Of a DNA stretch of 36,709 nucleotides, positions 1 to 36,709 are shown in pieces (position 1 is the first letter of the stretch; each line of letters starts with the position of its first letter). The stretch comes from Limnohabitans sp. Rim8 (GTDB lineage Bacteria > Pseudomonadota > Gammaproteobacteria > Burkholderiales > Burkholderiaceae_C), in assembly GCA_945901045.1 (NCBI GenBank), contig CAMDKK010000040.1, positions 1-36,709 of the forward strand, given 5' to 3'. The notes under the pieces were generated by a model. It saw only the letters and a program-made list of their open reading frames with translations. It did not search any database and was not told where the DNA came from. Both the position numbers and the translations under genes were made by a program.

Positions 1-357
1 AATCAATTGCGCGTCTGACTTTTGGTCGCCGCTCAATTTGCTCACGAAGTCTTTGGTCCCGCTCTTGGCAATCGTGCCCAAGTGCTCAATGGCCTCTTGT
101 TCGGTCATGCCAATGCCGTTGTCTGTGATGGTCAAGGTCCTGGCCTTGTCATCAAACGACAAGCGCACTTGCAACTCGGGCGCGTCTTCGAACAGCGCTG
201 AATTGTTCAGCGCTTCAAAGCGCAGCTTGTCGCAGGCGTCTGAGGCGTTAGAGATCAGCTCGCGCAAGAAAATCTCTTTGTTGGAGTACAGCGAGTGCGT
301 GACCAAGTGCAGCAGTTGCGACACTTCGGCTTGGAAGGAATGGGTTTGTTTACTCAT
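1..357 (-). CDS. htpG: HtpG (Hsp90 chaperone), N-terminal part only
   Basis: This is the first 119 residues of the cytosolic ATP-dependent chaperone HtpG; the rest lies off the left edge. The translation starts [16 protein letters not shown] and shows the GHKL ATPase signatures of Hsp90: the helix with [20 protein letters not shown] (ATP-coordinating Asn, Glu) and the DNGIGM loop with the adenine-binding Asp. The start at 357 matches the conserved family N-terminus, although no Shine-Dalgarno is obvious. The gene lies downstream of the RluF-type gene on the same strand, but an intrinsic terminator (389-421) separates them, so htpG probably has its own promoter in the 30 or so bases between. 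I could not identify a convincing sigma-32 site there. Identity is secure; regulation is not visible. Confidence 0.95.
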
Positions 358-388
358 GGCGATACAAATGGTGAATACAAAAGGTCAG

Positions 389-421
389 AAAAAAACAAGA
401 CGCCCCACAGTTGGGGGCGTC
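389..421 (-). terminator. Intrinsic terminator after the RluF-type gene
   Basis: On the minus strand an 8-bp perfect GC-rich stem (421-414 with 406-399, 7-base loop) is followed directly by TTGTTTTTTT (398-389). It lies about 100 bases past the stop of the pseudouridine synthase gene and 32 bases before the htpG start, so it should separate the two transcription units. Confidence 0.85.
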
Positions 422-519
422 CAAAATGATTTCAAGAGCGTCAACGCACTTGTGCGCCCACTTCCTTGTTCCAGCGCTCCAAAAGGCGGCGGTGAATTTC
501 AGGGACTTCATGCTTTTTT

Positions 520-1428
520 TCAGAAAGATTCGTTGGGCCCCAAATACCGCCATGTCCCCGCAGGCATTTGACCGAGTTGCACACGGCCCATGCGGATGCG
601 TTTGAGGCCCACGACTTTCAAGCCGACTTGTTCGCACATACGGCGGATTTGGCGCTTTTTGCCTTCGGTCAGCACAAAGCGCAGCTGTTCTGGATTTTGC
701 CATTCCACCTTGGCGGGCTTCAGGGGCTTGCCGTCCAGGCTCAGACCGAGGCGCAGGCGCTCCAGATGCGCGCTTGGAAAGACCGCTTGCACATTGCTGG
801 TCACGCGGTCGTTCTCGTCGATGCTGCTCAGCTGCGTCGCCTTGCCGCCATAGGTGGCGGATGCTGCCGATGCGGCAGCTGTGTTTTCGTGGCCGGTGTA
901 GGCCACGCGTACCAAATATTCTTTTTCCATTTCGGCGTCTTCGCCGATCAATTGACGCGCCACGCGGCCGTCTTGCGTCAACACCAACAGGCCTGTGGAG
1001 TCGATGTCCAGGCGCCCTGCAGGGGCCAGGTTGCGCAGGTGCGGCGGCGTGAAACGCATCTTGGACAGATCGCCCATCCAGTGGCTGCGGGGGTTGATCA
1101 GGGTGATGGCCGGTTGGTGCCCGTCTTCCGCCTGGCCGCTCACATAGCCCATCGGCTTGTGCAGCAAGATGGTCACTTGGCGTTCTTGTTGCAGCTCGGC
1201 CGCTTTGTCCACCGATATGCGGTCCGACAAGCTGACTTGCTGACCCATGCTGGCGGGCAGGCCGTTGACCTGGACCCAGCCTTGCTCAATCCAAGCATCG
1301 GCTTCGCGGCGTGAGCACATGCGCAGCTCCGCCATGCGTTTGTTCAGGCGCGAGGTACCGCTGGGCGCGGCCGTTTCGCCTTTGCCTTCTGGGCGGGGCG
1401 CACGTTTGAAAGCCGGGGGCTGTGTCAT
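520..1428 (-). CDS. RluF/RluB-type 23S rRNA pseudouridine synthase
   Basis: An rRNA pseudouridine synthase of the RsuA/RluB/E/F family, 302 residues from the ATG at 1428. An S4 RNA-binding domain comes first ([20 protein letters not shown]; RLNKxxxxxxxCSRREAD is typical of RluF). The catalytic domain follows with [14 protein letters not shown], holding the nucleophilic Asp, and the late [20 protein letters not shown] segment. RluF modifies U2604 of 23S rRNA in E. coli; the CSRREAD and QIRRMCE motifs favour RluF over RluB, but the exact target is inferred. A TTG start at 1443 (five more residues) is possible; neither start has a good Shine-Dalgarno. The disordered basic N-terminus (about residues 1-25) is common in this group. 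The Crp/Fnr-type gene lies 69 bases upstream on the same strand. Confidence 0.9.
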
Positions 1429-1497
1429 GGGGTAGCGGGGCAAAAAAGAAGTTGACCGATTGTCCGCTGTTTTGAGCCGTTGGTGCTTGGGTTTGCC

Positions 1498-2208
1498 CTA
1501 CATGAATTGCGCGGTTCGAAGTCCATTCAGATCCAAAATCCGCAGGCCACCGTATTCGACGCGGATGAGCTGATGCATTTCTAATACTTTCAATGCTTCG
1601 TTCACCCGTTGCCGGGACAGGCCTACCAGATAGGCCAGCTCTTGCTGCGTGATGCGCAGCACTTCACCCACGCCTGAAAACAAGACCGGGTTGAACAACG
1701 CGGCCAAGTGACGGGCCAGGCGCATTTCGGGCTTGTTCATCCGGTCCATTTCGCGTGCCGCAATGAATTGGCCCAATCGCTCATTGAGTTGGTTCATGAC
1801 GAAGCGGTTGAACCCCAGCGAGTGGTCTATCAACCAATGAAACGTATCCACAGGCAGCCCGGCCACCAGGCTGGGGCGCAGCGGTTGAATGTTGTAGCGG
1901 TAACTCTCGCGCTTGAGTGCGGTACCTTCACCAAACCAGCCGCCGGGCGGCATTCCAGTGAAGGTCATGGTTTGGCCGTTTTCGTTGTCGCTGCTCATTT
2001 TGAGTAAGCCCGAGACCACGCCAAACCAATAGGTAACGGGCCTTCCCACGCGGCAGACATAGTCCCCCGGCTGAGGGTCGCTCACCACCAATTGGGGAAT
2101 GACTTGCGCACGCTCTTGTGCGGTCAGCAAATTCATCCACGGAATTTCTTGCAGTTCGGTCGCCGTCGGCGCGCGGCGGCGCTGGTGGACGCTAGGGGTT
2201 TGGGTCAT
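1498..2208 (-). CDS. Crp/Fnr-family transcriptional regulator
   Basis: A 236-residue one-component regulator. Residues about 40-125 form the cyclic-nucleotide-binding-like beta barrel (GDYVCRVGRPVTYWFGVVSG; FGEGT near 92-96). About 135-165 is the dimer helix, and about 185-215 the winged helix with ITQQELAYLVGLSRQRVNEA. Against E. coli CRP, the barrel keeps the Glu72 and Arg82 equivalents (E94, R104) but has Tyr for Ser83, so the ligand may not be cAMP. The recognition helix keeps the Arg180 equivalent (R199) but has Gln for Glu181 (Q200) and Glu for Arg185 (E204), predicting a non-CRP operator. There are no FNR-type N-terminal cysteines. The gene is divergent from the acyl-CoA synthetase/Liv operon with the 2261-2278 palindrome between, so it is the likely local regulator of that operon and possibly of itself. 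Confidence 0.9.
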   Translation of the reverse strand: MTQTPSVHQRRRAPTATELQEIPWMNLLTAQERAQVIPQLVVSDPQPGDYVCRVGRPVTYWFGVVSGLLKMSSDNENGQTMTFTGMPPGGWFGEGTALKRESYRYNIQPLRPSLVAGLPVDTFHWLIDHSLGFNRFVMNQLNERLGQFIAAREMDRMNKPEMRLARHLAALFNPVLFSGVGEVLRITQQELAYLVGLSRQRVNEALKVLEMHQLIRVEYGGLRILDLNGLRTAQFM

Positions 2209-2260
2209 CTTGTTCGGTTTTGTCAGACTCGGGTCAGTTGTTATCAGGGTCTTCCCTTAA

Positions 2261-2278
2261 TTGTCGTTGAAACGACAA
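2261..2278. promoter_or_regulatory. Palindromic operator for the Crp/Fnr-type regulator (predicted)
   Basis: A perfect dyad, TTGTCGTT-GA-AACGACAA. Its core TGTCG-N6-CGACA has the same 5-6-5 layout as the CRP site TGTGA-N6-TCACA. The centre (2269.5) lies 41.5 bp upstream of the start site predicted from the -10-like TAGCAT at 2299-2304, which is class II activator geometry. Two more palindromes follow at once: TTGACGTCAA (2280-2289) and GTCGAC (2292-2297, within another TGTCG half-site). Confidence 0.6.
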
Positions 2279-2298
2279 CTTGACGTCAAATGTCGACC

Positions 2299-2304
2299 TA
2301 GCAT
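2299..2304 (+). promoter_or_regulatory. Predicted -10 element of the acyl-CoA synthetase/liv operon
   Basis: TAGCAT matches TATAAT at the key first, second, fifth and sixth positions. It has no good -35 partner; the palindrome occupies that place, as expected of an activator-dependent promoter. The predicted start is about 2311, giving a leader of about 53 bases. Confidence 0.4.
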
Positions 2305-2363
2305 CCGTTCTTGAATGAATACGCATCCGTGTGGGTGCGCTGTGATTGGAGACAGAACCGGTG

Positions 2364-4310
2364 ATGCAAATAACCTTTCCCCGCTTGATGCGCATGCACG
2401 CTCAGCAGCGTCCGGGCGCGGCTGCGCTGCGTGAAAAAGAATACGGCATTTGGCAGGCCACGAGTTGGTCGTCGTTGGCGCAGTTGGTGCAATCGGTGGC
2501 GTGTGGGCTGCACCAAGCGGGCTTGCAGCGGGGCGAGCACATCATCATCGTGGGCTCCAACCGCCCTCGCTTGTACGCCACCATGTTGGCCGCGCAGTCG
2601 CTGGGCGCGATCCCTGTGCCCTTGTACCAAGATGCGGCTGCGGCCGAATGCGTGTTCCCGATCACCAACGCCGAAGTCCGGTTTTGCGTGGTCGAAGACC
2701 AGGAGCAAGTCGACAAGATGCTGGAGGTGCGCGAACAGTGCCCGCAGCTGAGCCATATTTACTTTGACGACCCACGCGGACTGCGCAAATACACTGAAGA
2801 CGGATTGGGCTCACTCGAAGCCTTGATTGCTGCCGGCAGCGTATTTGCGCAGCAGCACCCGCAGTTTTACGCAGATGAAGTTGAGAAAGCGCAGTACACC
2901 GATGTGGCCGCGATGTTCTTCACCTCCGGCACCACGGGCAACCCCAAAGGTGTGGTGCACACGCACGGCTCCCTGATTGACCGTGCCGATGCGGGCGCTG
3001 AATTTGACAAGCTGACCCACAGCGAAGACGTGCTGGCTTATATGCCGCCAGCCTGGATTGGGCAAAATATTTTCAGCTACGCACAATGGCTGGTGTGTGG
3101 CTATGTGGTCAATTGCCCGGAGTCGGCGGCCACCGTCACCATCGATTTGAAAGAAATCGGGCCCACTTATTATTTTGCACCGCCCCGTGTTTTTGAAAGC
3201 ATGCTCACCAGCGTGATGATTCGCATGGAGGACGCTGGCAGACTCAAGCGCGGCATGTTCCATTACTTCATGGGTGTGGCCCAAAAAGTCGGCCCTGCCT
3301 TGATGGACGGGCAATCGGCGGGCTTCTTCGACCGATTGAAATACGCGGTGGGCAACTGGCTGGTCTATGGCCCCTTGCGCAACAACTTGGGCTTCAGCCG
3401 TGTGCGCGTGGCCTACACCGCAGGCGAGGCCATTGGGCCTGATTTGTTCACTTTTTTCCGATCAATCGGTGTCAACATCAAGCAGTTGTATGGCTCCACC
3501 GAAACGGCAGTTTTCGTGTGCCTGCAACCCGATAACGAAGCCCGCGCCGACACCGTGGGCGTGCCGTGCAAAGGGGTCGAAATCAAGGTGGCCGACAACG
3601 GTGAAATTCTGGTTAAGTCGCGAGGACTGCTCAAGGGTTATTACAAAAACCCCGAAGCCACTGCAGAGGTGTTGACCGCCGATGGCTGGTACCACACCAG
3701 CGATGCGGGTTTCATCGACAGCCACGGCCACCTCAAAATCATTGACCGAGTGAAAGATGTGGGCCGTATTGTGGGCGGTGCCAACGATGGCGCCATGTTT
3801 GCGCCCAAGTACGTCGAGAACAAACTCAAGTTCTTTCCGCACATCAAAGAGGTGGTGGCCTATGGCGACCAACGCGAAAAAGTGTGCGTGATGATCAACA
3901 TCGATTTTGATGCCGTAGGCAACTGGGCTGAGCGCCGCAACCTGCCCTATGCCGGTTACACCGACTTGGCGCAAAAAACCGAGGTGTACCAGCTGATCCG
4001 GGAATGCGTCGAGAAAGTGAATGCCGACTTGGCGCAAGACACGCTGCTGGCGGGCAGCCAGGTGTCGCGCTTTTTGGTGTTGCACAAAGAGCTGGACGCA
4101 GACGATGGTGAACTCACCCGAACCAACAAGGTTCGCAGAAGCTTTATTGCCGAAAAATACAAACCCTTGGTCGATGGGCTATACGGTGGCATGACATCGC
4201 AATTCATTGAGACTGTTGTCAAATTTGAAGACGGCCGCTCGGGCAGCGTCAGCGCAACACTGCTGATTTCTGACGCGAAAACGTTCACCCCTGTGAAGGC
4301 AGCATCATGA
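2364..4310 (+). CDS. Acyl-CoA synthetase (AMP-binding, long-chain/aryl type)
   Basis: An adenylate-forming enzyme of about 648 residues that should activate a carboxylic acid to its acyl-CoA via an acyl-AMP. Visible ANL motifs are the ATP loop FFTSGTTGNPKGVVHTHGSL (near residue 186-205), YGSTETAVF (A5 region), the WYHTSDAGFID Asp (A7), KIIDRVKDVGR (A8 hinge) and a C-terminal RTNKVRRSFI with the presumed A10 lysine. Length and motif style fit the FadD/Faa-like class more than acetyl-CoA synthetase. I chose the ATG at 2364; GTG at 2361 is equally placed behind GGAG (2348-2351). It is the first gene of the operon and its stop overlaps the livG-like start (ATGA at 4307-4310), so the two are translationally coupled. 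This implies that the importer's substrate is the acid this enzyme activates. The actual substrate cannot be read from sequence. Confidence 0.93.
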   Translation: MQITFPRLMRMHAQQRPGAAALREKEYGIWQATSWSSLAQLVQSVACGLHQAGLQRGEHIIIVGSNRPRLYATMLAAQSLGAIPVPLYQDAAAAECVFPITNAEVRFCVVEDQEQVDKMLEVREQCPQLSHIYFDDPRGLRKYTEDGLGSLEALIAAGSVFAQQHPQFYADEVEKAQYTDVAAMFFTSGTTGNPKGVVHTHGSLIDRADAGAEFDKLTHSEDVLAYMPPAWIGQNIFSYAQWLVCGYVVNCPESAATVTIDLKEIGPTYYFAPPRVFESMLTSVMIRMEDAGRLKRGMFHYFMGVAQKVGPALMDGQSAGFFDRLKYAVGNWLVYGPLRNNLGFSRVRVAYTAGEAIGPDLFTFFRSIGVNIKQLYGSTETAVFVCLQPDNEARADTVGVPCKGVEIKVADNGEILVKSRGLLKGYYKNPEATAEVLTADGWYHTSDAGFIDSHGHLKIIDRVKDVGRIVGGANDGAMFAPKYVENKLKFFPHIKEVVAYGDQREKVCVMINIDFDAVGNWAERRNLPYAGYTDLAQKTEVYQLIRECVEKVNADLAQDTLLAGSQVSRFLVLHKELDADDGELTRTNKVRRSFIAEKYKPLVDGLYGGMTSQFIETVVKFEDGRSGSVSATLLISDAKTFTPVKAAS

Positions 4311-5089
4311 GTAAAGTGATTGGTGACGTCATCCTGGGTGTGCAAAACATCAGCTTGCGGTTTGGCGGCGTGAACGCCCTGATCGATATTTCATTCGATG
4401 TCCGCGAGCATGAAGTGCGCGCCATCATCGGTCCTAACGGCGCGGGCAAGAGCTCGATGCTCAACTGCATCAACGGCGTCTACACGCCGCAAGAAGGCTC
4501 GATCACTTTCCGTGGCCAGTCGTTTGACCACATGAACAGCCGACAAGTGGCCGAGATGGGCATTGCCCGCACCTTCCAGAACCTGGCCTTGTTCAAAGGC
4601 ATGAGCGTGATCGACAACATCATGACCGGGCGCAACCTCAAGATCAGAAGCAACATCTTCTTGCAGGCTTTGCGTCTGGGCCCGGCCCAGCGTGAGGAAG
4701 AGGAGCACCGCTCAAAAGTCGAGCACATCATCGACTTTCTGGAGATTCAGGCTTTCCGCAAAACCCCCGTCGGCCAACTGCCCTATGGTTTGCAAAAGCG
4801 GGTCGACCTGGGTCGCGCCCTGGCCATGGAGCCGCAAGTGCTGTTGCTGGATGAGCCTATGGCCGGTATGAACATGGAAGAAAAGCAGGACATGTGCCGC
4901 TTCATTCTCGATGTGAACGACGAGTTCGGCACCACCATTGTCTTGATCGAACACGACATGGGTGTGGTGATGGACATCTCGGACCGCGTGGTGGTGCTCG
5001 ACTACGGCAAAAAGATCGGCGACGGGACACCCGAGGAAGTGCGCAACAACAAAGAAGTGATCAGTGCCTATTTGGGCACCAGCCACTAA
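4307..5089 (+). CDS. livG: Liv-type ABC importer ATPase (LivG)
   Basis: A 260-residue ATPase of the branched-chain/hydrophobic amino acid transporter (HAAT) family. The Walker A GPNGAGKS is at 42-49, the Q-loop at FQNLALF, the signature is the LivG-typical LPYGLQKR in place of LSGGQ, Walker B is VLLLDEPMAGMN, and the switch His is in LIEHDMGVVMDISDRV. The C-terminus DGTPEEVRNNKEVISAYLG is typical of LivG. It overlaps the preceding synthetase by four bases and is followed 12 bases later by livH. It should work as a heterodimer with the LivF-type ATPase at 8703-9512. Substrates of this family include amino acids, amides, urea and aromatic or aliphatic carboxylates; the flanking CoA ligases point to a carboxylate. 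Confidence 0.95.
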   Translation: MSKVIGDVILGVQNISLRFGGVNALIDISFDVREHEVRAIIGPNGAGKSSMLNCINGVYTPQEGSITFRGQSFDHMNSRQVAEMGIARTFQNLALFKGMSVIDNIMTGRNLKIRSNIFLQALRLGPAQREEEEHRSKVEHIIDFLEIQAFRKTPVGQLPYGLQKRVDLGRALAMEPQVLLLDEPMAGMNMEEKQDMCRFILDVNDEFGTTIVLIEHDMGVVMDISDRVVVLDYGKKIGDGTPEEVRNNKEVISAYLGTSH

Positions 5090-5101
5090 GGAGAACAAGA
5101 A

Positions 5102-6031
5102 ATGGCATTTTTTCTGGAAGCCCTTTTTGGCGGCCTCATGGCCGGCATGCTGTATTCCTTGGTCGCCCTGGGTTTTGTACTGATTTTCAAGGCCTCTGGC
5201 GTGTTCAATTTCGCGCAGGGCGCGATGGTGTTGTTTGCGGCTTTGGCCATGGCCCGTTTCTCCGAATGGATACCCGGCTGGCTGGGCTTGGAAAGTAAGT
5301 TCTTGGGCAACTTGCTTGCCTTTGTACTGGCAGCTTGCGTCATGTTCATGCTGGCTTGGTTGATCGAGCGTTTGGTGCTGCGCCATCTGGTCAACCAAGA
5401 AGGTGTGACCTTGCTCATGGCCACGCTGGGCATTACCTACTTTTTGGATGGCTTGGGTCAGACGATCTTTGGGAGTGCCATTTACAAGATCGACGTCGGC
5501 ATGCCAAAAGAGCCAGTTTTCGTGTTCGAGTCGATTTTTCCAGGTGGCGTTTTGATCAGCTTGGAAGATGTCTATGCCGCCTGTATCGCGGCTTTGCTGG
5601 TGGTGGTCTTGTCCTTGTTCTTCCAAAAGACAGGGACGGGTCGGGCCCTGCGTGCGGTGGCCGATGACCACCAAGCCGCGCAATCGATTGGCATCCCGCT
5701 CAACCGCATTTGGGTCATTGTCTGGTTTGTGGCCGGCATCACGGCCTTGGTGGCTGGCATCATTTGGGGCTCCAAACTGGGCGTGCAGTTTTCGCTGACC
5801 ACGGTGGCCTTGCGTGCCTTGCCGGTGATCATTTTGGGTGGCTTGACTTCGGTGCCGGGCGCCATCATTGGCGGTCTGATCATCGGTGTGGGGGAGAAAT
5901 TATCCGAGGTTTACCTGGGGCCCTTTGTCGGCGGAGGCATTGAAATTTGGTTTGCGTACATGCTGGCCCTTGTCTTTTTGTTGTTCCGTCCACAAGGACT
6001 GTTTGGCGAAAAAATCATCGACCGCGTGTAA
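5102..6031 (+). CDS. livH: Liv-type ABC importer permease (LivH)
   Basis: A 309-residue inner-membrane permease of the LivH class, hydrophobic throughout with about eight membrane segments. The N-terminus LEALFGGLMAGMLYSLVALG and the FNFAQGAMVLFAA segment are LivH hallmarks. The cytoplasmic loop TGRALRAVADDHQAAQSIGI is the EAA-like coupling helix region, and LGGLTSVPGAIIGG is the conserved late segment. Start: ATG at 5102 behind AGGAG (5089-5093). It is the third gene of the operon and pairs with LivM (next gene, 11 bases on). Confidence 0.95.
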   Translation: MAFFLEALFGGLMAGMLYSLVALGFVLIFKASGVFNFAQGAMVLFAALAMARFSEWIPGWLGLESKFLGNLLAFVLAACVMFMLAWLIERLVLRHLVNQEGVTLLMATLGITYFLDGLGQTIFGSAIYKIDVGMPKEPVFVFESIFPGGVLISLEDVYAACIAALLVVVLSLFFQKTGTGRALRAVADDHQAAQSIGIPLNRIWVIVWFVAGITALVAGIIWGSKLGVQFSLTTVALRALPVIILGGLTSVPGAIIGGLIIGVGEKLSEVYLGPFVGGGIEIWFAYMLALVFLLFRPQGLFGEKIIDRV

Positions 6032-6042
6032 GGAGAGAAAAC

Positions 6043-7119
6043 ATGTTTTACAGAGAAAATGGTCAGTTCAAGACCTCTTACCGCAGCGACCAACAGATTT
6101 TTGCCATTGCGCAAGACCGCTGGGCAGTCTGCGCTTTGATTGCATTCGCGTTTGTGGGTGTGCCCATGCTGGCCGACGAGTACATGTTTCGCGCCATTTT
6201 GGTTCCCTTTCTGATTCTGGCCTTGGCTGCCTTGGGGGTGAATATTTTGGTGGGTTATTGCGGTCAGATATCTCTGGGCTCTGGGGCTTTCATGGCCGTG
6301 GGCGCTTACATGGCCTACAACACCTATGTGCGCATCGAAGGCATGCCGGTCATTTTGGCCTTGCTCGCAGGGGGAGTCTTTGCCACATTGGTCGGTATCT
6401 TCTTTGGAATTCCCAGCTTGCGGGTTAAAGGACTTTATTTGGCGGTGGCTACGCTGGCTGCGCAGTTCTTTTGCGATTGGGCATTCAGCCGAATCAGTTG
6501 GTTCACAAACAACAGTTCTTCTGGCTCTGTCGCAGTCTCTGATTTCCAAATCTTGGGGTGGGTCATTGATTCGCCGGTTGACAAATACCTGTTTGCCTTG
6601 AGCTTCTTGGTGGTATTTGGTTTGCTTGCCAAAAACCTGGTGCGTTCGGCCATTGGTCGGGAATGGATGGCTATTCGTGACATGGACGTGGCGGCTGCCG
6701 TGATTGGCATTCGCCCTATGTACGCCAAGCTCAGTGCATTTGCGGTCAGCTCTTTCATCATTGGTGTCGCCGGCGGCCTTTGGGGCTTTGTCCACCTGGG
6801 TTCTTGGGAACCTGCAGCATTTTCAATTGACCGCTCATTTCAGCTTTTGTTCATGGTCATCATTGGTGGCATGGGCTCCATCATGGGGAGTTTCTTTGGC
6901 GCGGCATTCATTGTGGTGTTGCCGATTTTTCTGAACCAGTTCTTGCCGGCTTTAGGGACACTTGTCGGGGTTGAAATCTCAACGGCCTTGGTCTCCCATG
7001 TCGAATACATGATTTTTGGTGCTTTGATTGTCTGGTTCTTGATTGCCGAGCCTCACGGCCTGGCCAAGCTCTGGAGCATTGCCAAGCAGAAGTTGCGGTT
7101 GTGGCCCTTCCCGCACTGA
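6043..7119 (+). CDS. livM: Liv-type ABC importer permease (LivM)
   Basis: A 358-residue LivM-class permease that forms the channel with LivH. The early GVNILVGYCGQISLGSGAFMAVGAY segment is the LivM signature, followed by GIPSLRVKGLYLAVATLA, the coupling loop REWMAIRDMDVAAAVIGI, and GGMGSIMGSFFGAAFIV. The hydrophilic N-terminus (about 25 residues) precedes the first membrane helix. Start: ATG at 6043 directly behind AGGAGA (6031-6036); longer in-frame starts overlap livH and lack a ribosome site. A possible compound hairpin lies in the 107-base gap before the substrate-binding-protein gene. Confidence 0.95.
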   Translation: MFYRENGQFKTSYRSDQQIFAIAQDRWAVCALIAFAFVGVPMLADEYMFRAILVPFLILALAALGVNILVGYCGQISLGSGAFMAVGAYMAYNTYVRIEGMPVILALLAGGVFATLVGIFFGIPSLRVKGLYLAVATLAAQFFCDWAFSRISWFTNNSSSGSVAVSDFQILGWVIDSPVDKYLFALSFLVVFGLLAKNLVRSAIGREWMAIRDMDVAAAVIGIRPMYAKLSAFAVSSFIIGVAGGLWGFVHLGSWEPAAFSIDRSFQLLFMVIIGGMGSIMGSFFGAAFIVVLPIFLNQFLPALGTLVGVEISTALVSHVEYMIFGALIVWFLIAEPHGLAKLWSIAKQKLRLWPFPH

Positions 7120-7126
7120 GTGAAAG

Positions 7127-7167
7127 GGTGTGTTGGCAAGCGTCTTTATCTGCGCGCTCAATACACC
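7127..7167 (+). repeat. Possible hairpin in the livM - binding-protein gap
   Basis: A 9-bp stem (7127-7135 with 7159-7167, one G-U pair) encloses a 23-base loop with a further 4-bp stem (7139-7142/7155-7158). There is no U-run after it, so it is not a classical terminator. It may process or stabilise the transcript next to the binding-protein gene. Confidence 0.35.
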
Positions 7168-7226
7168 ATTGCAACTTGAATGATGGGTCCATTGGTATTT
7201 TTCACACGATTTAAGGAGACAGTTAA

Positions 7227-8564
7227 ATGAAGCTTAAAAAGTTAGCTATGTTGGCCACTTTGGTTTGCGCAGGTTTGTCTGCTGTGGTCTCTACCACGGC
7301 AGTCATGGCGCAAGAAAAAATTCAATTTTTTCCCAGTTTGACGGGCCGTACGGGACCTGTCGCGCCTAACGCTACACCGTTTGCAAATGGCTACGCCGAT
7401 TACATGAAGTTGGTCAACATGCGCGGCGGCATCAACGGTGTCAACACTTTGGTTGAAGAGTGTGAAACAGCCTATGCGACCGATCGTGGTGTTGAGTGCT
7501 ATGAACGCCTCAAGGGCAAACATGGTGGCGCTACCGTCTTTCAACCCTTGTCAACGGGCATCACATTTGCGCTGACCGAAAAAATACCGGCTGACAAAAT
7601 TCCCATGATCACCTCTGGTTATGGCCGCAGTGACTCTGCCGATGGCGGTGTCTTCAAGTGGAACTTCCCCTTGACCGGTCACTACTGGGTTGCGGGAGAC
7701 GCTTTGTTGCAGCACATCGCCAAGCAGGCGGGTGGGTGGGACAACCTGAAGGGCAAAAAAATCGCTGTCGCCTACCATGACAGCCCGTTTGGTAAAGAGT
7801 TGTTGCCCATCGTGCAAGAGCGTGCAGCCATGCATGGTTTCACCCTTCAGTTGTTGCCAATTCCTGCGCCAGGCGTAGAACAAAAAGCCATTTGGTTGCA
7901 AATCCGTCAGCAACGTCCTGATTACGTGATGCTTCAGACCTGGGGTGTGATGACGGCTACGTCCGTCAAGGAGGCCGTTGCCACGGGTTATCCACGTGAA
8001 AAAATGTTTGGCACTTGGTGGTCTGGTGCTGAGCCTGATCTCAAGGATATCGGTGCTGCCGCCAAGGGTTACAACGCAGTGATGATGCAGCACGGCGCTG
8101 AGCCGGGGTCAGTAGTTGCGAAAGAAATTTTGGCTAAAGTTCACGATAAAGGCCAGGGTACTGGTCCTAAAGCCGAAGTGGGCGAAGTGCTGTACATGCG
8201 CGGTGTCGTGGGTGCCATGTTGGCTGTTGAGGGCGTGCGCCAAGCACAAGAGCGTTTTGGCAAAGGCAAGGTCATCACCGGTGAGCAAGCGCGCTGGGGC
8301 TATGAAAACCTGAACTTGACGCAGGCCAAATTGGATGCCTTGGGCTTCAAGGGCGTTATGCGTCCGGTCTCCACATCGTGTGCTGATCACATGGGCTCTG
8401 CATGGGCACGCGTTCACACATGGGACGGAAGCAAGTTTGTCTGGGCATCTGATTGGTTGCAGGCCGATGAGCAGATCATCAAGCCTTTGGTCAAAACGTC
8501 TGCAGACAAGTACGCCGCTGAAAAGAAGCTGACACGCCGCACCCCTGCGGATTGCCAATCTTGA
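7227..8564 (+). CDS. Periplasmic substrate-binding protein of the Liv-type importer
   Basis: A 445-residue type I periplasmic binding protein (LivK/HAAT group). Residues 1-28 are a signal peptide ending at VMA. The body has the Venus-flytrap pattern: an early PSLTGRTGPVAPNATPFANG ligand loop, GGINGVNTLVEECETAYATD, and KIAVAYHDSPFGKELLPIVQ. It is longer than E. coli LivK (about 370 residues), as seen in family members that bind carboxylates. Start: ATG at 7227 behind AAGGAGA (7213-7219), a strong ribosome site fitting high expression. Its gene is flanked by RNA structures on both sides, including three strong hairpins downstream (8573-8669), consistent with it being made in excess of the membrane parts. 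The ligand is unknown; the neighbouring CoA ligases suggest an organic acid. Confidence 0.92.
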   Translation: MKLKKLAMLATLVCAGLSAVVSTTAVMAQEKIQFFPSLTGRTGPVAPNATPFANGYADYMKLVNMRGGINGVNTLVEECETAYATDRGVECYERLKGKHGGATVFQPLSTGITFALTEKIPADKIPMITSGYGRSDSADGGVFKWNFPLTGHYWVAGDALLQHIAKQAGGWDNLKGKKIAVAYHDSPFGKELLPIVQERAAMHGFTLQLLPIPAPGVEQKAIWLQIRQQRPDYVMLQTWGVMTATSVKEAVATGYPREKMFGTWWSGAEPDLKDIGAAAKGYNAVMMQHGAEPGSVVAKEILAKVHDKGQGTGPKAEVGEVLYMRGVVGAMLAVEGVRQAQERFGKGKVITGEQARWGYENLNLTQAKLDALGFKGVMRPVSTSCADHMGSAWARVHTWDGSKFVWASDWLQADEQIIKPLVKTSADKYAAEKKLTRRTPADCQS

Positions 8565-8572
8565 CAGGACTC

Positions 8573-8598
8573 CCGCCTGCCGCGCAAGCGGCAGGCGG
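8573..8598 (+). repeat. Hairpin 1: 11-bp perfect stem, GCAA tetraloop
   Basis: The arms 8573-8583 and 8588-8598 are exactly complementary and enclose GCAA (8584-8587), a GNRA tetraloop closed by C-G. It begins 9 bases after the binding-protein stop codon. No U-run follows, so it is better read as a 3'-end protecting or processing structure, or a partial Rho-dependent stop, than as a full intrinsic terminator. Confidence 0.85.
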
Positions 8599-8601
8599 TC
8601 A

Positions 8602-8631
8602 GCTGCGCACGGGCATCTGCCCGTGCGCAGC
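8602..8631 (+). repeat. Hairpin 2: 13-bp perfect stem, ATCT loop
   Basis: Arms 8602-8614 and 8619-8631 are exact complements, very GC-rich, with a four-base loop. It starts only three bases after hairpin 1, so the two would stack in the mRNA. Confidence 0.85.
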
Positions 8632-8633
8632 GG

Positions 8634-8669
8634 CCACATGAAACCCTTGCGTGCAGCGGTTTCATGTGG
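8634..8669 (+). repeat. Hairpin 3: 12-bp perfect stem, with an alternative pairing
   Basis: Arms 8634-8645 and 8658-8669 are exact complements with a 12-base loop that can itself form a few pairs. The right arm can instead pair downstream: 8656-8664 is the exact complement of 8672-8680 (9 bp, 7-base loop). TGAAACC occurs at both 8639-8645 and 8672-8678, so the two structures exclude each other. The livF ribosome site (8691-8694) lies just beyond the alternative stem. Confidence 0.75.
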
Positions 8670-8702
8670 TTTGAAACCGCAGAATTTGAAAAGGCACAGC
8701 CC

Positions 8703-9512
8703 ATGAGCGAAAAAAATATTGTTCTGAACGTCAATGGCATCGAGGTCATCTACAACCACGTTATCTTGGTGCTCAAAGGCGTGTCCTTGCAAGTCCTTGA
8801 CCAAGGCATTGTGGCTTTGCTGGGCGGCAACGGTGCGGGCAAAACCACCACGCTGCGTGCGGTCTCCAACTTGCTGCAGGGCGAGCGCGGTGCGGTGACC
8901 AAAGGCAGTATCGAGCTGCGCGGCGAGCGCATTGAAAACCTGTCGCCTGCCGATCTGGTCAACCGCGGTGTGGTGCAGGTTATGGAAGGGCGTCACTGCT
9001 TTGCACACTTGACCATCGAAGAAAACCTCATGACCGGCAGTTACACACGCACCGACAAGGGCGAGATTGCGGCCAATCTGGAGAAGGTCTACACCTACTT
9101 TCCGCGCCTGAAGACCCGCCGCACCTCGCAAGCTGCATACACCTCAGGCGGTGAGCAGCAAATGTGCGCGATTGGTCGCGCTTTGATGACCAACCCCAGC
9201 GTCATGTTGTTAGATGAACCTTCGATGGGCTTGGCGCCACAGATCGTGGAAGAGGTGTTCAACATTGTCAAAGACTTGAACGAGAAAGAAAAAGTCACCT
9301 TCTTGATTGCCGAGCAGAACACCAACATGGCGCTCCAATATGCCGACTACGGCTACATCATGGAGTCCGGCCGTGTGGTGATGGACGGTGTTGCAGCTGA
9401 TTTACGCACCAACGAAGACGTCAAAGAGTTTTACCTCGGCGTAGGCGGCGGCGAGCGCAAAAGTTTCAAAGACGTCAAGAGCTACAAACGGCGCAAGCGC
9501 TGGTTGGCTTGA
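8703..9512 (+). CDS. livF: Liv-type ABC importer ATPase (LivF)
   Basis: A 269-residue second ATPase of the importer. Walker A GGNGAGKTT is at 41-49; GVVQVMEGRHCFAHLTIEEN is the LivF-type Q-loop region (RHCF rather than the usual RRIF); the signature is TSGGEQQM; Walker B is MLLDEPSMGLAP; the switch segment is LIAEQNTNMAL. The start is ATG 8703 behind AAGG (8691-8694); an in-frame ATG at 8664 lies inside hairpin 3 and is not expected to be used. The C-terminus is extended by a Lys/Arg-rich tail (KSFKDVKSYKRRKRWLA), longer than E. coli LivF. It is separated from its transporter partners by the three hairpins, so its expression can be set separately. Confidence 0.94.
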   Translation: MSEKNIVLNVNGIEVIYNHVILVLKGVSLQVLDQGIVALLGGNGAGKTTTLRAVSNLLQGERGAVTKGSIELRGERIENLSPADLVNRGVVQVMEGRHCFAHLTIEENLMTGSYTRTDKGEIAANLEKVYTYFPRLKTRRTSQAAYTSGGEQQMCAIGRALMTNPSVMLLDEPSMGLAPQIVEEVFNIVKDLNEKEKVTFLIAEQNTNMALQYADYGYIMESGRVVMDGVAADLRTNEDVKEFYLGVGGGERKSFKDVKSYKRRKRWLA

Positions 9513-9562
9513 TGGCCATTTAAGCCCTTCCTTTCTTTACCCAGTACCTCAGAAAGAAATTC

Positions 9563-10816
9563 ATGTCTCAGCATTTTGATGCCTTGGAAACCCGCGCCCC
9601 ACACCTGCGCGAAGCCGATTTGATGGCCGCATTGCCTGGCCAAGTTGCGCACGCCAAAGCCCACGCACCGGCATTGACCGCTCTGCTCGCTGATGTGAAC
9701 GCGGCCAGCGTCAACAGCCGCGCTGCGTTGGCGCAGTTGCCCGTCATCCGGAAAACAGAATTGCTCGAGCGTCAAAAGGCTGCGCGGGCTGGAGGGGGCT
9801 CGGTTTTTGGCGGCTTCAGCGCTTTGGGCTTTGGCAAAGCCATGCCCCGTGTGTTTGCCAGCCCCGGCACGATCTACGAACCCGAAGGCACGCGCGGCGA
9901 TTACTGGCGCATGGCCCGCGCCCTATTTGCAGCGGGTTTCCGTTCGGGTGAGTTGATTCACAACAGCTTCAGCTACCACTTCACGCCCGCTGGCTCGATG
10001 ATGGAAACCGGCGCCCATGCCTTGGGTTGCACGGTGTTTCCGGGGGGCACGGGCCAAACCGAACAACAAGTGACCGCCATCGCCGAGCTGCAACCTGCGG
10101 GCTACATTGGCACCCCCAGCTTCTTGAAAATCATTCTTGAAAAAGCCGCTGAGCAAGGTGTGGCTTTGCCCAGCGTTCGCAAAGCCTTGGTCTCTGGCGA
10201 AGCCTTTCCGCCCAGCCTGCGTGATTGGATGACCGAACGCGGCGTGGCCGCGTACCAGTGTTACGCCACGGCCGATGTGGGCTTGATTGCGTATGAAACT
10301 TCGGCACGCGAAGGCCTGGTGCTGGACGAAGGCGTGATCGTCGAAATCGTGCGCCCTGGCACCGGCGACTCGGTTTCTGAAGGCGAAGTCGGCGAACTGG
10401 TGGTCACCAGCCTCAACCCCGACTACCCTTTGATTCGCTTTGGCACCGGCGACCTGTCGGCAATGTTGACCGGCCCGTGCCCCACGGGCCGCACCCATCA
10501 GCGCATCAAAGGCTGGATGGGCCGCGCCGACCAAACCACCAAAGTGCGTGGCATGTTTGTGCATCCGGCCCAGGTCGCACAAATTGCCAAGCGTTTTCCA
10601 GAAGTGGTCAGAGCCCGCTTGGTGGTCAGCGGCGAAATGGCCAACGACAGCATGACCCTGCATGTTGAAACCGAACATGCCACAGACGCACTGAAGTCGC
10701 ACATCAGCGAAGCCATCCGCGACATCACCAAACTGCGCGGTGAGGTGGTCTGGGCGATGCCCGGTACCTTGGCCAATGATGGCAAAGTCATCGAGGACGC
10801 GCGCAGCTATCAATAG
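9563..10816 (+). CDS. PaaK-like (phenylacetate-CoA ligase family) protein with degenerate ATP loop
   Basis: A 417-residue adenylate-forming-type protein that resembles PaaK along its length: LGCTVFPGGTGQTEQQV, GYIGTPSFLKII, the ALVSGEAFPPSLRDW segment, GEVGELVVTSLNPDYPLIRFGTGDLSA with the ribose-binding Asp, the RADQTTKVRGMFVHPAQV hinge, and a late GKVIED lysine. The unusual part is the ATP phosphate loop. PaaK has SSGTTGKPT, but here the same place reads ASPGTIYEPEG, without the TTGKP core. Either this subgroup uses a different loop or activity is altered. It lies 50 bases after livF as the last gene of the cassette and would be a second acyl- or aryl-CoA ligase acting on the imported acid or a breakdown product. 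Start: ATG 9563 with AGAAAG 7-12 bases upstream. Confidence 0.85.
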   Translation: MSQHFDALETRAPHLREADLMAALPGQVAHAKAHAPALTALLADVNAASVNSRAALAQLPVIRKTELLERQKAARAGGGSVFGGFSALGFGKAMPRVFASPGTIYEPEGTRGDYWRMARALFAAGFRSGELIHNSFSYHFTPAGSMMETGAHALGCTVFPGGTGQTEQQVTAIAELQPAGYIGTPSFLKIILEKAAEQGVALPSVRKALVSGEAFPPSLRDWMTERGVAAYQCYATADVGLIAYETSAREGLVLDEGVIVEIVRPGTGDSVSEGEVGELVVTSLNPDYPLIRFGTGDLSAMLTGPCPTGRTHQRIKGWMGRADQTTKVRGMFVHPAQVAQIAKRFPEVVRARLVVSGEMANDSMTLHVETEHATDALKSHISEAIRDITKLRGEVVWAMPGTLANDGKVIEDARSYQ

Positions 10817-10839
10817 AGGTCGTTTGATGTGACGCAATG

Positions 10840-10874
10840 AAAGGCTGTGGCACTTCAGTTAGCCTTTGTTTCTC
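10840..10874 (+). terminator. Possible weak terminator after the cassette
   Basis: A 7-bp stem (10840-10846 with 10861-10867, 14-base loop) is followed by GTTTCTC. The stem is short, the loop large and the U-run broken, so it is only a candidate for the end of the acyl-CoA synthetase/liv operon. Confidence 0.35.
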
Positions 10875-10953
10875 GGCGTTATAGGTAATACCCGCGATCT
10901 CACCGGCGCTGTGGAACCCTTAAACTAGGCCCATCTTTTTTTTGGAGTTCCCT

Positions 10954-11928
10954 GTGAAACGTTTGCTCGTTGTGGCCGCTGCGGCCTTTTCCCTTTTGGC
11001 GCAAGCCGACACTTACCCCACCGCCAAGGCCATTTCCATCGTGGTGCCGTTCACGGCAGGTGGGCCTACTGACCGTGTGGCGCGTGACCTGGCCGAGGCC
11101 CTGCGCAAACCCTTGGGCGGTGCCACGGTGGTGGTCGACAATGCCGCTGGTGCGGGTGGCTCGATCGGTGCCAACAAAGTGGCCAAGGCTGCGCCCGATG
11201 GCTACACCTTGCTGTTGCATCACATTGCCATGTCTACCATGCCGACGCTGGTACGCAATATTCCCTTCAAAGTCGAAAGCGATTTCGAATACTTGGGCAT
11301 GGTCAACGATGTGCCCATGACCCTGATTGGCAAGCCTGCCTTGCCAGCGACTAACTACAAGGACCTGACCACTTGGATCGGCGCCAACAAAGGCAAGATC
11401 AACCTGGGCAACGCCGGCATCGGTTCTGCCTCGCACCTGTGCGGTTTGCTGTTCCAAAACGCGATTCAAGTCGACATGACCACTGTGCCCTACAAAGGCA
11501 CCGCGCCTGCCATGACCGATTTGATTGGCGGACAGATCGACCTGATGTGCGACCAGACCACCAACACCTCCAGCCAGATTGAAGGCAAAAAAGTCAACGC
11601 TTACGCGGTGACCACCAACAAGCGCTTGACAACGCCCGCCTTGAAAGATTTGCCCACCATGCAAGAGTCCGGCTTGAAGGGTTTTGAGGTCACGATTTGG
11701 CACGGTTTGTATGCTCCGAAAGGCACGCCCGCAGACATCCTGGTCAAGCTCAATACGGCTTTGAAAGCCGCGTTGAAAGACCCTGAGTTCATCAAAAAGC
11801 AAGAAGGCCTGGGCGCAGTGGTTGTGGCGGACAAGCGCGTCGAACCCGCTGAACACAAGAAGTTTGTGGCCGCCGAAATCGCCAAGTGGAGCCCCGTGAT
11901 CAAGGCCGCTGGCGTTTACGCAGATTGA
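10954..11928 (+). CDS. Bug/TctC-family tripartite tricarboxylate receptor (orphan)
   Basis: A 324-residue periplasmic receptor of the tripartite tricarboxylate transporter (TTT) family, the Bug proteins expanded in Bordetella and Comamonadaceae. The signal peptide MKRLLVVAAAAFSLLAQA (residues 1-18) is followed by the family motif IVVPFTAGGPTDRVARDLAEAL, then NAAGAGGSIGANKVAKAAPDGYTLL and a C-terminal GVYAD. Start: GTG 10954 with GGAG at 10943-10946; a TTG at 10942 overlaps the ribosome site. No TctA/TctB membrane genes are in the window, so it is an orphan that must share a distant permease or act as a sensor component. The ligand is typically a carboxylate and cannot be specified. Confidence 0.92.
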   Translation: MKRLLVVAAAAFSLLAQADTYPTAKAISIVVPFTAGGPTDRVARDLAEALRKPLGGATVVVDNAAGAGGSIGANKVAKAAPDGYTLLLHHIAMSTMPTLVRNIPFKVESDFEYLGMVNDVPMTLIGKPALPATNYKDLTTWIGANKGKINLGNAGIGSASHLCGLLFQNAIQVDMTTVPYKGTAPAMTDLIGGQIDLMCDQTTNTSSQIEGKKVNAYAVTTNKRLTTPALKDLPTMQESGLKGFEVTIWHGLYAPKGTPADILVKLNTALKAALKDPEFIKKQEGLGAVVVADKRVEPAEHKKFVAAEIAKWSPVIKAAGVYAD

Positions 11929-11949
11929 TCAGAACGGGCGGTGAGGTTT

Positions 11950-12906
11950 TTAGGAAGCCGAATAATCGATCTTCATTTCAAAGCCTGCAGACTGCATGGA
12001 AGTGCGTAACTGCAGGGCTTGCCCCTCATCCAGCGAAACCAATGGCGGGCGCAGGCGCTTCCAATCCATTTGACCGGTTGCCTCTGCAACCGCAGTCTTC
12101 ATCGCTGGAATCATGGGCATGGCAGCAAACAAAGCGCGAACGACGTCAAGGCGCTCTTGCTGAGCATCTGCATCAGCTGCTGTCCATTGGCTGCACAACG
12201 CAGAAATAGCGGCCGGGTTGACATTCGCTGTGGCACTGATGCAACCCGCACCCCCTGCGCGCAAGGTTCTCATCAAGAAGTTCTCACTGCCGGCAAACAC
12301 TGAAAAACCGCGCGATGCAAAACGCTCAATCATGGCGGCGGTATTGGGCCATTGGCCGCCGCTGTCTTTTGCGCCCGCAATGATGGGGCCGTACGCGTTG
12401 AGCAAACGCTCAATCAATTCCATGGAAAAGCCAATTTGGGAGACCGGCGGAATGTGGTACAGGTACACACGCAAGTCGCTGCTTCCCACTCTTTCAATGA
12501 GCTCGCTGAAAAAAGAGAACAGACCCTCATCGCTCACGCCCTTGTAATAAAAGGGGGGTAACACCAAAACGTTGTTGACGCCTGCATCCAAGCAGGCTTG
12601 CGTCAGACTCACCACATCCGGTAAAGCACATCCACCCGTGCCCGGCATCATGCGCGTCGGGTCAATACCCTGGCCCACAAGGTGCTGTACCAAGTCCGAT
12701 CGCTCGCTGACAGACAAAGAATTGCCTTCCGAGTTGGTGCCAAAAACCGCCAGTCCGACGTTGCAGCGCAAGAGCCATTGACACTGCGCAGTCAGCAGGG
12801 CTTTGTCAACCGACAAGTCTGCTCGGAATGGGGTTAAAACCGGCGACAACACGCCCCGCATGGCAGGGCTGGCGGCAGGGGCGGACATGGACTGGGTGGC
12901 GTTCAC
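11950..12906 (-). CDS. DapA/NAL-family lyase or aldolase
   Basis: A 318-residue TIM-barrel enzyme of the dihydrodipicolinate synthase / N-acetylneuraminate lyase superfamily. It shows VLTPFRADLSVD, the GTNSEGNSLS loop (GTTGE in true DapA), the YLYHIPPVSQIGF segment with the proton-relay Tyr, and the Schiff-base Lys in IIAGAKDSGGQW. The GTNSEG variant and catabolic surroundings argue against lysine biosynthesis and for cleavage or dehydration of a keto acid. Start: GTG 12906 with AAGGAG six bases upstream, an excellent ribosome site. It is divergent from the TAXI/TRAP transporter genes (149-base gap), a layout that usually means the enzyme acts on the transported acid. It converges with the orphan Bug receptor, 21 bases away. 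Confidence 0.88.
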   Translation of the reverse strand: MNATQSMSAPAASPAMRGVLSPVLTPFRADLSVDKALLTAQCQWLLRCNVGLAVFGTNSEGNSLSVSERSDLVQHLVGQGIDPTRMMPGTGGCALPDVVSLTQACLDAGVNNVLVLPPFYYKGVSDEGLFSFFSELIERVGSSDLRVYLYHIPPVSQIGFSMELIERLLNAYGPIIAGAKDSGGQWPNTAAMIERFASRGFSVFAGSENFLMRTLRAGGAGCISATANVNPAAISALCSQWTAADADAQQERLDVVRALFAAMPMIPAMKTAVAEATGQMDWKRLRPPLVSLDEGQALQLRTSMQSAGFEMKIDYSAS

Positions 12907-13055
12907 GGAGATCTCCTTCTGTTTTTCACGGGTAAAGGTCAGTTTAGCCGAGTCTTAGCTGCAATGGAGCCTGTGAAATAAGGGTCAACCCCTCTTGAAA
13001 AGGCCCGTCTCTGCTGTAATGCTTGGGGCAGGTATTAATCTTCAAGGACACACTT

Positions 13056-14006
13056 ATGCGACTCGCACACATCCTCTCCGGTTTGGCGTTGCTGGCCAGT
13101 AGCCATTTGATGGCTGAAAACATCTCCATTGCAACGGGCGGCACGGGCGGTGTTTACTACCCCATGGGGGGTGGCCTGGCCAATGTGTTGTCTAAACACG
13201 TGTCAGGCATGCAAGCCACGGCTGAAGTGACGGGCGGGTCCGTGGACAACCTGAATTTGATTGGCAGCGGCAAACCCTATGTCGCCTTCTCGATGGTGGA
13301 CGTCGCTTTGGATGCGGCCAAAGGCCAGGAAAAATTCAAAGGCCGAAAAGTCGATGTCAAAACATTGCTGGTGCTCTACCCCAATCGCATGCATGTGGTC
13401 ACAACCGAGTCCACTGGCATCAAAACCATGGCGGATCTGAAGGGGCGCCGCATTTCTGCCGGCAGCCCTGGCAGTGCCACGGAGGTCATGGCCTTTCGGC
13501 TGATGGAGGGCGCAGGCCTTGACCCCATGAAAGACGTGAACCGCGAGCGCTTGGGTGTAGCGGAGTCTGCCAACGCGCTGAAGGATAAAAAAATCGATGC
13601 CTTTTTCTGGGTTGGCGGACTGCCTACCGCTGCAGTGACTGATCTGGCCAGTACCCCCGGCATCAAAATTCGCATGATTGACCACGCCGAAGCTGTCGCG
13701 GCGATGAACAAAAAATGGGGTAACTTGTATTACGCCGATGTCATTCCGCAAAGCACTTACTCTGGCATGGCGGCCGACAATAAAATGGCCTCAGTGGCGA
13801 ATATTTTGATCGCCAACAGCAACATGCCAGACGACCAGGCCTACAAAATTGTGAAGGCCATTTTTGACCATCAAAAAGATTTGATTGCCGTCCATCAAGA
13901 GTACGCTAACGTCAAGGTTTCAGCGCAGAAAAATGCCGCCACATCAGTGCCTTTCCATCCCGGTGCAGAAAAGTACATCAAAGAAAAAGGTGGAAAACTT
14001 GACTGA
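13056..14006 (+). CDS. TAXI-family TRAP transporter receptor
   Basis: A 316-residue periplasmic receptor of the TRAP-associated extracytoplasmic immunogenic (TAXI) family. The signal peptide ends about residue 21 (SSHLMA-ENIS). ISIATGGTGGVYYPMGGGLA is the family hallmark, followed by ATEVTGGSVDNL, GRRISAGSPGSATEVMAFRLM and DAFFWVGGLPTAAVTDLA. Start: ATG 13056 behind AAGGA (13044-13048). Its end overlaps the TRAP permease start. TAXI systems import C4-C5 dicarboxylates, glutamate or similar acids; the ligand here is unknown. Confidence 0.93.
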   Translation: MRLAHILSGLALLASSHLMAENISIATGGTGGVYYPMGGGLANVLSKHVSGMQATAEVTGGSVDNLNLIGSGKPYVAFSMVDVALDAAKGQEKFKGRKVDVKTLLVLYPNRMHVVTTESTGIKTMADLKGRRISAGSPGSATEVMAFRLMEGAGLDPMKDVNRERLGVAESANALKDKKIDAFFWVGGLPTAAVTDLASTPGIKIRMIDHAEAVAAMNKKWGNLYYADVIPQSTYSGMAADNKMASVANILIANSNMPDDQAYKIVKAIFDHQKDLIAVHQEYANVKVSAQKNAATSVPFHPGAEKYIKEKGGKLD

Positions 14007-16014
14007 CCCACTGACAGATTCCCTCGACGCGGAAACACGCCAACGCGTCGAGGATCTGATCAAAGAAGAAGAGGGTGACGCCAACCAATACAAAGGCAGT
14101 TTGGGGATCGCACTCACCTTGGTCGCGGTGCTCATGTCCCTCTTCCATTTGTATGCAGCTTACGCCATCGTACCCGCGCAAATACTCAGAGCAACCCATG
14201 TGACCATGGTGTTGGTTTTTATCTTTCTGACGTTTCCGATCGCTGCACGTTTTAAAAACAGGTTGATGCTGTGGGACATTGGCTTTGCCTTATTGGCTGT
14301 CTCCACATTGATTTATGCCATGCTGGGGGGCGATGATTTTGCCGATCGAAACACCTACCCACTGACAACGGACGTTCTTTTTGGCAGCATCCTGATTCTG
14401 CTTATTTTGGAAGCGTTGAGACGAACCAATGGCTGGGTCTTGTTGACCGTGACGGTTTCATTTTTACTCTACGCCTTGTTCGGCAACTATTTGCCAGCAC
14501 CCTGGACGCACAAGGGCTATGAGCTGGCCCGCTTGGTTGGCTTCATGTACATGACTCTGGAGGGAGTTTTTGGCACGGCCATCGATGTTTCTTCCACGCT
14601 GATTATTTTGTTCACCATCTTTGGGGCTTTTCTTCAATTCAGTGGCGCTGGTAAATTTTTCATTGATTTTTCCTTCTCGGTCATGGGAGGCAAAACATCC
14701 AATGTCGGTAAAACGGTCGTACTTTCCTCATTTTTATTAGGCGGACCCTCCGGTTCGGGTGTGGCCACGACCGTCACAGTGGGCGCCGTGGCGCACAACA
14801 TGCTGGCCAAAGCGGGCTATGAAAAGAACGCTGCCGGCGGTTTGCTCGCCGCGGGTGGACTCGGGGCCATCATTTCGCCGCCTGTCCTCGGGGCAGCGGC
14901 GTTTTTAATCGCCGAGTTCTTGAAAATTTCGTACCTCGATGTGTTGCTCATGGCAACCGTGCCAACGTTCTTGTTTTATTTGGGTCTTTACGTCATGGTC
15001 ACCATCGACGCACGCAAATACAACATGAGCGAGCAAAAAATTGAGAGCATTGAAAGCGCCTGGACTCTGACCAAAAAGTACTGGTTCCACTTTTTCTCAT
15101 TGATCTCCATTGTGGTCTTCATGCTCATGGGTTTTTCACCCGGCATGTCTGTCTTTTGGGCCACGGCTGCCTCTTTGGTGACCAGCTTTTTGCGCTCAGA
15201 CTCCGCCATGATTTCGTATGACACCTTTCAAGGCAAAGCACCTTTTTGGGCCAGTCTCTACAACTCTAAATTCACCCAGGCCCTGTCGGGTGGTTTCACC
15301 CAAGTGCTCTCCATCGCTGCCACCTGTGCGGGTGCTGGACTGATTGTGGGGGTGGTGGTTTTAACAGGTCTTGGCTTGAAGTTCAGTGCCATCGTGCTCG
15401 ACTATGCAGATGGGTCCCTCTTTCTTACCGCCCTGTTCACTGGCCTGGTGGTGTGGATCGTGGGGTTGGCGGTGCCCGTGACAGCCTCGTACATCATTTG
15501 CGCCGTTATTGCGGCACCGGCCATGATCAAGTTAGGGGTGCCGGACTATGCCGCACACATGTTTATTTTTTACTATGCCGTGCTCTCAGAGGTGTCGCCC
15601 CCCACGGCCTTGTCACCCTTTGCAGCGGCTGCTATTTGCAAAGGCGACCCCTATAAAACAACTTTTCAAAGTTGGAAATACGTCGCGCCCGCCATATTGG
15701 TGCCGTTTATCTTTGTGCTCGACCCCGCGGGCGTCGCCCTCCTTTTAATGGGCAATGTCAAGGCCCTTGCGGCCGCCAATTGGAGCGAGATTGCTTGGAT
15801 TGTCTTTACCGCCTCGGCAGGTATCGTGGCTTTGGCGGGCGGATTGCAAAGTTGGTTTATTCTGAAAACCAGCTTGATAGAACGGTGGGTGCTGATTGCG
15901 TCAGGGGTCGCACTCACTTACCCCTCTGCCGTTGGCGATATCGGTGGCTTCGCAGGACTGGGCATGGTGGTCGTGCTGCAATGGCTCAGGCAATCAAGGC
16001 AACAAGCCAACTGA
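13999..16014 (+). CDS. Fused TRAP transporter permease (DctQ-DctM type, TAXI-associated)
   Basis: A sodium- or proton-coupled membrane transporter of about 671 residues in which the small DctQ-like and large DctM-like parts form one chain, as usual for TAXI systems. After an acidic cytoplasmic N-terminus (ETRQRVEDLIKEEEGDANQY) there are many membrane segments. GGPSGSGVATTVTVGAVAHNML and GGLLAAGGLGAIISPPVLGAAAF are the DctM re-entrant loop motifs, and ASYIICAVIAAPAMIKLGV and SEVSPPTALSPFAAAAI form the second set. Start: TTG 13999, five bases after AAGGTGG (13987-13993), overlapping the receptor stop by eight bases. A GTG at 13990 is the alternative. Coupled translation with the receptor is likely. 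Confidence 0.9.
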   Translation: MTDPLTDSLDAETRQRVEDLIKEEEGDANQYKGSLGIALTLVAVLMSLFHLYAAYAIVPAQILRATHVTMVLVFIFLTFPIAARFKNRLMLWDIGFALLAVSTLIYAMLGGDDFADRNTYPLTTDVLFGSILILLILEALRRTNGWVLLTVTVSFLLYALFGNYLPAPWTHKGYELARLVGFMYMTLEGVFGTAIDVSSTLIILFTIFGAFLQFSGAGKFFIDFSFSVMGGKTSNVGKTVVLSSFLLGGPSGSGVATTVTVGAVAHNMLAKAGYEKNAAGGLLAAGGLGAIISPPVLGAAAFLIAEFLKISYLDVLLMATVPTFLFYLGLYVMVTIDARKYNMSEQKIESIESAWTLTKKYWFHFFSLISIVVFMLMGFSPGMSVFWATAASLVTSFLRSDSAMISYDTFQGKAPFWASLYNSKFTQALSGGFTQVLSIAATCAGAGLIVGVVVLTGLGLKFSAIVLDYADGSLFLTALFTGLVVWIVGLAVPVTASYIICAVIAAPAMIKLGVPDYAAHMFIFYYAVLSEVSPPTALSPFAAAAICKGDPYKTTFQSWKYVAPAILVPFIFVLDPAGVALLLMGNVKALAAANWSEIAWIVFTASAGIVALAGGLQSWFILKTSLIERWVLIASGVALTYPSAVGDIGGFAGLGMVVVLQWLRQSRQQAN

Positions 16015-16078
16015 ATTCATGCCACCTGAATTGACAGCGTGGCCCTGTGTTCGGGCCTCCTCGAACGTTCTCGTGCTT

Positions 16079-16507
16079 TCAATTCACAAACTGCTCAGAA
16101 CCCACAATGCCCAGCTTGGTCAGACCCATGCGCTGGGCGCTTGCCATGACGCCGGCCACCGCTTCGTACTTGGCTTTGGCGTGCGAACGGATGTGCAGCT
16201 CCGGCTGGGGCTGAACCGCTGCTGCCTCGCTTAACTTTTGCTCCAGCTCGGCGCGGCTGGCAATGGGCGAGCCGTTCCAGTTCACCACGCTTTGTGCGTT
16301 CACATCGATCTTGATCACCACCGGGTCGAACTTTTTGGGTGCGTTTGTGTTCACCGGCATGTCCAGATTCACCGAGTGCAGCTGCGCTGGAATGGTGATG
16401 ATCAGCATGATCAAGAGCACCAACATGACATCGATCAGCGGCGTGGTGTTGATGTCCATCATCACCTCGGGCTCACCGCTTGTGCCGCCTCCTAAATTCA
16501 TGGCCAT
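16079..16507 (-). CDS. exbD: ExbD/TolR-family protein, second copy
   Basis: A 142-residue inner-membrane protein. A short cytoplasmic N-terminus precedes one membrane helix, INTTPLIDVMLVLLIMLIIT, with the essential Asp (in PLIDVML) that carries the proton flux. A periplasmic domain with KIDVNAQSVVNWNG and LHIRSHAKAKYEAVAGVMASAQ follows. It is the last gene of the minus-strand order tonB - exbB - exbD - exbD. In Xanthomonas a second ExbD in the same order has a specialised role; the role here is not evident. It converges with the TRAP permease gene (64-base gap). Confidence 0.93.
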   Translation of the reverse strand: MAMNLGGGTSGEPEVMMDINTTPLIDVMLVLLIMLIITIPAQLHSVNLDMPVNTNAPKKFDPVVIKIDVNAQSVVNWNGSPIASRAELEQKLSEAAAVQPQPELHIRSHAKAKYEAVAGVMASAQRMGLTKLGIVGSEQFVN

Positions 16508-16548
16508 GGTCTTGTTCCTTGGGTTGTTTTGTGGGTGCTGAGGTTTGC

Positions 16549-16962
16549 TTAGGGTTGTGGCTCGGTGATAAAGCCCACCTTGGTGATGCCTGCGCGTTGC
16601 ACTGCATACAGCACCCGCCCCACCGACTCAAAGTCGCTCTTGCCGTCGCCGCGGATCTGCACTTCTGGTTGGGGCTTGGCCACCGCAAACTTTTTCATCC
16701 GGTTGAACAAGTCATCTGAATTTTTGATCGGCGTGTCGTATAAAAATATCTTGCCCTTGGCATCTACCGAGATGATCACGTTCTCAGGCTTGGTCTCGCG
16801 CACCAGGTTGCTCTCTTTGGGCAGGTCCACCTTGATGGACGTGGTCACCACCGGAATCGTGATCAAGAAAATGATCAACAGCACCAACATCACGTCCACC
16901 AAGGGCGTGGTGTTGATCTCGCTCATGATTTCGTCATCGGCCTCGCCTACATTCATCGCCAT
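16549..16962 (-). CDS. exbD: ExbD/TolR-family protein, first copy
   Basis: A 137-residue ExbD with the same layout as its neighbour: acidic N-terminus (EADDEIMSE), membrane helix INTTPLVDVMLVLLIIFLIT with the essential Asp, then a periplasmic domain ending in GRVLYAVQRAGITKVGFIT. It lies between exbB (24 bases upstream) and the second exbD (41 bases downstream). The two copies are only moderately alike outside the helix, so they are an old duplication rather than a recent one. Confidence 0.94.
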   Translation of the reverse strand: MAMNVGEADDEIMSEINTTPLVDVMLVLLIIFLITIPVVTTSIKVDLPKESNLVRETKPENVIISVDAKGKIFLYDTPIKNSDDLFNRMKKFAVAKPQPEVQIRGDGKSDFESVGRVLYAVQRAGITKVGFITEPQP

Positions 16963-16986
16963 GGTCGGGCTCCTGTATTCGCTGGG

Positions 16987-17868
16987 TTACTTTTGTGGGG
17001 TGGCCAAGATCACCGAGTGCAGGTCCGAGCCAAAGGCGTTGACGTCTTCCATCACCGCCTTGTTGCGGCGCACCAGCCAGTTGTAGCCCAGTACCGCTGG
17101 CACCGCCACCGCCAAACCAATTGCCGTCATGATCAAGGATTCGCCTACTGGACCGGCCACCTTGTCAATGGACGCTTGCCCCGTCATGCCGATCTTGACC
17201 AGCGCGTTGTAGATGCCCCAAACGGTACCGAACAAGCCTACGAATGGACCGGTCGAGCCCACCGTGGCCAGCACAGCCAGGCCGTCTTGCATGCGGCTTT
17301 GTACGTTGTTGATGGCGCGTTGGATGCTCATGGTCACCCAGGTGTTGAAGTCCACCGCGCCCAGCAGCCCGGTGTGTTTGGAGGCGCCCTCAATCCCCTT
17401 TTCTGCAATGAAGCGAAACGGGCTGTCTTCGTGCAAGGCGTCTGCGCCTTGGCGCACACTGCCGGCAGACCAAAAGCTGTCTTGCGCGGCTTTGGAAAAG
17501 CGCATGTTTTTGGACTGCTCGTAAAGCTTGGTCACGATCACATACCAACTGCCTATGGACATCAGCACCAAAATCAGCAAGGTGCCCTTGGCGACGATGT
17601 CGCCTTGCGCCCACAGGGCCGCAAGGCCATAAGGGTTGTCTTCACCTGCATGCGCATCGCCTGCGGTTGCCGCAGCGGCCACAGTTGCAGCGAGTGGTGC
17701 AACCGCTGGTGCTGCGGGTTCCGCAGTTGCTGCAGGGCTTGCAGCAGGGGCCATCGCAGCCGCCACGGGTGCGTCCTCTTTGGGCTTGGCCGCAAAGCTG
17801 CTGCTGGCCAGTGCCAGGCCTGCCGCCGCAGCGATGCTGCACAGCAACGTCTTGACTTGTTTGTTCAT
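16987..17868 (-). CDS. exbB: ExbB/TolQ-family proton channel protein with extended N-terminus
   Basis: A 293-residue protein of the MotA/TolQ/ExbB family that assembles with ExbD to energise TonB. The N-terminus is a signal-peptide-like segment (MNKQVKTLLCSIAAAAGLALASSSFAA) followed by an Ala/Pro-rich periplasmic stretch to about residue 75. This gives the long ExbB form with extra N-terminal residues. Then come three membrane helices: around GTLLILVLMSIGSWYVIVTK, LAVLATVGSTGPFVGLFGTVWGIYNALV (with the conserved Gly/Thr of the pore), and ESLIMTAIGLAVAVPAVLGYNWLVRRNK. It lies 75 bases after tonB. Confidence 0.93.
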   Translation of the reverse strand: MNKQVKTLLCSIAAAAGLALASSSFAAKPKEDAPVAAAMAPAASPAATAEPAAPAVAPLAATVAAAATAGDAHAGEDNPYGLAALWAQGDIVAKGTLLILVLMSIGSWYVIVTKLYEQSKNMRFSKAAQDSFWSAGSVRQGADALHEDSPFRFIAEKGIEGASKHTGLLGAVDFNTWVTMSIQRAINNVQSRMQDGLAVLATVGSTGPFVGLFGTVWGIYNALVKIGMTGQASIDKVAGPVGESLIMTAIGLAVAVPAVLGYNWLVRRNKAVMEDVNAFGSDLHSVILATPQK

Positions 17869-17943
17869 GATGGGTGACTCCTGCTTGACTGATCTGAATG
17901 GGTTTAAAAATATCTCTTGGAAACTGGGCCCTTTTTCAAGCCC

Positions 17944-18645
17944 TTACTCCAGCTTCCAGGTGTATCGCATGCTCGCCCAACCCTCAACAGGCTGGCCATT
18001 TTCTGTACCGGGTTTGAACTGGCACTTGGACAATCCTTGGCGTGCCGCCTCGTCCAAGCGCCTAAAGCCCGAGCTCTTGTCTACAGCCGATTCTTTGACT
18101 TTGCCGTCCACGCCCACCAAGAACTTCAAGGTGACGGTGCCTTCCTCTTCCAGGCGACGCGACGCGCTGGGGTAGTCAGGCTTCTCGCACGAAGAGGCGG
18201 AGATCACGGCCGCGGTGCGGACAGGTGGCGCTGGCGGTGCGGGTGGCGCAGGTGGTGCGGGTGGCGCAGGTGGTGCAGGTGGCGGGTTACTTGGCACAGG
18301 CAGCGGCGAAGGCGGCGCTTCTGGCTGCGGCTTGTTCGAAACCGCTGCAATCGCATTGACCGGTGGCGGCGTGTTCACCTGCACCTCCACCGGGGGCACG
18401 TAAGCCGGAGGTGGAGGCGGCAGATTTTTGGGTGGCGGAGGCGGCGGAGGGGGAGGTGGTGGTGGTGGCGGAGGTTTGAGCTCTTCAAGCAGTACCGCTT
18501 CTACAGGGGGTTTGACGAATTTGACAAATTTATTCGCCAAGCCAGAGTTGACAGCCCAAAAAAGCAGCGCGTGCAACACCACCACGACCGACAGACCCAC
18601 CCAGTGTTTTCGGGGTGACCTTTGTCTGCTGGCGTAATCTTTCAT
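17944..18645 (-). CDS. tonB: TonB energy transducer
   Basis: A 233-residue inner-membrane-anchored protein that couples the ExbB/ExbD motor to outer-membrane receptors. A basic cytoplasmic start (KDYASRQRSPRKHW) and one membrane helix (about 17-33, with the conserved His of VVVVLHALLFW) precede a long proline-rich spacer with an uninterrupted run of prolines and then repeated PPA units. The C-terminal TonB domain has PDYPSASRRLEEEGTVTLKF, VDKSSGFRRLDEAA and a final MRYTWKLE. Start: ATG 18645, with AAGGA about a dozen bases upstream; a longer start at 18684 lacks a ribosome site. It is the first gene of tonB-exbB-exbD-exbD. Iron regulation is likely for the family, but no convincing Fur box was seen. 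Confidence 0.93.
   Translation of the reverse strand: MKDYASRQRSPRKHWVGLSVVVVLHALLFWAVNSGLANKFVKFVKPPVEAVLLEELKPPPPPPPPPPPPPPPKNLPPPPPAYVPPVEVQVNTPPPVNAIAAVSNKPQPEAPPSPLPVPSNPPPAPPAPPAPPAPPAPPAPPVRTAAVISASSCEKPDYPSASRRLEEEGTVTLKFLVGVDGKVKESAVDKSSGFRRLDEAARQGLSKCQFKPGTENGQPVEGWASMRYTWKLE
18223..18475 (+). repeat. G-rich low-complexity tracts within tonB
   Basis: The tonB proline spacer is encoded by two G-rich tracts on the plus (template) strand: a repeated six-base GGTGC(G/A)/GGTGGC pattern at about 18223-18290 and an almost pure GGN tract at about 18428-18475. Both have many closely spaced G-runs and could form G-quadruplexes or vary in length by slippage. In-frame changes would only alter spacer length. 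Confidence 0.7.
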
Positions 18646-18957
18646 CAGATTTGCGTTCCTTTGTGAGATCAAACTGACTGACATCCGTCAGTTGAGTTCA
18701 AGCATTTGTAATTTATTTGCAATGGCATATAGTTTACGACCAAAATGGCATCTTAAAAGGCCGTATAAGGCAGCTGAAACCAAGATTGCATGGCAACGCC
18801 GCTTGGACAGCATTTTCTGTTCAATGTGGGCAATTCAAATCATATTTGTAATAATTTATACAATATAAACAAGGCGTCAGAGGTGGTGGTGAAGTCTATG
18901 TCGTTGTCCCTAGGGCGATGCCTTTTTCAGCTTTGAAATTCAAGTGACAATATCGGT
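18646..18957. other. tonB / TPR divergent intergenic region
   Basis: A non-coding AT-rich stretch between two divergent genes. It contains an inverted repeat in the presumed tonB leader (18672-18678 with 18687-18693, exact 7 bp, 8-base spacer). It also has an 18-bp imperfect dyad TTGTA-N8-TACAA (18846-18863) in the most AT-rich part, and the leaderless-type promoter of the TPR gene at its right end. I see no gene in it. Confidence 0.6.
18946..18951 (+). promoter_or_regulatory. -10 element for leaderless TPR mRNA (predicted)
   Basis: GACAAT ends exactly six bases before the ATG at 18958, so a start site at +1 would be the A of ATG. No Shine-Dalgarno is present. The same hexamer with the same spacing and flanks precedes the AEC carrier gene. 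Confidence 0.5.
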
Positions 18958-20190
18958 ATGTCATATCGTTGCTATTTGTTGCTTCGTCTCGCCAGCTTAG
19001 GGGTGTGGTCCTTGTTGAGCTTGTCCGTTGTTGCGCAAACGGCGGCGCCTGCCGCGGTGCAGATGGAGGTTTATAAACCCCTTCAAGCTGCCCAAGAGGC
19101 GTTGAAAATCAGCCAACCGCAGCAAGCGCTCACCTTGGCTAAAGAGGCTTTGTCGGCGTCCAAAATAACGCCTTACGAAACCTATCTCGTGCAGCGGACC
19201 TTGGCTGTGGCAGCACTCGCGGCCAAAGATTTCGATCAGGCCACAGCCTCATTGGAAGTGTTGTTGTTGCAGCCCGGGCTGAGTGCTGCAGAACAACGTC
19301 CTTTGCTGGAGTCTTTGATGCACGCCAGTCAGCAAAAAAATGACTCTGCAGGTTTGGTCAAGTGGGCCAGGCGCTATTTGGGCGACGGCGGCACCAATCC
19401 GTCGGTTCGCCCCGCACTGATTCAGACTTTGTCCTTATTGAATGCGCATCAGGATGTGATTCAAGAAATGTTATTCAAAATGAAGCTAGATGCAGCTGCG
19501 GGCCAAAACGCGACTGAGGGGGAGTTGCGCCTCTTGGCGGTGAGTTACCGCGAGGTGAAGGACAGCGCTGGGTATGAGGCCACTTTGCATCAGCTGTTGG
19601 CCTTGTATCCTTCCAAAGCCTATTGGGCAGAGGCCATAGGTCGCCAACTCAGTCTAGCTCAAACCAATACACGCTTCGATCTGGATGTGTACCGTCTTTC
19701 AGAAGAGACCGGTATTTTGGAAGATGCCGAGACGTACATCATGATGGCCGAGTTGGCCTTGAAGGCCGGTTTGCCTGCCGATGCGCAGCGAGTCATGGAA
19801 AACGGTTTCCAGATCGGCCTACTTGGCAAAGGCAGCCAGGCTTCGGCACATGCTAGATGGCGTCAACTGGCCGCCAACCAGTTGACTGAAGATGACAAGT
19901 TGATGGCTTCGCTCGAAAAATCAGCCCAAAACAGCAACGACTGGGTGGGTTTGGGCGATGTGTGGCTTTCTAAGCAGCAATGGGCGCAGGCCAGCGCGAT
20001 GTACGCCAAGGCTTTGGCGGCAGGGCCGGTTCGGCGTGTGGCCGAGGTGTATTTGCATCAAGCTATTGCTCTGTTCAAAGCGGGTGACGCGGTGGCAAGT
20101 CGGACTTTGCTGGCCAAGGTCAGCGACGACAAGACGGCGATGGCGGTGGCCAATTTATGGCGCATTCGCACGCTTGCGCCATCAAAGTGA
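18958..20190 (+). CDS. Exported tetratricopeptide-repeat protein
   Basis: A 410-residue alpha-helical protein. Residues 1-27 are a signal peptide (ending VVAQ), so it is periplasmic or surface-associated. The rest has TPR-like helical pairs: PLQAAQEALKISQPQQALTL, LVQRTLAVAALAAKDFDQAT, VGLGDVWLSKQQWAQASAMY and VYLHQAIALFKAGDAVASRT. I recognise no catalytic motif. Its divergence from tonB-exbBD, and the frequent presence of such a TPR protein beside this type of TonB cluster, suggest a role in TonB-dependent uptake or in organising the complex; this is inference. ATG 18958 has no ribosome site but a -10 hexamer at the leaderless distance. It converges with the Rep helicase gene, 32 bases away. 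Confidence 0.85.
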   Translation: MSYRCYLLLRLASLGVWSLLSLSVVAQTAAPAAVQMEVYKPLQAAQEALKISQPQQALTLAKEALSASKITPYETYLVQRTLAVAALAAKDFDQATASLEVLLLQPGLSAAEQRPLLESLMHASQQKNDSAGLVKWARRYLGDGGTNPSVRPALIQTLSLLNAHQDVIQEMLFKMKLDAAAGQNATEGELRLLAVSYREVKDSAGYEATLHQLLALYPSKAYWAEAIGRQLSLAQTNTRFDLDVYRLSEETGILEDAETYIMMAELALKAGLPADAQRVMENGFQIGLLGKGSQASAHARWRQLAANQLTEDDKLMASLEKSAQNSNDWVGLGDVWLSKQQWAQASAMYAKALAAGPVRRVAEVYLHQAIALFKAGDAVASRTLLAKVSDDKTAMAVANLWRIRTLAPSK

Positions 20191-20222
20191 CCGTATAAAA
20201 AACGATAAAACGAAAAAAACTA

Positions 20223-22346
20223 TCAGAGCTTGAGTGCTTGGGCCGCAGCAGTGGCTGTCGCTTTTTGGGCAAACTCGGCACGCAGAGCTTTCAATCGCGC
20301 GCGCGGATCTTCCCGCACCGTTTCTTTGTCGAGGGCCATTTCGATAATGAAGCGGCTGGGCAGCGCAGAAATGGTTTCGCGGCCTTTTTTGCGGCGCTTG
20401 GTCCAACTCACAGCCAGGCTGCGTTGGGCGCGGGTGATGCCCACATACATCAGGCGGCGCTCTTCTTGCAGGCGCAACAATACAGCTTCGCTCATCGCGC
20501 CTTCGGCCATCCCTGATGGGGTATTGTCCTCACCAAGTTTGAAGGGCAGCAAGCCTTCGTTCACACCCACCAGCATCACATGCGGCCACTCCAGGCCTTT
20601 GGAAGCATGCAGTGTGGAAAGGGTCACCACGTTTTGCTCGGTTTCGCGCTCGTTGAGCGTCGACAGCAGCGAGATGGTTTGCGCCACCTCTAAAAGCGAT
20701 TTGACTTCGGATGCGTTGCTGACGCCTGCGGCGTCGTCGATTTCGCCGCCGCAGCGGGCCGCCATCCAGTCGCAAAATTCGAGCACATTCGTCCACCGGG
20801 CGGCGGCGATTTTCTCGTTGTCTTCGCCCTCGTATAGATGCTTTTCATAGCCAATGTCTATGAGCCAGTCGCTCAAAAAAGTGCGCGCACTTTCAGCCCC
20901 CAAGGTGTGCCGTGCACGGTATTCTTGGTCGTTCAAAAAACGGCCGAATTCGTGCAGGCTGCCCACGGCTTTGGCCGACAAGACGCTGGGCAGGCTGTTG
21001 GCAAACAGGGCTTCAAACAGGCTGAGTTTGTATTGATTGGCAAATTTGCCCAGCTGCGCGAGGGTCTGATGACCGATGCCGCGCTTGGGGCTGATGATGG
21101 CGCGTAAAAAGGCCGGGTCGTCGTCGTTGTTGATCCACAGGCGGAACCAGGCGCACAGGTCTTTGATTTCGGCGCGGTCAAAAAAGCTTTGGCCGCCAGA
21201 CACTTTGTAAGGAATATTGGCGCGGCGCAGTGCTTTTTCAAAAGGTTTGGCCATGTGGTTCGCGCGGTACAAAATTGCAAAATCTTTGAGCTCACGGTAC
21301 TGCGCCTCGCCTTGGGCATTGGTGGTGACGGTGGTACCCGCCCGCAAAGACTGTATCCGCGAGATGGTCCGCTCGGCCTCGTGCTCTTCGTTGTCGGCAT
21401 CGACCACCCGCACCGGCTCGCCTTCGCCCAATTCTGAAAACAAGGTTTTGGGAAACAGTTTGGGGTTGGGCTGAATCACATTGTTGGCCGCACGCAAGAT
21501 GGCGCTGGTGGAGCGGTAGTTTTGCTCCAGCTTGATGACTTTCAGCTTGGGAAAGTCTTGCGGCAGCTTTTTCAAATTATCCAGCGTTGCGCCACGCCAG
21601 CCGTAGATGGACTGGTCATCGTCGCCCACCGCGGTAAAGCGGCCATTTTCTCCTACGAGGTGCTTGAGCACTTCGTATTGGGTGGCGTTGGTGTCTTGGT
21701 ATTCGTCCACCAGCACATGCTTCATGGTAGCTTGCCATTTGGCCCGCACCTCAGGGTGGTGGGCCAGCAGTTTGAGCGGCAATCCAATCAGGTCGTCAAA
21801 GTCGACGCTTTGGTAGGCGCTCAAGCGGTCTTCGTACAGGCCCATGATGCGGGCAATGATGTGTTCGTTGTCGTCTTTGGCCTGCGCTTGCGCTTGGGCT
21901 GCATTCAGCCCGTTGTTTTTCCACAGGCTGATGGTCCACTGCCATTGGCGTGCGGTGGCGGCATCGGTGCTGCCGCCGCAGTCTTTCAGGATGCTGGTCA
22001 CATCGTCCGAGTCCAAAATGCTGAACTGAGGTTTCAGGCCCAGCACGGCGCCGTCTTCTCGCATGATGCGCACGCCCAGTGCATGAAAGGTGCAGATCAA
22101 TACGTCTTTGGCGGCTTTGCCGATCAGGCTGCGGGCGCGCTCGCGCATTTCGGTGGCGGCTTTGTTGGTGAAGGTGATAGCCGCAATTTGTTTGGCCCCC
22201 AGACCGACTTGCATCAAGCGGCCAATTTTGTGGGTAATGACCCGGGTCTTGCCTGAACCCGCCCCCGCCAAAACCAGGCAGGGGCCGTGGACATAATTGA
22301 CCGCATCTTGTTGCGCGAGGTTGAGGCCGGTGGTGAAGTCAGACAT
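20223..22346 (-). CDS. rep: Rep-type ATP-dependent DNA helicase (UvrD/Rep family)
   Basis: A 707-residue superfamily 1A 3'-5' helicase. The Q-motif (LNLAQQDAV) leads into GPCLVLAGAGSGKTRVITHK (Walker A at 27-34), then ITFTNKAATEMRERA, ILVDEYQDTN-type motif II (HVLVDEYQDTNATQYE), DDDQSIYGWRGA (III), KLEQNYRSTSAILRAAN (IV), TLHASKGLEWPHVMLVGVNEG (V) and RRLMYVGITRAQRSLAVSW (VI). The start of the protein and the ISLWKN segment after the IB region resemble E. coli Rep more than UvrD. Rep helps replication forks pass protein blocks. A TATGAT eight bases before the ATG suggests a nearly leaderless transcript. It is divergent from the AEC carrier (61-base gap) and two genes away from priA, which also acts in fork restart. 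Confidence 0.92.
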   Translation of the reverse strand: MSDFTTGLNLAQQDAVNYVHGPCLVLAGAGSGKTRVITHKIGRLMQVGLGAKQIAAITFTNKAATEMRERARSLIGKAAKDVLICTFHALGVRIMREDGAVLGLKPQFSILDSDDVTSILKDCGGSTDAATARQWQWTISLWKNNGLNAAQAQAQAKDDNEHIIARIMGLYEDRLSAYQSVDFDDLIGLPLKLLAHHPEVRAKWQATMKHVLVDEYQDTNATQYEVLKHLVGENGRFTAVGDDDQSIYGWRGATLDNLKKLPQDFPKLKVIKLEQNYRSTSAILRAANNVIQPNPKLFPKTLFSELGEGEPVRVVDADNEEHEAERTISRIQSLRAGTTVTTNAQGEAQYRELKDFAILYRANHMAKPFEKALRRANIPYKVSGGQSFFDRAEIKDLCAWFRLWINNDDDPAFLRAIISPKRGIGHQTLAQLGKFANQYKLSLFEALFANSLPSVLSAKAVGSLHEFGRFLNDQEYRARHTLGAESARTFLSDWLIDIGYEKHLYEGEDNEKIAAARWTNVLEFCDWMAARCGGEIDDAAGVSNASEVKSLLEVAQTISLLSTLNERETEQNVVTLSTLHASKGLEWPHVMLVGVNEGLLPFKLGEDNTPSGMAEGAMSEAVLLRLQEERRLMYVGITRAQRSLAVSWTKRRKKGRETISALPSRFIIEMALDKETVREDPRARLKALRAEFAQKATATAAAQALKL

Positions 22347-22395
22347 GGGCGGTCATCATAGCCGCACGGTGTTCTTTGGCTGCGCCAATTCAAGA

Positions 22396-22401
22396 GACAA
22401 T
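22396..22401 (+). promoter_or_regulatory. -10 element for leaderless AEC carrier mRNA (predicted)
   Basis: GACAAT is placed six bases before ATG 22408, preceded by AATTCAAG as in the TPR promoter. No Shine-Dalgarno is present, and a start on the A of ATG is predicted. Confidence 0.5.
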
Positions 22402-22407
22402 GGCGGG

Positions 22408-23373
22408 ATGTTTGACGTTTTGCAAGTGACTTTTCCGTTTTTTTTCCTGGTTTTGGCCGGTTTTATTGCCGCTCGCAGGGGGATGCTGCCGCTGGAGGCG
22501 ATTGCGGGCTTGAATGGGTTTGTGTTGTATTTCGCATTGCCGTGCATGTTGTTTCGCTTTGGCGCGGGCATGCCCGTGGCGCAATTGCTGAATGCCGGGG
22601 TCTTTTTGACCTATTTGTTGTGTGCTTTGGTGATGGTGGGGTTTACGGTTGCGGTGAGTTTGAACCGGCGTATTCGCTGGAACGATGCCGCTTTTGGGGC
22701 CCTGGTGGGGGCTTTTCCCAACACCGGGTTCATGGGCGTGCCTTTGCTGGTGGCTTTGTTGGGGTCTGAGGCAGCGGGTCCGAGCATCGTGACGATTTTG
22801 GCTGACATTGTGTTCACCATGTCTTTGTGTATCGCCTTGTCGCGGCTCGATGCTGCGGGTGAGAGTGGGGCGTCTTTGGCGGCACGCAAGGCCTTGGCAG
22901 GTGTGCTGCGCAACCCCATGCCGTGGGCCATTTTGCTGGGCGCCATATTCTCTTGGCAGCAATGGGCCTGGTGGGGTCCTTTGGACAAGACGGTCGGTCT
23001 GATGGGCGATGCGGCATCGCCTGTGGCCTTGTTCACCATCGGGGCGGTGTTGGCCCGTTCCCAAATGCAAGCCCATGCGCGGAAAAATAGCCCCTTGCTG
23101 TGGCGCGATGTGGTGCCGATCGCTTCGATCAAACTGGTGTTACACCCCTTGCTGGTTTTAGCGGTGGGTGCGGCGGCGATATCAGTCGGCGTGCCCATCG
23201 ACGCATTTGCCTTGAAGGTCATGGTCCTTGTGGCGGCATTGCCCAGTGCCAGCAATGTGTCGATGCTGGCCGAACATTTTGGCGCCGACAATGGCCGCGT
23301 GGCCTTGATCATTTTGGTGTCGACCTCGGCCGCTTTCTTGACCTTTTCCGGTGCCGTTACTTTGCTCAATTGA
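22408..23373 (+). CDS. AEC-family (auxin efflux carrier-like) transporter
   Basis: A 321-residue, highly hydrophobic membrane protein with about ten helices. FVLYFALPCMLFRFGAG and FGALVGAFPNTGFMGVPLLVALLG (the conserved NTGFMGVPL segment) identify the AEC family, and LPSASNVSMLAEHFGADNGRVALIILVST is the matching C-terminal half motif. Members export or import small acids such as malate or malonate; the substrate cannot be assigned. ATG 22408 is the family-consistent start. A longer open frame to 22297 overlaps the rep promoter and start and is not needed. It converges with priA (42-base gap). Confidence 0.9.
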   Translation: MFDVLQVTFPFFFLVLAGFIAARRGMLPLEAIAGLNGFVLYFALPCMLFRFGAGMPVAQLLNAGVFLTYLLCALVMVGFTVAVSLNRRIRWNDAAFGALVGAFPNTGFMGVPLLVALLGSEAAGPSIVTILADIVFTMSLCIALSRLDAAGESGASLAARKALAGVLRNPMPWAILLGAIFSWQQWAWWGPLDKTVGLMGDAASPVALFTIGAVLARSQMQAHARKNSPLLWRDVVPIASIKLVLHPLLVLAVGAAAISVGVPIDAFALKVMVLVAALPSASNVSMLAEHFGADNGRVALIILVSTSAAFLTFSGAVTLLN

Positions 23374-23415
23374 GCGGCAGAACAAAGACTGTTTACTGGC
23401 GCGGATTTTCGGCGG

Positions 23416-25530
23416 TTAAATCGCCAGCGGGTCGACATCGACCAGCCAGCGGATCAGCCCTTTGTGTTCAGGGCTGGAGCGGACGCTGTGCATCAAGGGT
23501 TGCAAGGTGGCCAGTACTTTTTGCAAGGCCATGCGTGAGGCGCTCTCGATCAGCATTTGCGCCCGCTCCACATTGGCGACTCTTTGCATACTCATGGGGA
23601 CCGCCGGAAACAAGCTCACTTGGTTGAGCAGCTCGGCCATTGAAGGGTCTTGCGCCGCTTGGGCTTGCAGGGCTTGGCTGGAGGCATTCAAAAACAGCTG
23701 CGCGACTGCTTGACTGCGAGCATCGGCTCGCAGCAAGGCTTGGTAACTCAGGGGAGGCAGGCTGGCTTGTTCGCGCTGCTTTAATTGACTGGCGGCAAAA
23801 GCCGGGTAGTCGTGTTGTTTGAGGGCGGCAAATACGTCATGTTGAGGGTGAAAGGTTTGCACCCACATTTCACTTTGGCTGCTTTGTCCAGCGTCTCTGC
23901 CGGCCCGACCACCCGCTTGCATCAGCAACGAAAACAGCCGCTCAGGCGCCCTAAAATCGCTGGAAAACAAGGCGTTGTCGGGGTTGATGGCGGCGACCAG
24001 CGTGATGCGTCGAAAGTCATGCCCTTTGGCAATCATTTGTGTGCCCACCAAGACGTCGACCTCGCCTGAGTGGACTTGCGCCAATTGGCTTTCGAGGGCG
24101 CCTTTGTGTTTGGTGCTGTCGGCATCTATCCGTAAGATGCGCACGGCTTGGCCATCCGGGCGTCGCACGTTGACCAGCAACTCGGCCAGGTGTTCTTCGA
24201 GCTGTTCGGTGCCGCGCCCCATGGGGGAGATGTCGGCGTTGCCGCAAGAGGGACAGGCGCGCGGGACGCGTTCTGTAAAACCGCAGTGGTGGCAGCGCAG
24301 GGTGCGGTCGAGTTTATGGAACACCCGAAATGCGCTGCAATGGCTGCATTCGCTTTTCCAGCCGCAATCGGCGCAGTGCAGTACGGGCGCATAGCCGCGC
24401 CGGTTGAGTAGCAGCATGCATTGCTCACCGCGTTCAATTCGGGCTTGTATGTCGGTCAAGAGCTGGGACGACAACACGGTTTTGCGCGGTTGCTTGTTCA
24501 TGTCGACCCGGCGCACAAAGGGCAATTGCCCCGCGCCGACGCGTTCGGGCATGACCAGCCGTTGGTAGCGCCCGCCTTGCGCCGCAGGGCGGCTGTGGTG
24601 CCAGCTTTCAAGCGACGGTGTGGCCGAGCCCAGGATGACTTTGGCACCTTCCAGGCGGCCACGGTAAACGGCCAGGTCGCGCGCTGAATAGCGGGCCCCT
24701 TCTTGTTGTTTGTAGCTGGGGTCGTGTTCTTCATCGACCACGATCAATTGCAAATGGGGCAGCGAAGCAAACACCGCCATGCGTGTGCCCAGCACGATGC
24801 GGGCTTTGCCGGCATGCGCTGCCATCCAGCTGTTCAGCCGTTGTGCAGGGGTCATGCCACTGTGCATGGAGACAACACGCTCAGCCCCAAAGCGGGCGTT
24901 GACGCGTTCTTCAAGTTGCGGGGTCAGGTTGATTTCGGGCACCATGAGCAGCGCCTGGGCCAAGGGGTCGGATTCGAGTTGGCGCTGAACAGCTTGCAAA
25001 TAGACTTCGGTTTTGCCGCTGCCAGTGGCACCAAAAATGAGAAAAGGGCCGGGCTGGGCGGCAATCTGCGCCAGGGTGTCGCTTTGCTGTTTCGACAACG
25101 CCAATCCGGGGGCAAAGGAGGTTTCGTCTGTGCTGGCGCGGGCTTGTTTTTTGAGGCGACGCCCCATCTGGATGGCGCTCAGGTCACGCAGTTGGGGCGG
25201 CAGGGCGGCCATGGCCACCTCGCCCACTGAGCGTTGGTAGTATTGCGCGGCAAACTGGACCATTTGCCGCCAAACTGCAGGCAAGGGGGCGATGCCTTCG
25301 AGCAGGCCTTCAATGTCCCGCACGCTGTCTGCACGTAAATCTGCGGGAGGACTGTCGTGAATGGCCCAGATGACACCCAATAAGGAACGCGAACCCAAGG
25401 GCACGCGCACCAACGCACCTTCAGTTGGCATGCCAGTTTCACTGCTTTGCCGGACATGGCGGTAGGTTAGCAAACCACCAATCTGACTGTGCGCAGGTGT
25501 TTGAACGGCGATGTCAAGCCACAGGGTCAT
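23416..25530 (-). CDS. priA: Primosomal protein N' (PriA helicase)
   Basis: A 704-residue replication-restart helicase that reloads DnaB at stalled forks. The N-terminal 3'-DNA-binding region starts LWLDIAVQTPAHSQIGG. Walker A GATGSGKTEVYLQA is at 167-180, with VVDEEHDPSYKQQEGARYSARD as motif II and RIVLGTRMAVFASLPHL nearby. The zinc-binding cysteines come in four pairs through CADCGWKSECSHC and CHHCGF, CPSCG. The C-terminal helicase motifs include VLVGTQMIAKGHDF and LMQAGGRAGR. The length agrees with the family. It lies 427 bases downstream of hemE on the same strand, with the DnaA-box region in between holding its promoter. Confidence 0.96.
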   Translation of the reverse strand: MTLWLDIAVQTPAHSQIGGLLTYRHVRQSSETGMPTEGALVRVPLGSRSLLGVIWAIHDSPPADLRADSVRDIEGLLEGIAPLPAVWRQMVQFAAQYYQRSVGEVAMAALPPQLRDLSAIQMGRRLKKQARASTDETSFAPGLALSKQQSDTLAQIAAQPGPFLIFGATGSGKTEVYLQAVQRQLESDPLAQALLMVPEINLTPQLEERVNARFGAERVVSMHSGMTPAQRLNSWMAAHAGKARIVLGTRMAVFASLPHLQLIVVDEEHDPSYKQQEGARYSARDLAVYRGRLEGAKVILGSATPSLESWHHSRPAAQGGRYQRLVMPERVGAGQLPFVRRVDMNKQPRKTVLSSQLLTDIQARIERGEQCMLLLNRRGYAPVLHCADCGWKSECSHCSAFRVFHKLDRTLRCHHCGFTERVPRACPSCGNADISPMGRGTEQLEEHLAELLVNVRRPDGQAVRILRIDADSTKHKGALESQLAQVHSGEVDVLVGTQMIAKGHDFRRITLVAAINPDNALFSSDFRAPERLFSLLMQAGGRAGRDAGQSSQSEMWVQTFHPQHDVFAALKQHDYPAFAASQLKQREQASLPPLSYQALLRADARSQAVAQLFLNASSQALQAQAAQDPSMAELLNQVSLFPAVPMSMQRVANVERAQMLIESASRMALQKVLATLQPLMHSVRSSPEHKGLIRWLVDVDPLAI

Positions 25531-25655
25531 GGATGCTTATTCGGTACTGTTATTTGTAAGCGTTGTGAATTTGATCATTTTTATACTGAGAGAAATTTTT
25601 CAAATCATCGCTAAGTCATTGATTTTTAGAGGGTTTATGAATGATCCCAAAAATC

Positions 25656-25664
25656 TGTGGATAA
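25656..25664 (-). promoter_or_regulatory. DnaA box TTATCCACA
   Basis: An exact match to the strongest DnaA-box sequence, read on the minus strand, about 130 bases upstream of the priA start. Confidence 0.6.
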
Positions 25665-25696
25665 CTTTGTTGAAAACTAGCCTTGGAACGTGCGCG

Positions 25697-25715
25697 AGGC
25701 TTGAAAAACAAGCCT
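25697..25715. repeat. Inverted repeat, 7-bp arms, AAAAA loop
   Basis: AGGCTTG (25697-25703) and CAAGCCT (25709-25715) are exact complements around five A. No U-run follows on either strand, so a terminator role is doubtful. Confidence 0.5.
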
Positions 25716-25724
25716 TCTACTGGA

Positions 25725-25743
25725 TTGCTCAGCATCTGAGCAA
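25725..25743. repeat. Inverted repeat, 8-bp arms, 3-base spacer
   Basis: TTGCTCAG (25725-25732) and CTGAGCAA (25736-25743) are exact complements nine bases after the previous inverted repeat. The A/T run beginning at 25742 lies on the hemE side, which is the 5' side for minus-strand transcription, so it is not a terminator for hemE. Confidence 0.5.
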
Positions 25744-25843
25744 AAATAAAATAGTAAATAAAAACAAGGACTTAGCTTGTTTCGACTTTCAGTCTGTTGA
25801 AACATATTTTATCAAATAGACCGCAAAGCGGCATGTGGTGTTT

Positions 25844-25852
25844 TGTGCATAA
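25844..25852 (-). promoter_or_regulatory. DnaA box TTATGCACA
   Basis: A second consensus TTATNCACA match in the same orientation, 188 bases from the first and next to an A-rich tract. Confidence 0.5.
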
Positions 25853-25957
25853 GTCAATAGAAAAAACACAAAAAAATCATAAATATTCCTTCGTCAAGGC
25901 CAATTTTCTGTGCTAGGTACTGCAAATGGCCTGTGCAGTAGGGTGCCATGGGGTCAC

Positions 25958-27076
25958 TCAGGCGCGCACAGCCCTGGAGTGGGTGTGCACCGCCTCAACC
26001 AAGGCTGAGACGTGTTCTGGCGGTGTATATTGGCTGATGCCATGGCCCAAATTGAAGATATGGGTCGGCCCGCTGGTGGCGCTGTTGGTATGGGGTTTGC
26101 CAAAGCTGTCGAGCACGCGCCGGACTTCTTGCTGAATTTGCGCAGGCGGGGCAAACAAAACATTGGGGTCGATATTGCCTTGCAAGGCTTTACCGGGTCC
26201 GCCCACGGCGCCGCCCACGGCAGCACGGGCTTTGGCCAGGTTAACGGTCCAGTCCAGACCCAGTACTTCGCAGTCCAGGCCAGCCATCTCGTCAAGCCAC
26301 AAACCGCCGCCTTTGGTGAAGACCAAACGGGGAATGGTCTGCCCGTTGTGTTCTTTTTTGAGTTGGGCCAGCACCTGGCGCGTGTAGGCCAGGCTGAATT
26401 CTTGGAACGCGCCATCGGCGAGCACACCGCCCCAACTGTCAAAAATCATGACCGCTTGAGCGCCGGCTTCGATCTGGGTGTTCAGGTACAGGGCGACCGC
26501 ATCGGCATTGATTTTCAGGATGCGGTGCATCAGGTCAGGACGGCTGTACATGAGGCTCTTGACGTGGCGGTAATCGTCTGAGCCTTTGCCTTCAACCATG
26601 TAGCAAGCCAGCGTCCAGGGGCTGCCGGAAAAGCCGATCAAGGGGACGCGGCCGTTGAGTGCTTGGCGAATGGAGGTGACTGCGTCAAACACGTAGCGCA
26701 GCTTGCTCATGTCCGGCACTTGCAACTCGGCCACGGCGGCTTCGTCACGCACGTTTTTGGCAAAGCGGGGACCTTCGCCCAGCGCAAAGCTCAGGCCCAA
26801 GCCCATCGCGTCGGGCACGGTGAGGATGTCGCTGAACAGAATCGCGGCGTCCAGCGGGTAGCGTTCCAGCGGTTGCAAGGTCACTTCGGTGGCAAAGTCC
26901 ACGTTGGTGGCCAGCCCCATGAAGCTGCCTGCTTTGGCGCGGGTGGCACAGTATTCGGGCAAATAGCGGCCGGCTTGGCGCATCAGCCAGACAGGGGTAT
27001 GGTCTGTCGCTTGGCGCATGCAAGCGCGCAAGAAGGTGTCGTTTTGCAGGGGGGCGAATGGGCTTGCGTGGGTCAT
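25958..27076 (-). CDS. hemE: Uroporphyrinogen decarboxylase
   Basis: A 372-residue cytosolic enzyme that removes the four acetate carboxyls of uroporphyrinogen III to give coproporphyrinogen III in heme synthesis. [15 protein letters not shown] is the N-terminal signature, [20 protein letters not shown]-like ([20 protein letters not shown]) holds the catalytic Asp, and [18 protein letters not shown] is the second signature; IFDSWGGVL and NLGHGI are also conserved. It starts five bases after the dsbD-like stop codon. GACAAT seven bases before its ATG overlaps that stop and could drive an almost leaderless hemE transcript; read-through from dsbD is also possible. Confidence 0.97.
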
Positions 27077-27081
27077 GGTGC

Positions 27082-29397
27082 TTATTGTCGCAGGGCGTCG
27101 GTGATTTCTTGAACTGAGGGCAACTCTGACAGAACTCGGGGCGGCTTGCCGGGTGCGTAAACCGCATAGACCGGAACGCCGTTGCGCCCGAGTTGGTTCA
27201 GTGCTTGCGTGATGGCGGGGTCTTGCCGTGTCCAGTCGGCACGCAGCAAGGCCACATGCTGCGCGTTAAAGGTTTTCAGCAAGTCCGCGTTGGTGAAGGT
27301 GGTTTTCTTGTTGAACTGGCAAGTGACACACCAGGCGGCTGTGAAGTCCACAAACACGGTTTGGCCAGCGTCGAGTCGGGCCTGCAGCGTTTGAGGAGAC
27401 CATGGCTGCCACTGAGCAGCGCCAGGCAAAGCTTCAGCGCTGCTGCCTGAAACGGGCAGCAGCGCCTGGGCGATGAAAACGGTGTGGCCCAGCCAGAGAC
27501 TCAGCGCCATGCCCAGCGCTGAAAGCGCCCAACGCGTGCGGCCCGCCAAGCCCCAGGTCCAGATGACGAAAGCCAAGGCGACCAGCAAGCCCAGCAAGGC
27601 GCTGGCCCCATCGACGCCGGTTTGTTGGCCCAGCACCCAGAGCAGCCACACCACTGTGGCGAACATCGGGAAAGCCAGCAGTTGACGCAGCGTTTGCATC
27701 CATGCGCCTGGTCGCGGCAAGGCTTTGGCAAAAGCAGGCCATAAACTGGCGGCGAGGTAAGGCAAAGCCAGACCGGCGCCCATGGCGGCAAAAATAGGCA
27801 AGGCCTGCCAAGCGGGCAGGCCAATCGCCAGGCCCAAAGATGCGCCCATAAATGGTGCCGTGCAGGGCGATGCCACCACCACAGCCAACACGCCAGACCA
27901 CAATGCATCGACCGCGGGATGGCGGTGCTGCGCGGCCGCTAAGCGGCTGGGGACAAATTGACCGAATTCAAAAAACCCCGAAAGATTCAAGCCCAGCAGC
28001 GTAAAAAGTACCGCCAAAGCGGCTACCACGGCGGGCGATTGCAATTGGAAGCCCCAGCCCAGTTGGCTGCCGCCGGCCCGCAAGGCGAGCATCAGCCCGC
28101 CCAGAATGACAAACGAGCCCACCACGCCCATTGTGTAAGCCCAGCCCGCCCAGCGATGCTCCGATCGCGTGTGTCCGGGTTGGGCAAACCCAACTACTTT
28201 GATGGCCAGAACGGGGAAAACGCAAGGCATCAGGTTGAGCAACAGACCGCCCAAGAAGGCGCCCAACACAGCCCCAATCCACAAACCCAGGCCTGCGGGC
28301 GTTGACGCAGAGGGTGGCAAGGTGGCGGCATTGTCTTTCAAGGCTTGACTCAATTGTGGCGAGACGGCGGCGCCGGCTGGCGGCGGCCATGTACCGGTGA
28401 CCGGTGTGGACACTGTCACACCGGCGACTTTGTCTGCAGGGGGATCACCCAAGGCCACCAACCATTGGAGAGTTTGAGGGCTGTCGACGCGCTCCGGCGA
28501 AACGGGGAACTGGGCGGTCCAGACGTCGCCCGTCCAACGCTGGGTCCAGTCGCGGCCTGCAACGGCAGAGTTGACGATGATCTCTGGCGTGATCGGAAAC
28601 AGGCTCAGCTTCTGCCCACGCCAAGCGGCGGGCAGTGCCTTCAATTGCAAATTCAATCGACTTGCTTGGTCGCTCAAGGATGCTGTCGCTGAGGCTTTTG
28701 CATCGTCTGGCGGTGTGTCACGGGCCAGCAAGGGCTGGGGCTGGAGTTTCAAGGCCGTCTCAAAGAGATCGCTCTGTGAAGCGCTAGCGCCTTGCGCAGG
28801 GAAACTCAATGAAAAAAGACCTTCTTGCGGAATACATTCTTGTCGGCAAACCAGCCAGTTGGCTTGGAGTTGCACGCTGAGCGTGCCGCTGGCTTTGAAT
28901 TCTTTGCCGACTTGAACCGGAACGACCAGCAAGCTGCTGTTTTCGTAGCCATAGTTGGTCAGCGTTCCGATGGCTATTTTTTGAGGCATCGGCCAAATCG
29001 TCTCTGCGGCGGTCAGTCCAGGCGGCAGTGTCCAGCGCAGTTGAGTGGGCAGGCCGGAGTCACCCGGGTTCTGCCAGTAGGTATGCCAATGGGGCGCATG
29101 CTGCAGTTGCAAGCCGAGCCAAAAGCTTTGCCCGGCAATTACGCCTTGGGGCGCATAGGCCATCACTTCGGCCCTTACCTGGGCTGTTTGCACGACTGAG
29201 CCTGCCGGTGCGGTGGACGTCAGTGCCAAGTTGGGGTTGGTTGTGGCGCTGGGTTTGGCAGTTGGGAACAGTTGGGCCCAGGCGGGTTCATGGGCCATGG
29301 CGAACACCAAGAACAGGGCGAACACAAAGGCTGAGGCAGATCCTAAGCGTAACAGCAGGCGGTGTTCCCAATGCGGGGACGTGAGTGAAAAGCGCAT
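27082..29397 (-). CDS. DsbD/ScsB-like protein-disulfide reductase
   Basis: A 771-residue membrane protein that passes electrons from cytosolic thioredoxin to periplasmic thiol proteins. A signal-anchor (residues about 12-41, ending PAWA) leads to a periplasmic N-domain with [10 protein letters not shown] (C184, C188), the Cys-x3-Cys type seen in ScsB-like rather than classical DsbD. About eight membrane helices follow, with the two redox cysteines in [14 protein letters not shown] and [11 protein letters not shown] periplasmic thioredoxin domain then has [11 protein letters not shown] (Cys-x2-Cys) and NGVPVYAVY. All three cysteine pairs are therefore present. The start ATG 29397 gives a proper signal sequence; the frame stays open far upstream only as an antisense shadow of the creatininase gene. 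Partners may be cytochrome c maturation or copper-tolerance proteins; none are adjacent. Confidence 0.9.
27084..27089 (-). promoter_or_regulatory. -10-like hexamer before hemE (predicted, near-leaderless)
   Basis: On the minus strand GACAAT sits seven bases before the hemE ATG and shares bases with the final codons and stop of the dsbD-like gene. No Shine-Dalgarno lies before hemE. Confidence 0.35.
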
Positions 29398-29406
29398 AGT
29401 TCGAGA

Positions 29407-29423
29407 CTGTACACCGGGTACAG
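29407..29423. promoter_or_regulatory. Perfect palindrome between dsbD-like and creatininase genes
   Basis: CTGTAC-ACCGG-GTACAG is an exact 6-5-6 dyad in the 63-base divergent intergenic region, nine bases before the dsbD-like ATG. It overlaps a -10-like TACAGT on the minus strand, so a bound protein would block that promoter. The cognate regulator is unknown. Confidence 0.45.
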
Positions 29424-29448
29424 GCCGGCTGGCGTTGGTGACCTCTAT

Positions 29449-29454
29449 TAAGAT
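29449..29454 (+). promoter_or_regulatory. -10-like hexamer for leaderless creatininase-family mRNA (predicted)
   Basis: TAAGAT is six bases before ATG 29461, in the same place as in the other leaderless candidates. There is no Shine-Dalgarno. Confidence 0.35.
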
Positions 29455-29460
29455 GCGGGC

Positions 29461-30294
29461 ATGAACTCCACACCTCGTTTCTGGGCCGAATTGACCACGG
29501 CCGATTTTGCGCAGCTGGATTTGTCGCGCACAGTGGCTGTATTGCCCGTGGCCGCAACCGAGCAACACGGACCGCATTTGCCTTTGTCGGTGGACACCGA
29601 TTTGGTCGATGGCGTGGTCCAGGCCAGCTTGGCTTATTTGCCTGCTGATTTGTCGGTCTTGTTTTTGCCGACGCAGGCGGTGGGGCTGAGCCCTGAGCAC
29701 GCGCGGTTTCCGGGGACATTGACGCTGCGCGCAGAAACGGTGATTCGTTTGTGGACCGAGATCGGTGAGTCTGTGGCCGCCAGCGGCATCCAAAAGTTGG
29801 TGCTTTTGAATGCGCACGGAGGGCAGGTCGGCGTGATGGACATTGTGGCGCGAGGCTTGCGAGCCCGCTTCGGTATGCTGGTGTACAGCGCAAGTTGGTT
29901 CAACCTGCCTTTGCTGGATGCAACCGGGCAGGACGTGAATGCCCAATTCAGCGCCCATGAGCACCGCTTTGGGGTGCATGCGGGCGAAATTGAAACTTCT
30001 ATGATGCTGGCGCTCAAGCCTGAGCGGGTTCGCATGGACAAAGCGCAGAATTTCCACTCCACTTCTGCCGATCGGGCTGCAATCTTGCCTGTGCTGGGCA
30101 ATGGACGCAGTGCCAAATTGGCTTGGCAAATGCAGGACTACAACCCTTTGGGGGCCGCAGGCAACGCGGCCGCGGCCACCGCAGAAAAAGGCAGAACCTT
30201 GGTCAGTGCGGCCGGGAAAGGACTGGCCGCTTTGCTGGAGGAGTTGGCGGGGCTTCCCAATGCGATTTTGACCGATCAAATCGGTCCGTTTTAA
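29461..30294 (+). CDS. Creatininase-family amidohydrolase
   Basis: A 277-residue metal-dependent hydrolase of the creatininase family, which includes creatinine amidohydrolase, FAPy deformylase-like and MftE-like peptidases. The metal ligands are visible: Glu and His in ATEQHGPHLPLSVDTDLVDG (with the following Asp), His in NAHGGQVG, and Glu in HAGEIETSMML, preceded by FSAHEHRFGVH. The natural substrate cannot be told from sequence; true creatininase is only one member. It is divergent from the dsbD-like gene and convergent with the Tgl-like gene, six bases away. Confidence 0.88.
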   Translation: MNSTPRFWAELTTADFAQLDLSRTVAVLPVAATEQHGPHLPLSVDTDLVDGVVQASLAYLPADLSVLFLPTQAVGLSPEHARFPGTLTLRAETVIRLWTEIGESVAASGIQKLVLLNAHGGQVGVMDIVARGLRARFGMLVYSASWFNLPLLDATGQDVNAQFSAHEHRFGVHAGEIETSMMLALKPERVRMDKAQNFHSTSADRAAILPVLGNGRSAKLAWQMQDYNPLGAAGNAAAATAEKGRTLVSAAGKGLAALLEELAGLPNAILTDQIGPF

Positions 30295-30300
30295 TCGGCT

Positions 30301-31479
30301 TTAAGGCCAGGGCGGCAAAACCAAATCGCAACTGCTGGCATGGACTTGCTTGGGGTGTTCGCGGGTGGTGTCAATACAGCCGCCTTGCGCATAAACCCCT
30401 TGGGGATCTCGCATGCGCGTCATGCGGTCGAGCACATGCGCCAGCGCAACGGGGTCATTCAGAGTTTGTGCGACGAAGGCATCGACTCGCTTTTCGTCCA
30501 TTTGCAATTGGCCATGGCCATCGACGTAGACCCCATCGCGCCAATGGAAAATTTCGACGCATTTTTTCACCAAGGTGTAGTGCTTGTCTTGCTGCCAGAA
30601 GTTGCTGAACAAACCCCCGCCCATGTAGATGACCCAAGAGCCTTCATAGCCGGTGATGTCGGAGGAGCGTTCATCCGGATTACGGAACCACAAACGATCC
30701 CCAGGGACGTAGTAGTGCGAAGGCAGCGGATTGTCCATGCTGCCGTATTCCACTAAAAATACCTCATGGAACAAGCCTGAACGAATCGCATGCACTTCGT
30801 TTCGCTGTTGTAAGGCGTTAAAAAGGGGCGGGTTGCTGATTTGGGCTTCTTGCGCAATGCCCAGCAAAATCACATATTCGGTCGCGCGGTAGCAGGAGAA
30901 ATCGTAGTGTTTTCCGGTGGCCTCAGGTTGAGTGGCGCTGATCAGGGCGCAAATCAAACTTTGACCGTGCTGCAAGACAAAGCCACGCTCTGGTTCATAG
31001 CGCCAAAAGGTTTCAGGCCGCTCAGCGGCAGCGGTGTTGAAGGCCAAGGCCGTTTTGCGTGCGGCTTCGACCATGAAGCGGCGGACCCGGATGCTGGATG
31101 CCAAGGCCTCTAGATCTGAAAAATGAAATGCCGTTGGGCTTGCCAGCAAGGCAACCATGATTTCACGGTCTAAAGCCTTCTGCTCAGCCGCTACAGTTTC
31201 TGCTTCTTGCAATGGTTTCCAGCGGTGAAGGATGTCCAAAGTGTCATGGCCTGGGGTCCAGCTCATTGCGGCCGCATCGGACAAGTGGCACTGAAAGCAA
31301 GTTGAATGGACCGTCTGCACCGGCGTGACCATCACGGCATCTTGCAGTTCGAGGGACGCAAACAAAGTACTGATGGCTGAACGAACGGCTGAAAGTCCCT
31401 CTTGGCTTGCGGCACCATATTGCAACTGGATTCCCCCTGCGCGGCGAATCAATGAGTGGGCATCAGGCTGTAAGGGCAT
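30301..31479 (-). CDS. Tgl-like protein (Bacillus transglutaminase fold) with N-terminal extension
   Basis: A 392-residue protein. Residues about 115-300 align, from memory, with Bacillus subtilis Tgl, the spore-coat protein-glutamine gamma-glutamyltransferase of the NlpC/P60-like fold. F118 to R141 pairs gaplessly with F37 to K60; FWRYEPERG pairs with YWRVSPEG; HYDFSCYRAT pairs with FYAFECATA, placing C196 on the catalytic Cys116; and PGDRLWFRNP pairs with LGDCLYFKNP. The equivalents of Glu187 and His200 are Ser281 and Phe294 in the simplest alignment, with E279 close by, so activity may differ or be lost. The first 110 residues and the last 90 are extra; the N-part carries CFQCH (C61, C64, H65). 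No signal peptide or membrane helix is seen, so it should be cytosolic. A CACAAT seven bases before ATG 31479 suggests a near-leaderless start. Function unknown; the homology is remote. Confidence 0.7.
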   Translation of the reverse strand: MPLQPDAHSLIRRAGGIQLQYGAASQEGLSAVRSAISTLFASLELQDAVMVTPVQTVHSTCFQCHLSDAAAMSWTPGHDTLDILHRWKPLQEAETVAAEQKALDREIMVALLASPTAFHFSDLEALASSIRVRRFMVEAARKTALAFNTAAAERPETFWRYEPERGFVLQHGQSLICALISATQPEATGKHYDFSCYRATEYVILLGIAQEAQISNPPLFNALQQRNEVHAIRSGLFHEVFLVEYGSMDNPLPSHYYVPGDRLWFRNPDERSSDITGYEGSWVIYMGGGLFSNFWQQDKHYTLVKKCVEIFHWRDGVYVDGHGQLQMDEKRVDAFVAQTLNDPVALAHVLDRMTRMRDPQGVYAQGGCIDTTREHPKQVHASSCDLVLPPWP

Positions 31480-31589
31480 GCGCTCTATTGTGTATGAAAA
31501 CGGACGCAGTGTTGATTCGGGGAAACACTGCCAACACCACGCGAAAAGTCATGGCAATGGACTCTCTCCCTTTGTCCCTCTTTTGTATG

Positions 31590-32282
31590 TTAAGCGTAAG
31601 TTATCCATTTCGCATGCGCGGCGTCATCCAGATGCGGCAAAGTGTTGTAGGTCACGAGCATGTGACGCTTCGGGGTGTATGCAAATTCTGTGAGCGAAGT
31701 GTTGCGGATGCGCAGATTCAACTCGATGGTGGTTTCGGCGGGTGTGCCAAGGATGTGGCCTACAGCGGTTGAAATCGGCCCGCCACTGGAGACGATCAAG
31801 ACCGGTCCGGTGTGGTTTTGCCTGACATGGTCCAGCGCGCTGGTGACACCGCGCACGAAGTCGACATAAGAAGGCATGTTTTGGGGTTGCGATTGACCCG
31901 ACATCCACTTTTTGAGCGCGTCTCTCAACACACGAAAGTGGTGCCGGTACATTTCGGGCGTGTCTGGCTTGGCCAAGGGTTCGGGGTGCACGGTTTGGAT
32001 CAGGGCGTGGCTGTCGTACTCGTCGAGTCCTGGCCAGATTTGCGGTGTGTGCACCCACCCGGCGCCTTCTGCCATGGCCTCCCAAGTCTGACGGTGGCGT
32101 TTCAGGGTGCCGATCAATACGGCATCAAATGGTGCGCTTTCGTGCGTGCCAAAGGCCTTGGCTCTTTCGCGCCAATATTGGCCCAAGCGAATGCCTTGTT
32201 CACGACCGCGCGGGCTGAGTTGGTCGTAGTCATCGGAACCAAACGAGGCCTGGCCGTGGCGCACAAGATAGAGATTTCCCAT
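31590..32282 (-). CDS. Histidine phosphatase family protein (PGAM/SixA-like)
   Basis: A 230-residue phosphatase of the branch that uses a phosphohistidine intermediate. The N-terminal LYLVRHGQASFG carries the RHG catalytic His and Arg; later FDAVLIGTLKRHRQTWEAMA gives the second Arg region, and VLIVSSGGPISTAVG replaces the usual SHG motif, with Gly in place of the second catalytic His. That change is seen in some family members with altered or weak activity. I chose ATG 32282 because the family motif starts there and CAGAAT lies exactly six bases upstream, a leaderless promoter pattern; a GTG at 32321 would add 13 residues. The substrate is unknown. It lies downstream of the PhzF-like gene on the same strand. 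Confidence 0.88.
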   Translation of the reverse strand: MGNLYLVRHGQASFGSDDYDQLSPRGREQGIRLGQYWRERAKAFGTHESAPFDAVLIGTLKRHRQTWEAMAEGAGWVHTPQIWPGLDEYDSHALIQTVHPEPLAKPDTPEMYRHHFRVLRDALKKWMSGQSQPQNMPSYVDFVRGVTSALDHVRQNHTGPVLIVSSGGPISTAVGHILGTPAETTIELNLRIRNTSLTEFAYTPKRHMLVTYNTLPHLDDAAHAKWITYA

Positions 32283-32288
32283 GCGCTG

Positions 32289-32294
32289 ATTCTG
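32289..32294 (-). promoter_or_regulatory. -10-like hexamer for leaderless phosphatase mRNA (predicted)
   Basis: On the minus strand CAGAAT is followed by six bases and the ATG at 32282. It lies between the PhzF-like stop and the phosphatase start, and no Shine-Dalgarno is present. Confidence 0.4.
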
Positions 32295-32328
32295 TGCAAA
32301 TTGCGCGTAAATTCCAGTCACCTACGTG

Positions 32329-33264
32329 CTACAAATGCACTTGACCCCGGACGCAGGTGACCGACTGACCCCCCACCCACACCTGCCCTGTTACATCTTG
32401 TTCGATGTAGATGCGTCCTTCTCGGCCCAGCACCGTGCCTTGGCTTGCCACATAGCGCGTGGGCAGCAGGCCTTCGGCGATCAACCATTGTGCGAGTGAA
32501 GCATTCAAACTGCCTGTGACAGGGTCTTCAGGGATGCCAATGGCGGCGGCAAAGCCGCGGACTTCGAGGGCTATTTCTTCAGGCAGGGTGTGATGGCTTG
32601 TCTTCATAAAGGCCAGCGCTTCATGATTGGCTCGCCCAATGAGTGCAGGCATGGCCTGCGCCTCGTACAAAGCAGCCACGCCCACTTTGAAGCCGGTTTT
32701 TTTAAGAGCTGCATGGTCAGGCGACATGCACAGTACGGTGGCGGTTTTGTCTAGCAACAGGCCTAGCCACTGGGGGCCGTTGTTCAAATGTTGTGCACGC
32801 AAGACCAGCGCGCTGTCCAGTCCCAGTGCTTCGCAGACAGCACGGAGTTCGTCTGCTTCAACGTCATGGCGCTGCAGTGCGGGCGCAGCAAAGGCCCATG
32901 CGCCCAAGGGGGAGGCTTGTTGAATGTGAACCAGTCCGACACCGCATTCTTGCACCACGCGGTCGGGGTGTTGTGCTTTTCCGCCAGCCTCTCGCCACGC
33001 ATGGGCGGTGCCCAGCGTGGGGTGCCCGGCAAAAGGCAACTCGCCCCCGGGCGTGAAGATGCGCACAAGGTAATCAGCCCCTTGCGCCTGGGCTGCTTCG
33101 GTGGGTGGCAAGACAAATGTGGTTTCACTCAATTGCGTCCAACGCGCAAATTGTTGCATCGCGTCTGCATCAAGGTCTGCACCATCGAGCACCACCGCGA
33201 CGGGGTTGCCCAGGTAGGGGTGGTCTGTGAACACGTCGACTTGGGTGAATGGCCGTTGTTTCAT
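32329..33264 (-). CDS. PhzF-family isomerase/epimerase-like protein
   Basis: A 311-residue protein of the PhzF (diaminopimelate epimerase-like) fold. Family motifs are QVDVFTDHPYLGNPVAVVLDG at the N-terminus, QLSETTFVLPP with the catalytic Glu, GGELPFAGHPTLGTAHA, and the C-terminal EDPVTGSLNASLAQWL. PhzF proper isomerises a phenazine precursor, but most members are housekeeping proteins of unknown substrate and there are no other phenazine genes here. Starts at 33264 (chosen), 33276 or 33282 are all possible; none has a clear ribosome site. Confidence 0.9.
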   Translation of the reverse strand: MKQRPFTQVDVFTDHPYLGNPVAVVLDGADLDADAMQQFARWTQLSETTFVLPPTEAAQAQGADYLVRIFTPGGELPFAGHPTLGTAHAWREAGGKAQHPDRVVQECGVGLVHIQQASPLGAWAFAAPALQRHDVEADELRAVCEALGLDSALVLRAQHLNNGPQWLGLLLDKTATVLCMSPDHAALKKTGFKVGVAALYEAQAMPALIGRANHEALAFMKTSHHTLPEEIALEVRGFAAAIGIPEDPVTGSLNASLAQWLIAEGLLPTRYVASQGTVLGREGRIYIEQDVTGQVWVGGQSVTCVRGQVHL

Positions 33265-33304
33265 TGGGTGGTGCATTTTCAAAGTGAAGTTCGTAGGCGA
33301 GGTG

Positions 33305-34246
33305 TCAGGAAATTGGACCGCTTCTTTCGTAGATGGGCATGCGTTTGCCGGCCATCACGGCAGCCATGACAGCCAAGCCGAAGCCCACGGTCATCAGGTC
33401 GAGTTGCTCTCCTAATAGGGGGACAGAAATCAGCATGCTCATAAAGGGCTGCAATTGTTGAATCTGGCTGACACGCACGGTGCCACCGAGCGCCAATCCT
33501 CGGTACCAGGCAAAAAAACCGATCCACATGGAAAACAAAGACACATAGGCAAAGCCCATCCAGGAAGTCGCACGGATCGTCGTGTCTGGCAGTGCCCATA
33601 CACAGAAGGGTAAGCTCACTGGCAATGAAATCACCAGCGCCCAGCAGATGACGTGTTCTGCAGGCATGCGAGCCGACAACTTGGCCCCAGTTACGTACGA
33701 CAAAGCCGCCCAGCCCATGCCCGCTAGCAGCACCCCGTCTGCCCAGTGCAGGCTCAATCCGGTTTGGCCTGATCGCAAAACGGCAAAGCCTACGACCAGT
33801 GCACTGCCTAGGCTGGCACAGACCCAAAATCCGAGGGACGGCCGTTGCTTGTGTGCCCAAGCCCCGATAGCCGCAGTGGTCAAGGGCAACACGCCCAGCA
33901 TCACGCTGGCATGAACCGATTCCACATGTCGCATGGCGATCGAGGTGAATAACGGAAAACCAAATACCGCCCCCAATGCGGTGAGGCCAAGCAGTTGCCA
34001 ATCGCTGCGTGCCGGTAGACCTGCGCGTTGCGCAACCAACAGCAATGCGCTGAGCAGACCGGCTACGGTGGCGCGCCCCATGGCAATGAAAATTCCCGAC
34101 AATTGAGGGTCGGCTGCTGAGCCTGTGGCCAGTCGGGTCATGGGCAGCGTGAGTGAAAAAATGACAACGCCCAGCAAACCCAGCCACATTCCTAGCTTTG
34201 GGGCTGGCATCTTTGCTTTCGCCCATGTTGTCTCGAGGCGTGTCAT
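33305..34246 (-). CDS. EamA/DMT-family transporter
   Basis: A 313-residue inner-membrane protein with ten hydrophobic segments in two EamA repeats, typical of drug/metabolite transporters. The first repeat has MWLGLLGVVIFSLTLPMTRL and GIFIAMGRATVAGLLSALLL; LFTSIAMRHVESVHASVMLG and LTTAAIGAW end it. The second has WADGVLLAGMGWAALSYVTGA through GLALGGTVRVSQIQQLQPFMSMLISVPLLGE. Possible starts are ATG 34246 or ATG 34210; the latter has AAAG close by and begins right at the first helix. The substrate is unknown. It follows uup on the same strand (34-base gap), and PhzF-like follows in turn. Confidence 0.9.
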   Translation of the reverse strand: MTRLETTWAKAKMPAPKLGMWLGLLGVVIFSLTLPMTRLATGSAADPQLSGIFIAMGRATVAGLLSALLLVAQRAGLPARSDWQLLGLTALGAVFGFPLFTSIAMRHVESVHASVMLGVLPLTTAAIGAWAHKQRPSLGFWVCASLGSALVVGFAVLRSGQTGLSLHWADGVLLAGMGWAALSYVTGAKLSARMPAEHVICWALVISLPVSLPFCVWALPDTTIRATSWMGFAYVSLFSMWIGFFAWYRGLALGGTVRVSQIQQLQPFMSMLISVPLLGEQLDLMTVGFGLAVMAAVMAGKRMPIYERSGPIS

Positions 34247-34280
34247 TCAGTGGGGCTCATGGTATTTGCGCATCGACTCC

Positions 34281-36182
34281 TCAGCGAGTGCTTAGCGCCT
34301 CCACACGTTCCAGTGCCGCCATTAACTCGTCGTCAATGGCGGCATCCCTGGCGTACAAGGCATTCGCTTTGGCGGCATCTTGCGCAAACAACTGGCCATC
34401 TGCCAATTGGGCGCGCAATGTTTGCTGCTCTTTTTCTAATTGGGCCATCATTTCGGGCAGCGTTTCGAGCTCACGTTGCTCTTTGTAGCTCAGCTTGATT
34501 TGCGTTTTTGGGGCTGCTTTAACTGGCGCAACCGCTGCCGGCATTCCCAGAGTCTTGCTGTTGACGGGCTGTGATTTGGCCTGGATAGCGGCGCTGCGTT
34601 GTGACTGAATCAACCAATCTTGCACAGAACCTTCGTATTCGCGCCAAAAACCGGGTTGCGCTTCGGTGCTTTCGCAGGCAATGATGCTGGTCACGACGTT
34701 GTCCATGAAGGCGCGGTCATGGCTGACCAAAAAGACGGTGCCGGGGTAGTTTTGCAGCAAGTCTTCAAGCAACTCAAGGGTGTCGATGTCCAGGTCGTTG
34801 GTGGGCTCGTCCAACACTAAGACGTTGGCGGGGCGCGCAAACAAGCGGGCCAGGAGCAAGCGATTGCGCTCGCCACCTGACAGCGACTTCACGGGGGAGG
34901 TCGCTCTGGCGGGAGAAAACAGGAAATCCGTCAGGTAGCTTTTGACGTGCTGTCGTTTGTTGCCGATCTCAATCCACTCGCTGCCAGGGCTGATGAAGTC
35001 TTCGAGGGTGGATTCGAGGTCGAGTGCGTTGCGCATCTGATCAAAATAGGCGACCTCGATGTTTGCACCTTGCCGAATTTTGCCGCTGTCTGCCTGAATT
35101 TCCCCGAGAATGAGTTTCAAGAGTGTGGTTTTCCCGGCGCCGTTGGGTCCGAGCAGGCCAATTTTGTCTCCGCGCAAAAGTGTCGCGCTGAAGTTGTTGA
35201 CGATCACTTTGGGTGAACCGTCTAATTGGGTGAAGCTTTTGCAGACATCGGTGAGTTCAGCGACCAGTTTCCCGCTCGGTGCACCCGAGGCGACTTCCAT
35301 TCGCACACTGCCAACTTGCTCTCGCCTGGACTGGCGTTTGTCGCGTAAAGCTTCCAAGCGGCCTATACGGCTTTGGCTGCGGGTTCGGCGGGCTTCCACG
35401 CCTTTGCGTATCCAGATTTCTTCTTGTGCCAACAACTTGTCAGCTTTGGCACTGATCACGGCTTCTTGGGCCAATTGTTCTTCTTTTTGCAGTTGGTACT
35501 GCGCGAAATTGCCAGGGTAAGAAAGCAAATGACCGCGGTCGAGCTCGACGATGCGCGTGGCAATGCGATCCAAAAAAGCCCTGTCGTGGGTAATCGTGAC
35601 CACGCTGCCTTTGAAGTCCAAGAGCAATTGTTCCAGCCAGGCAATGGAATCCAGATCTAAGTGGTTGGTGGGTTCGTCCAGTAACAGCACCTCGGGGCGA
35701 GTGACCAAGGCTTGCGCCAACGCCACGCGCTTGCGATTCCCGCCTGACAGAGAGTCAATGCGCGCAGCAGGATCCAGGTGCAGTCTGTGCATGGTTTCTT
35801 CTACACGCTGCTCCCAGCCCCATCCATCCACCGCTTCAATTTGGCTTTGCAGTGCATCCAAGTCGCCTCTGCAGTTAACGTAGTCATCAAGCAAGGCCAG
35901 CAAAGGACCCAAGCCGCGCTGAACGGATTCAAAAATAGTGTCATCGCCAATGAGAATGGGCTCTTGTGCAACATAAGCAATGCGGATGCCCTGTTGGACA
36001 TGCAAGTTGCCGTCATCGGTGTTTTCCATTCCTCCGAGTATTTTCAAAAGTGAAGATTTGCCTGCGCCATTGCGGCCAATGAGGCCCACACGTTCAACGC
36101 TCTCGAGCGCGAAGTCAGCATGGTCAAGCAGGGCAACATGGCCAAAAGCCAAGGATGCGTTCATTAAAGTGAGTAAAGCCAT
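34281..36182 (-). CDS. uup: ABC-F ATPase Uup
   Basis: A 633-residue soluble ABC-F protein with two ATPase domains and no membrane part; Uup acts on ribosomes or branched DNA. Domain 1 has GLIGRNGAGKSSLLKIL, LSGGNRKRVALAQALV and LLLDEPTNHLDLDS. The linker holds the Uup-typical IRKGVEARRTRSQSRIGRLE. Domain 2 has GLLGPNGAGKTTLLKLILGE, KSLSGGERNRLLLARLFA and VLVLDEPTNDLDIDTLE. The C-terminus is the Uup coiled coil (LSYKEQRELETLPEMMAQLE). Start: ATG 36182 matches the family N-terminus; the frame is open 52 codons further upstream into the rRNA promoter region and should not be used. GATAAT nine bases before the ATG suggests a very short leader. Confidence 0.95.
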   Translation of the reverse strand: MALLTLMNASLAFGHVALLDHADFALESVERVGLIGRNGAGKSSLLKILGGMENTDDGNLHVQQGIRIAYVAQEPILIGDDTIFESVQRGLGPLLALLDDYVNCRGDLDALQSQIEAVDGWGWEQRVEETMHRLHLDPAARIDSLSGGNRKRVALAQALVTRPEVLLLDEPTNHLDLDSIAWLEQLLLDFKGSVVTITHDRAFLDRIATRIVELDRGHLLSYPGNFAQYQLQKEEQLAQEAVISAKADKLLAQEEIWIRKGVEARRTRSQSRIGRLEALRDKRQSRREQVGSVRMEVASGAPSGKLVAELTDVCKSFTQLDGSPKVIVNNFSATLLRGDKIGLLGPNGAGKTTLLKLILGEIQADSGKIRQGANIEVAYFDQMRNALDLESTLEDFISPGSEWIEIGNKRQHVKSYLTDFLFSPARATSPVKSLSGGERNRLLLARLFARPANVLVLDEPTNDLDIDTLELLEDLLQNYPGTVFLVSHDRAFMDNVVTSIIACESTEAQPGFWREYEGSVQDWLIQSQRSAAIQAKSQPVNSKTLGMPAAVAPVKAAPKTQIKLSYKEQRELETLPEMMAQLEKEQQTLRAQLADGQLFAQDAAKANALYARDAAIDDELMAALERVEALSTR

Positions 36183-36289
36183 AGTGGCGGGATTATCCTC
36201 TTGACACAGACGATCTCTTCGAAGTGATTCAATGCCGGAGTTGGCCCCCCCTTTCGCACAAAGAAAAGCCCTGGTCGAAAAGCCTGTGG

Positions 36290-36309
36290 CATAATGCGAG
36301 GCTGCGCTG
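36290..36309 (+). promoter_or_regulatory. rRNA-type promoter module P0 (degenerate)
   Basis: CATAAT (36290-36295) with an upstream TGn (36287-36289) is followed at once by GCGAGGCTGCGCTG (36296-36309), the same discriminator as in P1. No -35 is seen at the matching distance. It lies 132 bp before the P1 -10. Confidence 0.45.
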
Positions 36310-36397
36310 AAAAAAGCTTGTTTTGACAAGAGCAGCAAAGACGAGGAAATGTGAAGTCGTTAAGTGGTTGAGAAAGCGTAAAAGTTTCCAGCTTAAT

Positions 36398-36441
36398 TTG
36401 ACAAAATCCAAGAAATCGATGTATACTGCGAGGCTTCGCTG
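36398..36441 (+). promoter_or_regulatory. rRNA-type promoter module P1
   Basis: TTGACA (36398-36403), an 18-base spacer, TATACT (36422-36427), then the GC-rich discriminator and start region GCGAGGCTTCGCTG (36428-36441). An A/T-rich stretch precedes the -35. This is the pattern of growth-rate and stringently controlled rRNA promoters. Confidence 0.75.
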
Positions 36442-36528
36442 TAAATTACCTTCTTCAGGTAAGTGCAGCAAAGCAAGTGGATTGCAAAATGAGCGCTTAT
36501 TCAAAATAAAGAAATTATTTCAAATAAG

Positions 36529-36572
36529 TTGACTTGAAGCAAAAAACCGATGTATACTACAAGGCTTCGCTG
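36529..36572 (+). promoter_or_regulatory. rRNA-type promoter module P2
   Basis: TTGACT (36529-36534), an 18-base spacer, TATACT (36553-36558), then ACAAGGCTTCGCTG (36559-36572). The A/T-rich stretch at 36500-36528 would serve as an UP element. It repeats P1 at a distance of 131 bp with the same spacer length. Confidence 0.75.
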
Positions 36573-36709
36573 ATCGCAGCGAGAGCAGGTTAAGGACGGG
36601 GTTTAGGCCTTGTTTGAGACATCAAGATCGTTAACAAAATACAGCCGATAAGCGTGGGCGTTTGATAGTGATTGCCAAGTTCTACGGAACTTAGCTTTTA
36701 TAGCTAACA
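36573..36709 (+). other. Presumed rRNA operon leader
   Basis: The transcript from P1/P2 runs off the right edge. This part holds GATCGTTAACA (36626-36636), a boxA-like antitermination sequence, then AGCCGATAAGCGTGGGCGTTTG, a leader segment I associate with Burkholderiales 16S genes. A 6-bp hairpin with a TACG loop (36677-36692) and a short stem (36692-36706) follow. No 16S sequence is in the window, so the assignment rests on promoter type and leader similarity. Confidence 0.55.

Follow-up and report, generated by a model that had tools for sequence, protein, structure and literature searches.

A TGL-family gene in a Limnohabitans genome

The window (the whole stretch of DNA analysed, 36,709 nucleotides) carries on its minus strand a gene for a TGL-family protein of 392 residues. 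The gene and the features of its product are as follows.

30301..31479, minus strand: coding sequence of the TGL-family protein (cyanophycin-linked clade), 392 residues, with ATG at 31477-31479 and stop at 30301-30303
31195..31479, minus strand: N-terminal alpha/beta region (residues 1-95), which the Pfam TGL match barely reaches
30397..31206, minus strand: TGL domain, residues 92-361, Pfam PF20085
30892..30897, minus strand: S195-C196, the predicted nucleophile Cys196 preceded by Ser195 at the position of Tgl Glu115, in 112/112 distinct clade members
30637..30645, minus strand: E279-G-S281, invariant Glu279 and, at the position of Tgl Glu187, Ser281, in 112/112 by alignment
30598..30600, minus strand: F294 at the position of Tgl His200 (line-up by eye), in 112/112
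30358..30423, minus strand: C-terminal motif M353-x-R-x-R ... GGC-x-D-xx-RE374, invariant or nearly so

The reading frame is the longest at the site. The plus-strand reading of the same bases is full of stops, and the plus-strand frames that overlap the gene are short, up to 161 residues. We confirmed the codon positions of the named residues against the window coordinates. Inspection by eye revealed no signal peptide. A creatininase-family gene (29461-30294, plus strand) is convergent to the TGL gene, and a histidine phosphatase gene (31590-32321, minus strand) lies upstream of it on the same strand. These neighbours, along with a DsbD-like protein, recur mainly in close relatives and in some Polaromonas and were absent from the distant carriers inspected. 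A phage or plasmid origin was rejected because tblastn against 50,697 phage and 72,556 plasmid records was blank at 1e-5; with E raised to 10, the plasmid records gave only weak matches, in eight plasmids (best E 1).

The original prediction saw here a relative of Tgl, the spore-coat cross-linking enzyme of Bacillus, and we confirmed this. The Pfam TGL model matched with 122.3 bits against a curated cut-off of 23.7, and structural alignment to Bacillus and Geobacillus Tgl (PDB 4p8i and 7c9j) showed that the window protein carries the Tgl fold at 17-19% identity. The catalytic Cys of Pfam TGL is kept at the equivalent place, C196, in all 112 distinct members of the clade. Exposed to failure at three points (no profile match, an unlike fold, an unconserved C196), the prediction failed at none. 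The Tgl equivalog model of NCBIfam, PRK03187, scored 34.5 bits, below its cut-off of 307. Searches of Pfam and NCBIfam to E 10 returned TGL-type models only, with no match to peptidase families, including the cyanophycinase family TIGR02069. Compared with Tgl of B. subtilis and Geobacillus, the window protein has the extra N-terminal region that had been predicted, for which neither Foldseek nor VIA-align gave a convincing match, and the residues Glu115, Glu187 and His200 are replaced. We conclude that it is a Pfam TGL member with the Tgl fold and, by its defining residues, not a Tgl-type transglutaminase. It is a genuine relative of the spore-coat enzyme, strongly conserved and with a rebuilt active site.

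A rebuilt active site

In B. subtilis Tgl, Cys116 forms a dyad with Glu187, which Glu115 can replace, and the accessible part of that study reports undetectable activity for C116A, E115A and H200A and about 60% retained activity for E187A (PMC6490927). By alignment, Cys116 corresponds to C196, Glu115 to S195 and Glu187 to S281. The correspondence of His200 to F294 is a sequence line-up, in which LFSNF was placed by eye against FFGHG of a canonical relative (L215). The replacement of Glu and His by Ser281 and Phe294 that had been proposed recurs in 112/112 members; the replacement of Glu115, by Ser195, had been overlooked.

We compiled the clade from genome protein and Pfam searches (51 rows and 2 second copies) and from contig-collection loci (80 rows), which gave 112 distinct proteins over residues 100-374, the window protein included. 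C196, S195, E279, S281, W282, F294 and W295 are identical in 112/112 and H238 in 111, an invariance that is partly built in because the clade was gathered with its own profile, with Cys-less relatives set apart, and because 60 of the 112 come only from the contig collection, where loci were fetched by DNA patterns including C196 or E279-G-S281. The other 52 come from a whole-protein or Pfam search, and 51/51 tabulated rows agree at these sites. To the question left by the original prediction to an alignment of homologues, whether C196 and E279 are invariant, the answer within the clade is yes for both.

Glu279 takes the place of the non-conserved Tgl Arg185, two residues ahead of the lost Glu187. 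Cys196 is the predicted nucleophile, and Glu279 is the likeliest catalytic acid, an acid/base role that we infer; model confidence around it is modest (residues 271-300 have block means of 79, 71 and 76 and are among the least certain). Two degenerate relatives from a single genus, L209 (genome G874) and L216 (G947), have lost E279, S281 and N267 together with the Cys, whose place is taken by Pro and Ser, and still keep R198, E201 and H238. This joint loss, a small natural experiment of two rows from one lineage, supports the assignment of E279 to the Cys site. His238 and Glu201 are less likely as catalytic residues because both are retained in the Cys-less pair. The two degenerate genes are still open frames in cphA-bearing genomes, and their products are probable pseudoenzymes.

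Distribution of the clade

The TGL gene is present in 19/24 sampled genomes of the same genus as the window; elsewhere in the order, 16 genomes gave one strong carrier (G026) and one weak match (G037). In the family sample, Pfam TGL matched 39/299 genomes, 31 of them strongly (E below 1e-25) and eight weakly, the weak ones being other TGL types or degenerate. A profile search of the order sample at E 1e-20 found 20 carriers among 240 genomes, 18 of them outside the family. TGL is rare in the class sample (5/274) and the phylum sample (4/398), window genome included. The clade occupies a minority of Burkholderiales genomes and is not a lone oddity.

Scanning the contig collection with a single sequence gave no match; the alignment-based scan found 432 stretches that encode relatives, and we kept the best 80 of these. 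The best 80 of 432 come chiefly from Limnohabitans, with others from Polaromonas, Achromobacter, Thiobacillus, Sulfuricella, Sulfuriferula, Ideonella, Methylibium, Simplicispira and MAGs; the closest relative among them is in a Comamonadaceae MAG (85%), Limnohabitans following. One MAG contig titled Akkermansia muciniphila (L090) carries a TGL gene 64% identical to the window protein. A stretch of its protein is identical to that of L010 (G014, from the window's genus), and it is apparently a mislabelled Limnohabitans-type contig.

TGL carriers are nearly always cyanophycin synthetase carriers

Many bacteria store nitrogen in cyanophycin, which is also a candidate biopolymer for industry. Its synthetase gene, cphA, was found in 31/31 strong TGL carriers of the family sample (E below 1e-180) and in about 185/299 genomes overall, the latter a hand reading that may be off by a few (181/299 lie above the curated cut-off). 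The Fisher p value was 1e-7 (9e-5 by genus) and, at the curated cphA cut-off, with about 28/31 carriers against 181/299 overall, 1e-4, all of them optimistic because the samples are non-independent by descent. Six of the eight weak TGL matches in this sample also have cphA; G784 and G888, which have other TGL types, do not. Among further genomes with other TGL types, G099, G113 and G202 are without cphA and G221 has it.

In the genus sample together with G026, 19/20 strong carriers have cphA. The exception, G016, in which we found none, is 82% complete and in 410 contigs. Five TGL-less genus members are also cphA-positive. Outside the family, cphA was found in 17/18 carriers (G026, G516, G589 and 14/15 of a further set of carriers) against 5/15 non-carriers (G024-G039 without G026), p 3e-4 (likewise optimistic), carriers and non-carriers being different draws and one of the five cphA-positive non-carriers, G037, having a secreted-looking TGL type. 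The cphA-less carrier outside the family, G1124, is rated 100% complete; its TGL match runs off the end of a 16.8 kb contig that is possibly contamination. We rejected the reading of this short match as a decayed gene, since it is the contig end that cuts it. A varied choice of contig-collection carriers had cphA in 22/22 (20 over the cut-off, 2 partial), at least four of the 22 repeating genomes of other samples and two (L122 and L127) having cphA known beforehand. In genus g445, three TGL carriers have cphA, and the single genome without cphA is also without the TGL gene.

The relation holds in one direction only: many genomes have cphA and no TGL, and the gene is optional because 154/185 cphA genomes of the family sample do without it. 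We conclude that the association of TGL with cphA is well supported and that the gene, being nearly always in bacteria with cyanophycin genes, is probably an unrecognised cyanophycin-pathway enzyme. The setting points to cyanophycin metabolism and not to the spore coat. A spore-coat cross-linking role was dropped because there is no spore context and key residues are replaced. The earlier interpretation stands in so far as this is a divergent protein of the Tgl fold from a beta-proteobacterial lineage that is not known to form spores; what it missed is a clade with a cyanophycin setting, by which this clade differs from the spore-coat Tgl of Bacillus and Geobacillus.

The TGL gene at the cyanophycin module

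Five loci have the TGL gene at the cphA'-cphA module itself (L122, L126, L127, L130 and L223). In L122, L126 (Thiobacillus sp. 63-78) and L130 (T. thioparus), an ABC transporter gene, a DUF1854 gene and the TGL gene follow one another in the same direction beside cphA' and cphA. The order is cphA'-cphA-acyltransferase-TGL in L127 and cphA'-cphA-TGL in L223 (G1093), where the cphA and TGL matches are 35 bases apart. NCBIfam names the transporter (NF052233, 1446 bits in L130) and the DUF1854 family protein (NF052234, 244 bits in L130) 'cyanophycin metabolism-associated', and both are also named in L143, the cph locus of the window genome. They are accessory proteins of the cphA'-cphA module from families unrelated to TGL. 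Both are present in 18/18 TGL-less cphA loci read, whereas TGL is optional. Open-licence literature yielded no paper on DUF1854.

Among the best 80 of 432 contig-collection loci, four have cphA in the flank, four have only the acyltransferase and 72 have neither; L114 also has a partial ABC-gene match at the locus end. In a quick protein tree, from which L223 is absent, the cph-adjacent rows fall at two separate places. Adjacency in several lineages is independent support for the cyanophycin link. In the window genome the two are not adjacent, TGL lying on contig C40 and the cph module on C48.

Beside the latter module lies a gene for a membrane protein of the Pfam family Acyl_transf_3 (G000:C48:18151-19332, equivalent to L143:7152-8333). 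This acyltransferase occurs in 22/24 genus members, adjoining cphA in 21/22 and on another contig in one, and its homologues adjoin TGL in L114, L125, L127, L129 and L132. It was rejected as a private partner of TGL, because it also stands beside cphA in the five TGL-less genus members; its tie is therefore to the module and not to TGL alone. It has no NCBIfam name, and we note it as another candidate component of the cyanophycin module.

Proposed function and alternatives

In cyanophycin, each Asp side chain bears Arg, or sometimes Lys, through an isopeptide bond (PMC10206079, as far as the accessible part goes). We propose, as a reading that we hold about as probable as its negation, that the window protein works in the cyanophycin module of beta-proteobacteria as a cytosolic cysteine acyltransferase or isopeptidase of the TGL fold, which resembles papain and NlpC/P60. 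Besides cphA' and cphA, this module would comprise an ABC transporter of its own, a DUF1854 protein and, in some genomes, a membrane acyltransferase. Both the chemistry and the substrate of the enzyme are ones that we infer. An acyl-enzyme formed from a side-chain amide is expected from the fold and the Cys, and a cytosolic, isopeptide-directed activity is favoured because inspection by eye showed no signal peptide and because the polymer made by the linked synthetases is stored inside the cell. Cys196 would attack an amide in a side chain; the likeliest is the beta-aspartyl-arginine or beta-aspartyl-lysine isopeptide bond of cyanophycin, which would correspond chemically to the glutamine amide on which Tgl acts. 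Reaction of the acyl-enzyme with water would release Arg or Lys and so trim side chains, and reaction with another amine would lead to exchange or cross-linking.

A bolder version, which we consider possible and hold with more doubt, is that the clade forms a previously unrecognised cyanophycin-acting class. Its Cys-Glu dyad would have been rebuilt with the Glu shifted by two positions. By cleaving off or swapping side chains held by beta-aspartyl isopeptide bonds, the enzyme would trim, re-arm or cross-link cytosolic cyanophycin; a secreted sister clade would perhaps do likewise outside. The new element is the tie of a TGL protein to cyanophycin metabolism, the TGL family itself being known; among the matches listed in open-licence literature, we found nothing on a link of TGL, or of transglutaminase, with cyanophycin. 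A conserved cysteine enzyme nearly all of whose carriers are cphA genomes gives the question of cyanophycin turnover a concrete protein. If the bolder version is true, the clade would account for part of the missing beta-proteobacterial cyanophycin turnover and offer a natural example of a rebuilt Cys-Glu transglutaminase site.

The alternative that survives best, which we nevertheless think rather unlikely, is that the protein degrades cyanophycin as one of the missing beta-proteobacterial cyanophycinases, either by cutting its backbone or by taking off Arg. In the survey by Sharon and Schmeing, just 2.8% of the beta-proteobacterial genomes with CphA1 had a cyanophycinase that could be recognised, and in the accessible part of their paper the authors leave room for cyanophycinase isozymes still to be discovered (PMC10206079). 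The window genome fits this gap, having cphA and the TGL gene and no TIGR02069 match at E 1e-20. However, TGL is not the general cyanophycinase answer, because only 31/185 cphA genomes of the family sample carry it. Nor is TIGR02069, at 200 bits or more, rarer in TGL carriers (5/31) than in other cphA genomes (16/154; p 0.36). Replacement of the known cyanophycinase by TGL was rejected, given that the two are not mutually exclusive, and the TGL gene is an unproven candidate for part of the gap. If our proposal is right, it shares the polymer substrate of the cyanophycinases CphB, CphE and CphI (TIGR02069). It differs from them in matching no peptidase family of Pfam or NCBIfam up to E 10.

A role in supplying primers to CphA was also considered, using the CphA N-domain peptidase motif Cx(18-20)HxxEH as given in the accessible part of PMC9262961. 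We read 45 cph loci and recognised a synthetase copy in 44. The motif was found in 0/44 Mur-domain copies and in 40/40 recognised Mur-less copies (CphA'), in TGL-bearing and TGL-less genomes alike; in four loci the pattern recognised no Mur-less copy. Since CphA' carries the peptidase motif regardless of TGL, we saw no gap in primer supply for TGL to fill and rejected this role; the motif in all 40 CphA' copies also weighs against the degrading enzyme. The two synthetase genes are cleanly split in L143 and 43 further loci, with the peptidase motif only in the Mur-less copy.

We regard as improbable that the protein is a true Tgl-like cross-linker forming epsilon-(gamma-glutamyl)lysine bonds in granule or other proteins, its cyanophycin link arising from substrates on the granules. 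The fold and Cys are those of Tgl, which the accessible text of PMC6490927 describes as a minimal cross-linking enzyme whose dual dyad is partly redundant. Against this, all three of Glu115, Glu187 and His200 are replaced in 112/112 distinct clade members, whereas in Tgl, by the same text, Ala at 115 or 200 alone abolishes activity.

Still less probable is that the protein has lost catalysis and serves the cyanophycin machinery as a scaffold or regulator. The three non-Cys residues important in Tgl are gone, and the Cys-less relatives of G874 and G947 occur in cphA genomes; yet Cys196, Glu279, Ser281 and many surrounding residues are invariant, also in the 52 distinct members not gathered by motif, and in the degenerate pair these three are lost together. 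We give equally little credence to the reading that the cphA association reflects common descent within cphA-rich Burkholderiales and that the gene's function is unrelated. This reading draws on the non-independent samples and on the lack of a cph neighbour in most loci but sits poorly with cphA adjacency at two places in the protein tree and at the off-tree locus L223, and with co-occurrence outside the family and within g445. The cytosolic isopeptide-directed enzyme remains our preferred reading.

Secreted-looking and canonical relatives

A secreted-looking sister clade of about 430 residues is represented by L203, L205, L206, L207, L211, L214 and L217 and by two pieces in L204. By eye, these paralogues have a signal-peptide-like start and a layout of N-terminal region and TGL domain like that of the window protein. 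They carry the motif GCYxAxK / GYEGSN and share the Cys and Glu279-Gly-Ser281 in 7/7, and they differ from the window clade in having GC for SC, N282, and Tyr or Phe at 294. On the tree they form a separate clade with support 100. All eight genomes read that have this type contain cphA, and the clade could be an extracellular counterpart of the window clade. Two further proteins, L210 (G784) and L215 (G888), have TGL domains with canonical-looking residues (EC, GEN and GHG in L215; GHG in L210), and neither genome has cphA. Their N-terminal region presumably resembles DUF4157.
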